Shown: one piece after another, positions 1-64,000 of the stretch
Layout: the number at the start of each line of letters is the position of its first letter
How positions within the stretch are numbered: the stretch's first letter is position 1
From: Chloroflexia bacterium
Lineage (GTDB): Bacteria > Chloroflexota > Chloroflexia > DTKN01
Assembly (NCBI GenBank): GCA_016928715.1
Contig: JAFGKG010000101.1
Coordinates: 1-64,000 of the forward strand
Reading direction: 5' to 3'
Length of the DNA: 64,000 nt
Program-made: the position numbers and the translations under genes
The notes under the pieces: model-generated
Told to the model about the DNA's origin: nothing
Seen by the model: the letters and a program-made list of their open reading frames with translations, nothing else
Database searches by the model: none

Positions 1-154
1 CCCGCCCCCGCCTTCGCGGGGGCAGGCTCTACGCGGGGGCAGGCTCTACGCGGGCGAATCCTGGGTATCCGACCGGGCGGGCACATCCCCAACTTGTTGG
101 GGCGGCCCGCCCCCCCGCCTTCGCGGGGGCAGGCTCTACCAGGGTATTTTCCTT

Positions 155-345
155 GTTTACGGTGCCCGCCTCGGCGGAGCCGAGGATGGGCATGTGTGCT
201 ACTCTGAAAATAGCGCCGTGGGACAGGCTGGAAAGCCTGTCCTACGGGTGGCCCCGCCGGCCGGCGTGCCGGCCAGGCTATTTTCCTCCTTTACGGTGCC
301 CGCCCCGGCGGAGCCGAGGATGGGCATGTGGGCTACTGGTCTGAA
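155..345. repeat. Two degenerate direct copies of 'TTTACGGTGCCCGCC(T/C)CGGCGGAGCCGAGGATGGGCATGTG' in a repeat-rich non-coding region
   Basis: Near-identical strings around 157-205 and 291-333; also GCGGGGGCAGGCTCTAC strings near 1-60 and 125-140. Confidence 0.75.
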
Positions 346-517
346 ACCTGCTACTGGTCTGAAACCTGCTAAAGGCTTCTTCCGCGGCAGCAGGAGTTGG
401 GCCAGGTCTTTTTCAGTGGCCTCATTTACTCAGTGCCTCAGTGATTCAAAGGCCGGGCCCCAGCGCCGGCCCCCAGGCCCTATCCGGGTCAAAGAGTTTG
501 AGCTCTTGCCGCCGACT

Positions 518-662
518 GACAGGCTTGGACGGGGCGAGTGATTCCAGCTTTTGGGGCCGGTGACAGGCTTGGACGGGGCGAGTGATTCTAGCTTTTGGGG
601 CCGGCGACAGGCTTGGACGGGGCGAGTGATTCCAGCTTTTGGGGCCGGCGACAGGCTTGGAC
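518..662. repeat. 44-bp tandem repeat, three full copies plus a partial
   Basis: GACAGGCTTGGACGGGGCGAGTGATTCYAGCTTTTGGGGCCGGY at 518, 562, 606; partial from 650. Confidence 0.9.
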
Positions 663-725
663 CGGTCCAAGAGCTTGGGAATGGCAATTGAATAACTTGA
701 CGATTTTGCTGCTCGTTTACCGTCA

Positions 726-799
726 CCGGCTAAAGCCTCGACTCCGAAAAGCCCCGTCAACTTCTCAATTCCCTGGACAGGAATAGAGGCTTTAGCCGG
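726..799. repeat. 74-bp MITE/REP-like element, copy A, with 14-bp terminal inverted repeats
   Basis: CCGGCTAAAGCCTC ... GAGGCTTTAGCCGG; same length and termini as copy B. Confidence 0.8.
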
Positions 800-1098
800 T
801 CAACTCTGGCCAGTTATTTAGCCTCAGAGCCTTATTCGATTCCCATCCGCTGACGGATTCGTCGGCCGGCCCGCTACGGCCAGACCTCCCCGGAAGCTGC
901 CCGTTTCCGGGAGGGTCTCTACTTCCCGACCCCTGCCTCGACTGACTTGAGCCGAGACCTTGCCCCTCTATGCGCCCCCCGTCCAGGTCAAACCTGGCCT
1001 TTTGGCCAGATCGATTTCCACCATTTGGCCGATGCGGACGGCGCCGGGTTATGCTATAATAAGGGTAGTAGCATAACCTGGAGCCAAGGAGGCAGACC

Positions 1099-2529
1099 AT
1101 GAAAAAGACCGGGATCTGGATTCTGTTGAGCGTATTCTTCCTCGTGGCCTGCGGCCAGACCCCCGCGCCGGAGCCGATCATCCAGCCGACCGCCGCACCC
1201 GCGCCGACCGCCGCACCCACCAAAGCGCCGGAGGGGCCGGCCCTGGCCCGGGAGATCGCGCTGGATTACCTGGCCGAGCAGTACGGGGCACAGGCCCCCG
1301 GCCGGGACCTGGATTGGCAGGAGCGGCGTATCACGCCGGAGGGGCTGCTGGGCAGCGAGACCTACCAGTATACCGCCGGCGACTGGACCCTCACCGTCCA
1401 CTATCCCGTCGTCGCCCCCGAGGCCGTCATCTACCGTGTGGAGGTGGAGAACGCGGCGGCCGGCTTTTATTGGCAGGGCAGTGTGGACGCCCAGGGGCAG
1501 CTCGCCGAGATCCCCGCCGGCGCGATCATGGCCCGCGACGCCGTGCTGGACTATTTGTCCGCGCAGTACGCCGACCAGGCGCCGGCGCAGGACCTGCGCT
1601 GGTGGGGCCAGCGCACCACGCCGGAGGATCTGCTGGGCAGCGAGACCTACCAGTTCTCCGCCGACGGCTGGGTCATGACCGTCCAGTATCCCGTGGTGGC
1701 TCCGGAGGCCGTGATCTACCGGGTCGACGTCAGCAACGTGGCCACCGCCTTCTCCTGGCAGGGCACGGTGGACGCCGCCGGCCAGGTCGACGAGCTTGAC
1801 GAGGGCGATGGCGAGGTGGTGGACGGCTGGACCGGTGTGCTGGTCAAACTGCCACCGGGATCGCAGTTCGGCGGCTATTTCCAGCGCGACGATGGGGAGC
1901 GCTTTGACTTTGGAACCCAGGACCAGGCCGTACGGGAGTTGCTTTCGACCTACACCTGGACCGGCGCCCAGGTGCGGATCTGGGGGCAGGTGTACTATGG
2001 CGTGCCGGCCACCGAGGCCCGCCACGTCGAGGTGGAGCGCGTCGAGGCCCTGAGCGGGCCGGCCGACGATCCCCGCAATCTCTCCCCCTTTGCCCAACTG
2101 GAGGCCTCCTCCACCCTGCCGGCCGACCGCTCCGCCTCCTACGGCGCCTATAACGCCATCGACGGCCTCCTGGAGACGAGCTGGGTCGAGGGCGTCGAGG
2201 GTCCCGGTGTGGGCGAGTGGATCCTGCTCACCTTCCCCGGGACCATCGAGATCAGCCAGTTCAGCCTGGACGTCGGCTACGATCAGGACGAGGAACTCTT
2301 TTTCGCCAATAACCGCATCAAGCGGGCCACCGTCTATGTGAGCGACGAGCAATTCGAACTGGAATTCTCCGACGAGCGGGGCCTGCAGGCGCTGGCCATG
2401 GCCCGCACGCCGGGCGGACCCATCGAGACAACCTTTGTCAAGCTGGTCATCGAGGAGGTCTATCCCGGCAGTCGCTACGACGACACCTGCCTAGCCGAGA
2501 TCGAGGTCTGGGGCCTGGTGCGCGAGTAA
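1099..2529 (+). CDS. Lipoprotein with duplicated ~70-aa domain and C-terminal discoidin/NADase-type glycan-binding-like domain
   Basis: Lipobox signal MKKTGIWILLSVFFLVACG; two copies of ALDYLxxQYxxQAPxxDLxWxxxRxTPExLLGSETYQ; C-terminal 'ASSTLPADRSASYGAYNAIDGLLETSWVEG'. Confidence 0.8.
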   Translation: MKKTGIWILLSVFFLVACGQTPAPEPIIQPTAAPAPTAAPTKAPEGPALAREIALDYLAEQYGAQAPGRDLDWQERRITPEGLLGSETYQYTAGDWTLTVHYPVVAPEAVIYRVEVENAAAGFYWQGSVDAQGQLAEIPAGAIMARDAVLDYLSAQYADQAPAQDLRWWGQRTTPEDLLGSETYQFSADGWVMTVQYPVVAPEAVIYRVDVSNVATAFSWQGTVDAAGQVDELDEGDGEVVDGWTGVLVKLPPGSQFGGYFQRDDGERFDFGTQDQAVRELLSTYTWTGAQVRIWGQVYYGVPATEARHVEVERVEALSGPADDPRNLSPFAQLEASSTLPADRSASYGAYNAIDGLLETSWVEGVEGPGVGEWILLTFPGTIEISQFSLDVGYDQDEELFFANNRIKRATVYVSDEQFELEFSDERGLQALAMARTPGGPIETTFVKLVIEEVYPGSRYDDTCLAEIEVWGLVRE

Positions 2530-2567
2530 GGGCGAGGTCCATCCCGCCGGCCGGCGGGCCCTTCTTC

Positions 2568-2641
2568 CCGGCTAAAGCCTCCGGGAAAACGCATCTGGGG
2601 ATTGCGCCGGGAGCGCCCCCAGGAGTCGAGGCTTTAGCCGG
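2568..2641. repeat. 74-bp MITE/REP-like element, copy B (inverted relative to copy A)
   Basis: CCGGCTAAAGCCTC ... GAGGCTTTAGCCGG; reverse complement shares first 20 bp with copy A. Confidence 0.8.
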
Positions 2642-2804
2642 AAGGGGCTCCAGTGCTTTCATCTTTTTTTTCAGTGCTTCAGTGATTCAACCCAGACGCA
2701 CCCAGTCCCTGCGCTAATTGTTACCCATCCGCAATCTCACCCCCTTGAAAAAGCCCCCCTTTTACGCTACAATAGCCTTGACCGGTTGAGCCGGAACTAA
2801 AAAG

Positions 2805-2858
2805 AACCACAAAGGACACAAAAATTTTCCCTTTGTACCCTTTGTGTCCTTTGTGGTT
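2805..2858. repeat. Inverted repeat AACCACAAAGGACACAAA / TTTGTGTCCTTTGTGGTT
   Basis: 18-bp perfect arms around 18-nt centre. Confidence 0.85.
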
Positions 2859-2926
2859 GAAATCCTTGTCCAATGCGTTAGAATTTCACCATTGAGGTAC
2901 TGGTTGAATTCCGTGCAGGAGGGCTT

Positions 2927-3700
2927 ATGAATGCAGAGAAGGCCTGGATGATCCAGACCCGGGGGTTGAGCAAGCGCTACGGGCAGATTCTAGCCGTCGA
3001 CGGCGTCGACCTGGCCATCCCGCCGGGGGAGATCTTGGGTTTTTTGGGCCCCAACGGGGCCGGCAAGACCACCACGATCAAGATGCTGGTGGGCCTGCTG
3101 CAGCCCAGCCAGGGGCAGGCCCTGATCGGCGGCTACGACGTACAAGAGCAGCCCCTGCGGGCCAAGGCGTTGGTGGGCTATGTGCCGGATACGCCATTCC
3201 TCTACGAAAAGTTGAGCGGGCGCGAGTTCCTGCGTTTTATCGCCCGCCTCTACGACCTGGAGCCGGCCCTGGCCGCCCGCCGCGCCGACGACCTGCTGCA
3301 GCTCTTTGACCTGGCCGAGCGCGCCGACGACCTGATCCAGGGCTATTCCCACGGCATGCGCCAGAAAATCGCCCTGGCCGCGGCGCTGCTGCACGAGCCC
3401 CGGGCCTTTTTTCTGGACGAGCCCACCGTGGGACTGGACCCCAAGAGTGCCCGCCAGGTCAAGGACCTGCTGCGGCACCTGGCCGAGCGGGGCACCGCCA
3501 TTTTCATGTCCACCCACATCCTGGAGGTGGCCGAGCGCATGTGCGACCGGGTGGGCATCATCGACCGGGGGCGCCTGATCGCCTGTGGCACTATGGCCGA
3601 GCTGCGCCAGGCCGAGGGCGAGGGCACGCTGGAGGACATCTTTTTGCAGTTGACCGGGGGCGCCGAGGTGGCTGAACTGGCCCAGTACCTGGAGGGCTGA
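2927..3700 (+). CDS. ABC transporter ATP-binding protein
   Basis: Walker A GPNGAGKTT, signature YSHGMRQK, Walker B AFFLDEPTVGLDP. Confidence 0.95.
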   Translation: MNAEKAWMIQTRGLSKRYGQILAVDGVDLAIPPGEILGFLGPNGAGKTTTIKMLVGLLQPSQGQALIGGYDVQEQPLRAKALVGYVPDTPFLYEKLSGREFLRFIARLYDLEPALAARRADDLLQLFDLAERADDLIQGYSHGMRQKIALAAALLHEPRAFFLDEPTVGLDPKSARQVKDLLRHLAERGTAIFMSTHILEVAERMCDRVGIIDRGRLIACGTMAELRQAEGEGTLEDIFLQLTGGAEVAELAQYLEG

Positions 3701-3701
3701 G

Positions 3702-4895
3702 ATGGACAACGCCGGCAGCGCCCAGGAACTCTATTTCCTCTACCAGTTGGCCAAGAGCCTGGCCCTTTCCATTGACCTGGACGAGGTCATGGAATACGTC
3801 ATCGACGGCACCTGTGCCCTGCTGGGGGCCGAGCAGGGCTTTTGTTGTTTCCTGGACCACGCCGGCCGGCTGCGCCCGCACACCGCCCGCGGCCTGCAGG
3901 CCGCGGACCTGGACGCATTGGCCCGGCCCTTCCAAGGCGCCCTCGACGAGCGCCGCCCCATCGCCTGCGCGCACCCGCAGAGTGCCCAGGGTGCCGTCCT
4001 GGCCGCCCCCCTGCTGGTGCGCAACCAGGTGCAGGGCCTGCTCGGCGTGGCCACCGTCTATGAGCGCCAGTTCAGCCCGGTGGAGCAGAAACGCCTGACC
4101 AACGTGGCCAACCTGGCCGCCCTGGCCCTGGACAACGCCCGCCTCTACGAGCGGGTGCAGCAGGAACTGGCCCTGGGCTGGCAGATCCAGCAGAGCTTTT
4201 TGCCCACCTCCTGGCCGGCCCTGCCCCATACCGACCTGGCCGTCTTTTGCCGGCCGGCTCGCGAGGTCGGCGGTGACTTTTACGACGTGGTGCCCCTGCC
4301 CGACGGCTGCCTGGGGCTGGTCATGGCCGACGTCTCGGACAAGGGCGTGCCCGCGGCCCTCTTTATGGCCCTCACCCGCAGCCTGCTGCGGGCCTATGCC
4401 CCCCAGCAGAGTGTCCCCAGCCAGGTGCTGCACCAGGTCAACGAGTTCCTGGTCCGGGACGCCGGCGTCAGCAACATGTTTGTCACGCTCTTTTACGCCA
4501 TCTGGGATCCCCAGCGGCGCAGGCTCTGCTGTGCCAACGCCGGCCACAACCTGCCCCTGCTCTGCCGCCGCGAGGGGGACCTGGAGATCCTGCCCCCGGG
4601 GGGGCTGGCCCTGGGCGTGATGCCCCAGCAGCGCTGGCCGGAGGTCGAACTGCTGCTGCGGCCCGGGGACGTGCTGGTGACCTATACCGATGGCCTCACC
4701 GAGGCCCGCAACAGCGCGCGCGACATCTTTGGCGACGAGCGTCTGCGCCAACTGCTGCAGCCGCCCCTGAGCCCCAGCGCCGAGGGGGTGCTGCAGCACC
4801 TGGTCCGGGCCGTGGACGACTTTTGTGGGGATACCCCGGCGGCGGATGACCTGACGCTGTTGATCCTGCGCTGTGCAGAGAAGGGCGAGGACTAG
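3702..4895 (+). CDS. GAF domain + SpoIIE/PP2C-type serine phosphatase
   Basis: GAF-like N-terminus; 'REVGGDFYDVVPLPDGCLGLVMADVSDKGVPAALFMAL' and 'VTYTDGLTEARN'. Confidence 0.93.
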   Translation: MDNAGSAQELYFLYQLAKSLALSIDLDEVMEYVIDGTCALLGAEQGFCCFLDHAGRLRPHTARGLQAADLDALARPFQGALDERRPIACAHPQSAQGAVLAAPLLVRNQVQGLLGVATVYERQFSPVEQKRLTNVANLAALALDNARLYERVQQELALGWQIQQSFLPTSWPALPHTDLAVFCRPAREVGGDFYDVVPLPDGCLGLVMADVSDKGVPAALFMALTRSLLRAYAPQQSVPSQVLHQVNEFLVRDAGVSNMFVTLFYAIWDPQRRRLCCANAGHNLPLLCRREGDLEILPPGGLALGVMPQQRWPEVELLLRPGDVLVTYTDGLTEARNSARDIFGDERLRQLLQPPLSPSAEGVLQHLVRAVDDFCGDTPAADDLTLLILRCAEKGED

Positions 4896-4897
4896 CG

Positions 4898-5707
4898 ATG
4901 GAGGATTGGGCCGCTCTGCTGCAGCAAATCCGCCAAGAGCGCGGGCTCGACCTGAGAGCCTACAAGGAGACCTTTCTGCGGCGGCGGCTGGATGTGCGCC
5001 TGCGCGCGCGCGACTGCGCCGACTATGCCGCCTATGCACGGCTGCTGCGCCAGGAACCCCAGGAATACCGGCCCCTCTTGGACGCCCTGACCATCAACCT
5101 GACCCGCTTTTTCCGCGACGGCTCGACCTTTCAGGCCCTCGAGGAGCGCATCCTGCCCCAATTGCTGGCCGCCCGCTCCGCGGAGCGCCGCCTGCGCGTC
5201 TGGAGCGCGGGCTGCGCGGCCGGTGAGGAGCCCTATTCGCTGGCCATCATGCTGCGGGAACTGCTGGGGCCGGCCCTGTCCCGCTGGCAGATGGAACTGC
5301 TGGCCACCGACATGGACGAGACCATGCTTGCAAAAGCAGCCCAGGGATGTTATGATAGCTTTAGCTTTCGCGGGGTCGCCCCGCGTTATGAGGCCTGGGT
5401 GGAGCGCTACTTTACGCCGGGCCCGGAGCGGCAGTTGGCGCAGGTGGTGCGCGATATGGTCTCGTTCCGGCAGCACAATCTATTGCAGGACCCGCTCCCG
5501 GAGCGTCTGGACTTGCTCCTCTGCCGCAACGTACTCATCTATTTCGAGCGTGAACTGCACGGCCGGCTCTACCAGGCCTTTCACCGGGCCCTGCGGCCGG
5601 GGGGCTTTTTGGTCCTGGGCAAGACCGAGGTCCTGTCCATGTCCTGGAGCCACTATTTTCCGGTGGTCGAGACCCGCGAGCACATCTATCGGCGGGCCGA
5701 GGTCTAG
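4898..5707 (+). CDS. cheR: Chemotaxis protein methyltransferase CheR
   Basis: '[22 protein letters not shown]', '[22 protein letters not shown]', '[13 protein letters not shown]'. Confidence 0.95.
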
Positions 5708-5748
5708 AAGACTCTGCCGCCGGCCTGGATTGTACAAGAGGAAAGTGT

Positions 5749-7983
5749 ATGGAAAGGTCCCGCTGGAACAAGCTCTCGCCGCGCCACTGGCCCATCGCCT
5801 GGAAATTGTCCCTGGCCATCCTGGCCATCTTGCTGATGGCCCTGTTCCTGCTGTCCCTGGTGGGAGACCAGTTGGTGCGTGACAGCCTGCTGCGCGGGCA
5901 GGACCGCGAGCTGCTGGAACGGGGCATGCAGCAGGCCGAACGGATCCGCCGCTTTCGCGACGAGAACCTGCACAATCTCTACCTGGCCGCCCGGCAAGAC
6001 GCCGCCGACTTGACCCAAATCTATGCGAGCGGCCGGCGCCAGGCCCTCCACGAGGTGCTGCTCCGCCTGGGCAACTTTTACGACCTCTCGCTCATCGACC
6101 TGCAGGGGAACGTGATCGATTCGACCAACACGGAGCTCATCCGCGAGGGATTGGGGCCGGCGGTCTGGCTGGCCGGGCTGCGGCGCGGCGCGGCCGGCAT
6201 CTCGTACATCCAGGCGATGGACGACCTGGACGAAAAAGTCTTTGTCTACTATACTCCCATATGGCCGGAGCAAGGTGATATCGAGCTCGCCCTGATCGGC
6301 CGGCTGCGGCCGACGGATACCCTTTGGGAACTGGTCGATGCGGTCCGGATACGCCAGGGCGGCTATGCCTTTATGATCGACGACAACAAGGTCACCATCG
6401 CCCACGGCGTCAAGGACGAAACAGGACAGGCCCAGCACGCGCTGGTCTTTTATGCTGTCGGCTATACCAGTGACGAGTCCGTCGTGGACGCCAACAAGGT
6501 GTCCCTCTATGGCAGCCAGCCCATCACCCGGGAAGCCCAGGTGCCCGAGTTGACGGCCTGTATCGATGCCGGCGTACCGGCCCCCTCGCTGGAGGAACCC
6601 TCGGCCAACATGTGCCGCTACTATTTCGCCCGCCAGCAGACCGATAAAACCTCGGCCCTGCTGCCCATCGGCGAGCCGCGGCTGGATGGGATCTCTGCCC
6701 CCCTCGAGATCCCCGAGTGGTACCTGGGCCTCACGGTGAGCGACGAGGAATTCCTAGAGCCCCTGGGCCGCCTCCGCCTGGGTTTGGCCCTGGCCTCCGG
6801 GGCCATGATCCTGTTGGCCCTGCTGGGCGCCGTGCTTTTCAGCCAGTTCTTGACCCGGCCGATCCGCAGACTGGCCGAGCTGGCCGGCCGGGTGCAGGGG
6901 GGCGCCTATGACGAACGGGTGCAGATCCAGCAGGAGGACGAGATCGGCCTGTTGGGCCGGGCACTCAATGCCATGTTGGACCGCCTGGCCGAGTCTCTGG
7001 CCGCCCAGGAGCGGCAGTTGGAGACCCTGCTGTGCACGGCAAGTGGCGTGCGCCAGGATGCCGGCATGGTCTCCAGCTCGGCGGAGGAACTGGCCGCGGC
7101 CACCGAGGAGTTGAACGCCTCTGCCGAGGAGGTGACGGCGACGGTGCACGAGATGGCCCGGGACGCCTACGAGCAGATGAACCAGGTCCAGCGCACCGCC
7201 GAGTCCCTGCAGGAGCTGGATGGCGATATCCAACAGTTGCGCGAACTGGCCCAACAGTTAGAGAATGCCTCCGGGCAGATGCGGGCCCTGGCGGCGGGGG
7301 CGGGCCAGGCGGTCGGCTTGGCCCAGGAGAACTCGCAGCGCATCGAGGCGGTGGTGCGCAGCATCGAAAAGTTCAGCCGGCAGACCAATCTGCTGGCCCT
7401 GAACGCCACCATCGAGGCCGCCCGGGCCGGCGAGAGCGGGCAGAGCTTTGCCGTCGTGGCCGACGAGGTGCGCCGCCTGGCGGAGAACTCGCGCCAGGCC
7501 CTGGCCGACGTTGGCGCGCTCAATGAGGCCATCCAGCAGAGCATGCAGACTATCCAAAAAACCACGGGACAGACCGGCCGGGCCATCGGCGAGGTGGTGG
7601 ATCTGGCCGAGTTGCTGGCCCAGACGGCGGGCCGCCAGGCCCAGGCCTCCCGCTCCCTGGTCCAGTACGTCAACCAGTTGGCCGCGATCGCCGAAAAGAA
7701 CGCCGCCGGTTCGGAGCAGATGGCCGCCGCGGTGGAGGAACAAACGGCCGCTTTTGGCGAGGTCAGCCTTTCCAGTCAAGAGATGGCCGCGCTCTCGCTG
7801 CGCCTGCGGACTTTGGCCCGCCAGTTGGTGGCAGAACAATCGGAAGCGGTCGATCATGGCCATCCTCGGCGCAGCCGGGCCGCCACCAATAACGCAAATG
7901 GCCCTGTAGGGGCGAGGCGCGTCTCGCCCCTACAGGAACGATCTGGTTACGGAACAGAAAAGGGTGAGCAGCATGGGCGCTGA
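5749..7983 (+). CDS. Membrane methyl-accepting chemotaxis protein (sensor, HAMP, signalling domain)
   Basis: N-terminal TM, HAMP near 6840-7000, hairpin '[41 protein letters not shown]'. Confidence 0.93.
7903..7936. repeat. Palindromic repeat CCTGTAGGGGCGAGGCGCGTCTCGCCCCTACAGG within the 3' end of the MCP ORF
   Basis: Long near-perfect inverted repeat read directly. Confidence 0.85.
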
Positions 7984-9607
7984 TCTGGAAACGTTGGTGC
8001 GTCAGGAAACCCTGCGTGGGCACAGTGCCCGCCTGCGTTGGTTGATCCAGCTGCGCTGGGTGGCCGTATTCGGGGTGGCCGCGGCCAGCCTGACCACCGA
8101 GTTGGCCGGCTACAGGATGCTGACCCTCCCGCCATGGCTGTTGGTCCCCTTTGTCCTGATCTATAATACCAGCTTTTGGTTCTGGCTGCGCCGGGTAAAG
8201 CGCTGCGAGCCGTCCCTGCCCCGGCTGGAGCGCAGCCTGCGCTGGCAGGCCTACCTGCAGGCCGGCTGTGACATGCTGGCCATGATCCTGCTGGTCTACC
8301 TGGACGGGGGCATCGAGTACCCCCTCTTTTACGCCCCGCTGTTGGCCTTGATGCTCAGCAGCCTGCTGCTGCCCCGGCTGGGGCTCTTTGTCCAGGCCAA
8401 CCTGGGCGCGGCCCTCTTTGCGCTTATGGCCGTCGGCGAATACCTGGGCTGGATTCCACACCTTGAGCTTTTGCAGCAGCCCTTCCGGCAGGGGCTCTAC
8501 CGCGAGCGGCCGGTCGTCCTGGCCATCGTGCTCTCTCTGGCGCTGATGCTGAACCTGACCGCTTACCTGATGTCCAGCCTGGGCCAGGGCCTGAATCGGG
8601 CCGAGACGCAGAGCCGTGTGCTGTTGGCCCGGCTGCGGCAGCAGGTGGGCGAGGCGGCCGGCCGGCTGGCCGGTTCGGCCGAAAGCATGCAGCAGAACGC
8701 CCAGGAGGTAAATTACGTGGCCGAACAGATCGCGGTCACCGTGCAAGAGATCTCGCGGGGCGCTGGCGAGCAGGCCGGCCAATTGGAAAAGCTCACCCAC
8801 GCCCTGGGGCGCCTGACCGGTACCTCCAGGCAGGTCGTGGAGGGGGCGCTGGAAACCCACCAGGCGGCCCAAGAGGCGGTGAGCACGGCTGAGCAGGGCC
8901 GCCAGGCCGCCCGAGAGGCCCACGCCCGCATGGATGAGGTGGCCCACGTCTTTGCCCAGGCAGAAGGGGCACTGGATGGGTTGGCCGATCGCTCCGAAGA
9001 GATCGCCGAGGTCGCGTTGACCATCGATCACTTTGCCGAGCGTACCGATCTGTTGGCCCTGAATGCCGGCATCGAGGCGGCCCGGGCCGGAGAGCACGGG
9101 CGCGGCTTTGCCGTCGTTGCCGGCGAGGTCAAAAAGCTGGCCGCCAGTTCCTCGGCCTCGGCCGAACAGGTGGCGGCCATAGTGGGCCAGGTACAGGACG
9201 AAATCCAGCGGGTGCTGCAGGCCGTGCAGGACGGCATGGCCCGGGTGCAGGATGGGCAGCAGTCCATCGCCGTCCTAGAGGCCATGGTCGGTGGGATGGG
9301 CGATATCATTGCCCGCACGGACGAGTTGGCCGGGGCCATGCGCCACCTGTCCCTGCAGCAAAAGGAGGCCCAGGGCGAGATCAGCCGCAGCGTCGAGGGC
9401 ATTGCCAGCACCGCCGAGCAGACCGCAGCGGGCTCTGAGGAGACGGCGGCGGCCGTGGAGCAGCAGGTGGCCTCCTTTGCCGATTTTGGCCATTCCCTGC
9501 AGGAGTTGGCCCAACTGGCCGCCGAATTGGAGCGCCTGGTGACCGGCCTGTATCAAGATGCAAACCTGAAGCGTCAGAAACCTAGTGGGCGCAGGTCGGG
9601 AGCATGA
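7964..9607 (+). CDS. Methyl-accepting chemotaxis protein with multi-TM N-terminus
   Basis: Several hydrophobic segments then '[37 protein letters not shown]'; start GTG 7964 or ATG 7973. Confidence 0.9.
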
Positions 9608-11625
9608 ACATGGCGAGGCGTTTTTCTTGGTGGAAACGACGGGAAGGGCCAGCCCGGCCGCAGGCCGAGGAATCGCTGGCCTCGGTCCTGGCGGTCAGCC
9701 GGGCGGTCGCGGCCAGCCTGGACCTGGAAGAGATCCTAGAGACGGTCCATGGCCAGGTCGAGCGCGTCTTTGACACCACTAATTTCTACATCGCCGTCTA
9801 TGACGAGGAGTGCGACGAGTGGGTCATCCCCTTCCAGTTGGAAGGGGGACAGCGCCAGCCCTCCGTCCGCTACAAAGCCATAGCCGGGCTGACCGGTTAC
9901 ATCATCCGCCACCGCCAGCCGCTGCTGCTGCCCACCCTGGTCGAGTTCACGACCTTTATGCAGCGCGAGGGGGTCTCGCAGATCGGGCCGACGGCCAAAT
10001 CCTGGATGGGCGTGCCCCTCTTGGCCGGGGAACAGGTCGTGGGCGTGATGGGCATCCAGAGCTACACTCAGGAACAACTCTACGGGGAGCATGAGCTGGT
10101 CCTCTTTTCAACCATCGCCAACCAGGTGGCCGTGGCCATCGCCAATGCGCGCTTTTACCAACAGGCGCGCCGGAGGGCCGAGGAGATGGAGACCCTCTTT
10201 AGCGTGAGCCGCATCCTCTCGACCAGCCTGGCTCCCGAGGATACCTGGAAGGCCATCTTTGAGGCCACTCACCGGCTGCTCCCCTACGAGGCCATCGAGG
10301 TCTGCCTGTACGAGGAACAGCAGGAGGTGTTGCGGCCGGTGCTGGCCGGCACGCAGGAGCGTTTTTGGCATCCGGATGAGGGTCTCTATCGGCTTGACGA
10401 GGGCTATACCGGTTGGATCGCGCGGAACCGCCGGCACTTGCTCGTCGGGGACGTGCGCGAACAGGAGGAGCTGCGGCCCAAGCACGAACAGCATGCCGGT
10501 ATTCCCCTGCGCTCCTACCTGGGTGTGCCCATGATCCTGGCCGAGCGGTTCGTGGGAACGATGGAGGTCATTAGCTCCACCCCCCACAGCTATAATGCCC
10601 ACCACGCCAACCTGCTCAGCAGTGTGGCCACCCAGGCCGCTGCCGCCGTGGAACGATCGCGCCTCTTTAGTGAGCTTGCCCAACGCCTGCAGGAGGCCCG
10701 ATTGCTCTTCCAGGTCAGCCAGGGTATCGTCGGGACCCTGGGCCTGGAGCAGGTCCTGGACCTGATCATCCGCTCCTGCGTCGAGGCCGTCCCGGCGGCG
10801 CAAAAGGGCGCCCTGCACCTGCTGGACGAGGCCGGCCGGGAACTGCAAATCCAGGCCGCTGTCGGCTATAGCCAGGGGGTGATCGATACGGTGCGCCTCA
10901 AACTCGGCCAGGGGCACGCCGGCCTGGTGGCCCAGACGGGAAAGCCGCTCATCGTCGATGACGCCCGACACAGTTCGCGCACCTACCAGGCCGAGCTGGA
11001 GCGAGTCAGCGATATCCGCTCTATTGTCTGCGTGCCGCTGCAGGTGCGTGATCGCACCATCGGCGTGATCTCGCTGGACAACCTGCAGCGGCCGGGGGCC
11101 TTTGGGCCGGCCGACCTGGAGATTCTTTCCGCTTTTGCCGGGCAGGCGGCCATCGCCATCGAGAACGCCCGCCTGTACGGGCAATCGCGCCGCCAGGTGC
11201 AGCAGTTGCGCCACCTGGCCGGCCAGGTACGGCAATCCTCCTCCCAGGCCCAGGAGCAGACCCAGGCCTCAGCCGCGGCCATCGCCGTACTGGAAGAGCA
11301 CTCCCGGGCCATCGGCCGTTTTGTCAGCCAGGTCGAGCAATTTGCCGAGCAGACCGACCTGCTGGCCTTGAACGCGGCCATCGAGGCCGCCCGGGCCGGT
11401 GAACACGGCCTCGGTTTTGCCGTGGTGGCCGAGGAGGTGCGCCACCTGGCCGAATCCTCCACCGCCGCTGTCGGTGAGATTGCCGCGCTGAGCCAGGAGA
11501 TTATCAGCGGCGTCCGCGAGGCGGTGCAGCAGATGGAGCAGGTCCGGCAGGCCGTCGGTCGGACCACCCTATTGGCCCGGGGGGCCGCGGAGTCTCAAGC
11601 CGGGCCCGGCCTCGAGCCAGGTTAG
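9604..11625 (+). CDS. Soluble GAF-repeat protein with MCP signalling domain
   Basis: Repeated GAF-like segments; '[38 protein letters not shown]'. Confidence 0.9.
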
Positions 11626-11691
11626 GCGCGAGCGGGCTTTTGGCGGGTCGCCCGGCAGCGGCCGCGACGGGATCGGCAAGGAGTTTTGAGC

Positions 11692-12180
11692 ATGGCCGAA
11701 CTGCAGAAAAAGGTGCGCCAGCAGTTGATCGTTTTCACCCTCAGCGAGGTGCGCTTTGCCGTGCCGATCGAGCAGGTCTGGCGAGTGGAGCCGTTGGCCG
11801 AACAACGGCTGTCGCGGGTGCCCCGGTCGCCGGCTTTTCTGGAGGGCGTGGTCAACGTGCGGGGGCGGGTGCTGCCCGTGCTGGACCTGAAAAAACGCTT
11901 CGGCCTGCCCGCAAGCGCCCCTTTGCCCAAAGCGCGCCTGCTCATCGTCGAGTTGGAGGAGCAGTACGTGGGCCTGATTGTGGATACGGTCGAGGACATT
12001 CTCTGGTTTCCCACCGCGCGCATTGAAGAGCCGCCGGCCATGATCGCCCAGATCAGCGGGGAGTTTGTGCAGGGTGTGGGGCAGGGCCCGGAAGAACTGC
12101 TGGTGATCCTGGATTTGCACCGGGTGCTCAGCCTGGACGAGCGCCGGCAGTTACGCCAGGCAGAGCTGGGGAGCGAATGA
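11692..12180 (+). CDS. cheW: Chemotaxis coupling protein CheW
   Basis: 'FTLSEVRFAVPIEQVWRVEPL ... VVNVRGRVLPVLDLKKRF'; ATG 11692 preceded by AAGGAG. Confidence 0.9.
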   Translation: MAELQKKVRQQLIVFTLSEVRFAVPIEQVWRVEPLAEQRLSRVPRSPAFLEGVVNVRGRVLPVLDLKKRFGLPASAPLPKARLLIVELEEQYVGLIVDTVEDILWFPTARIEEPPAMIAQISGEFVQGVGQGPEELLVILDLHRVLSLDERRQLRQAELGSE

Positions 12181-12181
12181 T

Positions 12182-12547
12182 ATGACCGCACGGATCTTGA
12201 TCGTGGACGATACCGCCTTTATGCGCCGCATGCTGCGGGACATTCTGCTGGAAGCGCAGTTTGAGGTGGTGGCCGAGGCGGCGAACGGCCAGGAGGCCGT
12301 CGACCTGTATGTCCAGGAACATCCCGACCTGGTGATTATGGACATCACCATGCCCCAGAAGGATGGCCTCGCTGCTGTCCAAGAGATCCTGGCCCAGGAT
12401 CCCCAGGCGCGCATTGTCATGTGCAGCGCCCTGGGACAGCAGGACATGATCATGAGATCCCTGGAGGCCGGGGCGCTGGATTTCGTGCAAAAGCCCTTCC
12501 TGCCGGACAAGGTGCTGGAAGCTGTGGGCAAGGTGTTGGGGAGCTAG
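12182..12547 (+). CDS. cheY: CheY-like response regulator
   Basis: 'ARILIVDDTAFMRRMLRDIL ... DLVIMDITMPQKDG ... QKPF'. Confidence 0.95.
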   Translation: MTARILIVDDTAFMRRMLRDILLEAQFEVVAEAANGQEAVDLYVQEHPDLVIMDITMPQKDGLAAVQEILAQDPQARIVMCSALGQQDMIMRSLEAGALDFVQKPFLPDKVLEAVGKVLGS

Positions 12548-12548
12548 G

Positions 12549-13613
12549 ATGCGACTGCGTGTTTTGGTGGTGGACGATTCCACCCTGATGCGGCGGATTA
12601 TTGGCGATATTTTGCGTTCCGACCCCACGCTGGAGGTGGTGGCGGAGGCCCCGGATGGCCCGACGGCCATCCGCCTGATCCACGAACTGCGTCCGGATGT
12701 GGTGACCCTGGACATCGAGATGCCGGGCCTGAGCGGCCTGGAGGTTTTGGGCTACTTGATGGCCGAACAGCCCACCCCAGTGGTCATGCTGACCGGCTTG
12801 AACGATCCCGACCTGGCCATGCAGGCGCTTTCTTTGGGGGCGGTGGAATTTCTGCGCAAGCCATCCGGTACCATCTCGATGGACCTGTACAAGATCCAGG
12901 AAGAGTTGGTGCACAAGGTCAAGATGGCGCCCCTGGCCAACCTGCGCCAGGTAGAGCGCCGGCTGGACCGGGAGGAATGGCCCTGCTCGAAACGACCGCC
13001 CCCGCAACCCCGGCCGACGTTCGGGCAGGAGCCGGACTGGATCGTGGTCGTTGGCGCCTCTACCGGGGGGCCGCCGGCCCTGGAGCAGTTGCTGGCAGCG
13101 CTGCCGGCAGAGCTGCCAGCCGGCCTGCTGGTGGTCCAGCACATGCCGGTGGGCTTTACTCATTCGCTGGCCCAGCGCCTGAACGGGCGCTGCGTGCTCA
13201 CGGTGGTCGAGGCCGAGCCAGGCATGCCCCTCTACGCTGCCTGGGTCTATATCGCGCCCGGGGGGCACCACCTGGTGCTGCGCGCGGAAGGGACTGCGGA
13301 GACGCTGTCGGTAGAGTTGGATGACTCGCCCCCGCGCGGTACCCTGCGGCCGGCCGCGGACGTCACTATGGCCGCGGTGGCCGAGCGCTTTGGACCCCGC
13401 TGCATTGGGGTCCTGCTGACCGGGATGGGCAGCGACGGCACGGAGGGCTTTCGGGCGATCCGCCAGGCCGGGGGCCGGACCCTGGCCCAGGATCGTCAGA
13501 CCAGCCTGATCTATGGTATGCCCCGCATGGCGGTGGAGCAGGGCTTGGTCGACCAGGTGCTGCCTCTGAACGACATCGCTCCGGCGCTTGTGCGCCTGTT
13601 AGAGGAGACATAG
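12549..13613 (+). CDS. cheB: Protein-glutamate methylesterase CheB
   Basis: Receiver domain plus 'VVVGASTGGPPALEQLLAALP', 'VVQHMP', 'LLTGMGSDGTEG'. Confidence 0.96.
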   Translation: MRLRVLVVDDSTLMRRIIGDILRSDPTLEVVAEAPDGPTAIRLIHELRPDVVTLDIEMPGLSGLEVLGYLMAEQPTPVVMLTGLNDPDLAMQALSLGAVEFLRKPSGTISMDLYKIQEELVHKVKMAPLANLRQVERRLDREEWPCSKRPPPQPRPTFGQEPDWIVVVGASTGGPPALEQLLAALPAELPAGLLVVQHMPVGFTHSLAQRLNGRCVLTVVEAEPGMPLYAAWVYIAPGGHHLVLRAEGTAETLSVELDDSPPRGTLRPAADVTMAAVAERFGPRCIGVLLTGMGSDGTEGFRAIRQAGGRTLAQDRQTSLIYGMPRMAVEQGLVDQVLPLNDIAPALVRLLEET

Positions 13614-13616
13614 GGC

Positions 13617-15578
13617 GTGGAAATTTCCCAGTACCTGGACCTCTTTGTCAGTGAGGCCCAGGATCACCTGCAAGCGATGAACCAGGCCCTCCTGGCCCTG
13701 GAGGAGCAGCCCGAGGCGCTGCCCCCCCTGGAGTCGCTCTTTCGTGCTGCCCATACCCTCAAGGGCATGGCGGCGACCATGGGGTTTTCGCGCATGGCTA
13801 CCCTGGCCCACGACGTCGAGGATGTCCTCGACCGGCTGCGCCAGCGTTCCTGGCGCCTCGACCCGGCGCTGGCCGATCTGCTCTTCCGTGCTCTGGATGG
13901 CCTGACCGCCCTCTTGCAGGAAATCTCCGCCGGGGAGGGGGAACGCAGCGAGATTGCCGGGCTGCAGCGAGATCTGCAACTCTGTGAAGGGACCCCGGCC
14001 GAGGTTCCTCAGGCCGCTGCCCCGGCCCAGCCGCAGCAGGGGTGGGCGGTGGAGGTCACCATTGCCCCGGACTGTGCGCTCAAGGGGCCGCGGGCTTTTT
14101 TGGTCTGGCGCCGCCTGTCCGTTTTGGGCCAGATCTTGGGCAGCGAACCCCCGGAGGAAAGCCTGCGTGCCGGCCAATACGAGACAGGGTTTTCCCTCTT
14201 TATGCCGGTGGAGGCCGATCCGCAAGCGCTGCGAACGGCCGCTGAGGGCGTGGCCGAGGTCACCGCTGTTAGCATCCGCCGGTTGGATGGCCCCTCGGCC
14301 CAGTCAGGGCCAGTGCCTGAAACAGCCCCTCCGCCTTCGCCGGCAGTGCCCGCTGCGGCCACGCCGCTGGTGCGCATCAAGGTAGACCTGTTGGACCGCT
14401 TGCTCGAGTCCGTAGCCGGTCTGCTCGTCAGCCGCAGCCACGTGCGGCAGTTGGCCCGCAAGTATGACCTGCCCGATCTGGATGAGGTGATCGAAGCGCA
14501 GTCCCAGTCCGTGGACCAACTCCAAGAGACCGTCCTGGCCATGCGCATGGTCCCTGTGGGACAGGTCTTTAACCGCTTCCCGCGCATGGTGCGGGACCTG
14601 GCCCAGCAGCAGGGTAAGCAGGTCCGCCTGGAGATGGAGGGGCTGGAGCTTGAATTGGATCGTACCATCCTGGAAAAGATCACCGATCCCCTGGTTCACC
14701 TGCTGCGCAACGCCGTGGATCACGGGATCGAGCTGCCGGAGCAGCGGCGGTCGACCGGCAAGACGCTGCCGGCCCATATCTTGCTGCAGGCCCACCGCGA
14801 ACAGGACAAGGCCGTCGTCCAGTTGTCCGATGACGGCCGGGGCATGTCCGTGCGCGAGATCGCCGCACTGGCCCTGGAGCGGGGCCTGCTGACCCATCAG
14901 CAGTTGTCCGAAATGGACGAGGCCGCCATTCTGGAGTTAATCTGCCGGCCGGGCTTTTCCACCAGCGAACAGGTCAGCGATGTCTCTGGCCGTGGTGTGG
15001 GCATGGAGGTGGTCAAGACAGTGTTGGACGAGATCGGGGGGACGCTCGAGATCGGCACGCAGCCGGGGCGGGGCAGCGTTTTCCGCTTGGGCTTTCCCCT
15101 GACCATGGCCATCCTGCCCGCGTTATTGCTGCGGGCCCGACAAGAACTCTATGCCCTGCCCCTGACCCACATAGTCCGCACGGTCGAGTTTCTGCCCGAA
15201 AGGATTCGTTGGCTGCAGGGACAACCCCTGCTGCCCTGGGAGGAACGGCTGCTGCCGCTGGTCTCGCTGGCCGATTTATTGGGTGTGGCCGGCAGCAGTG
15301 CCTGGCTGACGCCCGGGATGACCCAGGTGGCGGAGGGTCTGACGGTAATCATCGTTGCGCGGGCAGGCCAAACCTATGGCCTGGTGGTCGAAGAGGTCCT
15401 GGGCAAGGAGGAGATTGTGCTCAAACCGCTGCCCGATCTCTTGCAGCAGGTGGAGGGCTTGACCGGGGCGGCCATCCGGGGCGAGGGCGAGGTGGTGTTG
15501 GTATTGGACGTTTCAGGATTGGTGCGTTTACTGTCCCAGAGAGTGGATTGTGTAAATGTCCCCTTGCAGGATATGTGA
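13617..15578 (+). CDS. cheA: Chemotaxis histidine kinase CheA
   Basis: Hpt 'AAHTLKGMAATMGF', H-ATPase 'HLLRNAVDHGIELPEQR', 'VSGRGVGMEVVK'; GTG start. Confidence 0.96.
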   Translation: MEISQYLDLFVSEAQDHLQAMNQALLALEEQPEALPPLESLFRAAHTLKGMAATMGFSRMATLAHDVEDVLDRLRQRSWRLDPALADLLFRALDGLTALLQEISAGEGERSEIAGLQRDLQLCEGTPAEVPQAAAPAQPQQGWAVEVTIAPDCALKGPRAFLVWRRLSVLGQILGSEPPEESLRAGQYETGFSLFMPVEADPQALRTAAEGVAEVTAVSIRRLDGPSAQSGPVPETAPPPSPAVPAAATPLVRIKVDLLDRLLESVAGLLVSRSHVRQLARKYDLPDLDEVIEAQSQSVDQLQETVLAMRMVPVGQVFNRFPRMVRDLAQQQGKQVRLEMEGLELELDRTILEKITDPLVHLLRNAVDHGIELPEQRRSTGKTLPAHILLQAHREQDKAVVQLSDDGRGMSVREIAALALERGLLTHQQLSEMDEAAILELICRPGFSTSEQVSDVSGRGVGMEVVKTVLDEIGGTLEIGTQPGRGSVFRLGFPLTMAILPALLLRARQELYALPLTHIVRTVEFLPERIRWLQGQPLLPWEERLLPLVSLADLLGVAGSSAWLTPGMTQVAEGLTVIIVARAGQTYGLVVEEVLGKEEIVLKPLPDLLQQVEGLTGAAIRGEGEVVLVLDVSGLVRLLSQRVDCVNVPLQDM

Positions 15579-15610
15579 TCTGTAGAGACAGCAATGTTGG
15601 AGGAATCAGC

Positions 15611-15949
15611 ATGGAAATTAACACGCGTGTTGTTGACGGAGTTCAGGTGGTGAGTGTGTCGGGCAGTGTGGATGCCGGCACGGCGGAAAAGTTTGAACAG
15701 GGGCTCATGCCCCTGACCCAGGGCCAAGAGCCCCGAGTGCTTGTGGACATGAGCGATCTGTCCTACATGAGCAGCGCCGGCCTGCGCATCCTGCTTTCGG
15801 CGCAAAAAGCGGCCAAAGCGCAGTCGGGAGAGGTCATCCTGGTGGCTATGCAGGAACCGGTGCAAGAGGTCTTTGCCATGGTGGGCTTTGACGTCCTCTT
15901 TCGCTCCTTTCCCACCCTGGAGCAGGCCCTGGAGGCGTTGGGGCAATAA
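15611..15949 (+). CDS. STAS-domain anti-sigma factor antagonist-like protein
   Basis: 'VVSVSGSVDAGTAEKFEQ ... LVDMSDLSYMSSAGLRILLSAQKAA'; ATG 15611 inside the longer supplied ORF. Confidence 0.9.
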   Translation: MEINTRVVDGVQVVSVSGSVDAGTAEKFEQGLMPLTQGQEPRVLVDMSDLSYMSSAGLRILLSAQKAAKAQSGEVILVAMQEPVQEVFAMVGFDVLFRSFPTLEQALEALGQ

Positions 15950-16058
15950 CGGCGGCGCGCCTTTGGCGGCGGCGCGGGGCCCCATCTGCCCTCTGGCCAG
16001 CCGGGATGGGACTGCCGGATGCGGTATGACGGCTGGTCGGCCCGGCTTGTGCCAGGAC

Positions 16059-16087
16059 TTGACACGACGGTGCTTTGGGTGTATGCT
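16059..16087 (+). promoter_or_regulatory. Sigma70-like promoter: TTGACA-17-TATGCT
   Basis: Hexamers and spacing read upstream of the adenine deaminase gene. Confidence 0.6.
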
Positions 16088-16295
16088 CAAAGTCCCTGTA
16101 CATTTGCAATCTCCCAGCCCTTTGCCCATGGGTACAGGGGAGAGCTTGCCAAGTTGGGCGTGCTCATGTTAGAACGCCCGTGCCTGCCTGTTAAAATGTC
16201 CAGGCGCGGAAGGCGGTCGTGGGATTGTTTCACCGACCCCGAAAATTGCCCGGATTTCGAACGTGTGCAGGATAGACGCACGAAGGAGGTAGCCA

Positions 16296-18002
16296 ATGCT
16301 GGCAGAGCGCATTCGGGTTGCGCGGGGAGAGCAGCTTGCGGATTTGGTCTTGCGCAACGCACGCCTGGTCAATGTTTTTTCCGGCGACGTGCACACGGTT
16401 GACGTGGCTGTCCATCAAGGACGGGTGATGGGCCTGGGGTCTTATCAGGGGCGGGAAGAGATTGATTTGGAGGAACGGTATGTTTGCCCCGGGCTGATTG
16501 ATGGGCACGTGCACATTGAAAGCGCTATGGTCCATCCGGCCGAATTTGCCCGGGCGGTGGTGCCCCACGGAACGACCACGGTGATCGCCGACCCACACGA
16601 GATCGCCAACGTCATGGGGGTGGCCGGGGTGCGCTACCTGCTCGAGGCCACCGCCGACCTCCCCCTCAACGTTTACCTGATGGCGCCCTCCTGCGTCCCG
16701 GCCAGCCCTTTGGAGACGGCTGGGGCTGAGTTGGGGGTGGCCGAGATCAGAGAACTTTTGTCAGAACCCCGAGTCCTGGGCCTGGGCGAGTTGATGAACT
16801 TTCCGGGGGTGGTACGTGGCCTCCCGCAGCTCTTGGAAAAAATTCAAGCGGCCCGGGGTTGCCCGGTGGATGGGCACGCGCCCGGCCTGACGGGCCGTGA
16901 TCTCTGCGCCTACGTCGCCGCCGGCATCGGTTCAGATCACGAGTGTATCGACCTACAGGAGGCGCTGGAAAAACTGCGCCTGGGAATGACCATCATGATT
17001 CGCCAGGGCAGCTCTGCTCAAAACCTGGAGGCGCTGCTGCCCCTGGTGATGCCGGGCAATGCGAGCAACTGCTTTTTCGTCAGCGACGATCGCCACCCGG
17101 CCGACCTGATTAACCAGGGGCACATGGATGCAATTCTGCGTCAGGCCCAACCCCAGGAATTGCTGCCGCCGGTGACGCTGGTGCAGTTGGCCACTTTGAA
17201 CGCGGCCCGGTATTTCCGGCTCTGGGACCTGGGCGGGATAGCACCGGGCTACCGCGCCGACATGGTCGTGGTGGACGATATTGAGGATTTCCAGGCCAGC
17301 ATGGTCTTTAAGGATGGCCAGTTGGTGGCCCGCGATGGTCAAATGCTGGGCCGAATGATGCCGGAGCAACGCCCGGCGCCGGCTTCATCCTTCCAGGTGG
17401 CCGATTTTGGCCTGGAGCGACTGGCGATTCCGGCTGCGGGGGAGAGACTGCGCCTGATTGGCGTGGTTCCCGGGCAGATCGTTACGCAGGCGCTGGTTGA
17501 AGCGGCCAAAATAGAGGATGGCTTGGCTGTGGCCGATCCCGAACGGGACCTGCTCAAGATCGCCGTGGTGGAGCGCCACCGCGGCAGCGGCAACGTCGGT
17601 TTGGGCTTTGTCAGGGGCTTTGGCCTCAAGCGCGGGGCGATTGCTTCCTCGGTGGCGCACGACAGCCATAATATTGTCGTGGTGGGTGCCAGCGACATCG
17701 AGATGGCCCGGGCCGTGCAGGCGGTGATCCGTCTACAAGGCGGACAGGTTGTGGTGGCCGGGGAAGAGATTCTGGCCGCCTTGCCCCTGCCCATCGCGGG
17801 CCTGATGTCGGAGCGGCCACTGGAGCAGGTGAGTACCGCGGTGGAAGCGCTGAACCGTGCGGCCCAAAGCCTGGGTTGCTCCCTCGATGCGCCCCTGATG
17901 ACCATGGCCTTTATGGCCCTGGTGGTGATCCCCGAACTCAAGCTCTCCGATCGGGGCTTGGTCGACGTGAACGCCTTTGAGATCGTGCCGCTGTTCGTCT
18001 GA
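16296..18002 (+). CDS. ade: Adenine deaminase
   Basis: 'YVCPGLIDGHVHIESAMVHPAEFARAVVPHGTTTVIADPHEIANVMG' and SSVAHDSHNIVVVG. Confidence 0.95.
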   Translation: MLAERIRVARGEQLADLVLRNARLVNVFSGDVHTVDVAVHQGRVMGLGSYQGREEIDLEERYVCPGLIDGHVHIESAMVHPAEFARAVVPHGTTTVIADPHEIANVMGVAGVRYLLEATADLPLNVYLMAPSCVPASPLETAGAELGVAEIRELLSEPRVLGLGELMNFPGVVRGLPQLLEKIQAARGCPVDGHAPGLTGRDLCAYVAAGIGSDHECIDLQEALEKLRLGMTIMIRQGSSAQNLEALLPLVMPGNASNCFFVSDDRHPADLINQGHMDAILRQAQPQELLPPVTLVQLATLNAARYFRLWDLGGIAPGYRADMVVVDDIEDFQASMVFKDGQLVARDGQMLGRMMPEQRPAPASSFQVADFGLERLAIPAAGERLRLIGVVPGQIVTQALVEAAKIEDGLAVADPERDLLKIAVVERHRGSGNVGLGFVRGFGLKRGAIASSVAHDSHNIVVVGASDIEMARAVQAVIRLQGGQVVVAGEEILAALPLPIAGLMSERPLEQVSTAVEALNRAAQSLGCSLDAPLMTMAFMALVVIPELKLSDRGLVDVNAFEIVPLFV

Positions 18003-18007
18003 GGGGA

Positions 18008-19894
18008 CTAGTAGCCCAGCTCTTTTAGGATCTCCTCCAGCTCAGGGTCCGCTTTCCTATCGACCCGGCCAATGTGCAGGTCCGCGCTCTCGATCCAGGC
18101 CTGGCAGGTCCGCAAGAAATGCTCCCCCTGTTCCTTCCAGGCGGCCGGCTCTTGTTCCAAAAGGTTGATCAATTCGTGTGGGTCCTGACGCAGATCATAC
18201 AGCTCTTGCTTGCCCTCCTGCATGGGGTGCCAGGGAAAGATATCGCTGGAGGCCCGATGCAGGATGAACTTTTGCTGTGCTGTACGGGCCGACACGGCCA
18301 GGGCATTGCGTTGTTCACTAAAGACCATATCCCGGGGCGCTCCCTCGCCCTCGATCAGCGAGAGCAGGCTGCGGCCCTCCGCCTGGGGGTGGGGCGGCAA
18401 TTCGTGCAGATCCAATACCGTGGGCAGAATATCCACCCCGGCCTCGACCAGGCCGGCGATGCGCCGGCCTGCCGGCAGGCCGCGCGGATAGTGCAGGATA
18501 AAGGGGACGTGGGTGGTGTCGTCGTACAGAGCCCAGTGTTCAAAGTAAACGTTGTGCTCGCTGAGGCTCTCGCCGTGGTCGGCCACGACCACGATCAGCG
18601 TGTTGTCGAGCAGGTCCAGTGCCTCCAAAACCTCCAGCAGATGGCCGATCTGGGCATCGGTGTAGGCAATCTCGCCGTCGTACTGGGCAATCGGATGGGC
18701 CAGGTCGGTCACATCGCCCACGATGCGGCGGCGCTCGGGGGGCACGTTGGCCATGCTGTCATTTTGGGGATCGTAGGGGTTGCCCTGGTAAAAGAGTGTG
18801 TCGTAGGGCGGCGGTGGCCTGTAGCTCCAGTGCGGATCGTAATAGTGCAGCCAGATAAAAAATTTGTCCCGATAGTGCTCCTCGATCCAGGCAATGCCCT
18901 GAGCGCTGACCTCTTCCGCGCGGCGTTCAGCCCGGGCACCGTCCTCTGGGGCGAAGGAAAAGAATTCGTCAAAGCCCTGGCCCAGGCCCGAGTAGGTCGG
19001 CAGCAGGAACTTGACCCCCACCACGGCGGCAGTGTGGTAGCCGTACCCCTGTAGGATCTGTGGCATGGTGGTTACCTCCTGGCTGAGGTAACCATTGTCG
19101 TAGAGTTGGTGGGTGCGGGGGTAGAGGGAGCTGAGCATCGAGGCGTGCGAGGGTGTAGTCACGGCCGCCTGACAGTAGGCCTGCTCAAAGAGCACGCCCC
19201 CTTTGGCCAACTGGTCCAGGTGGGGGCTGGTGTCGCGTTCGTATCCGTAGGCCGAGAGATGATCCGCCCGCAGGGTGTCTATACTGATGAGGATCACATT
19301 GGGCTGATTTTCCCGGCCTACCCGCAGGATCTCCTGGGAGGACAGGTGCGGCTGTCCCCAGGCCGCCCAGTCGTTGAGGGGGTTATCGCGGGGATCGGTG
19401 CAAAAGATCAGCGAGACCGTCTGATTGGCAAAGTCGGACAGGTCGAGGGAGACATCGATCCAGCCGCGGTCCTCGGGATTGTGGACGGGGTCGAGTTCCT
19501 GGGAAAAGAGGTAGTGTTCGCGGCCGCGCCGGTCCTGAAGAATGACCGCAAAGCGCACCCCATCGCCCGGCCCGCTCCAGGCATCCTGGTGCAGGCCGAT
19601 GGAGAATTCAAGCTGAGGCTGCTCGTATAGGCTCAGGTCGGCAAAGGTGATGCTGGAGGTGGGGTGGGCATAAAGGGCCGGCCGAACGGTGCCGACCGGA
19701 AATTCTGCTTGGATGTTGACGTGGTCGGGTGGGGCCTCGATGACGGCCGTGGATAGGGCGGTCAGCAGGTCGCACTCTCGGGGGCGCCGGACGCTGTGGC
19801 CCCTTGGCCAGAGTCCATAGGCCAGGGCCAGGAGCAGCAGGCCGATCAGCCAAGGCAGGATCTTTTTAAGCGGTAGGCTTTTCAGTGAGCGCAT
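18008..19894 (-). CDS. Sulfatase-family hydrolase/transferase (Thr at nucleophile position)
   Basis: 'PNVILISIDTLRADHLSAYGYERDTSPHLDQLAKGG', 'TTPSHASMLSSLYP', 'VVVADHGESL'. Confidence 0.88.
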   Translation of the reverse strand: MRSLKSLPLKKILPWLIGLLLLALAYGLWPRGHSVRRPRECDLLTALSTAVIEAPPDHVNIQAEFPVGTVRPALYAHPTSSITFADLSLYEQPQLEFSIGLHQDAWSGPGDGVRFAVILQDRRGREHYLFSQELDPVHNPEDRGWIDVSLDLSDFANQTVSLIFCTDPRDNPLNDWAAWGQPHLSSQEILRVGRENQPNVILISIDTLRADHLSAYGYERDTSPHLDQLAKGGVLFEQAYCQAAVTTPSHASMLSSLYPRTHQLYDNGYLSQEVTTMPQILQGYGYHTAAVVGVKFLLPTYSGLGQGFDEFFSFAPEDGARAERRAEEVSAQGIAWIEEHYRDKFFIWLHYYDPHWSYRPPPPYDTLFYQGNPYDPQNDSMANVPPERRRIVGDVTDLAHPIAQYDGEIAYTDAQIGHLLEVLEALDLLDNTLIVVVADHGESLSEHNVYFEHWALYDDTTHVPFILHYPRGLPAGRRIAGLVEAGVDILPTVLDLHELPPHPQAEGRSLLSLIEGEGAPRDMVFSEQRNALAVSARTAQQKFILHRASSDIFPWHPMQEGKQELYDLRQDPHELINLLEQEPAAWKEQGEHFLRTCQAWIESADLHIGRVDRKADPELEEILKELGY

Positions 19895-19922
19895 CTGGAC
19901 CTCGGGGTGAAATTCGCTTTGC

Positions 19923-20855
19923 TCACTGGTTGATGTGGGCAGGCCCGGTCAACAGCAAGAGGGCGGACTGGATTTGAAGCGAGGTCGGTTCCTGCTGCGC
20001 TGGTTGAGTGATGGGGGGGGGTTCTTGTAGGAGGATCTCGTCGCTGGCCTCAAAGATGCGGCCCTGATGATCCCGGCTTTGCACATAGAGGGTTTTGCGG
20101 CTATTGCCGGCGGGCAGTTGCCAAAGCTTCCACGGCTCGTAGCGCAGCCATGGTGTCCAGTTCAGGCCATCCTGGCTCAGACGCATCTCGCTCAAGTCTG
20201 GCCCGCCATATTGATAGATATGCACGATCCGTTCGCTGGTAGTATAGGCCTCGGATTCGATGACCAAGGGATAGACGTCCGAGCAGGCGCCCAAATCGAG
20301 GGTCCAGTAGTGTTGGTAGCCCCAGCTTTCACCAGGGTAGCTATCCTGGGGGTCAAAGGCATAGCCCACGCCGGCCTCGCGCACCTCGGTGTTGAGCAAA
20401 TTGGCACGGTGCTGGGGGCTGTTCATCCAGGCCTGTACCACCTCCTCCGGATCGGTATAGCCCACGCCGACGTTCTCTGCCAGCACAAACCAGCAGGTGT
20501 AGCCTTGGACCCCGATGCGGTCCCAGGGAGAGGTATCGCCCCGGCCTTTGTGCCCAAAAAAGTCATCCTCAGCCATACTCTGGCTGTGCAACTGGGCGGC
20601 CTCACTCAGCAGGGGATTCAAGCGTAGGGGAGGCAGCCGGCCCTGCTCGTAGCGGGCCCGATTGATCGCCACAAGTAATTCGTGGCCCCGCCGGACCTGG
20701 GGGTCTGAGGTCGGCAAGTCTTTGCCTTTGCCGGCAGCTTGACTGCCCATGAGGGCAGCAAGTGTTCCGCGCGACTGGGGCGTAATGCCCGGAAACGCCC
20801 ACAACAGCACCAGGATCAACAATGGCCATATAACGATCCGCATATTGCTGCTCAT
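19923..20855 (-). CDS. CAP/SCP-domain secreted protein
   Basis: 'LLSEAAQLHSQSMAEDDFFGHKGRGDTSPWDRIGVQGY..AENVGVGY'; signal-like N-terminus at MSSNMRIVIWPLLILVLLWAF. Confidence 0.85.
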   Translation of the reverse strand: MSSNMRIVIWPLLILVLLWAFPGITPQSRGTLAALMGSQAAGKGKDLPTSDPQVRRGHELLVAINRARYEQGRLPPLRLNPLLSEAAQLHSQSMAEDDFFGHKGRGDTSPWDRIGVQGYTCWFVLAENVGVGYTDPEEVVQAWMNSPQHRANLLNTEVREAGVGYAFDPQDSYPGESWGYQHYWTLDLGACSDVYPLVIESEAYTTSERIVHIYQYGGPDLSEMRLSQDGLNWTPWLRYEPWKLWQLPAGNSRKTLYVQSRDHQGRIFEASDEILLQEPPPITQPAQQEPTSLQIQSALLLLTGPAHINQ

Positions 20856-20946
20856 TACCGACTCCCCGGGCTTGACTCTCTTGTTGTATTCTACCAAAAA
20901 GGTGAATGGTTTGCAAGCATGGCCGAAAGGCCGCGGCCCAGCCGTC

Positions 20947-23799
20947 CTAGGGTGCCGCGGACTCGGTGGGTACCGGGGTGGATACGGGCTGGCCCAGTTG
21001 TTCCAGCCAGTCCGCGATTTCTTGGCAACTAGCCTCTTCGTCGGCACTGCGCTGCTTCTTTTCGGGCCGTTCCTGGCACATCCGCTCGACCTGCTGGAAA
21101 TGTTCCAGTGCTTGTTGCTCGTTCAATTGGGCAAAATAGGCCACGCCGAGGTGGTAAAGGGCCGCGATATTCTTTTTGTCAGATTGCTGAGCCTGGAAAA
21201 AATAGTCCAGGGCCAGGCTGCTGCTGGCCTGGGCTTCATAGACCAATCCCAGGCCATAGAGGGTGTTAAAATCGTTGCGCTGCAGGCCGTAGGCCTGCTT
21301 GAGGTAATCAAGCGCCTGATCGAACTGGCTTTTCTCATAGGCCACCCGGCCCAGGCCGCTCAGTGCCGCCGGAACGTCCCGATCAACAGCGTTCTGGGCC
21401 TTTTGCCATTCGTCTTGGGCCTGATTCAGCAGGGCGTTGTCGGCCTCGCCCTCATTTTTCTTCCAGAGATACTTTTCTAAATAGATCGCGCCTCGCTCGA
21501 GGCGGGCCTTGAGCCTGGTCTCGGGTTGGCCCGCGGCCTTGTCGATCGCCAGGGCAAAATTGTCCAGGGCCTTTTCTTGATCCCCCAGTTTCATATCGAC
21601 TTGTCCCAAGCGCAGGTAGGCCTGGGCATAATTGGGGTTGCTGTCCACGGCCTTTTGAAACTCTTGCCGCGCCAACTCAATGTCCCCGGTCTCCTCGGCT
21701 ATTTCGCCCAGGCCAAAATGTCCGCGGGCACTGTTGATTTCCTTATCGATGAGTTCCTGGTAGGTCGCGCGGGCCTCGGCAAACTTTTTGGCGGCCTCGT
21801 CGGGCTGGCCATCATCGAGGCTTTTCGCCTGCTGACGCAGGGCCTCGGCCAGGCCCAGGTAGGCCTCCAGCCGGCTGCTGTCCCGCTCCTTGGCTGTACG
21901 AAAGGCGTTGACGGCATGGTCAAACTCTTGGTCGGCCAGATAGATTTCCCCTCGCAGGTACAGGGCGGGATACCACTGGGGATGTTTTTCCAGGGCCTGC
22001 TTCAGTTCGTCTATCGCCAGTTCCGACGGTGCTTTTTCCTGGGTGATGAGGCGCCAGACATAGACAAAGATGGAAGGCCGGCCCTCCTCCTTGGCCAAAG
22101 CCAGATAGAGCTCGGCTTGGGCCAGGTGGACTTGGGCCAGGACGTCATCGTTGCGCTTGGCCCAGGCCAGGGCATAGCGGGCCCGGCCAGGGTTGGCTTT
22201 GGGACCCTCGCGCAGGGCGGTACCCCGGGAACGGCGCCGGCGGCTCTCCTCCATGGCGAGATCCAGGGCGGTGTCCAGCTCTCGAGAGGCCCTGCTCAAC
22301 TCTTGCTCTTGCAGCAGGCTGCGACCCAGGGCGACGTAGGCCAGGGCCAGGGAATCGTCCTCCCGCACGGCGAACAGGGCGGCCTCTTTGGCTAAGGCGA
22401 TCTTTTCCTGCTCGCGGTAGGCTTCGGATAGGGCGGCCCAGGCCGCGGCGTGGTGACGATCCTCCTGGGTCACCCGTTCAAGTTGGGCCACGGCGCTTGC
22501 CGTCCCTTGGCTGCCCCCACGGGCCAGGTAGGCCCGCCCTAGATTGTATCGGGCCGGCAGGAGGTCCAAGGCCGGCTCTTTGTCCGGCGTGGCCGAATCG
22601 ACGATGGCCCGCAACAGTTGGATGGCCTCATCCAGAGAGGTGGGCGCCAGCGCGCCCAGGGACTCGCGGGTGAGTATGGTGACGGCCTTGTTGTGGGCAA
22701 CGCCAAGACAGATGGGGTCATCACTCTCCTGGGGACAGTTCGGACCATATCGCTCAGTGAGCAGCCGATCATAGGTCTGCTGGGCCTGTGCATAGTCCCC
22801 GCCCAGCCATTGCAGAGCGGCCCAGTGGAACTGTAGGACCTCTGAAGAGGGCCCGGTCGTGGCTTCATCGGGCGGTTTTTGGTCCTCGATGCGCTCAAAC
22901 TGGCCCAGGTAAAAGTGGGCCAGCCAGGTGACGGTTTGGGCAACCTCCTGGGGTGAGACCCCCTCGGTTGAACCGCCTCCGTAGAGCGAAAAGGTGGGCG
23001 GGGTCATCATCAACTGCAGATACTGCTCAAACTCGGGAACCTCGCGATCCAGGCGGGGGTTGATCGTCAGGTGGAGGTTGTAGCGGGGCGGGCTTTGTTG
23101 CTGCAGCCAACCCCAGAGCAACAGGTCGGCGTCATTGTTGCGGGCAAAGTCAAGGGCGAGGGCGGGTCGGAGTGGCGCATCTGCGGATAACTCCAGGCGG
23201 ACCAGGTCTGCCAGGCCTTGTTCTTGCAAGGACTGCTCCACCAGGGAGAGCAGTTCCTGGCTTGACTGTCTTGCCCGGAGGGAGGGGGCCATATTATCAC
23301 TCATCGAGAGAGGAGCCAGGAGAATCGTGAGGCGGTGGGGCCGTTTAGGGGTGATCCAGCGCTCCCGTAGGATCACCACCAGCAGGGGAATGCCGACAAT
23401 GAGGACGGTCCCTATGAGGAGGCGCACCAGAATGTCGGGAGTGGACTGCTGTTTCGGCTCGATCTTGGCGGAGAGTTGTGGAGGGTTCGTACTCGTAGAA
23501 AGGGGCTGTGTCTTGGAGCCTTGCAGCCCATTCTTGACCACCTGCATGCGTTCCAGCACCTGCCGACTATGTGCCTGCCAGCGCTGGCGCTTTGTCTCTG
23601 GATCGGCGGGCTGCTCTTCCTGCCAGGAGCGAGAGGAGGATGGGGATCGGCTGGGCTGGGCAGGTCGTCGTCTCCGCCTTGGTCCTTCGGCAAGGCCGCG
23701 GAGCCAGAGAAAAAACCTTTGGCGCCATTCAATGGGCAGGACCAGCAGGAGCAGGAGTAGTATCAAAAGGGCGAGGGCGGAACCGAATAGCCAGATCAT
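20947..23799 (-). CDS. Membrane-anchored TPR-repeat protein
   Basis: N-terminal TM segment and many TPR-like motifs (e.g. NPNYAQAYLRLGQVDMKLGDQEKALDNFALAI). Confidence 0.85.
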   Translation of the reverse strand: MIWLFGSALALLILLLLLLVLPIEWRQRFFLWLRGLAEGPRRRRRPAQPSRSPSSSRSWQEEQPADPETKRQRWQAHSRQVLERMQVVKNGLQGSKTQPLSTSTNPPQLSAKIEPKQQSTPDILVRLLIGTVLIVGIPLLVVILRERWITPKRPHRLTILLAPLSMSDNMAPSLRARQSSQELLSLVEQSLQEQGLADLVRLELSADAPLRPALALDFARNNDADLLLWGWLQQQSPPRYNLHLTINPRLDREVPEFEQYLQLMMTPPTFSLYGGGSTEGVSPQEVAQTVTWLAHFYLGQFERIEDQKPPDEATTGPSSEVLQFHWAALQWLGGDYAQAQQTYDRLLTERYGPNCPQESDDPICLGVAHNKAVTILTRESLGALAPTSLDEAIQLLRAIVDSATPDKEPALDLLPARYNLGRAYLARGGSQGTASAVAQLERVTQEDRHHAAAWAALSEAYREQEKIALAKEAALFAVREDDSLALAYVALGRSLLQEQELSRASRELDTALDLAMEESRRRRSRGTALREGPKANPGRARYALAWAKRNDDVLAQVHLAQAELYLALAKEEGRPSIFVYVWRLITQEKAPSELAIDELKQALEKHPQWYPALYLRGEIYLADQEFDHAVNAFRTAKERDSSRLEAYLGLAEALRQQAKSLDDGQPDEAAKKFAEARATYQELIDKEINSARGHFGLGEIAEETGDIELARQEFQKAVDSNPNYAQAYLRLGQVDMKLGDQEKALDNFALAIDKAAGQPETRLKARLERGAIYLEKYLWKKNEGEADNALLNQAQDEWQKAQNAVDRDVPAALSGLGRVAYEKSQFDQALDYLKQAYGLQRNDFNTLYGLGLVYEAQASSSLALDYFFQAQQSDKKNIAALYHLGVAYFAQLNEQQALEHFQQVERMCQERPEKKQRSADEEASCQEIADWLEQLGQPVSTPVPTESAAP

Positions 23800-23802
23800 C
23801 TC

Positions 23803-24873
23803 CTACTCGTAGACCAGCTTCTCATCAATCAAGCGTTGCTCGACGATGCTACCGAGTGGATTGAAGCAAAAGTATTCCGAGCGCAATTCGAACTCGACAT
23901 CGATCATTGCCTTGCCCGCCCGGTTCTTTTCGACGGTAAAGACGATCCAGTTGCGATAGGACTCGGCCTTGTAGGGATCGAAGGCAATGTGGTCTCGACT
24001 GACGATATAGTATTTGTTGTTCATAATGATGGCGACATCGCATTCATAGTCCAGGGCCGAGCTGCCGCGTAGATGGTGTAGGTGGAGGCGTTTGGCCCGC
24101 AACCCCTCCCGACCGGCGGCCACGATAGCAAAAACGGGAATGTTCAAGGACAGCGCGAGGTCCTTGAGCCCCTCCACAACAATGGTCACTTTGTCATTTT
24201 CGTCCACGGTCTTGATGGGCTCAACAGAGACTTTTTGTAGATAATCGACAAAGAGGACGACGTTGCCCTCGCAGGTCGTGACCAGTCGGTGGGCGAGCGA
24301 ACGCAGGGATTGCAGGTTGGTGCTGATGGGATTGCCTTTCATCACGATCAGGCGGTTGGCGTATTCGGCGATCTTTTTAAGCGAGTTTCGGGCTAGGGTG
24401 TGGCCCTGCAGGATTTGGTACAGCCCCTGGGATCTGGCCTCCCCGGTCCGTTTGGTCAGCACCACGTTGCGCAGGTCGCGCATCCGCAGGCCGTGCTGGT
24501 ATTCCTGCGAGTTCAGGTCGATGCTTTCCATACAGAGCAGGCGATGCAGCAGGTGTGTTTCCGGGTGCTCGTAAGAAACATAGAAGGCATAGATCTTTTC
24601 ATTGGCGGCCAAGTTGCGGGCTGCCTGCAGGGCAAACATGGTCTTGCCGATGCCCTGGGCTCCCCCCAGTAGGATCAGATCTCCACGCATCAAGCCGCCG
24701 CCGACAACGCGATCGATTTGATCAAAACCCATCGGCAGCGGCACATAGTCCTCCATTTGTCCCAATGTGACCTGCTGGTCAGCCTGACGCAGCACTTGGG
24801 CAATGGTCAACGGTGTGCTCGTGGGCCAATGGGGCTCTTCCTCTTGGGGAATTTTGCGGATTTCGCCCATCAC
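23803..24873 (-). CDS. RecA-fold ATPase related to DnaB helicase C-terminal domain
   Basis: 'GFDQIDRVVGGGLMRGDLILLGGAQGIGKTMFALQ', 'VVLFVDYLQKV', 'LRGSSALDYECDVAI'. Confidence 0.85.
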   Translation of the reverse strand: MMGEIRKIPQEEEPHWPTSTPLTIAQVLRQADQQVTLGQMEDYVPLPMGFDQIDRVVGGGLMRGDLILLGGAQGIGKTMFALQAARNLAANEKIYAFYVSYEHPETHLLHRLLCMESIDLNSQEYQHGLRMRDLRNVVLTKRTGEARSQGLYQILQGHTLARNSLKKIAEYANRLIVMKGNPISTNLQSLRSLAHRLVTTCEGNVVLFVDYLQKVSVEPIKTVDENDKVTIVVEGLKDLALSLNIPVFAIVAAGREGLRAKRLHLHHLRGSSALDYECDVAIIMNNKYYIVSRDHIAFDPYKAESYRNWIVFTVEKNRAGKAMIDVEFELRSEYFCFNPLGSIVEQRLIDEKLVYE

Positions 24874-24955
24874 ATTTCTCCCGCCGCTCTCATTTCGCTC
24901 TCACGGGTTTTCCCATTGTACTACAAATCTCCTCTATACGCAACGTTCCAAAGCT

Positions 24956-24984
24956 TTGACAGCACCGAGGGCTGCATGTATAAT
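24956..24984 (+). promoter_or_regulatory. Consensus sigma70-like promoter TTGACA-17-TATAAT
   Basis: Perfect hexamers and 17-bp spacer upstream of glycosyltransferase. Confidence 0.8.
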
Positions 24985-25024
24985 GAGGCCACTTTTGCCG
25001 GTGGACAATCCAAGGAGACCTGAA

Positions 25025-26170
25025 TTGCGCATCTCGGTGGTTGGACCGACCTTTCCCTATCGGGGAGGCATTGCCCACTATACCACGCTGCTGGTACAAT
25101 ACCTGCGCCAGCGACAACACGAGGCCTATCTGCACTCCTATCGCCGCCAATACCCCAAACTGTTCTTTCCGGGCAATACGGATCCGGATCCCAGCGAGCA
25201 GGCCCTCTGCGTCGACTGCGAGTACATCCTCGACCCCATCCTGCCCTGGACCTGGTGGCGCACCTTTCGGCGCATCCGCCAACTGGACCCGGCGCTGCTC
25301 CTGCTGCAGTGGTGGACGCCCTTTTGGACCCCCGTCCTCTTTGCCCTGACGGCCTGGATCCACCATTGGACCCACATCCCCATCCTCTTTTTGTGCCATC
25401 ATATCATCCCTCCCGATGGTGGACCGCTCGATTGGTCCCTGGCCCGCTTTGTCTTTCAGCGCGCCAATGGCTTTATCGTGCTCTCTGAGGAGGATTTTGC
25501 CCTGCTGCGGCGGGCCCTACCCCAGGCCTACATCCGGGGGACGACCCTGCCGGCCCTGCCCAGATTTGGCCAGCCCCTCCCCCAGGCCGAGGCTCGCAGC
25601 CGGCTCGGACTGCCCTCGGATGAGCCCGTACTGCTCTTTTTTGGCTTTGTGCGGCGCTACAAGGGGCTGCGCTACCTGTTGCAGGCCCTGCCCCAGGTGC
25701 GGCAGCGCTTGCCGCTGCGACTGCTGGTCGTCGGCGAATTCTGGGAGGATGAACGCCCTTATCAGGAGTTGCTGGACGAACTGGACCTGCAGGACAGCGT
25801 CCAATTGATCAATCGCTACGTGCCTAACGAGGAGATGGGCCTCTATTTTTCCGCCGCCGATGTCGTCACCCTGCCCTACCTGGAGGCCAGCCAAAGCGGC
25901 GTTGTGCAGATGGCCTTTGCCTTCAAACGCCCGGTCATTACGACCCGGGTGGGCGGCCTGGCCGATACCGTTGAGGACGAGAAAAGCGGGCTGATCGTCC
26001 CGCCCGGGGACAGTGCTGCCCTGGCCCAGGCCATCCTGCGCTACTTTGAAGACGACCTCGGCCCACGCTTTCAGGCCTACATCGAGCAGAGCGAGGAGTC
26101 CTTTGCCTGGGATCGGTTGATCGACTTGGTCGAACTGATGCACACCGAGATCCTCCGACGGGGCTCCTGA
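25025..26170 (+). CDS. Glycosyltransferase family 4
   Basis: 'VVGPTFPYRGGIAHYT', 'YFSAADVVTLPYLEASQSGVVQMAFAFKRPVITTRVGG'; TTG start after CAAGGAGACC, downstream of the promoter. Confidence 0.85.
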   Translation: MRISVVGPTFPYRGGIAHYTTLLVQYLRQRQHEAYLHSYRRQYPKLFFPGNTDPDPSEQALCVDCEYILDPILPWTWWRTFRRIRQLDPALLLLQWWTPFWTPVLFALTAWIHHWTHIPILFLCHHIIPPDGGPLDWSLARFVFQRANGFIVLSEEDFALLRRALPQAYIRGTTLPALPRFGQPLPQAEARSRLGLPSDEPVLLFFGFVRRYKGLRYLLQALPQVRQRLPLRLLVVGEFWEDERPYQELLDELDLQDSVQLINRYVPNEEMGLYFSAADVVTLPYLEASQSGVVQMAFAFKRPVITTRVGGLADTVEDEKSGLIVPPGDSAALAQAILRYFEDDLGPRFQAYIEQSEESFAWDRLIDLVELMHTEILRRGS

Positions 26171-27375
26171 TGCGGATTGCCTTTCTATCCACCTCCAGCT
26201 TGCTCTATCCCTCCGCCCTGGGCCGTTGGTTTCCCCTGGCCCGTGAGATGACGCGCCTGGGTCATACCGTGCATTTTGTGACCCTGCACCATGATTTTAC
26301 GCCCTCGCTGCGCCGGCCCCGCCGGCGGGACGGTGTGTACGTCCATTACGTGGGGCCGATGCACGTACGCGGCTGGGGCGACGAGCGCCGGCCCCTGGCG
26401 CCCCTGCCCTTGCTGGGGGTGGCCCTGCGGTCCACCCTGGCCCTGTTGCGACGGGCGCTCGCCCTGGAGGTGGATGCTTACCACGTCTGCAAGCCCCAAC
26501 CGATGAACGGCCTGGCCGGCTGGCTGGCCGCCCGCTGGCGGCGGCGGCCCCTTTACCTGGACTGTGATGACTATGAGGCCGGGGCCAACCGCTTTACCGG
26601 TGGGGGACAGCAGGCGGTGGTGCGCTGCTTTGAGGATCGCCTGCCCCGTTGTGCGGCCGGCGTCACGGTGAATACCCACGCGCTCGAGAGGCGGGTGCAG
26701 GGCCAGGGCGTCCCCGCGGACAGGATCTTTTACGTGCCCAATGGCGTGGAACAGGATCGCTTTGCCGGCCTGGATCCGGCCCAGGGGCGGCGGCTGCGCC
26801 TCCACTACGGGCTGGAGGGCAAAGCGACCGTTCTCTACCTGGGCACCCTGAACCTCTCCTCCCACCCCCTGGGGTTGCTGCTGCAGGCCTTTGCCTACCT
26901 GAGCCAAAGCCTGCCCCAGGCCCACCTGGTCATGGTCGGTGGGGGCGAGGACCGGGCTCGGTTGGAAGGGCGGGTGCGGGATATGGGCCTGCCAGGACGG
27001 GTGACCTTTACCGGTGCCATCGCCCCTCAGGAGGTGCCGGCCTATTTTCTACTGGGGGATGTCTCGGTCGATCCGGTCTATGACGATGCCGTAGCCCGGG
27101 CTCGCTCGCCGCTCAAGATCTTTGAGAGCATGGCCTGCGGGGTGCCGGTCGTTGCCGGGGACGTGGGGGACCGCCGGGAGATCCTGGCCGAAGGACGGGC
27201 CGGCCGCTTGGTCCCCCCCGGGGATGCGCGGTTGCTGGCCCAGGGCCTGCAGGAACTGCTGCTCCAGGATGATCTGCGAGCCCAGTTGAGTGCAGCCTCT
27301 CTGGAGCAGGTGCAGCGCTATTACTGGCAGCGGCTGGTGCACCGCTTTCTGGCCGTCTATGGAGAAGCCGCATGA
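26170..27375 (+). CDS. Glycosyltransferase family 4
   Basis: 'ARSPLKIFESMACGVPVVAGDVGDRREIL'; overlaps upstream stop. Confidence 0.9.
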   Translation: MRIAFLSTSSLLYPSALGRWFPLAREMTRLGHTVHFVTLHHDFTPSLRRPRRRDGVYVHYVGPMHVRGWGDERRPLAPLPLLGVALRSTLALLRRALALEVDAYHVCKPQPMNGLAGWLAARWRRRPLYLDCDDYEAGANRFTGGGQQAVVRCFEDRLPRCAAGVTVNTHALERRVQGQGVPADRIFYVPNGVEQDRFAGLDPAQGRRLRLHYGLEGKATVLYLGTLNLSSHPLGLLLQAFAYLSQSLPQAHLVMVGGGEDRARLEGRVRDMGLPGRVTFTGAIAPQEVPAYFLLGDVSVDPVYDDAVARARSPLKIFESMACGVPVVAGDVGDRREILAEGRAGRLVPPGDARLLAQGLQELLLQDDLRAQLSAASLEQVQRYYWQRLVHRFLAVYGEAA

Positions 27376-28328
27376 ACTGGCCCCAGCTCTGGCAGGACTG
27401 GCAGGATAGATTGCAACAGCGCCGCTGGCGCATCGCGCTGAGCCTGCTGCTGTTGGGGCCGGCGCTGCTGCTCATCGCCTGGCGTACCTACCAGAACTGG
27501 GAGGTGCTGCAGCAGCACGATTGGACGCTGCGTCCAGCCTGCTGGGCAGCCGCCTTTCTGGGCCACGCCCTCTCGCTGTTTTGCCTCATGGGCGGGTGGC
27601 AGCTTATGCTGACCCAGTTGGGCCAGCGGCGTCCATTCCTGCTCAATGCGCGCATCTACTGCCTTTCGAACCTGGCCAAGCGCATTCCCGGTGGGATCTG
27701 GTACATCGCCGGCCGGGTCCACCTCTACCGCGAGCAGGATGTGAACGCGGCGGTCTCGTTGAGCGCCAGCGCTCTGGAGCTTGTCCTATTGGCCGGCTCG
27801 GGCATGGTCACCTTTTTCCTGAGCCTGCCTTTCTCCCAGAGTAGTTGGTCGGCCTACCTGGGCCTGGCCCTGGCCGTGTTGTTAGGGGCTTTGTTCCTGC
27901 TGCAGCCGCCCGTCTTTAATCGACTGCTGCGCTTCCTGCTGCACCGCCTGGGCAGCCAGGATCAACTCGAGATCAGCTATCGCAGCCTGGGGCCCATGTT
28001 CCTGCTCTACCTGGGCTGCTGGATTACGGCCGGGGCCGGCCTGTACCTGGCCATTCTCTCTCTGTACGAGCTGCCCTGGAGCGTGCTGCCCGATATTATT
28101 GGCCTATGGGCACTTTCGGGCACCCTGAGCATGCTGGCCGCCACCTTTTTCCTGCTGGGCACGGGCGTGCGCGAGATTGCCCTGAGCTTTTTGTTGGTGG
28201 CCCACATGCCCCAGCCCCTCGCCGTGGTGGCGGCCGTGCTGTTCTGGTTTGTGGTCACGATAGGTGAGGTCTTTTGGGGACTCTTTTTTCTGCTCGGTCG
28301 GCGGCGTGGGCCGGGGGAGATGACATGA
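27372..28328 (+). CDS. Flippase-like/UPF0104 family membrane protein
   Basis: Multiple TM segments; 'CLSNLAKRIPGGIWYIAGRVHLYREQ'. Confidence 0.8.
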   Translation: MNWPQLWQDWQDRLQQRRWRIALSLLLLGPALLLIAWRTYQNWEVLQQHDWTLRPACWAAAFLGHALSLFCLMGGWQLMLTQLGQRRPFLLNARIYCLSNLAKRIPGGIWYIAGRVHLYREQDVNAAVSLSASALELVLLAGSGMVTFFLSLPFSQSSWSAYLGLALAVLLGALFLLQPPVFNRLLRFLLHRLGSQDQLEISYRSLGPMFLLYLGCWITAGAGLYLAILSLYELPWSVLPDIIGLWALSGTLSMLAATFFLLGTGVREIALSFLLVAHMPQPLAVVAAVLFWFVVTIGEVFWGLFFLLGRRRGPGEMT

Positions 28329-29191
28329 CCTATATCGTCGTACTCAGTTGGAATTTCAAGGACTATACGCTGGGCTGCCTGGAATCGGTCCTGCAGATGC
28401 GGGGTCCCACGGCCCAGGTGCTGTTGGTGGACAACGCTTCCACAGATGGCACGGTGCCGGCGGTACGGCAGGCCTTTCCCCAGGTCGAGATCCAGGTCAA
28501 CCCGGAGGATCTGGGCTTTGCCCGGGGCATGAACCGGGGCATTAAAGTGGCCCTGGAGCGGGGGGCCGAACACGTTATGCTGGTCAGCAACGACACGATC
28601 CTGGCCGAGGACACGCTGGAGATTATGCTGCAGGCGATGGAATCCGATCCCCAGGTGGGTATGGTCTCGCCCTTGATCTATTATCCCGATCGGGAACGCA
28701 TCTGGTACGCTGGCGCCTATCGGCGGCGCTTTTTCCCTGGCCTGGTCATGCCCGGCTATGGCCAGCCTGACCAGCCCCGCTACCATGTCCGGCGGGAGGT
28801 GGATTATGCGACCGGCTGCGTGCTGCTGCTGCGGGCAGACATGCTGCGGCAAATCGGGGCCTTTGACCCCACCTTTTTCATGTACTATGAGGACCTGGAC
28901 CTCTGCGAGCGGGCCCGGGCCGCCGGTTGGCGCATCCTGTTAGCCTCGGACGCCGAGATCGTACACCTGGGCTCGGCCAGCTATGGCGAGTACTCGACGA
29001 CCAAGTGGACCTACATGGCCCGTTATACCCCCACCTTTTACCGGCGCTACTACCGTTGGCCACGCCTCTCGGCCACGATCTATGCGGCCTGGGTCCTGCT
29101 GCGGGAGAGCCTGCGCGGCAACTACAAGATCGTCCGGCCCTTCCTGCGCGGCTTTTGGCGGGGCTGGAAAGAGGCTTTCCGCTCCCCCTAG
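28325..29191 (+). CDS. Glycosyltransferase family 2
   Basis: 'YIVVLSWNFKDYTLGCLESVL...VLLVDNASTDGT', 'YYEDLDLCERARAAGW'; ATG 28325 overlaps upstream stop. Confidence 0.92.
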   Translation: MTYIVVLSWNFKDYTLGCLESVLQMRGPTAQVLLVDNASTDGTVPAVRQAFPQVEIQVNPEDLGFARGMNRGIKVALERGAEHVMLVSNDTILAEDTLEIMLQAMESDPQVGMVSPLIYYPDRERIWYAGAYRRRFFPGLVMPGYGQPDQPRYHVRREVDYATGCVLLLRADMLRQIGAFDPTFFMYYEDLDLCERARAAGWRILLASDAEIVHLGSASYGEYSTTKWTYMARYTPTFYRRYYRWPRLSATIYAAWVLLRESLRGNYKIVRPFLRGFWRGWKEAFRSP

Positions 29192-29203
29192 CCTTTGGAA
29201 AAT

Positions 29204-30550
29204 CTAGGGGGCGATCAGGATCGGCCCCGGCACGGCGTAATAGACGGCCTGGTACATCTGGTTCAGCGCAGCGGGCTTTTGCCCGTCCCATCCCCCCATG
29301 AGCAAAAAGTGCTCGGTGCCTTCCGCGCTGAGGGCGCCGCCCGGATAGGGACCGGCCGGCGGGGGATCCTCGGTCAGGATATTGCGCCAGAGTTGGGTGC
29401 GGACGTTATACTGCCATAGTTGGGGGGGCGCGTCGGCGCTCTCCTGGGCCAGAATAAAGACAAAATCGCCCAACGAGGTTACCTGTACCCACCCCAGGGA
29501 AATGCCCGGCAATGGTTTGGGGGCCGAGAGGCCAAAGGCCGGAGTGTACTCCAGGATCACGTCAATGGGGCCATCCTGGTTGACCCCACCCACCACAAAG
29601 ATGCGGTTGCTGGCCACGACTACGCCAGGATAGCCCCAGGGGAAGGGCAGCTCCCCGACTTGGGTCCAGGCGTCGCTTTGGGCGTCGTAGCGTAGGATCT
29701 CGTCCCGGTAGGATGTCCCGTCCCAACCCCCAAATAAAAATAGTTCGCCCTCAAAGGCGGCCAGGCCATAGTTGCTCAGCGATCGCGGCAGGGGATGGGC
29801 CTCTGACCAGCGGTTGCGTTCTATGTCATAGACCTCGTGGCTTTTAATGGGCCGGTCCTGGGCATCCCGTCCTCCCGGCACATAGATTTTGCCCCCCAGC
29901 ACGGCGCCGTGCATCTCGGACACGGCGGTCGGCTTGGCTGCCAGGGGGGTCCAATTGTTGTTGACGGGATCAAAACGCTCCACTGTGTCGAGCACACCGC
30001 TCTCGTCGTCCCCGCCAATCGCATAGAGAAAGTCCTGAAAGGGGACCAAGGCGAAATTGCCGCGTGGGGTGGGCAGGTCAGCCCGCTGGGACCAGCGCAC
30101 CAGCGGGGTGGGTTGCTCCGGCGTGGGGGTGGGTCCGCTCCAGAGCTCGGGCAGCAGGCCGGAAAGGCTGAGGGCCAGCGTAATGAGGAGTATGCTGACG
30201 ACGACCCAGGGAATCCAACGGGGCCAGCGCTGTACGGTCGGTGTGGGGATGAGCTCTGTGGCCGCCGCCGCCGATTCCGGATTCTCCGTCTCGGCGGGGG
30301 TTTCCTCCTCCCCGGCTTTTTGCTCTTCTTCCTCTGCTTCCACGGCGACCCACCCCTCCCGGATTGCCTCGAGGGAGGCCTCGGTGCGGGAATTCACGTC
30401 CAGTTTGGCAAAGATATTCCGCAGATGGGCCTTGACGGTATTGACGCTGATAAAGAGCTCTTGAGCGATCTGCTGATTGGTCGCACCGGTGGCGACCAGG
30501 CGCAGGACCTCTATCTCGCGATCGCTGAGAGCTTCACCGTATTCTGGCAT
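29204..30550 (-). CDS. LuxR-type HTH + TM segment + Kelch-repeat protein
   Basis: 'LSDREIEVLRLVATGATNQQIAQELFISVNTVKAHLRNIFAKL'; TM 'WIPWVVVSILLITLALSLSGLL'; Kelch 'FLYAIGGDDESGVLDTVERFDPVNNNW'. Confidence 0.9.
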   Translation of the reverse strand: MPEYGEALSDREIEVLRLVATGATNQQIAQELFISVNTVKAHLRNIFAKLDVNSRTEASLEAIREGWVAVEAEEEEQKAGEEETPAETENPESAAAATELIPTPTVQRWPRWIPWVVVSILLITLALSLSGLLPELWSGPTPTPEQPTPLVRWSQRADLPTPRGNFALVPFQDFLYAIGGDDESGVLDTVERFDPVNNNWTPLAAKPTAVSEMHGAVLGGKIYVPGGRDAQDRPIKSHEVYDIERNRWSEAHPLPRSLSNYGLAAFEGELFLFGGWDGTSYRDEILRYDAQSDAWTQVGELPFPWGYPGVVVASNRIFVVGGVNQDGPIDVILEYTPAFGLSAPKPLPGISLGWVQVTSLGDFVFILAQESADAPPQLWQYNVRTQLWRNILTEDPPPAGPYPGGALSAEGTEHFLLMGGWDGQKPAALNQMYQAVYYAVPGPILIAP

Positions 30551-30655
30551 TCGTTCATTTCCTTCGTTTTCTCGATGGACAACCGTTGGCGGGGTCTGGT
30601 GGACCCATTTGCCTTTCCGGCGGGGCCGTGGCCGGAACAGCCCGCTCGGGTGTGA

Positions 30656-31453
30656 TCAATCGGGCTGGCGCCTCAGCGAGACCGGCTGGCCCCAAAGCCG
30701 GCCATAGATGGCTTCAAGCAGTGGGGCCTCCCCGCTGGTGTAAAAGAGCTCCTGCCCCGGCTGCCGGCCGGTGTTACCCAGTCCGCTTTTCTCCAGGACC
30801 CGGCGAGTCTGTCGGGCCACGGGCAAGCCGGTGTCGATCACGGTGACCTGCGGGCCCATGACCTGCTCGATCAGTGGCCGCAGGAAGGCATAATGCGTCG
30901 AGCCAAGGACCAGGGTGTCAATGCCGGCCTCGATCAGCGGGGACAGCAGTTCCCGCAGCCAAATCGCGGTCTCGGCGGCTTGCACCTGGCCGGCCTCGAC
31001 TCGTTCGACCAGCCCATAGCCGGGCTGGGAAAAGACCCGTACATTTTGGGCATATTGCTGCAACAGTTTCTCAAAGCGATCCCCGTGCAAGGTCACCGTT
31101 GTGGCCAGGACACCAATGCGTCCGTTGCGGGTGGCCCTGGCTGCTGGCTTGACGGCTGGCTCCATGCCGACAATGGGCACCTCGGGATAGCCAGCCCGCA
31201 GATCGTCCAGGGCGGCGATCGAGGCGGTGTTGCAGGCCAGCACGAGCATCTTGGCCCCCTGTGCCAACAAAAAGGCGGCGATGGAAAAAACCCGCTGGCG
31301 CACCTGGCTTTCCGGGCGATTCCCATACGGGCAGTAGCCATTGTCGCCGTAATAGAGCAAATCCTCAAAAGGGAGCAACTCGCGTACGTGGCGCATCACG
31401 GATAGCCCGCCCACGCCCGAGTCGAACAAGGCTACAGGACCAACATGGGGCAT
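30656..31453 (-). CDS. murI: Glutamate racemase
   Basis: 'VALFDSGVGGLSVMRHVRELLP', 'YYGDNGYCPYG', 'VLACNTASIAAL', 'LVLGSTHYAFL'. Confidence 0.95.
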   Translation of the reverse strand: MPHVGPVALFDSGVGGLSVMRHVRELLPFEDLLYYGDNGYCPYGNRPESQVRQRVFSIAAFLLAQGAKMLVLACNTASIAALDDLRAGYPEVPIVGMEPAVKPAARATRNGRIGVLATTVTLHGDRFEKLLQQYAQNVRVFSQPGYGLVERVEAGQVQAAETAIWLRELLSPLIEAGIDTLVLGSTHYAFLRPLIEQVMGPQVTVIDTGLPVARQTRRVLEKSGLGNTGRQPGQELFYTSGEAPLLEAIYGRLWGQPVSLRRQPD

Positions 31454-31463
31454 TCAATTGACC

Positions 31464-32771
31464 TCAACAGTTCTCGCGCCGAATACGCGCGCCCAGGCTG
31501 TGTAGCCGTTCCTCCAGGCGCTCGTAGCCACGGTCGATCTGACGGATGTTCCGAATGACGCTGCTGCCCTGGGCACAAAGGGCGGCGATAACCAGGGCCA
31601 TACCCGCTCGGATATCGGGACTCTCCATCTCGGCACCGTGCAAGCGGGTCGGGCCAATGACGACGGCACGGTGGGGGTCGCAGAGGACAATGCGCGCGCC
31701 CATAGAGATCAGCTTGTCCACGAAAAAGAGCCGGCTCTCGTACATTTTCTCGTGGATCAGGATCGTCCCCCGAGCCTGAGTGGCCAGTACGACGGCGATG
31801 CTCACCAGGTCGGCGGGAAAGGCGGGCCAGGAGCCATCGTCGATCTTGGAGATAAAGCCCCCAAAGTCGTCCACGACCTGCAAGCTCTGTTGCGCCGGCA
31901 CATAGATGTCCTGGCCGTGCACCTCCCAGGTCACGCCCAAGCGGCCAAAGGCGATTCGCGTCATGCGCTGATGTTCGGGAGCGGCCTCACGAATGAATAG
32001 TTCGCTGCCTGTTGCCGCGGCCAGCCCGATCAAGCTGCCCACCTCAATGTTATCGGGTCCAATGGTATATTCCCCACCGTGCAATTGCTCGACGCCGTCG
32101 ATCAACAGCCGGTTGCTGCCCATGCCGTCGATCTGCGCGCCCAGCTCACGCAGGAAGCCGCACAGATCCTGGACGTGGGGCTCCGAGGCCGCGTTCTGCA
32201 GCACCGTCCGGCCCGGACTGGTGACGGCCGCCATGATGGCATTTTCGGTGGCAGTGACGCTGGCTTCGTCCAGGAAAATGTCCTTGCCTCGCAGTCCCTG
32301 GGGGGCGATCAGGTTGTAGTGCTGGTGGTCGGCCTCGACGACGGCGCCCAAGGCCCGTAGGGCCAAGAGGTGGGTATCGACCCGTCGACGTCCGATGACG
32401 TCACCGCCGGGCGGCGGCAGCTCGACCCGGCCAAAGCGGGCCAGCAGGGGGCCGGCCAGGAGGATGGAGGCGCGAATTTCCCGACAGAGGTCTGCGTCCA
32501 GGGCTGTTTTGCGGGCCTGGCAGGCGTCAAGTGCCCAACTGTGCGGACCGAGTTGTTCTATCTCGACGCCCAGGTCGGTCAGCAGGGCCAGCATCGTCCC
32601 CACATCTCGAATCTGGGGGATGTTGTGCAGCACGACCCGCTCTTTGCTCAGCAGCACCGCCGCCAGGATGGGAAGCGCGGCATTCTTGTTGCCGGCCGGC
32701 CGTATTTCGCCGGTCAGGGTATGCCCCCCCTCGATCACAAAGCGTTCGCTGTATCGTTGCTCTTGTTCCAT
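31464..32771 (-). CDS. murA: UDP-N-acetylglucosamine 1-carboxyvinyltransferase
   Basis: 'LTGEIRPAGNKNAALPILAAVLLSKERVVLHNIPQIRDV'. Confidence 0.95.
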   Translation of the reverse strand: MEQEQRYSERFVIEGGHTLTGEIRPAGNKNAALPILAAVLLSKERVVLHNIPQIRDVGTMLALLTDLGVEIEQLGPHSWALDACQARKTALDADLCREIRASILLAGPLLARFGRVELPPPGGDVIGRRRVDTHLLALRALGAVVEADHQHYNLIAPQGLRGKDIFLDEASVTATENAIMAAVTSPGRTVLQNAASEPHVQDLCGFLRELGAQIDGMGSNRLLIDGVEQLHGGEYTIGPDNIEVGSLIGLAAATGSELFIREAAPEHQRMTRIAFGRLGVTWEVHGQDIYVPAQQSLQVVDDFGGFISKIDDGSWPAFPADLVSIAVVLATQARGTILIHEKMYESRLFFVDKLISMGARIVLCDPHRAVVIGPTRLHGAEMESPDIRAGMALVIAALCAQGSSVIRNIRQIDRGYERLEERLHSLGARIRRENC

Positions 32772-32982
32772 CTATAACCTTCCTGCAAGTTCCCCACCTG
32801 GGGGCGACACGGTCAACGCTTCTATCCCTATCCTAGTCCTGGTGGGGAATTCAAGTTGGGCGGGAGGCATACGCCAGGCCCACAATGAATCAATGCTCAA
32901 GCAACACTTCAAGGCCCCTTGGCTAGGCTGTCCGCATTGTACTACATCCAGTCGCTATGCGCAACCCACCGGCAGTGGGAAA

Positions 32983-33026
32983 ACAAAAACGGCGGTTGGT
33001 AGGCAGCGAGCCCTACCAACCGCCGT
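32983..33026 (-). terminator. Rho-independent terminator of the Crp/Fnr gene
   Basis: GGCGGTTGGTAGG/CCTACCAACCGCC hairpin followed on minus strand by TTTTTGTTTT. Confidence 0.85.
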
Positions 33027-33043
33027 GCAAATTAGGGGATCTG

Positions 33044-33739
33044 TCAGCGTAGTGCCATCTCTTGCAGCCGATTTACGTCCAATAGCACGATAGAGCGGCG
33101 ATCAAACTGTAGCAGGTTGTCGTCTCTAAAGCGGTTGAAAATCTTGGTGACCGTTTCCCGGTGGGTATTGATCATCTCGGCTAACTGCTGATGGGTGTAG
33201 CGGTGGGGGAGCCGGGTCGGGCCGTAGCTCCGGTGCAGGTTAGGGGCGGCCAGGTCCAAAAGCAGGGCGGCCAATCGCTGGGGGACGGATTTAAAGGCCA
33301 GATCGCCCAGGCGACGCTCCGTGCTCTGCACGCGCTGGCTCAGGTTCTCCAGCAGCAATAGGGCCAGCGAGGGGTCCTTTTCTAAAATGACCGCCAGATG
33401 GCGACGGGGAATGGCGTGGACGCGCACCTTTGTGAGGGCCTGGGCGTGGTTCTGGTGACGCCCTCCCGGAAACAGGGCCTTGACCCCGAAAAAGTCCCCC
33501 GGCTCGACGATGCTCAGGGTCAGATTGCGGCCGTGTGAGGAATGCTTAAAGAGCCGCACCCGTCCTTTTGCCAACAGGTAGAGTTCTCCGGCCCGATCAC
33601 CGGCCAGGTATAAAAAGTCCTTGTTCTCAAAAGTCCGCTCCCGGGCAGCCTGCTTTAGGGGCGCCCAGGGATCTCTCCGCGTCATACTCAGGGGGGGGTG
33701 GGAACCGCTTCTCATGGTCTCTCTCCTGGTTATACTCAA
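33044..33739 (-). CDS. Crp/Fnr family transcriptional regulator
   Basis: cNMP-binding-like N-terminus, 'THQQLAEMINTHRETVTKIFNRF' HTH. Confidence 0.92.
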   Translation of the reverse strand: MSITRRETMRSGSHPPLSMTRRDPWAPLKQAARERTFENKDFLYLAGDRAGELYLLAKGRVRLFKHSSHGRNLTLSIVEPGDFFGVKALFPGGRHQNHAQALTKVRVHAIPRRHLAVILEKDPSLALLLLENLSQRVQSTERRLGDLAFKSVPQRLAALLLDLAAPNLHRSYGPTRLPHRYTHQQLAEMINTHRETVTKIFNRFRDDNLLQFDRRSIVLLDVNRLQEMALR

Positions 33740-33919
33740 CCGAGTTCCTCTGTGTCCTCCCGTCTACTATAACATGCCAAGACCCGCTCCTGTGTTAGCA
33801 TTCTGTGGCGGTTCTGTGGCAGTTGTGTGAGTAACGGGCGATACGATATTGACGAGTACGCCCCCTTTTGCTAGAATAGGGGTGTTGCTTGGCCGGATCG
33901 TCTTTTGAGGTGGGTGCCC

Positions 33920-34855
33920 ATGTCCGCAATGCTACGCTATGATCCCGTTCCTTTTGTCCTGAACCGGGGCCCGGCCCGGGTTGTGTTGTCGCTCCTGGGC
34001 GAGGCCGGCCTGCTCTTCACCGCGCTGGCTCGTGAATATCTCTTGGTCCTGCTCAGCCAGCAGCGCCCGGATGGCGGATTTCCCAGCGCTCTGGATGCGG
34101 ACCACTCGGGCGTCCTGGAAACGGAACGGTCCATCCACCTACTCTTGCAGGCCGGCCTGGGCCCCAGTACCCTCAATGTCTCCGCTGCCTTGGGCTGGAT
34201 CCTGGGGCTGCAGCACGCTGATGGGGGCTGGAGCGAGAACCCGGCTCTCTATATCCCTCCCCACATCACACACCTGGATGCCACGGTGGGGGTGACCTGG
34301 CTGACCGCCGAGGTGCTCTGTTCCCTGCAGGAGGCCGGTTACGATAGCGAGGACGCCTACTGGCGCGGCTTGGATTGGCTCTATGGCCGGCACTGCAGCC
34401 GTTGGGGCTGGCCGCTCCTGGATGGGCAGGACGAACCGGACCCCGATAGCTCGACGCAGATTACCTTCCTGCTGCGCAATATCTATGGCGAAGAGGACGA
34501 GGCCGTGCGCGGGGGCCTGCAGTACTATGAGCGCTGCCTCAGCCAGGCCGCCCAGGATGCCCAGCAGCGTTATTATGAGGTCCGGGGGGAACGTCGTGGT
34601 CTGGACGTCTATCACCTGGCGGACACCGTGTTCGATGCCAGGGCCGCGGCGGCCGGTTATGATTTATCGGACGATCGCCTTGCCAGCATCGTTGATGCTC
34701 TGATCGATATTCAGCGCAGGGATGGCGGCTGGAGGCCCTATTGGATGGAGGAAAGCGACCCGTTCTACACGGTCTATACTCTGCGTGCGCTGGTTTGGGT
34801 AGGGGCCTTGGAGCGCGAGTCGCTGGCCGATATGGTGCGGCGGTATACCCGTTGA
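33920..34855 (+). CDS. Prenyltransferase/squalene-oxidase-repeat (terpene-cyclase-like) protein
   Basis: Repeats 'QQRPDGGFPSALD', 'LQHADGGWSENP', 'IQRRDGGWRPYW'. Confidence 0.8.
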   Translation: MSAMLRYDPVPFVLNRGPARVVLSLLGEAGLLFTALAREYLLVLLSQQRPDGGFPSALDADHSGVLETERSIHLLLQAGLGPSTLNVSAALGWILGLQHADGGWSENPALYIPPHITHLDATVGVTWLTAEVLCSLQEAGYDSEDAYWRGLDWLYGRHCSRWGWPLLDGQDEPDPDSSTQITFLLRNIYGEEDEAVRGGLQYYERCLSQAAQDAQQRYYEVRGERRGLDVYHLADTVFDARAAAAGYDLSDDRLASIVDALIDIQRRDGGWRPYWMEESDPFYTVYTLRALVWVGALERESLADMVRRYTR

Positions 34856-34868
34856 ACCAGCATAGGAC

Positions 34869-35645
34869 GTGACCGTGCCAGGTGGGACCAAAGCAGTGGC
34901 CGAACGCATCGACATCCTGGGGGTGGGGGTCCACGCGCTCAACCTGGAACAGGTGCTGGCGCGCTTGGACTATTTTGTCCAGGTGGAGGGAGCACACCAG
35001 GTGGTCACGATCAACCCGGAATTTGTCATGCGGGCCCGGCGCGAGCGCGATTTCCGGGAAACGATCCAGCAGGCCGACCTGGCCACCGCAGACGGCGTCG
35101 GTATCACCCTGGCAGGCTGGATGCTGGGCACCCCCTTCCCGGGCCGGGTCACCGGGGTCGAGCTGACCTGGCGCCTGGCCGAACTGGCCGCGGCCAAGCG
35201 CTACCGCCTCTACCTGCTGGGCGCCGGTCCAGGGGTGGCCGAACGGGCCGCCCAACGACTGCAGCAACGCTATCCCGATCTGATCGTCGCTGGCACCTAC
35301 GCCGGTTCGCCCGCACCCGAGGACGAGGAGGAAATCGTCGCGCGGGTGCACCGCAGTGGGGCACAGATCCTGCTCGTCGCCTATGGCGCGCCCCAGCAGG
35401 ACCTCTGGCTGCGGCGAAATTTGCCCCGGCTGGGTACGGCCGTGGGCATCGGTGTGGGGGGCACGCTGGACTATATCTCTGGAGTGGTGCCCCGGGCGCC
35501 CTCCTGGATGCGGAACATTGGCCTGGAGTGGCTCTACCGGCTGTGGCACCAACCCCAGCGCTGGCGGCGTATGCTCAATCTGCCACTTTTTGCCGGGCTG
35601 GTGCTCCGGCAGGCCTGGCGCAGCCGCCGTCGCCGCCCCACTTGA
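34869..35645 (+). CDS. WecB/TagA/CpsF family glycosyltransferase
   Basis: 'VVTINPEFVMRARRERDFRETIQQADLATADGVGI', 'GAPQQDLWLRRN', 'GVGGTLDYISGVVPRAP'; GTG start. Confidence 0.93.
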   Translation: MTVPGGTKAVAERIDILGVGVHALNLEQVLARLDYFVQVEGAHQVVTINPEFVMRARRERDFRETIQQADLATADGVGITLAGWMLGTPFPGRVTGVELTWRLAELAAAKRYRLYLLGAGPGVAERAAQRLQQRYPDLIVAGTYAGSPAPEDEEEIVARVHRSGAQILLVAYGAPQQDLWLRRNLPRLGTAVGIGVGGTLDYISGVVPRAPSWMRNIGLEWLYRLWHQPQRWRRMLNLPLFAGLVLRQAWRSRRRRPT

Positions 35646-35655
35646 GGCCGGTCCC

Positions 35656-36858
35656 TCAAAAACGCAGCAGATGCCCCAGCTTTTCCTTCTTGGTGCGCAG
35701 GTAGCGCGCGTTCTCCGGCGTGGGCGGGATCTCGATCGGAACGCGCTCCACGACCTCCAATCCATAGCCCTCCAGCCCCACGATCTTGCGCGGATTGTTG
35801 GTCAGCAGCCGTAGTTTGCGTACCCCCAGGTCGTACAGGATCTGGGCCCCAATGCCATAGTCCCGCAGATCCGCCGGAAAACCCAGGTGCTCGTTGGCCT
35901 CCACCGTATCCAGGCCCTTGTCCTGCAGTTCGTAGGCTCGCAGTTTGTTGAGCAGGCCGATGCCGCGTCCCTCCTGCCGCATGTAGAGCAGGACCCCACG
36001 CCCCGCCTTGGAAATGGCCTCCAGCGCCGCCCGCAGCTGGTCCCCACAGTCACAGCGCAACGAGCCCAGCGCGTCCCCGGTCAGGCACTCCGAGTGCACC
36101 CGCACGAGGAGGGGATCCTCCATGTCGAGCCGCTTTCCCAAGACCAGGGCCAGGTGGTGCTCGCCGTTGACCTTGTTCTCGTAGGCGATGGCCTGGAAAT
36201 CGCCGAATGCCGTCGGCATGTTGACCGCTGCCACCCGCCGGACCAGCTTTTCGTGGTGGCGGCGGTACTCGATGAGCTGGGCCACGCTGACAATGTGCAG
36301 GTCGTGCTGCTGGGCAAATCGCTCCAATTCGGGCAGGCGGGCCATGTGGCCGTCCTCGGCCATGATCTCGCAGATCACGGCCGCCGGATAGAGGCCGGCC
36401 AGCCGGGCCAGGTCCACCGAGGCCTCAGTCTGTCCCGCCCGCACCAGTACGCCGCCCTCTCGTACGCGCAGGGGAAAGACGTGCCCCGGCATGACAATGT
36501 CCTCCGGCCCGCTCTGGGGGTCGACCAGCACCTGGATGGTGCGGGCGCGGTCGTAAGCCGAGATCCCCGTGGTGACGCCTTCGCGGGCCTCGACCGAGGC
36601 GGTAAAGGCGGTCCCAAAGGGGGACCGGTTTTCCTGGACCATCAAGGGGATGCCCAGTTCGTCCAGGCGATTGCCCAGCATGGGCACACAGATCAGTCCG
36701 CGGCCATACTTGGCCATAAAGTTGATCTTTTCGGCGGTGGCCTGTTCGGCAGCCATGCAGAGGTCGCCCTCGTTCTCGCGGTCCTCGTCGTCGATAATGA
36801 TGACCAGGCGACCCCGCGCATAGTCCTCGATGGCCTGCTCGACCATACATAATGTCAT
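35656..36858 (-). CDS. ribBA: Bifunctional DHBP synthase / GTP cyclohydrolase II
   Basis: '[20 protein letters not shown]', '[22 protein letters not shown]', '[16 protein letters not shown]'. Confidence 0.96.
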
Positions 36859-36924
36859 ATTCCTACCTCCTGCGGATACGCTTGCCCAAATTCGCGTCGG
36901 GCCGGATGTCCCTTTCCCGCCGGC

Positions 36925-37575
36925 CTATACATAGCCGTGTTCGGTCAAAAAACCGCGGTCGAGACGACCACCCTCCGGACCGCTGCCGGCGCCGCGCTGC
37001 AGCAGGCGCTCCACGTATTTGGCGATCACGTCCACTTCCAGGTTGACCCGATAGCCGGCCGGTTGATCGCCCAGGGTGATTTGGGCCTGGGTGTGTGGGA
37101 TCAGCGAGACCGCAAATTGCCGCGCCTCCACCCGGGCCACCGTCAGGCTGGCCCCATCTATGGCAATAAAGGCCCGGGGAACCAGGTAGCGCACGATCTC
37201 GGGGCCGGCGGCGATGGTCACCCACAGGGCGTTGCCCTCCTGCCGCTTGCTCAGTATCTCGCCCTGGCCGTCCACGTGCCCCTGGACTAGGTGGCCGTCC
37301 AGGCGGCCTGTGGCCGGCATGGCCCGTTCCAGGTTCAGCCGGCTGCCCGGCGCCTGCCGGCCCAGGTTGCTCTGGCGCAGGGTCTCGGGCATTACGTCCA
37401 CGGTGAAAAGATCGCCCTCGATGTTCGTCACCGTCAGGCAGACGCCGTTGACGGCGATCGAGTCGCCGATGCGGGTGCCCTGCAGGACCCGGTTGGACTC
37501 GATACTCAGCCCACTCTTGGGCGGCGGCAGCCGCCGGCGCAGCAGGCCGATTTCCTCGATCAATCCGGTGAACAC
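36925..37575 (-). CDS. ribE: Riboflavin synthase alpha subunit
   Basis: 'MFTGLIEEIGLL', 'GDSIAVNGVCLTVT', 'LVQGHVDGQGEIL'. Confidence 0.95.
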   Translation of the reverse strand: MFTGLIEEIGLLRRRLPPPKSGLSIESNRVLQGTRIGDSIAVNGVCLTVTNIEGDLFTVDVMPETLRQSNLGRQAPGSRLNLERAMPATGRLDGHLVQGHVDGQGEILSKRQEGNALWVTIAAGPEIVRYLVPRAFIAIDGASLTVARVEARQFAVSLIPHTQAQITLGDQPAGYRVNLEVDVIAKYVERLLQRGAGSGPEGGRLDRGFLTEHGYV

Positions 37576-37584
37576 GTTTTCCTC

Positions 37585-38706
37585 CTATTCCGGCCAATGC
37601 GGATAGCCGCTGAGCAGCAGGTCTGGGCCGACCCGCTCTACCTCCAGCTCGCGCAGGCGGGCGGCCTGACCTAGTCTTGCTACCCCCTCGCCGGATACGG
37701 CCGCGGGCGCCGCGGCACCGCCGATGATGAGGGGGGCGATAAAGGCCAGCACCCGGTCGACCAGGCGGGCGCGGAAAAAGGCGTCCAGCAGGGTGCCGCC
37801 CCCCTCCACCAGCAGGCTGGTGATCTCGCGCTGGCCCAGCGCCCGCAGTAGGGCGGCCAGGTCCAAACGGCCGCCTTCGCCGGCCGGCAGGAGCAGGATC
37901 TCTGTGCCCCGCTCCTCCAGCGCCTCCCGCTGTTCCTGCGGGCAGGCGGCCGTGGTGGCCAGGATCGTCCGCCCCGGCAGGGCCGGGTCAAAGACGCGCG
38001 CCGCCAGGGGCAGGCGCCCGCGGCTGTCGGCCACGATGCGCAGGGGATGCTGCACGCTCTCCCGTTCCGGCAGGCGCGTGGTCAGGCGCGGATCGTCGTT
38101 GAGCACCGTGTTGGCCCCGACCATGATCGCGTCCATCTGGTCGCGCAGCTCGTGGACCCGGCGCCGGGACTGCTCGCCGCTGATCCAGCGGGACTCGCCA
38201 CTGCGGGTGGCGATCTTGCCGTCCAGGCTGCAGGCGTACTTGGCGATGACAAAGGGCCGGCCCTGGCGAATGTAGGTGATAAAGGCCTCGTTCTGCCGGG
38301 CCGCCTCCCGTGCGCCCAGGCCGACCGTGGTGACTATGCCGGCCTGCTCCAGGCGCGCCCGGCCCTGCCCGTTGACCCGCGGGTTGGGGTCGAGCATGGC
38401 CATGTGCGCCGCGGCGATGCCGGCGGCGATGAGGGCCTCGGTACAGGGCGGGGTGCGGCCATGGTGGCTGCAGGGCTCCAACGTCACATAGAGCGTCGCC
38501 CCGCGCGACCGCTCGCCGGCCGCGCGCAGGGCATAGATCTCGGCGTGGGGGCCGCCGGCCTGCTGGTGGTAGCCCTCGCCCACGATCTCGCCGTCGCGGA
38601 CGAGCACGGCCCCCACCAACGGGTTGGGGCTGGTGCGCCCGCGGGCCCGCTCGGCCAGGGCCAGGGCGCGCTGCATCAGATCCTCCGGGCTGGTTAGTTT
38701 TGGCAT
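37585..38706 (-). CDS. ribD: Bifunctional riboflavin deaminase/reductase RibD
   Basis: 'MQRALALAERARGRTSPNPLVGAVLV', 'GGPHAEIYAL', 'LEPCSHHGRTPPC'; start at MPKLTSPED. Confidence 0.95.
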   Translation of the reverse strand: MPKLTSPEDLMQRALALAERARGRTSPNPLVGAVLVRDGEIVGEGYHQQAGGPHAEIYALRAAGERSRGATLYVTLEPCSHHGRTPPCTEALIAAGIAAAHMAMLDPNPRVNGQGRARLEQAGIVTTVGLGAREAARQNEAFITYIRQGRPFVIAKYACSLDGKIATRSGESRWISGEQSRRRVHELRDQMDAIMVGANTVLNDDPRLTTRLPERESVQHPLRIVADSRGRLPLAARVFDPALPGRTILATTAACPQEQREALEERGTEILLLPAGEGGRLDLAALLRALGQREITSLLVEGGGTLLDAFFRARLVDRVLAFIAPLIIGGAAAPAAVSGEGVARLGQAARLRELEVERVGPDLLLSGYPHWPE

Positions 38707-38780
38707 GACAAAACCCCAAAGCGAGGGCTCCGGGGCAGGTCGAGGCGGAACGGGTCGATCCGGGCCGCCTGACAAAAAAA

Positions 38781-38942
38781 GCCTTCTTCCATCCGGACTG
38801 TACCGTCGGCCCCGGATTTGCACCGGGTCTACCAGTTCTCCTGGCTCGCGGGCTCGTGTCGCGGGCTGCGCGACCCTCACCGCCGGTCGGGAATTGGCCT
38901 GGGTCTGTCACTGCCCCAGGCCTCGCCCTGCCCCGAAGGCCG
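38781..38942 (-). ncRNA. FMN riboswitch (RFN element) upstream of ribD
   Basis: Minus strand: CTTCGGGGCAGGGCGA...AATTCCCGACCGGCGGTGAGGG...AGCCCGCGA...GTGCAAATCCGGGGCCGACGGTACAGTCCGGATGGAAGAAGGC. Confidence 0.95.
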
Positions 38943-39132
38943 GGTTGATCTTGCAAGCCCTAGCATACAACCAGCGCGGCGCTTTGTCAAGTAGAAGGCG
39001 CACCTCGGTCTATTTGCGCTCCTTGAACCCTTCTGCTATACTACTCTTGTTCTATACGGTTTTGCCGTCCAGAAGCAATAGCAATCATGCTTTGGAGGGC
39101 CGTACGGCCGCCCTCGGGGAATTTGGCCGCAA

Positions 39133-39239
39133 GCAGGGGCAAGGCATTTCCGGCGCTTCCTTCAGAATGTTTGAAAACAAAAAACCGCCCCAAAAGTTCG
39201 GCGGGGTAGGTTTCTTGGGCAGAAATGCCTTGCCCCTAC
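39133..39239. mobile_element. ~107-bp MITE-like element
   Basis: TIRs GCAGGGGCAAGGCATTTC / GAAATGCCTTGCCCCTAC (17/18 match) with internal hairpin CCGCC..GGCGG; no ORF. Confidence 0.7.
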
Positions 39240-39308
39240 AAGGGTCTTCCAAGGACGATGGAGATCATTGGCTTTTAACCGGCCCAATGGCCCAGCAGGA
39301 ATAGCCCG

Positions 39309-40904
39309 ATGAGACGATGGAACGGTTGGGGCGACGAGACGGTCATTTATCCTCTGCCCCCTTTGGCGCGGCCCTTTTTAGAGCGGGCCGTGGGTCCGGG
39401 ACCCCCTCAGCGGGACGCCAGCCTGGAAGAGACGCTGGCCCGGGTCCCCCCCTCCCGTTTGCCCCCGCACGCCCTGGTCAGCCAGGAACCCCTGGAGCGG
39501 CTGCTGCACGCTCGCGGGCAGAGTCTGCCCGATTGGATCGCCCTGCGCTGTGGCTGCCTGGATACCTTTCCCGATGGCGTGGCCTATCCCGGCAGTAACG
39601 AGCAGGTGCGCGAACTGCTCGACTGGGCCGCCGCGGTGGGTGCGCGCTTGATCCCCTATGGTGGGGGCACCAGCGTGGTGGGACACCTGACCCCCCTGCC
39701 CGGGGAACGGCCCGTGCTCACGGTGGATATGGGTCGCCTGAACCGCCTGCTGCGCCTGGACGAGCGCAGCCAACTGGCCACCTTTGGCGCCGGCATCAAC
39801 GGGCCGGACCTGGAAGCCCACCTGCAGGCCCGCGGCTATACCCTGGGCCATTTCCCCCAATCCTTCGAGTACGCCACCCTGGGCGGCTGGGTGGCGACCC
39901 GCTCCAGTGGGCAGCAGTCCCTGCACTATGGCCGCATCGAACAGCTCTTTGCCGGGGGCCGTCTCGAATCGCCGGCCGGCACCATGCTGCTGCCGGCCTT
40001 TCCCGCCTCCGCCGCCGGGCCCGACCTGCGCCAGCTCGTCCTGGGCTCGGAGGGCCGGCTGGGCCTCCTGACCGAGGCCGCCGTGCGTATCTCGTCCCTG
40101 CCCGAAGGGGAATGGTTCACCGCCGTCTTTTTTCCCTCCTGGCCGGAGGGCCTGGCCGCCGCGCGCCAGATCGTCCAGGCCCGGCTGCCCCTCTCCCTCC
40201 TGCGCCTGAGCACCGCCCGCGAGACCCAGACCACCCTGGCCCTGGCCGGCCACGAGCGGGCCATCGGCGCCCTGGAACGACTGCTGGCCTGCCGTGGCCT
40301 GCGGGAGGAAAAATGCCTGCTCATGCTGGGCTTTAGCGGCCCCGCTGGGCTCATGCGGCAGACCCGGCGGGAGGCCCTGTCCCTGGCCCGGCGGCACCAC
40401 GGGGTCCACGTGGGGCGCACGTTTGGCCAGACCTGGCACAAGAATCGCTTCCGCTCGCCCTACCTGCGCAATACGCTCTGGGAGGCCGGCTATGCCCTCG
40501 ACACCCTGGAAACGGCCGCCGATTGGAGCAACGTGCCCTCCATGGTGGCGGCCATCGAGGCGGCTCTGCACGCCGGCTTGGCCGCTCTGGGCGAACGGGT
40601 GCTGGTCTTTAGCCACCTCTCGCACCTCTATCCCCAGGGCTCCAGCATCTATACGACCTACCTCTACCGCATCGCCCCGGAACCCGCCGAGACGCTGCGG
40701 CGCTGGCAATTGCTCAAGAGCGCGGCCAGCCAGGCCATCGTCGCCCACGGCGGCACCATCAGCCACCAGCACGGCGTAGGACGCGATCACCTGCCCTACC
40801 TGCCGGCCGAAAAGGGCGAATTGGGGGTAGAGGTGCTGCAAAACGTGCTGGCGACCCTGGACCCGGAGAGGATGATGAATCCGGGGAAAATGGTGGAGTA
40901 TTGA
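39309..40904 (+). CDS. FAD-binding oxidase, alkyl-DHAP synthase (AGPS)-like
   Basis: FAD-binding 'YPGSNEQVRELLDWAAAVGARLIPYGGGTSVVGHL'; 'TWHKNRFRSPYLRNTLWEAGYALDTLETAADWSN', 'HQHGVGRDH'. Confidence 0.88.
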   Translation: MRRWNGWGDETVIYPLPPLARPFLERAVGPGPPQRDASLEETLARVPPSRLPPHALVSQEPLERLLHARGQSLPDWIALRCGCLDTFPDGVAYPGSNEQVRELLDWAAAVGARLIPYGGGTSVVGHLTPLPGERPVLTVDMGRLNRLLRLDERSQLATFGAGINGPDLEAHLQARGYTLGHFPQSFEYATLGGWVATRSSGQQSLHYGRIEQLFAGGRLESPAGTMLLPAFPASAAGPDLRQLVLGSEGRLGLLTEAAVRISSLPEGEWFTAVFFPSWPEGLAAARQIVQARLPLSLLRLSTARETQTTLALAGHERAIGALERLLACRGLREEKCLLMLGFSGPAGLMRQTRREALSLARRHHGVHVGRTFGQTWHKNRFRSPYLRNTLWEAGYALDTLETAADWSNVPSMVAAIEAALHAGLAALGERVLVFSHLSHLYPQGSSIYTTYLYRIAPEPAETLRRWQLLKSAASQAIVAHGGTISHQHGVGRDHLPYLPAEKGELGVEVLQNVLATLDPERMMNPGKMVEY

Positions 40905-40916
40905 GTATTGTGTATG
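40896..40916. repeat. Left heptamer array GAGTATT GAGTATT GTGTATG
   Basis: Direct read; contains the stop codon of the upstream AGPS-like ORF. Confidence 0.75.
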
Positions 40917-40925
40917 GAGGGGCTT

Positions 40926-41396
40926 ATGACAGCATACAAAGAGTGGCTCGATGCGGTTCCAAGCGAGATTACTGGAGACCCTCTTTGGAAGCAAAAAGTT
41001 TATCGTTTAGCCCTCTTTATAGGCGAGCTGGCCTGGGGGGATGTATCCAAATTGTTCCGGGATCACCGAACCCGCTCGTTGGCCGATCAACTGTACAGGG
41101 CTGTAGGTTCGGTTGCCGCCAATATATCCGAAGGGTATAGTCGTCGCTCGGGTCGGGACCAGGCGCGTTTTCACGAATATGCCCTTGGTTCAGCCCGCGA
41201 AGCTCGTGGCTGGTACTACCAGGGACGACATCTGCTCGGCGAGTCTATCGCCCAACATCGCATTGAATTGCTGACACAGATCATTCGCCTGCTGTTGACC
41301 ATCATACCTGCCGAACGCAGTCGAAAAATAAGCGATGAGAAGAAGGGCTACGAAACAGACCTCGACAGGCTGCTTCATAACATTCCATTACCTTGA
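40926..41396 (+). CDS. Four-helix-bundle (S23/bAvd-like) protein
   Basis: 'SLADQLYRAVGSVAANISEGYSRRSGRDQARFHEYALGSAREARGWY' typical of the family; SD GGAGGGG before ATG. Confidence 0.88.
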   Translation: MTAYKEWLDAVPSEITGDPLWKQKVYRLALFIGELAWGDVSKLFRDHRTRSLADQLYRAVGSVAANISEGYSRRSGRDQARFHEYALGSAREARGWYYQGRHLLGESIAQHRIELLTQIIRLLLTIIPAERSRKISDEKKGYETDLDRLLHNIPLP

Positions 41397-41451
41397 ATAC
41401 GCAATACGCAATACGCAATACGCAATACGCAATACTCTTTACTCTTTACTC
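41396..41451. repeat. Right heptamer array: 5x AATACGC, 1x AATACTC, 2x TTTACTC
   Basis: Eight consecutive 7-bp units read directly; inverted relative to the left array. Confidence 0.9.
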
Positions 41452-41472
41452 TCTCCCCATCCGGAGCTTTTT

Positions 41473-43206
41473 ATGTGGCACCACGACTGGCGTAACCAAC
41501 TCTGGCCCACCCTCCCCCAAGCCTGGGAGCTCATCATCGTCGGTGGGGGCATCACCGGGGCCGGCATCCTGCGCGAGGCCACCCGCCTGGGGCTGCGGGC
41601 CCTGCTGGTCGAGCAGCGCGATTTCGCCTGGGGTACCTCGAGCCGCTCCTCCAAAATGGTCCACGGCGGGCTGCGCTACCTGCGCGAGGGCAAGCTGCGC
41701 CTGACCCGGTCCTCGGTGCGCGAACGCCAGCGCCTGCTGGAGGAGGGGCCGGGCTTGATCGACCCCCTGGGCTTTCTCATCGCCTCCTACGAGGGCGATC
41801 GCCCCGGCCGCTGGTTGTTCAGCGCCGGCCTGACCCTGTACGACCTGCTGGCCCTGCAGTGGAGCCACCGCCGCTATCGGCCCGAGGACCTGCTGCGCCT
41901 GGCCCCGCACATTGTCCGGCAGGGCCTGGTCTGCGGTTTTCGCTACGACGACGCCCAGACCGACGACGCCCGCCTGGTGCTGCGCCTGGTCCGCGAGGCG
42001 GTCGCCGCGGGGGGCACCGCCCTGAACTATGCCCGGGCGGAATCGCTGCTGCTGCGGGAGGGCCAGGTGCGCGGGATCCGCCTGCGGGACCAGATCGCGG
42101 ACCGCAGCCTCGAACTGTCCGCCGGTGTGGTCATCAACGCCACCGGCGCCTGGGCCGATCGCCTGCGGGCACAGGTCGAAGCCCCGCCCCGCCTGCGCCC
42201 CCTGCGCGGCAGCCACCTGGTCTTTGCCGCCGAGCGCCTGCCGGTCGCCCAGGCCATCACCTTTTTGCACCCGCTGGACGCTCGCCCGGTGTTCCTCTTC
42301 CCCTGGGAGGGCATCACCCTGGTCGGTACCACCGACCTGGATCACGAGCAGCCCTTGGACCAGGAGCCGGCCATCTCCCCGGGCGAGGTCTCTTATCTGA
42401 TGGCCGCGGTAGAGTCGCAGTGCCCCAGCCTGGGCCTGCGCCTGGACGATGTTCAGGCCACCTTTGCCGGGGTGCGCCCGGTCATTGGTACGGGCAAACT
42501 GGACCCCTCCAAAGAGTCCCGCGACCACGTGGTCTGGGACGAGCGCGGCCTGCTGACCGTGACCGGGGGCAAACTGACCACCTTTCGGCGCATCGCCCTG
42601 GATGCGCTGCAGGCGGTGCGGCAGCGCCTGCCGGCCCTGCCCCCCCTGGCGGACGACCTGCCCGTGCTGAATCCCGTCGACGTCGCCCTGCCCGGGGCCG
42701 AGGCCCTGGAGGAGCGGCAGCGCCGCTACCTGCTGGGGCGCTATGGCGCTGAAGCAGCGGCCCTGGTGGCCGCGGCCCGGCCCGGCGAGCTGGAACCGAT
42801 CCCGGGGACCCGCGCGCTCTGGGCCGAACTGCGTTGGGCGGCCCGCGCCGAGGGCGTGGTCCGCCTGGAGGACCTGCTGCTGCGGCGGGTGCGCCTGGGC
42901 CTGCTGCTGCCCCAGGGCGCCCGAGAACTGCTGCCGAGGATTCGCCAGATCTGCCAGACCGAGTTGGGCTGGGACGACGGCCGCTGGGAAGCCGAGGAGG
43001 CGGCCTATCTGGAGTTGTGGAACTGCTGTTACGGCCCGCCCGAGGCGGGGACTGTGGCCGACTGGGAGCCCGCCCTGGTCCGGGCCGGGGAGGAATGCCG
43101 GCCGGCGCCCCTCCCCCGCCGGCCCTCCTGCTGGGCCGGCCTGCTCAGCCTGGGCCTGCTGATCCTTTTCCTGTGGCGGCGCCGGCGTAAACAAGCGAGG
43201 AGGTAA
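41473..43206 (+). CDS. glpD: Glycerol-3-phosphate dehydrogenase
   Basis: 'WELIIVGGGITGAGILREATRLGLRALLVEQRDFAWGTSSRSSKMVHGGLRYL'. Confidence 0.94.
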   Translation: MWHHDWRNQLWPTLPQAWELIIVGGGITGAGILREATRLGLRALLVEQRDFAWGTSSRSSKMVHGGLRYLREGKLRLTRSSVRERQRLLEEGPGLIDPLGFLIASYEGDRPGRWLFSAGLTLYDLLALQWSHRRYRPEDLLRLAPHIVRQGLVCGFRYDDAQTDDARLVLRLVREAVAAGGTALNYARAESLLLREGQVRGIRLRDQIADRSLELSAGVVINATGAWADRLRAQVEAPPRLRPLRGSHLVFAAERLPVAQAITFLHPLDARPVFLFPWEGITLVGTTDLDHEQPLDQEPAISPGEVSYLMAAVESQCPSLGLRLDDVQATFAGVRPVIGTGKLDPSKESRDHVVWDERGLLTVTGGKLTTFRRIALDALQAVRQRLPALPPLADDLPVLNPVDVALPGAEALEERQRRYLLGRYGAEAAALVAAARPGELEPIPGTRALWAELRWAARAEGVVRLEDLLLRRVRLGLLLPQGARELLPRIRQICQTELGWDDGRWEAEEAAYLELWNCCYGPPEAGTVADWEPALVRAGEECRPAPLPRRPSCWAGLLSLGLLILFLWRRRRKQARR

Positions 43207-43210
43207 ACGC

Positions 43211-44191
43211 GTGATTCGCAAACAATGGTACATTGTGCTGGGCTCGAAACAGGTAGGGCCGCGCCCCGTCGGGGTAACCCGCATGGGCGAAAAGCTCGTC
43301 TTTTGGCGCGATTCCAGCGGCCAGGTCTCCTGCCTGCGCGACCGCTGCGTCCACCGGGGCGTGGCCCTCAGCGCCGGCAAGGTGCTGGACAGCGGTCGGC
43401 TCCAATGCCCCTTCCACGGCTTTGAGTACGATACCTCGGGACAGGTCACCACGATCCCGGCCAAGGGCCGCCAGGCAACCGTCTCGGAGCGCTTTCGCGT
43501 CCATCACTACCCCACCCACGAGGCCCACGGCTGGATCTGGATCTGGTGGGGGGACGAGCCCCCCGCCGACCTCCGGCCGCCCCGCTTTTTCGAGGACCTG
43601 GAGCATGGCTTTCACTGGGCCCAGATCATCGATCCCTGGAGCGCCCACTATTCCCGCGTGATCGAGAACCAGCTCGACCCCGTCCACCTGCCCTTTGTCC
43701 ATCACAATACCATCGGGCGGGGCAACCGCACGGTGGTGGATGGCCCCGGCCTCGAATGGGTGGACGCGGACCGCTTTCACGTCTATACGCGCAACCGGGT
43801 CGACGACGGCACCCCGCCGCTCAAGCCGGACCAAGTGACCCTGAGCGACAGCCAGGTCTACCTGGACTTTATCTTTCCCAACCTCTGGCAGAACCACATC
43901 TCGGACGACGTGCGCGTGCTGGCGGCCTTTGTACCGGTGGACGAGGAGCACACCCTGCTCTACCTGCGCTTCTACCAGCGCTTTCTGAGCGTGCCCCTGC
44001 TGGGCGGCCTGGTGGCGCGATTGGCCATGCCCTTTAACCGCTTGGTGGCCCACCAGGACCGCCGGGTCGTGCAGACGCAGATGCCCAAGGCCAGCGCCCT
44101 GCGCATGGGCGAGCAGCTCGTCCAGGGGGACCGGCCCATCGTGGCCTACCGCCAGCGGCGGCAAGAGCTGCAAGAACTCGCCGGGGAATAG
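43211..44191 (+). CDS. Rieske [2Fe-2S] oxygenase
   Basis: 'CLRDRCVHRGVALSAGKVLDSGRLQCPFHGFEYD', 'IENQLDPVHLPFVHHN'. Confidence 0.93.
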   Translation: MIRKQWYIVLGSKQVGPRPVGVTRMGEKLVFWRDSSGQVSCLRDRCVHRGVALSAGKVLDSGRLQCPFHGFEYDTSGQVTTIPAKGRQATVSERFRVHHYPTHEAHGWIWIWWGDEPPADLRPPRFFEDLEHGFHWAQIIDPWSAHYSRVIENQLDPVHLPFVHHNTIGRGNRTVVDGPGLEWVDADRFHVYTRNRVDDGTPPLKPDQVTLSDSQVYLDFIFPNLWQNHISDDVRVLAAFVPVDEEHTLLYLRFYQRFLSVPLLGGLVARLAMPFNRLVAHQDRRVVQTQMPKASALRMGEQLVQGDRPIVAYRQRRQELQELAGE

Positions 44192-44249
44192 TCCATTTTA
44201 CTACCCTCGGATGGAATTCTGGCAAATTGAACAAGAATTTCGAGCATAA

Positions 44250-44274
44250 AGCTTGTCCTGAGCTTGTCAAAGGA
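44250..44274. repeat. Dispersed repeat AGCTTGTCCTGAGCTTGTCAAAGGA
   Basis: Related strings at 49446-49470 and 52491-52517 in opposite orientation. Confidence 0.7.
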
Positions 44275-44298
44275 ACAAAGAAAACTAAGGAGACCTTG

Positions 44299-45885
44299 AT
44301 GCAAGAGAGCAAACAATATCCTATGGCCGCGGCCGTGCGAGCTGCCTACCGCGCCGGCGAGGAGGACGAGGCCCTGGAGCCCATCGTGCGCGTGGACGGG
44401 GCCGGCCGGCCCATCGGACGCATCGGCGACGGCGATTACGTCATCTTTTACGATATCCGCGGCGAGCGCGAGATCGAGCTGACCCAGGCCTTTGTCGAGC
44501 CCGATTTTCCCCATTTCCCCCGTACCGACATGCGCGTTCATTTCGCCACCATGATCGAATACGCCCAGGACCTGCCCGTGCAGGTGGCGTTCCCCCCCCT
44601 GCGCGAGATCCGCCAAACCCTGGGCGAGGTGCTGGCCCAGCACGGCCGGCGCCAGCTCAAGGTGGTCGAATCGGAAAAGGCCATCCACCTGCGCTATTTC
44701 CTCAACGGCAAGCGCGAGGAACCCTTTCCCGGCGAGGAACACGTCGTCATTCCCTCCCTGGACGTGCTGGACTATGGCCAGGCGCCCCGTATGCGGGCGG
44801 CCGAGGTGGCCGCGGCGACCATCGAGGCGTTGGCCGATCCCGCTATGGACCTGGTGGTGGTCAACCTGGCCAACGTGGACGTCGTGGGCCACATCCAGAA
44901 CCGGCCGGCTATCCTGGAGGCCGTGGCCGAGGTGGACCGCTGCATCGGCGAGATCCTGGCGGCGGCCAACGAGCATGGCGTCACAGCCCTGGTCACGGCC
45001 GACCACGGTACGGTGGAGCGCTGGCTCTACCCCGATGGGGCCATCGACACCGGCCACACCGATAGCCCGGTCCCCTTTGTCTTGGTCGATCCGGAACTGC
45101 GCCAGCTCGCCCTGCGGGAGGGCGGCGACCTGGCCGACGTCGCCCCGACCGCGCTGCAGTTGCTGGACCTGCCCCAGCCGGCCGAGATGACCGGCACCAG
45201 CCTGCTGCTGGGCCAGGTGCCGCGACAGCGCCGCCGCCTGCTGCTGCTCATCGCCGATGGCTGGGGTGCCCGCGACGAGGCCTACGGCAACCTCATCCTG
45301 GAGGCACGGACGCCGGTGATGGACCGCCTGCAGCGTGAGTGGCCCAACACCCGGCTGCAGGCCGCCGGCGAGGTGGTGGGCATGCCCCCGGGCACGGTGG
45401 GCAACTCGGAGGTGGGGCACCTGCACATCGGCGCCGGCCGGCGCGTCCTCTCTGACCGGGTGCGCATCGACCAGGCCATCGCCGATGGCTCCTTCTACCA
45501 AAACGAGGCCTTTCGCTGGGCCATGCAGGGGGCCAAACGGGACGGCACCCACCTGCACCTCCTGGGGATCGTCTCTTTCTACAGCTCGCACGGCTCGGTC
45601 CGCCACCTCAAGGCCCTGCTGGACATGGCCCGGCGGGAGGGGGTGCCCGACGTATATCACCACGCCATGTTGGGCCGGCGCGGCGAGCGCCCCGAGAGCG
45701 GGGCCATCTATATCGAGGAGGTCGAGCGGGAGACGGAGCGGCTGGGGGTCGGCGCGCTCGTCTCGGTGATCGGCCGCTTTTGGAGCCTGGACCGCGAGGA
45801 GAACTGGGATCGCATCGAAAAGAGCTATCGCTGGCTGGTGGAGGGGCAGGGGAACGAGCTGGTTGCGCCATTGAACCGAGAGTAG
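44299..45885 (+). CDS. Cofactor-independent phosphoglycerate mutase-like protein with circularly permuted domain order
   Basis: C-terminal-half motifs first (YDIRGEREIELTQAFV, NVDVVGH, TADHGT, DTGHTDSPVP), then N-terminal-half motifs (LLIADGWG, GNSEVGH, GRFWSLDREENWDRIEKSY); ATG 44299 after AAGGAG. Confidence 0.9.
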   Translation: MQESKQYPMAAAVRAAYRAGEEDEALEPIVRVDGAGRPIGRIGDGDYVIFYDIRGEREIELTQAFVEPDFPHFPRTDMRVHFATMIEYAQDLPVQVAFPPLREIRQTLGEVLAQHGRRQLKVVESEKAIHLRYFLNGKREEPFPGEEHVVIPSLDVLDYGQAPRMRAAEVAAATIEALADPAMDLVVVNLANVDVVGHIQNRPAILEAVAEVDRCIGEILAAANEHGVTALVTADHGTVERWLYPDGAIDTGHTDSPVPFVLVDPELRQLALREGGDLADVAPTALQLLDLPQPAEMTGTSLLLGQVPRQRRRLLLLIADGWGARDEAYGNLILEARTPVMDRLQREWPNTRLQAAGEVVGMPPGTVGNSEVGHLHIGAGRRVLSDRVRIDQAIADGSFYQNEAFRWAMQGAKRDGTHLHLLGIVSFYSSHGSVRHLKALLDMARREGVPDVYHHAMLGRRGERPESGAIYIEEVERETERLGVGALVSVIGRFWSLDREENWDRIEKSYRWLVEGQGNELVAPLNRE

Positions 45886-45893
45886 GCGGGAGG

Positions 45894-45971
45894 AGCAGGA
45901 GGCAAGAGCAAGAAAGCAGGATTTGCGCACCTGGATTCCTGCCTCCTGCCTCCTGCCTCCTGCTTTTTGCC
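45894..45971. repeat. Inverted heptamer arrays (AGCAGGA-type left, TCCTGCC-type right) around a short centre
   Basis: Left AGCAGGA GGCAAGA GCAAGAA AGCAGGA (45894-45921); right TCCTGCC x3 TCCTGCT TTTTGCC (45937-45971). Confidence 0.8.
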
Positions 45972-45990
45972 TCTTTTAAGGAGGGCTGCT

Positions 45991-46764
45991 ATGTTGAGTG
46001 TCGCTCTATACGACGACCTGGGTGCGGATTACGATCGTTTCGTGGATTGGCCGGCCCGATTGGCCCTGGAACTGCCGGCCCTGGAGGGCCTCCTGGCCCA
46101 ACATGGGGTCCGGCGGGTGCTGGACGCGGCCTGCGGCAGCGGCCGGCACGCCCTGGCCCTGGCCCAGCGCGGCTATGAGGTGGTCGGGGCGGACCTGAGC
46201 GCGGCCATGATCAAGCAGTCCCGCCGGAATGCCCGCGTGCTCGCGTTGGAGGTGCCCTTTTACCAGGTGGGCCTGGGCGAGCTGTCCGTCCACCTGTCCG
46301 GGCCCTTTGACGCCGTGCTCTGCCTGGGCCAGTCCCTGCCGCACCTGCTCAGCGCGGAGGCCGTGGCCGGGGCTCTGGAAGATTTTGCGGCGCTTCTGCC
46401 GGCCGGGGGCCTCCTGCTCATCCAAAACCGCAACGACGAACGGCTGCTGGCCCAGCGCCAGCGCTTTCTGCCGTTGAGCCACCACCGCGAGGGCGACCGC
46501 GAATGGCTTTTTCTGCGCATGCTGGACTTTGCCCCGGAGCGGATCACCTTTCACCTCATCACCCTCCGGCGCGACGGGCCGAACTGGCAGCAGCGGGTCA
46601 GCACGACCGTGCACCGGCCCATACCGCGGGACGAGCTGGTGGGGCAACTGCGCCAGGCCGGCTTTGCCGATGTGCGCTGCTATGGCAGTTGGCGCCTGGA
46701 GCCCTTTGACCGCGAGAATTCGGGCGATCTGGTGGTCGTGGCCCAGCACGGCCCGGGCAGTTGA
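45991..46764 (+). CDS. Class I SAM-dependent methyltransferase
   Basis: 'VRRVLDAACGSGRHALALAQRGYEVVGADLSAAMI'. Confidence 0.92.
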   Translation: MLSVALYDDLGADYDRFVDWPARLALELPALEGLLAQHGVRRVLDAACGSGRHALALAQRGYEVVGADLSAAMIKQSRRNARVLALEVPFYQVGLGELSVHLSGPFDAVLCLGQSLPHLLSAEAVAGALEDFAALLPAGGLLLIQNRNDERLLAQRQRFLPLSHHREGDREWLFLRMLDFAPERITFHLITLRRDGPNWQQRVSTTVHRPIPRDELVGQLRQAGFADVRCYGSWRLEPFDRENSGDLVVVAQHGPGS

Positions 46765-46881
46765 GCAAATGGCGGAGCCCATGCAGCAAGTCGGTTTGCT
46801 TATCGAGGACAATCTGGCGAATGTCCGTCTTAGCTTGCCAAAGGCGGACTAGCGAACCGACAGTTCCTGGCGAAACAAGTC

Positions 46882-46910
46882 TTGACAAGCCCCCCCCAAA
46901 TCACTATAAT
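46882..46910 (+). promoter_or_regulatory. Consensus promoter TTGACA-17-TATAAT upstream of the cysteine protease gene
   Basis: Perfect hexamers and 17-bp spacer. Confidence 0.8.
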
Positions 46911-47063
46911 GGATAGTACCAGAGTTCCATCACAGCACCAGATTGACGAGGTGGCTTGGTCCACCCCAGACCTTTAAGGAGGTAGAGTCTATGCCCTAAT
47001 GGTCCCCTTGTTCGTCCCTTTAAACCTAGTGTAAACCAAAACTGAGCATAAGGAGGAAAAAAC

Positions 47064-48605
47064 GTGAAGAATCGACTGTTTACGCTGCTCCCCATTATGA
47101 TACTGGCCCTGCTGTTGCTGGGTGGGATTCCGGTCTGGGCTTCCCAAGAAGCGGGTCCGTCCGCGCCCAACGAGCTTCGCCTGAGCGAGGTCGATAACGG
47201 GCGGCGGATCGAACTGGCGGGAAGCAAGGTTCTGGTGCTGAACCTGGAGAGCAACCCCTCCACCGGCTACGGCTGGGAGGTGCAGGGTCTGGACAATCGT
47301 GTCCTCCAACAGATGGGGGAGGCAGAGTGGGTTTCAGGGTCTAACTTGCTCGGCGCGCCGGGCACAACGGTGCTGCGCTTTGCCGGTGTGGCCGAGGGCA
47401 AAACCCGGCTCAACCTGGTCTACCGCCGCGCCTGGGAGCGGGACGTCCTGCCGGCTCAGACCTTCTCGGTCGACGTGCAGATCCTCGAACCGGCCTACGT
47501 TCCGGCGCCCCGGACGGACGCGGAGCAGCAGCCCGATCTTGACTACGAAAGCGGCCTCGAATCCCTTCCGACGGCCTACAACTGGTGCGACTATGGCGGC
47601 TGCACGGCGGTGCGAGACCAGGGTGCCTGCGGAAGCTGCTGGGCTTTTGGTACGGTTGGCCCCTTCGAGTCGGCCCTCTTGATCAACGATAACGCCTCCA
47701 AGGACCTCTCGGAGCAGTACCTGGTCTCCTGCAACGTCGATGGTTGGGGCTGCAACGGCGGCTGGTGGGCCCATGACTATCACGAGTGGAAGATCCCGCC
47801 GGGCGAGAACGCGGCCGGCGCGGTGTACGAGTCGGCATTTCACTACGCGGCGCAGGATCTGCCCTGCGATAGCCCCTACCCGCACAACGAGACGCTGGAC
47901 GACTGGTTCTTTGTGGGCGGCGAAAGCAGCGTGCCCACGGTGGACGCCATCAAGCAGGCGATCTATACCTACGGGCCCGTAGGGGCTGCGGTCTGCGTGG
48001 ATACCAATTTCCAGTCCTACAACGGTGGGGTATTTAACCCGCGCAAGCCCTGTAACAGCGTCAACCACGCTATCGTGCTGGTCGGCTGGGACGACGCCGA
48101 CGGGGCTTGGATCCTGCGCAACTCCTGGGGTACGGGCTGGGGCGAGGATGGCTATATGCGCATCCTCTACGGCAAGTCCAAGGTCGGTTATTCCGCCAAC
48201 TATGTCGTCTATGGCGGCGGTACACAGCCCACTCCCACACCCGATCCGACACCCACCCCAGAGCCGACGCCTACGCCGGAGCCCACTGGCACCATGCATA
48301 TCTCGGCCATCGACATGTGGTACACAACGGCCGGCCGGAACTATAATGTCTACACCAAAGTAATCGTCGTCAACGAAAACAACAACCCGGTCTCCGATGC
48401 CACCGTCGATGTGCTCATGACCACCCCCAGTGGCTCTCTGGCCGGCGGATCCGCAATCACCGGCGCCGATGGCAGCGCGACCCTATACCTCCGCTCCAAG
48501 GAACAGGGGACCTACCTGTCAGAGGTCAACAATGTAACGCACGCCTCTTATACCTACAACCCCGCCTCCAATGCCGAGACCAGCGAGACCCTGAACATTC
48601 CCTAG
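47064..48605 (+). CDS. Secreted chagasin-like inhibitor domain fused to papain-like (C1) cysteine protease and a C-terminal Big-like domain
   Basis: Chagasin motifs NPSTGY, GAPGTT, YRRAWE; papain motifs ACGSCWAF, VNHAIVLVGW, LRNSWGTGWGEDGY; PTPTPDPTPTP linker. Confidence 0.9.
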   Translation: MKNRLFTLLPIMILALLLLGGIPVWASQEAGPSAPNELRLSEVDNGRRIELAGSKVLVLNLESNPSTGYGWEVQGLDNRVLQQMGEAEWVSGSNLLGAPGTTVLRFAGVAEGKTRLNLVYRRAWERDVLPAQTFSVDVQILEPAYVPAPRTDAEQQPDLDYESGLESLPTAYNWCDYGGCTAVRDQGACGSCWAFGTVGPFESALLINDNASKDLSEQYLVSCNVDGWGCNGGWWAHDYHEWKIPPGENAAGAVYESAFHYAAQDLPCDSPYPHNETLDDWFFVGGESSVPTVDAIKQAIYTYGPVGAAVCVDTNFQSYNGGVFNPRKPCNSVNHAIVLVGWDDADGAWILRNSWGTGWGEDGYMRILYGKSKVGYSANYVVYGGGTQPTPTPDPTPTPEPTPTPEPTGTMHISAIDMWYTTAGRNYNVYTKVIVVNENNNPVSDATVDVLMTTPSGSLAGGSAITGADGSATLYLRSKEQGTYLSEVNNVTHASYTYNPASNAETSETLNIP

Positions 48606-48625
48606 TGTTTCGCCTGGCGAAACAC
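48605..48625. other. Short perfect hairpin after protease stop (GTGTTTCGC CTG GCGAAACAC)
   Basis: 9-bp inverted repeat. Confidence 0.6.
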
Positions 48626-48644
48626 AGCTCCGCTGAAAGCGGAT

Positions 48645-48680
48645 GCCCCCCGTCGGGCCTTGGCCCGACGGGGGGCTTTC
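48645..48680 (+). terminator. Rho-independent-like terminator
   Basis: CCCCCCGTCGGGCC TTGG CCCGACGGGGGG CTTTC. Confidence 0.75.
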
Positions 48681-48760
48681 GAAAAGCCCGTAAAACCCAG
48701 AGTCTTCAGCTAGGGGATCAGCCCAGGAAGGCTACACGCTTTTAGCGGTGGGTAGATCAC

Positions 48761-48789
48761 TTGACAAAAGCCGGCCCCGCTCTTATAAT
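48761..48789 (+). promoter_or_regulatory. tRNA promoter TTGACA-17-TATAAT
   Basis: Perfect hexamers and spacer, tRNA begins ~11 nt after -10. Confidence 0.85.
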
Positions 48790-48799
48790 ACCCTTGCGT

Positions 48800-48871
48800 C
48801 GCGGGGTGGAGCAGAGGCAGCTCGTCGGGCTCATAACCCGGAGGTCGGCGGTTCGAATCCGTCCCCCGCTA
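48800..48871 (+). tRNA. Initiator tRNA-Met (CAT)
   Basis: Cloverleaf folds; GGG/CCC in anticodon stem TCGGG-CTCATAA-CCCGG; unpaired position 1-72. Confidence 0.9.
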
Positions 48872-48875
48872 CAGC

Positions 48876-48950
48876 GGCGGAGTAGCTCAATGGTAGAGCA
48901 GGGGACTCATAAGCCCTTGGTTGCGGGTTCAAATCCCACCTCCGCCACCA
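48876..48950 (+). tRNA. Elongator tRNA-Met (CAT) (or Ile2 with lysidine)
   Basis: GGCGGAG...CTCATAA...CTCCGCCACCA cloverleaf with encoded CCA. Confidence 0.9.
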
Positions 48951-48953
48951 ACA

Positions 48954-48985
48954 AGGACCTTGGCCCAGCCAAGGTCTTTTTTTTT
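48954..48985 (+). terminator. Rho-independent terminator after tRNAs
   Basis: AGGACCTTGGC CCA GCCAAGGTCTTTTTTTTT. Confidence 0.9.
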
Positions 48986-48990
48986 GGCAT

Positions 48991-49022
48991 AAAAAAGCGG
49001 CGGCATCACCGGGATGCCGCCA
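48991..49022 (-). terminator. Rho-independent terminator of ferredoxin gene
   Basis: Minus strand GGCGGCATCCCGGTGATGCCGCCGCTTTTTT. Confidence 0.85.
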
Positions 49023-49047
49023 TGCAACAATGCTCGCTTGAGCAGGC

Positions 49048-49221
<174 letters not shown>

Positions 49222-49280
49222 TTACCTCCATACTCCTAGATTCTGGTAAACCAACCCAGGGGAGACTGGTGCTCCCCAAG

Positions 49281-49354
49281 TCGGGGTGGACAGATTTGAA
49301 CTGTCGACCTCGCGGACCCGAACCGCGCGCTCTTCCGGACTGAGCCACACCCCG
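49281..49354 (-). tRNA. tRNA-Pro (CGG)
   Basis: Minus-strand cloverleaf CGGGGTG...CGCGG-TTCGGGT-CCGCG...CACCCCG A. Confidence 0.9.
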
Positions 49355-49428
49355 ACGGTCGCTACTATACCACAACTCGGCGGACTTGGCAAATTCCAGT
49401 CCCCGGACTCGAAGGCCCTATAGCATCC

Positions 49429-49992
49429 TCAATCCCGCTCTGCGACCTTTCGACTGGGCTCAGGACAAGCGCCGGCTTGCTTGCGCTGAGGTCTTGTGTT
49501 CCGAGAGACACCAGGAGCGCTCCGTTGGTTTCCCCACACCCGTAGGGGGGCCTCTTCGGCTATCCACATGGCCAGGCATAGGCCAAAGATCGCGGTCATC
49601 AGGCCGGCCGAGACCAGGCACCAGGTGCAAAAAGCGTGGATCTTGAAGGCCTCCAGATAGGTCAGCACCAGGCTAAAGACAAAGCCGTACTCGGCCAGCC
49701 CCAGCAGGACCATGCGGACGGGCAGCGGGCCGATCCTCTCGCGGGTCATCCAGCCCAGGGTGACGGTCAGGATCAGCACGTAGCCAATCACGCCCTGGAG
49801 GGCGATGGGCGGGCCAAAAGCATAGACGTAGCGGCTTTCGTTGACCGTATCACAGCCGCTGCCCCCGCCCAAACAGGCCGTGTTGCTGGAAAGGCGCAGC
49901 TCGTTCAGCGAGAGATGCACGGCGATGAGCAGCCCCACCAGGGCGAGTAGCCCGATGACCATGCGCAGCTTGAGTGCCCGTTCGGTGGTCAT
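49429..49992 (-). CDS. Vitamin K epoxide reductase (VKOR) family protein
   Basis: Multi-TM; 'NTACLGGGSGCDTVNESRY' and 'FCTWCLVSAGLMTA' Cys motifs. Confidence 0.92.
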   Translation of the reverse strand: MTTERALKLRMVIGLLALVGLLIAVHLSLNELRLSSNTACLGGGSGCDTVNESRYVYAFGPPIALQGVIGYVLILTVTLGWMTRERIGPLPVRMVLLGLAEYGFVFSLVLTYLEAFKIHAFCTWCLVSAGLMTAIFGLCLAMWIAEEAPLRVWGNQRSAPGVSRNTRPQRKQAGACPEPSRKVAERD

Positions 49993-50663
49993 TGGGCCAA
50001 TTCCTCCTCAATGACTCGTTGAAATTCTGCAAAGGGCTGGGCGCCGATCAGCGGGACGTCGTTGATCAGAAAGGTGGGGGTGTACTTGATGCCGCGGTCG
50101 ACGGCGTCCTGCCTCAAGTCCTCCACCTGCTGGCGATAACGTCCCTCGTGCAGGCAGGACTCCAGTGCCGCTCCGTCCAGGCCCAGTTCGGCACTGCTCG
50201 AAAGGGCCAGCATCGCGATGACGTCGTCGGCATAGTACCAGTCATCTAGGTGCTCAAAGAGCCAGGCGTGCATCTCCCAAAAGCTTGCCTGTTCCGCCGC
50301 ACAGTAGACGGCTTCAACGCCCAGGCGGCTGTGCTCGTCATAGAACAACAGCCGGGCGGCATAGCGCACCTGGCCCTGCTCGATGTAGCTTTGTTCCAGT
50401 CGGGGCATCGTCTCAAGGACGTGCAGGCGGCAGTAGCCTCAGCCAAACTGGCTCCACTCGACGATGGTCACCGGGGCGTTCAGGTCGCCCCGGATGGGGT
50501 CCGCCGGCGTCAGCCCGTAGGCGCTGATATCGGGCGGGGCCGTCTCGACGTTGGTGATGATCCAGAGGCTGCCAGCCACGGCGATGACGCCCAGCAGGGC
50601 GTAATACCAGGCCGGCACCTTGAGGCGCCGGCGTTGCCCCCTGGATTTCTTGCTCTTGCTCAT
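49989..50663 (-). CDS. DsbA-like thiol oxidoreductase, probable selenoprotein (in-frame UGA at 50439-50441, motif FGUGYC)
   Basis: Supplied ORFs 50439-50663 and 49989-50408 are same frame, separated by one TGA at the first Cys of CxxC; N-terminal TM; cis-Pro motif YTPTFLIND. Confidence 0.85.
50405..50424 (-). promoter_or_regulatory. Candidate bacterial SECIS hairpin
   Basis: GCA-CGUC-[CUUGA]-GACG-a-UGC; loop ~25-29 nt from the U of UGA. Confidence 0.6.
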
Positions 50664-50770
50664 ACGTTACTCCTGACCGCAAGCACCTTTGCTCCGGGAC
50701 GAAATAGTCCTGCCGTCCGAGATTGTACGTCACTTCCGGCGCGCTGTCAAATGCGGCCCCTGCCGGCGTG

Positions 50771-52345
50771 CTATAGGATCGTCGGCGCGCGGTATTGTCC
50801 AAAGACCTCCCGCAGCACCCCAAAGACCTCGCCCAGGGTGGCGTAATACCCCAGGGCACGCTTCATCGGGTAGAGCAGGTTGCCGTCGCTCTGGGCGACC
50901 CGCCGTAGTTCCTGCAGTGCCCCGTCCACAGCGGCCTGATCCCGGGCTGCCCGCAGCCGGCGCAGGCGCTCGATCTGCTCCTGCTGCGCGGCCTCGTCCA
51001 CGCGCAGGAGGTCCGGCCGGCCCTGCTCCTCCTCCATCTGAAAGACGTTCACCCCGACGACCGGCTTGCTGCCCTCTTCGATGGCCATCTGGTAGGCGTA
51101 GGCGCTGTCGCTGATGGCCTTTTGCACAAAGCCCCCTTCGATGGCCGGCACGGCGCCCCCCAGGCGGTCCACCTCCTCGATCAGGGCGCCGGCTCGCGCT
51201 TCGATCTCGTCGGTGAGGGACTCGACGTAATACGAACCGCCCAGCGGGTCGGACGTGTCAATGACCCGGCCCTCGTGGGCGGCGATCTGCTGGGTGCGCA
51301 GGGCTACCGTGGCCGCCTGGCGGGAGGGCAGGGCCAGCGCTTCGTCGAAAGAATTGGTGTGCAGGGACTGGGTGCCCCCCAGCGTCGCCGCCAGGGTCTG
51401 GAGGGTGACCCGAACGATGTTGTTGAGCGGCTGCTGTGCGGTGAGCGTGGCCCCGGCCGTCTGGGTGTGAAAACGCAGCATCATGGAGCGCGGGTCCTGC
51501 GCCCCAAAGCGTTCCTTCATGAGGTGGGCCCAGATCCGCCGGGCCGCCCGGAACTTGGCTACCTCCTCAAAGAGGTTGTTGTGGGCGTTAAAGAAAAAGG
51601 AGAGGCGGGGGGCAAATTCGTCTACCTCCAGGCCGGCCTCCAGGGCTGCCTCCACGTAGGCGATGCCGTTGGCCAGGGTGAAGGCGATCTCTTCCACGGC
51701 GGTGGCGCCGGCCTCGCGGATGTGGTAGCCCGAGATCGAGATCGTGTTCCACTTGGGCAGGTGGGCCTTGCAGTAACGAAAAATGTCCACCGTCAACCGC
51801 ATCGAGGGCTGGGGTGAAAAGATGAACGTCCCCCGGGCGACGTACTCTTTGAGAATGTCGTTCTGGATGGTGCCGCGCAGCTTTTCTGTGGATAGGCCCT
51901 GCTGCTCGGCCAGCAGTTCGTACATCAGCAGCAGCGCCGCGGCCGGGGCGTTGATGGTCATGGAGGTGCTGACCTGGTCCAGTGGGATCTGCTCCAAGAG
52001 CGTGGCCATGTCCTCCAGGCTGGAGATGGCCACCCCGGTCCGGCCCACCTCGCCCAGGGCCAGCGGGTCGTCGCTGTCCAGGCCCAACTGGGTGGGCAGG
52101 TCAAAGGCGACCGAGAGGCCCGTCTGCCCCTGTTCCAGGAGGTAGCGAAAGCGGGTGTTGGTCTCGCGGGCGGAGCCAAAGCCGGCGTACTGGCGCATGG
52201 TCCAGACCCTGCCCCGGTACATGCTCTCGTACACGCCCCGGGTAAAGGGGTAGCTGCCCGGGGGTTCGGGGTCCCGCTCCACGTCCTGGCGCTGGTAGAG
52301 GGCTTGGATCTCGATGCCCGAATCGGTGCGGCGAATGTCCTTCAC
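50771..52345 (-). CDS. Methylmalonyl-CoA mutase large-subunit catalytic domain
   Basis: '[61 protein letters not shown]'. Confidence 0.95.
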
Positions 52346-52742
52346 GGTGTCCTCCTGCGGGGCTTTGAATTTGCAGCAATTGCTCTACTTGTTCAATCGT
52401 AACTACTCGGCCCAGCCGCAACATGGCATTTTTTAGTCCGGATTTTCGCCAGGGCATCGTTGCCGTTCTTTACAGCTTGCTTTTCTTTGCGTCCCTTCGA
52501 CTGCGCTCAGGACAGGCCTTTGCGTCTTGGCGGTGAGTAGTAACGTTCAATCAACGTTGGCAAGTTGGGTAAACGAGATTTCAGGGGCTGGCACGCGGTG
52601 TCGTTTTATGTCGGGATGCACGTGCTTGTGATGGGGATAGGAAAAAATGTCACGATCCTATCCTCCGCTGCAGCACCTCCGGTAATCGCTGCGGTTCTAG
52701 ACCGCCTTTATTATAGCACTCCATTGGGCTTTTCGCAAAAGC

Positions 52743-54536
52743 TCAGGCGGTTTCTTTTCGTCGCAGCTTGTTGAATTGGCGCAGCAGCCAGGGCCACCCC
52801 CGCCGGCCCCACCACTCCCGCAGCCGGTCGCAGAGGATAAAGAGCCGCGACACCCCCAGGGCCAGTGGGGCAAAGAGCACGCCGGTCCAGCCCACGACCA
52901 CGGCGGCCGTCAGGTCCAGGAAGAACTTGAAGCCCCAGTCCAGCGGGGGGAGCTGTCCCTCCAGCCGCACGTCGAAAAGCCACAGGAACAGGCCCAACTG
53001 CAGCGCCAGCGCGGCGGCGATGCCCAACACGCTGAGGTTGGCCGGCCAGAGCACCTCCGGCCAGGGCCGGCGCCTCCAGAGCACGCCGATCAGGACCGCC
53101 AGCACCAGCAGGACCAGGGCGCTGTCGATGGCCCGCTGCAGGAAAAAGTCGAACTCGTCGGCCGCGCGGATGGTCGAGAGGGAATAGCTGCCCCCGTGCC
53201 CCCAGCGGTAGAGGAGTTGGCCCAGCAGGAAAAAGAGCCCCGTGAACAGCAGCGGCGGCAGCAGTTCCCGCCGCGGCCGGTACAGGCCCAGGCCCAGGCC
53301 CAAGGCCAGCAGGGGCAGCAGCAGGTAGGGCAGCCGCGCAAAACGCTGCTGCCAGTTCCGGTTGGCCTCGGCCCTCGCCACGACCCGGTCCAAACGATCC
53401 AGGTACTCTTCCACCAACTGCTCGGCCCGTTCGTACTGCCCCGCGGCCAGGGCTGCCCGCGCCTGCGGTAGGCCGTCCACTTGGTCCCGGGCGCCCAGGG
53501 CGCGGAGGTAGGCCCGGTAGAGGGCCTCTTGTTGGCCGCCCAGGGCCAGCGCCAGTTCGGCCCGCTGCTGCGGCAGGGCGGCCAGGGCCTCCAGCTGGGT
53601 CCGCCCCTGGCTGTGGCTGGGGATGGGCAGGCCCAGCAGGGCGGCGACCGTGGGCACCAGGTCGGCCTGGCCGCCCTCGGCGTACTGGCCGGGGAGGATG
53701 CCCCGGCCCACCAGCACCAGGGGGATGCGCCGGCTCTCCGGCTCGGCGCCGCCGTGGCCGCCGCCGCGGTCCCGCCAGCCATCGGTCATGCCGTGGTCGG
53801 CGGTCAGGAGCAGTGTGTCCCGGCCCCAATCGAGTTCGGCGGCCAGGCGGGCGATCTGCGCGTCGACCTGCAGCGCGGCTTCCAGGTACTCGGGGCTGTC
53901 GCCGCCGTAGGCGTGGCCGGCCTCGTCGACCTGGCCAAAATGCACGTAGAGCAGGTCCAGCCCCCACTCCTGTAGGGCCTCCTGGGCCTGCAGGCCAATG
54001 TCCAGCGTGGTCCGGCCGGCCTGCTCGGCGTTATAGCCCCCCTGCGACCAGGGGAACTGGACGAAATAGTCCACCCAGGGCCGGTAGAGCCCGCTCCAGC
54101 CGACCATGGTCACCAGCCCCGTGCGCAGGCCGGCCGTCCGGGCCCGGGCGAACAGGCTGTCCACGCCGACTGCGTCGAAATGCCAGTTGGCGATCTCGCC
54201 GCTGAACTCGGGATAGGCGCCCGTGCCCAGGGCAGTATAGCCGGGTCGGGAGACGGCCGGCAGGCCGGTCCAGGAGGGCAGGTCGGCGCCGCGGGCGCGC
54301 AGGCCCTGCAGGGCCGGCATCTGTCGGGAGGTGTCCTCGCGCAGGCCGTCCACGACGACGACCACAACCCGCTCGCTGAGGGCTTCGCGGGCCGGACCGG
54401 GGGCTAGGCCCTCCAGGGGCAGCGGTTCGTAGACCCGCCAGCAGGCAACGGTGGTGTTGAGGAACGGCAGGGTGCCATAGCCCAGGCCGAGCAGCAGCAG
54501 GGGGATCAGCAGGATGCGCAGTAGACGTTTGAGCAA
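52743..54536 (-). CDS. Alkaline-phosphatase-superfamily membrane phosphodiesterase-like protein
   Basis: 'VVVVVVDGLREDTSRQMPAL', 'LLTADHGMTDGW', multiple C-terminal TM segments. Confidence 0.85.
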   Translation of the reverse strand: MLKRLLRILLIPLLLLGLGYGTLPFLNTTVACWRVYEPLPLEGLAPGPAREALSERVVVVVVDGLREDTSRQMPALQGLRARGADLPSWTGLPAVSRPGYTALGTGAYPEFSGEIANWHFDAVGVDSLFARARTAGLRTGLVTMVGWSGLYRPWVDYFVQFPWSQGGYNAEQAGRTTLDIGLQAQEALQEWGLDLLYVHFGQVDEAGHAYGGDSPEYLEAALQVDAQIARLAAELDWGRDTLLLTADHGMTDGWRDRGGGHGGAEPESRRIPLVLVGRGILPGQYAEGGQADLVPTVAALLGLPIPSHSQGRTQLEALAALPQQRAELALALGGQQEALYRAYLRALGARDQVDGLPQARAALAAGQYERAEQLVEEYLDRLDRVVARAEANRNWQQRFARLPYLLLPLLALGLGLGLYRPRRELLPPLLFTGLFFLLGQLLYRWGHGGSYSLSTIRAADEFDFFLQRAIDSALVLLVLAVLIGVLWRRRPWPEVLWPANLSVLGIAAALALQLGLFLWLFDVRLEGQLPPLDWGFKFFLDLTAAVVVGWTGVLFAPLALGVSRLFILCDRLREWWGRRGWPWLLRQFNKLRRKETA

Positions 54537-54572
54537 GGTGTCCTCCGGATCGTGGGTCGCCCCGGGCCGGGA

Positions 54573-55328
54573 TTATCCCTCGCCGGCCGGCGATTGGCCA
54601 TCCAGGCCGGGCACAAAGGGCCGGCCGACCTTTTTGCCGATCGGGCAACTGCTGATGCAGAGGCTGCACTGCAGCCGCGCGGCCGGCGAGGGCCGTTTCT
54701 GCTCGCGTTCCTGCAGGCGGGCCATCTCGGGCGTCGGGTCGAATTCGGCCCGGCAGCGGGAGCGGTCAAAGCCCCAGGGCCCCAGGGCCCGGTCGGGGCA
54801 TGCGCCGACGCAGATGCTGCAACTGCTGCAGTAATAGTCCTTCAACTGGGGGTCCTGTTCCAGTTCCGCCGCCGTATAGACCGCCCCGAAGCGGATGCGC
54901 GGGCCGTACTCGCGCGTGACCACCAGTCCGTTCAGCCCGTATGTGCCCAGGCCGGCCTGCACCGCCGCCAGGCGCAGGTCGATGAGGGCGGCGCTGTCCT
55001 CAAAGCTGAGCGGTTCGGCGCGGCAGCCGGCCTGGCTGATGGCCAGGGCCAGCCGGCCGGCGATGGCCACCAGCCGTTCGTAGATGGGCTTGCTCCAGAG
55101 CACCTTGCCCTCGTAGGCGATGTACAGCTCATAGTCCCAGGCCTCGTCCAGGGTGGCCTGGCCCAGGACGATCACCGAGCGGGTCCACGACGGTAGGTTG
55201 AAGGATTCGGGCCCGGCGATGCCAACCTTGTCACAGCCCAGTCGGCGGGATAACTCTTTGACCGTGGCGGCGTCGACGCGTTCCAGCATGGTGTGCTCCA
55301 GTTGCTCTCTCGGATCGGACGGGACCAT
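54573..55328 (-). CDS. QueG-like iron-sulfur (double-cluster) protein
   Basis: 'AAVQAGLGTYGLNGLVVTREYGPRIRFGAVYT', 'CSSCSICVGACPDRAL', 'CSLCISSCPIG'; start uncertain. Confidence 0.8.
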   Translation of the reverse strand: MVPSDPREQLEHTMLERVDAATVKELSRRLGCDKVGIAGPESFNLPSWTRSVIVLGQATLDEAWDYELYIAYEGKVLWSKPIYERLVAIAGRLALAISQAGCRAEPLSFEDSAALIDLRLAAVQAGLGTYGLNGLVVTREYGPRIRFGAVYTAAELEQDPQLKDYYCSSCSICVGACPDRALGPWGFDRSRCRAEFDPTPEMARLQEREQKRPSPAARLQCSLCISSCPIGKKVGRPFVPGLDGQSPAGEG

Positions 55329-55419
55329 TGTACGACAAAAAGCGAGCGCTGGCAAGCGACAAAACCAGGGGCGCCGACCGCCTGGGCCGGCGCCCCGCTG
55401 TACAGGCCGTAGATTTCGC

Positions 55420-55827
55420 TTACAGGGCCAACTCGAACAACTCTTCCTTTTCGGCCGGCTCGAGGTCTTGCTCCGGCTCACCGGGCCGGCGGCCGTTGCC
55501 CCGGGGCAGCAGGATCAGGTTGCGGGCGATCAGCTCGGTCATGTAGCGCGTCTCGTTCTGCGCATCCTGGTAGCTATGCGTCTCCAGCCGGCCCTGGATG
55601 TACACCGGCGAGCCCTTTTCCAAATATTGATTGGCGATTTCGGCCTGGCGCCCCCAGACCACGACCCGGAACCATTCGGTCCGTTCCTGCAACTGGCCGT
55701 CGTTGTCGCGCCAGCGGCGGCTCACGGCCACGCGCAGATTGGTGACGGCCCGGCCGCTGGGGGTGTAACGCATCTCTGGATCGGCGCCTAGATTGCCCAT
55801 GATGTGCACGCAGTTCAAACCCAACAT
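55420..55827 (-). CDS. ssb: Single-stranded DNA-binding protein
   Basis: 'VHIMGNLGADPEMRYTPSGRAVTNLRVAVSRRWRD...EWFRVVVWGRQAE'. Confidence 0.93.
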   Translation of the reverse strand: MLGLNCVHIMGNLGADPEMRYTPSGRAVTNLRVAVSRRWRDNDGQLQERTEWFRVVVWGRQAEIANQYLEKGSPVYIQGRLETHSYQDAQNETRYMTELIARNLILLPRGNGRRPGEPEQDLEPAEKEELFELAL

Positions 55828-55924
55828 TGGACTCCCTCCTTGTTTTCCTTCCCTCGGCCTGTGGCCCCCAGTATACCACAAACAGGCCCAGTTGTCAATA
55901 CTTGTTGCAAGTTCCTATCTATAT

Positions 55925-56752
55925 TTACCCCTGTACCCACTTCCGGCAGCACTGCAGCATGTCCTGAAAGGCCCGCACCAGTGCCGGTCGGCTGTACAGC
56001 GGCAGGGCCAGCGGGCTCAACTCCAGGGTGATCCAGCCGTCGTAATCGTGCTCTCCCAGGATTGTCAGCAGTTGGCGCAGGGGCAGCACGCCCTGGCCGG
56101 GGGGCCGGTGGTGCGAAAAGAGGGAGCGTGGATAGGAGAAACGGGTCCAAAAGCTGCCTGGGACCACGTCGCTGAGGTGGATGTTGACCAGCAGCGGCCG
56201 CAGGGCGGCGTAGGTTTCCAGCAGGGGGAAGGGCAGGGTGTGGGCGTGGGCCGTGTCCAGGATCACGTTGCAGCCCCGGCGGCGGCAGAGTTTCAGCAGG
56301 CCGGCGGGATCGTCCAGCGGGCCCAGGGGCGTGCCCGGCTGGCGATTGCGGTTCTCCAGGGCGACCGTCGCCGCGCTGCCAACCAGGGCCTCCTGCACCG
56401 TGTCCAGCACCCGGTAAAAGTCCTGCAGGCGCGGGTCGCTCTCGCTCTGGGCGTCGGGCGCGTGCAGGACCAGGATGGGGCATTCCAGCGCCCGGGCCAA
56501 CCCGGCCAGGCGCTGCAGGCCCCTTGTAGAGCTCCCCCAACCCGGCAGCGGGATGGTCGGCGGGTGCAGGCTGGCCAGGGTCAGCTCGTGCTCCTGGGCC
56601 AGGGTGCGGACCTGGGCGGGCGGCAGGCGCACGATCCCCGGGTCCAGCGAGATTTCCAGCCCGTCAAAGCCGGCCTCCTGGGCGACCTGCATGGTCCGCG
56701 ACAGGGAGTAGACATAGAGCGAGGCGGTGGACAACAGATAACCAGTGGGCAT
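55925..56752 (-). CDS. Sugar phosphate isomerase/epimerase (xylose-isomerase-like TIM barrel)
   Basis: 'AGFDGLEISLD', 'VALENRN', 'NVILDTAHAHT', 'VNIHLSDVVPG'. Confidence 0.85.
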   Translation of the reverse strand: MPTGYLLSTASLYVYSLSRTMQVAQEAGFDGLEISLDPGIVRLPPAQVRTLAQEHELTLASLHPPTIPLPGWGSSTRGLQRLAGLARALECPILVLHAPDAQSESDPRLQDFYRVLDTVQEALVGSAATVALENRNRQPGTPLGPLDDPAGLLKLCRRRGCNVILDTAHAHTLPFPLLETYAALRPLLVNIHLSDVVPGSFWTRFSYPRSLFSHHRPPGQGVLPLRQLLTILGEHDYDGWITLELSPLALPLYSRPALVRAFQDMLQCCRKWVQG

Positions 56753-56755
56753 AGT

Positions 56756-57751
56756 TTACTTTTTCTTGCTCACCAGGAACAGCACTCCTCCCAGCAGCAC
56801 GATGCTCCAATAGTTGATCAGGCGGTCCAGCAGGGCCACGGCCAGGGCCAGGTTCTGGGGGTCCAGGACCGTGTCGGACAGAAAGAAGGGCAAAAAGCCG
56901 GTAAAGGCGGCTTCGACCGCGCCCAGGCCGGCCGGGGTAAGGGGCAGCGTCGTCAGCAGCGAGCTGACCAGGGCCATAAAGACGATCACCGGCAGGCCCA
57001 GGGGCAGGTCCTGGGGCAGCGAGCGCACCACGAAATAAAAGCGCAGGCTCTCCAGCACCCAGACGGCCAGGCTCTGCAGCAGGATCAGCGGCAGGTGGCG
57101 CCGGCCCAGAGAGAGCAGCGTGCCGGCCAAAAAGCGGTCGTAAATGTCCCGAAAGCGCTCCGGCACCCAGCGGCGCAGTGTCGGCCCGAAAAAACGCAGG
57201 CCCAGCAGGATGCCCACAGCCGCCAGCGCCAGGCCCAGCCCGCCGCCATAGACAAAGATCGAGGCCTCGCTGTTGGGAATGCGCGGCCCGAACAGGGCCA
57301 CGCTGGCCGAGACCAGGAACAAAAAGAGCATCAGCATGTCCAGCACCCGCTCGGCAAAGATGGTGCCCACCGTGCGGGACAGGTTGGCGCCGCTGGTCCG
57401 GTTGAGCAGGTAGCCCCGGTAGATGTCGCCCAACTTGGCCGGCACGACGCAGTTGGCAAACCAGGAGAGGTAGAGGATCTCGTTCAGGTCGACAAAGGAA
57501 GGGATGGGCGGCGAGGTCTCGTCCTGGGCCTTTTCCAGCAGCAGCTTCCAGCGCCAGGCGCGCAGGGGAAAGGTGAGGTAGAAGCAGAGAAAAGCCAGCC
57601 CAAAGAGCCAGGGATTGGCCTGGCGCATGTGGGTCCAGACCTGTTCCACGTCCACGTCCAGTTGCCAGACCACCAGGGCGATCAGCCCGGCCGCGACCAG
57701 GAAGGAGATGAGCGTGCGGGGGTTGAGGAAGCGGCGCTGGAGTTCCATCAT
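56756..57751 (-). CDS. Flippase-like/UPF0104 membrane protein
   Basis: Multi-TM; 'FANCVVPAKLGDIYRGYLLNRTSG', 'LPLTPAGLGAVEAAF'. Confidence 0.87.
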   Translation of the reverse strand: MMELQRRFLNPRTLISFLVAAGLIALVVWQLDVDVEQVWTHMRQANPWLFGLAFLCFYLTFPLRAWRWKLLLEKAQDETSPPIPSFVDLNEILYLSWFANCVVPAKLGDIYRGYLLNRTSGANLSRTVGTIFAERVLDMLMLFLFLVSASVALFGPRIPNSEASIFVYGGGLGLALAAVGILLGLRFFGPTLRRWVPERFRDIYDRFLAGTLLSLGRRHLPLILLQSLAVWVLESLRFYFVVRSLPQDLPLGLPVIVFMALVSSLLTTLPLTPAGLGAVEAAFTGFLPFFLSDTVLDPQNLALAVALLDRLINYWSIVLLGGVLFLVSKKK

Positions 57752-57753
57752 TA

Positions 57754-58827
57754 CTACGCCCCAATCTCGGCCAACTGCTGCGCCTGGTCCTGCAGGATCA
57801 GCGCCTCGATAATGTCCTCGATTGCCCCCTCCATGATGCCGGGCAGGTAGCTAAAGTTGTGCCGGATGCGGTGGTCGGTGACGCGGTCCTGGGGAAAGTT
57901 GTAGGTGCGGATTTTTTCGGCCCGTTCGCCGGTTCCGATCTGGGCCAGTCGGTCCTCTCCCCGCTCGCGGACGCGCTTTTCCTCCTCGATGGCATAGAGG
58001 CGTGCCCGCAGCACGGCCATGGCCTTGGCCCGGTTCTGGATCTGGGAGCGCTCGTCCTGGCAGGTCACCACCATGCCGGTGGGCAGGTGGGTGATGCGCA
58101 CGGCGCTGTCGGTGGTGTTGACGCTCTGCCCCCCGTGTCCGCCGGAGCGAAAGACGTCCACCCGCAGATCGTCGGGGTTGACCTCGATCTCGACGTCGTC
58201 CATCTCGGGCAGTACGGCCACGGTGGCGGTGGAGGTGTGGATGCGCCCGCTGGATTCGGTCACCGGCACGCGCTGCACGCGGTGCACGCCGCTCTCGTAC
58301 TTGAGCCGGCTGTAGGCCCCCCGGCCCTGGATCTCGAAAATGACCTCCTTCAAGCCCCCCAGGTCGTTGGCGTGGGTGTTGAGCAGGTCGACCTTCCAGC
58401 CCCGGGACTCGGCATAGCGGGTGTACATGCGGAACAGGTCGGCGGCAAAGAGGGCCGCCTCGTCCCCCCCGGTGCCGGCGCGGATCTCGACGATCACGTT
58501 GCGCTCATCCTTGGGGTCCTTGGGCAGCAGCAGGCGGCGCAGGCGCTCATTGAGCGACTCGATGCGTTCCTCCAGCATTTCCTTTTCCTCTGCGGCCAGC
58601 TCGGCCAGGCCCGGGTCGCTGCTGTCCAACAGTTCCTCGGCCTGCTCCAGTTGCTCCTGGGCCTCCTGGTACTCCTGGTAGGTATAGACCAACTCTTCCA
58701 GGCCGGACAGTTCGCGTCCATACTCTTGCAGCAACTGCGGATTGGTGACCACCTCGGGGTCGGACAATAGCTGCTGCAGCGTGCTATAGCGTTCGACGAC
58801 TTGGTCCAATTTTTCCAGTAACATCAT
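57754..58827 (-). CDS. prfA: Peptide chain release factor 1
   Basis: '[32 protein letters not shown]', '[27 protein letters not shown]'. Confidence 0.96.
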
Positions 58828-58846
58828 CAACCCTCCTGCACACAAA

Positions 58847-58892
58847 AGGCCCCAAGGACCTCTGCCCGCGAGAGAGCAGAGATCCTCAGGGC
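58847..58892 (-). terminator. Strong hairpin between small ORF and prfA (terminator/attenuator-like)
   Basis: Minus strand GGCCCTGAGGATCTCTGC...GCAGAGGTCCTTGGGGCCTTTT. Confidence 0.6.
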
Positions 58893-58902
58893 CCGCGTGC
58901 AG

Positions 58903-59145
58903 TTAAATGTCAGAGAGCAGCAGGCGTCGCAGTTCCAGTATCCGCTGGCGTTCTTCTGGGGAGAGCTTGCCCCCGGCAGCGCGGTCGGCCAGTAGGTCCA
59001 ACAATTCTTCCTGCAAGCGGCAGAATTCGTCCTCGCTCAAGGGCTCGCCTTCGCCCTCGTCGGCGTAGCGGCCCAGGTATTTGGCATAATCCCGTGTGTC
59101 GCAGAAAGGATCTGGCTTTTGTCTCATCGCCTTGCTCCAACCCAT
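58903..59145 (-). CDS. Small hypothetical acidic protein
   Basis: 80-aa ORF with plausible composition, upstream of prfA on the same strand. Confidence 0.6.
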   Translation of the reverse strand: MGWSKAMRQKPDPFCDTRDYAKYLGRYADEGEGEPLSEDEFCRLQEELLDLLADRAAGGKLSPEERQRILELRRLLLSDI

Positions 59146-59265
59146 GTTAAACCTGCCATTGTATCCTCCCTTGTATTGTACGATGGAGGACCTTGTTTGT
59201 CAAGGGCTGTCTAGATCCAGCCCTGACTCTGCCGAGAGGAGGAACCCCTTTCCTTTAATGCTTTG

Positions 59266-61281
59266 TCAATAGCCGCCTTGCCGCAGTTGTTCCTCGATCC
59301 TGTCTTGATCCAAACCTTGGCCGCCCAGGAGCCGGGGGAGTTGCTCTGCCGAGGCAGCCGTTTGTTCTATCCAATCCCGCAGTAGCGTCAAGCGGTCGTT
59401 TGTCGCCGTAACGCTGCTGGAAGCAATGTTGACCAACTCCTTGGGGTCGTTGTGCAGATCGTATAGCGCCAGTTCTTGGTCCAATAGGCCATAGATCAAC
59501 TTTTGGTGATCGTGGAGGACGGCCTTTTGGTCAAAGTAGGTGGTCAACAACATCTCACTGTAGATGGAAATGGCTGCGGGTTCCTGGCCCTGCAGTGCAC
59601 TTTTGATGCTGCGGCCCCGGGCTTCAGGGGGAATGGTGCCGCCGGCGATGTCGATCAGCGTGGGCATCAAATCGAGCAGGGGTACCGGGGTTTGAATGAC
59701 CGTACCCGGCTGCACGTAGGGCCCGCTGATGATCAGGGGAACGCGGATGATCTCTTGGTAAAAGCTGTTTCCGTGGCCAAAGCCGCCGTGTTCGAAAAAT
59801 TCCTCTCCATGGTCGGCGTGGACGACGATGAGCGTGCGATCGCTCAAGCCCAGTTCTTCGATCATGGCCACGACTTGCCCAACATGGGTGTCCACGTCGT
59901 GAATCTCGCCGGCGTACAGGGCGTGCAAGAGTTCACGCCCCTCGGGGCTCAATTCTTTGGGGCCGGCGTCGACGACCTTCCAAAAGTCGATCTGGCGCAC
60001 CAAGTCCTCATTTGGATCCGCTTCGGTGCCGGCCGGCGGTGGGGGAAAGATCTGGCTGGGGTCGTAGGGCGTGTGTGGTTCCATGTAGTAGAGCCAGAGG
60101 AAAAAGCGCCCCTCCCGGTGTTTTTGCAGAAAACGCTGGGCAAAGTGGTTGATGGCCGGCCCGTCATTGTCGGAGTCGAAACGATGGTTAAAAAGCCGCT
60201 GATAGCCCCAGCTGAAAAAGTGGCCGGCTGGGGGCAGCACTTGAAACATGCTCTTGAATAGGGGCCTCTCTTTTAGAACCTCCTCGTCAAAAGATCCCGG
60301 CACTCGCGTCCCGGCAAATTCATGGATCCCCTGCTCAAAACCATTTCCGGGCAGCAGTCCGTTGGTCAGGCAGGCGCCGGTATGGTAGCCCTGCTCCCGT
60401 AGAACCTCGGCCAGCGTTACCCGTAGTGGGTCCAATTGCAGTTGTGTGCTGACGCCGCGGTGCAACTGGACCCCCAGTTCGCTAGGGTACATTGAGGTAA
60501 TCATGGAGGCGACCGAGGGTACCGTCCAGGAGGATTGGGCGATGGCTTGTTCAAAGCGGACCCCGCCTTGTGCCAGGGCGTCGAGGTGGGGGCTAATCTC
60601 CGGGTCATAGCCATAGGCGCCCAGGTGATCGGCCCGCAGGGTGTCGATGGTGATGAGGACAATGTTGGGGCGTTCCGCGGTGGCCGGTTCGTATGGGGGG
60701 TCAGGATGGAGCCAGGCACTGCCTGCGAACCAGGCCCGATAGAGGCCCAGGCACAGCAAAATCGTGACCGATACCAGCATCAGGGCGGCCCCGCCCTGGA
60801 GCAGCAGGTTGCCCTGTTCTCGTTGCCGCTGCCAGTGGCCGGCCAAGTGGTAGCCTATCCGCCCCAGCAGCGTGCCCACCAGCACCGCGCCAACGAGCCA
60901 GATGAACTGGGGAATGCGCAGCCCGCTGCCAATGACCTGGTAGCGTTGGTTCCAAAAGGCGGCGATGGTTGTCCCACTGAGCAGACCCACATAGATGCCG
61001 ATGAGCGCGGGCAGCTTGCCCGTACGGCCGGTGACCCGCAGCAGCAGGGTGGCGATGAGGCCCATCACCGCCGCCAGCAGGCTAAAAAACAGGGCGTAAA
61101 AGGTGGTGGTGTAGAGAATGGCCAGCAGTCGGCTGGGGATGTAGGCGTATTGGGTCGTTTCCAGCACATTTCGCTCCAACATGGTGGCGGCATTGTCTAC
61201 AAAGCCGACCAACAAGCCCCAATGGAGGCCGGCCCAGAGCGCTGTTTTTAGCGGGAGGGGTCCCTGTTTTGTGCCCGTCAT
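59266..61281 (-). CDS. Membrane sulfatase-family protein (Thr at nucleophile position)
   Basis: N-terminal TMs; 'PNIVLITIDTLRADHLGAYGYDPEISPHLDALAQGG', 'WTVPSVASMITSMYP', 'VVHADHGEEF'. Confidence 0.88.
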   Translation of the reverse strand: MTGTKQGPLPLKTALWAGLHWGLLVGFVDNAATMLERNVLETTQYAYIPSRLLAILYTTTFYALFFSLLAAVMGLIATLLLRVTGRTGKLPALIGIYVGLLSGTTIAAFWNQRYQVIGSGLRIPQFIWLVGAVLVGTLLGRIGYHLAGHWQRQREQGNLLLQGGAALMLVSVTILLCLGLYRAWFAGSAWLHPDPPYEPATAERPNIVLITIDTLRADHLGAYGYDPEISPHLDALAQGGVRFEQAIAQSSWTVPSVASMITSMYPSELGVQLHRGVSTQLQLDPLRVTLAEVLREQGYHTGACLTNGLLPGNGFEQGIHEFAGTRVPGSFDEEVLKERPLFKSMFQVLPPAGHFFSWGYQRLFNHRFDSDNDGPAINHFAQRFLQKHREGRFFLWLYYMEPHTPYDPSQIFPPPPAGTEADPNEDLVRQIDFWKVVDAGPKELSPEGRELLHALYAGEIHDVDTHVGQVVAMIEELGLSDRTLIVVHADHGEEFFEHGGFGHGNSFYQEIIRVPLIISGPYVQPGTVIQTPVPLLDLMPTLIDIAGGTIPPEARGRSIKSALQGQEPAAISIYSEMLLTTYFDQKAVLHDHQKLIYGLLDQELALYDLHNDPKELVNIASSSVTATNDRLTLLRDWIEQTAASAEQLPRLLGGQGLDQDRIEEQLRQGGY

Positions 61282-61460
61282 CGATCACTCCTTTAACACA
61301 ACCGGCTATAGATCCTACTCCCCTCAATATACACCAAAAAAACCGTTCTGTCGAGTGTCCAAGCAGGGACAGCTACTACCAGATGTCCAGAGTAATGTCC
61401 GCATCCAGCATTGGCACGCCTCGGAAAATGTGGTATAATTTCTTGAAAAGAGGGGTGTCG

Positions 61461-63221
61461 ATGAAGGCGTGCTCCATGCTGTTGGTGCTGTTGCTGCTGG
61501 CTTCTGTGGGCTCGGCGGCTTGCGGGGACAATCCCCCGCCGGCGCCCGTGCCCCTGGGCCAGGGCCGTCTCGGCCAAGCCCGCCCGACGGACGGCCCCAC
61601 CCCCACCGCGCCTCCCCGTCCCCCCACCCCCGCCGCTGAACCGACTTGGCCCCCCACCCGGGAGCCGGATTCGCTCCTGCACTTGGCCCTGGCCGAGGGA
61701 GCGGCGCCGGCCTGCCTGTCCGTACCGCTGCAGGCGAAATTGGCCGCGGCCGGCTACGAGGTGGCCCCGGCCCAAGCGGATGGGCAAGCCGACCTCTACC
61801 TCGGCTACAGCCCGCCGGCCGACTTTTATCGCTGGCCGCTCAGCACGACCCAGTTCGTGCCGGTGGTCTCGTTCTGGCTGCCGCTGACCGAGGTGGCCTA
61901 TGTCGACCTGGAGCATATCTTTGCCGGACGTGTTGGCACCTGGGGCGAACTGGGCCTGGTCCGCGACGAGACTGTCGTGCCGCTGGTCCTGCAGGGCGGC
62001 CCGCCCCGGCCGCTCTCCCCGGCGCCGGCGCTGACCGTACCGGCGGCCCTGCCCGACGTGGACGCGCTGGCCGCCGCCCTGGAGCAGTATCCGGGCGGCA
62101 TCGCCCTGCTGCCTCTGGAACGGGTGGACGTGCGTTTGCGCGTCCCGCCGGTGGACGGCCGCGATCCCCTCCTGGCCGACCAAATGGACCCGCAGGACCC
62201 CCTGGCCCGCACGCTCTACCTGGCCGCCTCCCCGGCCATCGAGGCAGCGCTGTGGGCCCAACTGGAAAGCTTTGCCCACCAGCAGGCGGCCGGCCCGCCC
62301 GATCCGGCCATCGAGATTATCTTTGTCGGCGATATTATCCCGGCGCGGATGGTGGAGCAGCGCATCCTGGCCCACGGCGGCGATTACACCCGGCCCTTTG
62401 CCCAGGTGGCCGCCGGCCTGCGCCAGGGCGACCTGACCGTGGGTAACCTGGATTCGGCCCTCTCCAACGAGATCGTCCCCCCCGACGATCCCTATACCTT
62501 TTCCTTTGTGGCCAATGGCCGCTTTTGCGAGGGCCTGCGCTACGCCGGTTTCGACGCCATCAGCCTGGCCACCAATCACAGCCTGAACTATGGCGCGGAG
62601 GGCCTGTCCCATACCATCACCCTGCTCCAGGGGGCCGGCATCGTGCCCTTTGGCGCCGGCATGGACCTGCAGGAGGCCCGCCAGCCGGCCTTTTTCGAAC
62701 TCGAGGGCCTGACCTTTGCCCTGCTGGGCTACGACGACGTGGCCCATTATTACGCCGCCGGGGAGAGTTGGGCCGGCACGGCCCCCGCCGGGGCCGAATG
62801 GATGGCCGCCGACATCGCCGCCGCCCACGAACGGGCGGACGTGGTCATTCCCTATTTTCACTGGGGCTGGGAGTACAACCGGCTGCCCTCCTCGCGGCAG
62901 CGCGACCTGGCCCAGCAGGCCATTGACGCGGGGGCCGACGTGGTCGTCGGCAGTCATACCCATTGGGTACAGTCCCTGGAGCGCCGCCAGGGTGTGGCCA
63001 TTCTCTATTCGCTGGGCAATTTCGTCTTTGACCAGATGTGGTCCCTAGAGACCCGTCGAAGCGTCATCGCTCACCTGATCTTTCGCGGAAAGCGCCTGGT
63101 CAACGTGCGCCTGGAGGCGGTGCAGATCGAGGATTATCACCAGCCCCACTATATGCCGGCCGAACAGGCCGAGGAACTCTATCTTTTGTTACAGACCGCA
63201 AGTCCGGACTGGGCCCGCTAG
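61461..63221 (+). CDS. CapA-family (PGA synthesis-like) lipoprotein with extra N-terminal domain
   Basis: Lipobox 'LLLASVGSAACGD'; 'IIFVGDIIPARMV', 'TVGNLDSALSNE', 'ISLATNHSLNYG', 'VVGSHTHWVQ'. Confidence 0.9.
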   Translation: MKACSMLLVLLLLASVGSAACGDNPPPAPVPLGQGRLGQARPTDGPTPTAPPRPPTPAAEPTWPPTREPDSLLHLALAEGAAPACLSVPLQAKLAAAGYEVAPAQADGQADLYLGYSPPADFYRWPLSTTQFVPVVSFWLPLTEVAYVDLEHIFAGRVGTWGELGLVRDETVVPLVLQGGPPRPLSPAPALTVPAALPDVDALAAALEQYPGGIALLPLERVDVRLRVPPVDGRDPLLADQMDPQDPLARTLYLAASPAIEAALWAQLESFAHQQAAGPPDPAIEIIFVGDIIPARMVEQRILAHGGDYTRPFAQVAAGLRQGDLTVGNLDSALSNEIVPPDDPYTFSFVANGRFCEGLRYAGFDAISLATNHSLNYGAEGLSHTITLLQGAGIVPFGAGMDLQEARQPAFFELEGLTFALLGYDDVAHYYAAGESWAGTAPAGAEWMAADIAAAHERADVVIPYFHWGWEYNRLPSSRQRDLAQQAIDAGADVVVGSHTHWVQSLERRQGVAILYSLGNFVFDQMWSLETRRSVIAHLIFRGKRLVNVRLEAVQIEDYHQPHYMPAEQAEELYLLLQTASPDWAR

Positions 63222-63237
63222 GGCAAAAGGAGAACCC

Positions 63238-63531
63238 ATGGAAACGATTCGCAAAGAGGAATTGGTAGACCGGATCTTGGAACAAACTCGGCTCCCCAAA
63301 ACGACGATTTGGCGTGTGCTGGACGCCACCCTGGAAGAGATCGCCAAAGCGCTGGCGAACCACGAACGGGTTCACCTGTCCCGCTTTGGCACCTTTGACC
63401 TGCGTCACTATCCCGCCCGCATGGGCGTGCATCCCCGCACGGGGGAAGAGATCCCCTATCCCGAGCGCTATGCTCCCAGCTTTCGCTCCAGCCTGACCCT
63501 GAAACGGCGTATTCGGGCCGAGGAGGAGTGA
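63238..63531 (+). CDS. HU-family DNA-binding protein
   Basis: 'METIRKEELVDRILEQTRLPKTTIWRVLDATLEEIAKALANHERVHLSRFGTFDLR'. Confidence 0.93.
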   Translation: METIRKEELVDRILEQTRLPKTTIWRVLDATLEEIAKALANHERVHLSRFGTFDLRHYPARMGVHPRTGEEIPYPERYAPSFRSSLTLKRRIRAEEE

Positions 63532-63628
63532 GCGGTCTCCCAGGGGACGCGTCTGGGTCGACTTGTTTGACAGAACGGGTGCCCCCGTGTACAATGGTGC
63601 CCGCAGAGAGCTATTGGAGGTTCGCTTG

Positions 63629-64000
63629 ATGTCTTGGCGGCGCCCAGTCTATCCGTTCACGGCCCTGGTCGGCCAGGAACGGATGAAACGGGCTCTGATA
63701 TTGAATGCGATCAATCCCCGCATCGGCGGATTGTTGATCCGGGGACAAAAGGGCACAGCTAAATCCACGGCAGTGCGTGCCTTGGCCTATCTTTTACCCC
63801 AGATCGAGGTTGTCCTCGACTGTCCCTTTCACTGTCCACCCGACAATCCCGATTTGATGTGCGATCACTGCCGACAACGCCTGGAAGAGGGGCTGGATCT
63901 CCCCCGCCAGGCGCGCAAAATGCAGGTGGTGGAACTGCCCATCAACGCCTCCGAGGACCGCCTGGTCGGCTCCTTTGACCTGGAGCAGGCCATCTGCGAC
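63629..64000 (+). CDS. Magnesium/cobalt chelatase ATPase-like protein (truncated by window end)
   Basis: '[50 protein letters not shown]'. Confidence 0.9.

What the first reader, a model, noticed from the sequence alone, without database searches (positions are those of the whole stretch)
49989..50663. Probable selenoprotein: DsbA-like oxidoreductase with Sec replacing the first Cys of CxxC (FG-U-GYC)
The supplied track breaks this locus into 74-aa and 139-aa ORFs. Both are in one frame, separated by a single TGA (50439-50441). Read through, the sequence is ...VTIVEWSQFG[TGA]GYCRLHVLETMPRLEQ...KYTPTFLIND..., so the stop falls exactly where DsbA-family proteins have the first catalytic Cys of CPxC. 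The cis-Pro motif downstream is intact and the frame stays open to the ATGA overlap with VKOR. A TGC-to-TGA change at the one residue where Sec is functionally expected is unlikely to be random decay. DsbA-like selenoproteins have been reported in selenoproteome surveys; whether this lineage or the UGYC form is described is unknown to me. Automated annotation would call it a pseudogene or two fragments.
Basis: partly seen in the sequence, partly recalled or inferred. Interest (0 to 1): 0.92.

Follow-up and report, generated by a model that had tools for sequence, protein, structure and literature searches.

The report
Selenium-containing disulfide-forming enzyme beside VKOR
In a bacterium whose class appears to be Chloroflexia (Chloroflexota), a gene that software would split in two at a "stop" codon most probably makes one secreted disulfide-handling enzyme whose active site carries selenocysteine, next to the gene for its likely membrane partner; such selenoproteins are known, but this partnership and its odd recoding signal look new.

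Summary
Confirmed. On the minus strand, 50663..49989, one frame encodes a 224-residue DsbA-fold protein with a single in-frame UGA (50441-50439, codon 75) at the first active-site position (FG-U-GYC). In 134 aligned homologous domains, 57 have UGA and 77 Cys at this column, and none has a UGA elsewhere. The host MAG carries selA, selB and tRNA-Sec; two formate dehydrogenases and a paralogue also have one in-frame UGA each. selD was not found in this 89%-complete assembly. Relatives have a SECIS hairpin after the UGA (49/57 Sec forms, 1/77 Cys forms). The window has it at the same place, but divergent: its loop, CUUGA, lacks the conserved G. The family is known: Thioredoxin_4 DsbG/DsbA-like UxxC selenoproteins (NCBIfam NF041057, listed in reviews), though the window protein scores below the NF041057 cut-off and is membrane-anchored rather than a lipoprotein. 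The unusual point is the overlapping VKOR gene, the only VKOR found in the genome. Of 16 family members with VKOR directly downstream, 15 are Cys forms; this is the only Sec form. Best reading: a VKOR-recharged selenocysteine DsbA for oxidative protein folding. Sec identity is strongly supported; decoding efficiency and the VKOR partnership are inferred.

The parts
49989..50663 (-). Selenoprotein gene: DsbA-fold (Thioredoxin_4) UxxC thiol-disulfide oxidoreductase, 224 aa with Sec at residue 75
50439..50441 (-). In-frame UGA read as selenocysteine, first position of the U-G-Y-C active site
   Evidence: 57/57 internal UGAs of homologues fall at this column, 77 others have Cys; invariant column in alignment A1
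50430..50432 (-). Resolving Cys78 codon of U-x-x-C
   Evidence: invariant in alignment A1
50405..50424 (-). Candidate SECIS hairpin GCACGUC-CUUGA-GACG.A.UGC; apical loop begins 21 nt after the UGA; loop lacks the conserved G
   Evidence: folds; best hit of the 64-kb window to a covariance model of relatives' SECIS, 13.7 bits, E 0.044
50076..50078 (-). cis-Pro196 codon (Y-T-P-T-F)
   Evidence: invariant in A1
50556..50612 (-). N-terminal membrane anchor/signal helix (residues 18-36); no lipobox Cys
   Evidence: sequence; helix 18-36 in AF2 model
49429..49992 (-). VKOR-family quinone-linked disulfide generator, overlapping the selenoprotein stop by ATGA; Cys40, 47, 122, 125 present
   Evidence: PF07884 E 3e-24; four Cys conserved among DsbA-linked VKORs; only VKOR match in the genome

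Best explanation
The locus is a two-gene operon. The first gene encodes a membrane-anchored extracytoplasmic DsbA-like oxidoreductase whose nucleophilic residue is selenocysteine (U75-G-Y-C78). The UGA is recoded by SelB and tRNA-Sec through a stem-loop starting about 14 nt downstream. The second gene, translationally coupled through ATGA, encodes VKOR. By analogy with mycobacterial DsbA-VKOR, VKOR passes electrons to quinone and re-forms the selenenylsulfide of the Sec enzyme, which then puts disulfides into exported proteins. Shown by computation: the reading frame, UGA at the catalytic column, Sec machinery, DsbA fold, VKOR neighbour with its four cysteines. Inferred: actual Sec insertion, its efficiency with this atypical SECIS, the direction of electron flow and the VKOR partnership.
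For: 57 U / 77 C at one column with zero stray TGA; at least 13 U/C switches on the family tree, at least 4 forced by well-supported branches. Genomes with UGA forms have selA in 34 of 38 cases, and the 4 exceptions are 71-86% complete; 15 named genomes of the class without any selA match have only Cys forms among the listed matches. In the host: selA 549 bits, selB 319 bits, tRNA-Sec 75 bits, two FdhA genes with one TGA each (HCARL-U-HAPTV), and a paralogue with U-PYC; contigs with selA, selB, tRNA-Sec and the paralogue match the window's tetranucleotide signature (r 0.88-0.92, other genomes 0.24-0.55). SECIS stem in register with relatives. AF2 model pLDDT 91, nearest PDB folds BdbD, Wolbachia DsbA1, corynebacterial and mycobacterial DsbA. 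VKOR directly downstream in 16 family members.
Against: The SECIS loop is CUUGA, without the G in its first two positions that the bacterial consensus requires (PMC13188914) and that the other three SECIS elements examined in this genome have (GGUCU, GGUCU, CGUGA). Its model score is 13.7 bits, against 31-38 for the paralogue and relatives and 13.0 for one Cys homologue. selD was not found. The protein has a long tree branch and an unresolved position. No other Sec form in the sample has VKOR downstream. No experimental data.
Confidence: 0.82

Rival explanations
1. A selenoprotein gene in decline: the UGA is an inherited Sec codon but the SECIS has degenerated, so most ribosomes stop at the UGA and little or no full-length enzyme is made.
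For: Loop G replaced by U and a bulge in the stem, unlike the other three SECIS elements examined in the host; long protein branch.
Against: The whole downstream 149 codons stay open with coding-like GC3; A63, C78, P196 and nearly invariant C121, C170, Y93, G97, Q125, G207 all kept; high-confidence fold; overlap with VKOR kept. Reviews state that some bacterial SECIS elements do not fit the consensus (PMC13188914).
Confidence: 0.09
2. A real selenoprotein that works mainly as a reductase or isomerase (DsbG/DsbC-like), its neighbourhood with VKOR being incidental.
For: The reviews call the family DsbG-like; no other Sec form in the sample sits next to VKOR; Sec usually favours reductive chemistry (general knowledge).
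Against: ATGA translational coupling to the genome's only VKOR match; 15 Cys homologues have VKOR in the same place; nearest folds are DsbA/BdbD oxidases; no dimerisation domain seen in the model sequence (inference).
Confidence: 0.15
3. Ordinary stop codon: assembly error (TGC read as TGA) or a nonsense mutation that makes two fragments.
For: Single MAG; reads not available; no genome of the same order is held for comparison.
Against: TGA is the only odd codon and sits exactly where 56 other homologous domains have TGA; host has Sec machinery and other Sec genes; the host paralogue has TGA at the same column.
Confidence: 0.03

Closest known systems
DsbG-like UxxC selenoproteins, NCBIfam NF041057 (Rcas_1661 family thioredoxin-like (seleno)lipoprotein), PF13462
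   Same: Same domain, Sec at the same position, Sec and Cys forms mixed; the member L074 (very probably Chloroflexus aurantiacus) scores 212 bits
   Different: Window protein scores 147.7, below the 190 cut-off; membrane-anchored without lipobox; VKOR partner; different SECIS register and loop from the group that contains L074
DsbA-like selenoproteins (PF01323, UxxC) of prokaryotic selenoproteome surveys
   Same: DsbA fold, UxxC motif
   Different: Best Pfam match is Thioredoxin_4 (6e-28); the DSBA model matches only the C-terminal part (2e-8)
Mycobacterium tuberculosis DsbA (Rv2969c) with VKOR (Rv2968c), PMC3792642
   Same: Membrane-anchored DsbA-fold enzyme encoded next to VKOR; extra cysteine pair (C121/C170 here); fold match 4jr6, 4k6x
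   Different: Cys, not Sec, at the first active-site position
Bacillus subtilis BdbD (partner of BdbC)
   Same: Closest solved relative by sequence (8e-15) and fold (2e-12)
   Different: CPSC Cys enzyme; partner is DsbB-like BdbC, not VKOR (general knowledge)

Membership tests
Selenoproteins (bacterial) | In-frame UGA aligned with Cys or UGA in homologues | tested here: met
   57 U / 77 C, 0 elsewhere
Selenoproteins (bacterial) | Host has selA, selB, selC | tested here: met
Selenoproteins (bacterial) | Host has selD | tested here: inconclusive
   No match in the 88.9%-complete assembly; 120 of 160 genomes of the class have it over cut-off
Selenoproteins (bacterial) | bSECIS: hairpin, loop 16-37 nt after UGA, G in first two loop positions, MFE <= -7.5 | tested here: inconclusive
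   Hairpin and 21-nt spacing met; [quoted passage not shown] hairpin alone -6.2 to -7.0, with upstream 14 nt -11.9
Selenoproteins (bacterial) | Sec in the protein (75Se or mass spectrometry) | not testable with these tools
   No experiment
NF041057 (Rcas_1661 family) | Score at or above the curated cut-off of 190 bits | tested here: not met
   147.7 bits
NF041057 (Rcas_1661 family) | Lipoprotein signal | tested here: not met
   N-terminus has a TM/signal helix and no Cys before the domain; by contrast the paralogue L017 has LLSAC
PF13462 Thioredoxin_4 / DsbA fold | Domain over gathering score, UxxC/CxxC and cis-Pro | tested here: met
   98.5 bits vs 23.2; U75, C78, P196 invariant; DsbA folds top the PDB matches
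DsbA-VKOR pair | DsbA gene adjacent to a VKOR with the four conserved Cys | tested here: met
DsbA-VKOR pair | VKOR re-oxidises the DsbA partner | not testable with these tools
   Needs biochemistry

The most novel reading that the evidence does not exclude
A selenium-dependent oxidative folding pathway: the genome's only detected VKOR recharges a DsbA whose nucleophile is selenocysteine. Only two matches of this family were found in this genome, and both are Sec forms, so extracytoplasmic disulfide formation here may depend on selenium. The UGA is decoded through a SECIS whose loop lacks the conserved G.
Probability: 0.3. Interest if true: 0.65.

Novelty: new variant of a known kind. Interest (0 to 1): 0.45.

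Why it matters
Automated annotation would lose this gene as two fragments, and with it the likely partner of the genome's only detected VKOR. If the pairing is real, it links selenium supply to disulfide formation and gives a natural comparison: Sec and Cys forms of one enzyme family, one of them coupled to VKOR, which would let one ask what Sec gains for an oxidant. The loop without the conserved G is a direct test of how strict SelB recognition is.

Tried and rejected
Close relatives in genome contigs: only two distant Cys homologues; the order has no other held genome, so no dN/dS test. The generic SECIS rule (G in the first two loop positions) found no good hairpin in the window (best -1.2 kcal/mol), which led to the register comparison with relatives. 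Whole-stretch folding energy does not separate U from C forms (P 0.13); the specific 5-bp/5-nt hairpin does. selD sought with the family model and with the protein of a relative: none. Papers: no hit for Rcas_1661; in the query for selenocysteine + VKOR + DsbA + disulfide formation, none of the 15 papers listed held both selenocysteine and VKOR. Considered and rejected: reassigned UGA (Trp or Gly), since the homologues have Cys at the column and the gene's own terminal stop is also TGA.

Full report
Observation. The gene lies on the minus strand, 50663..49989. A 74-codon piece and a 149-codon piece are in one frame, divided by one TGA at 50441-50439. Read through, the 224-residue product has an N-terminal hydrophobic helix (residues 18-36), then a Thioredoxin_4 domain (53-219, E 6e-28) with U75-G-Y-C78 and cis-Pro196. 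Its stop overlaps the start of a VKOR gene (49992..49429) as ATGA. Third-position GC is high on both sides of the TGA (0.92 and 0.77).

Homologues. A search of 160 genomes of the class found the family in 138; a search of 399 genomes of the phylum added more. I fetched about 110 loci. Of 134 aligned domains, 57 have TGA and 77 have Cys at the window's codon-75 column, and no domain has a TGA anywhere else. One further copy (G080) shows two TAA codons in its N-terminal part. A tree with the column masked needs at least 13 U/C changes, of which starred branches force at least 4, the pattern of repeated Sec/Cys exchange expected of a selenoprotein family. In alignment A1 (57 sequences) the invariant columns are A63, U/C75, C78 and P196; C121 and C170 are nearly invariant, probably a second cysteine pair like that of Mycobacterium and Wolbachia DsbA (PMC3792642).

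Sec machinery. The host MAG (3.54 Mb, 226 contigs, 88.9% complete, 5% contamination) has selA (549 bits), selB (319 bits) and tRNA-Sec with anticodon UCA (75 bits). Their contigs match the window's tetranucleotide signature (r 0.90-0.92; pieces of the window itself 0.93-0.95; loci of other genomes 0.24-0.55), so contamination is unlikely. Two formate dehydrogenase genes each have one TGA (HCARL-U-HAPTV), and the only other family match in this genome, on C141, is also a Sec form (EYQ-U-PYC). selD was not found with two kinds of query; in an 89% complete assembly this is inconclusive. Across the class, 34 of 38 genomes with a TGA form among the listed matches have selA over the cut-off, and the other four are 71-86% complete; 15 named genomes without any selA match show only Cys forms among the listed matches.

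SECIS. In Sec forms a 5-bp stem with a 5-nt loop follows the UGA, with the loop starting after 17 nt (HVL group, loop CGUGC/U) or 21 nt (FVR group, loop CGUGA): 49 of 57 Sec forms against 1 of 77 Cys forms. On 17 relatives of the 21-nt group the helix shows covariation (88% paired; 0 of 500 shuffles as high). The window has the same core, CGUC-loop-GACG, in the same register, but with a bulged A and the loop CUUGA. A covariance model built without the window places its best hit in the whole 64 kb exactly there (13.7 bits, E 0.044). That score is modest: the paralogue, not in the model, scores 31.3, and one Cys homologue (L028) scores 13.0. The conserved loop G (PMC1088965) is a U at 50416. The three other SECIS elements examined in this genome have it. 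This is the one feature that does not fit, and it leaves open weak or atypical decoding, or an assembly error.

Structure and partner. AlphaFold2 gives pLDDT 91. The nearest solved structures are BdbD, Wolbachia DsbA1, and corynebacterial and mycobacterial DsbA. VKOR lies directly downstream in 16 of the sampled family members; 15 of them are Cys forms and the window is the only Sec form. The window's VKOR keeps the four cysteines 40, 47, 122 and 125 and is the only VKOR match in its genome. Genetic linkage of DsbA and VKOR is the arrangement of mycobacteria, where the DsbA binds VKOR-derived peptides and has disulfide oxidase activity (PMC3792642). I therefore infer an oxidase role with VKOR as the re-oxidant; this is not shown.

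Known or new. 'DsbG-like protein, NF041057, UxxC' is in the 2026 review's table of prokaryotic selenoproteins (PMC13188914), and PF13462 UxxC in the 2022 review (PMC9312934). A 2006 survey already listed two DsbG-like selenoproteins (PMC1794560). The window protein scores 147.7 against a cut-off of 190 for NF041057 and lacks the lipoprotein signal, so I file it in the wider Thioredoxin_4 UxxC group and not as a strict NF041057 member. New here, as far as these searches show, is a Sec form in an operon with VKOR, and the SECIS loop without the conserved G.

Identity of the host. The class is probably Chloroflexia: G007 has a 5,258,541-base chromosome, which I recall as that of Chloroflexus aurantiacus J-10-fl. 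This is from memory and was not tested.

Noticed in passing
L017:1027-1704 (+) (G000:C141): Second selenoprotein of the same family in the host: lipoprotein (LLSAC lipobox), EYQ-U-PYC active site, canonical SECIS loop CGUGA, no VKOR nearby; a fabZ-like ORF follows.
   Followed up: partly
L145 and L146 (G000:C155): Two formate dehydrogenase alpha genes in the host, each with one in-frame TGA (HCARL-U-HAPTV) and a hairpin with GGUCU loop.
   Followed up: partly
L028:1919-1948 (-): A Cys homologue (DFQCPYCAVFVR) scores 13.0 bits with the SECIS model: possibly the remnant of a lost Sec site, or only conserved coding sequence.
   Followed up: no
L130 (G232), L131/L132 (G402/G343): Sec forms in other classes of the phylum with other motifs (UIYC, UPYC-GQLAP) and hairpins that do not fit the two main SECIS registers.
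   Followed up: no
49429-49530 (-) and 52499-52516: The last ~30 residues of the VKOR ORF run into a sequence (GACTGGGCTCAGGACAAG) that recurs with 2 mismatches at 52499; it may be an intergenic repeat, so the true VKOR C-terminus may differ.
   Followed up: partly
G000 (whole assembly): selD not found, and the selD model gave no candidates at all in this genome, not even other members of its superfamily, unlike nearly all genomes of the class; probably an assembly gap.
   Followed up: partly
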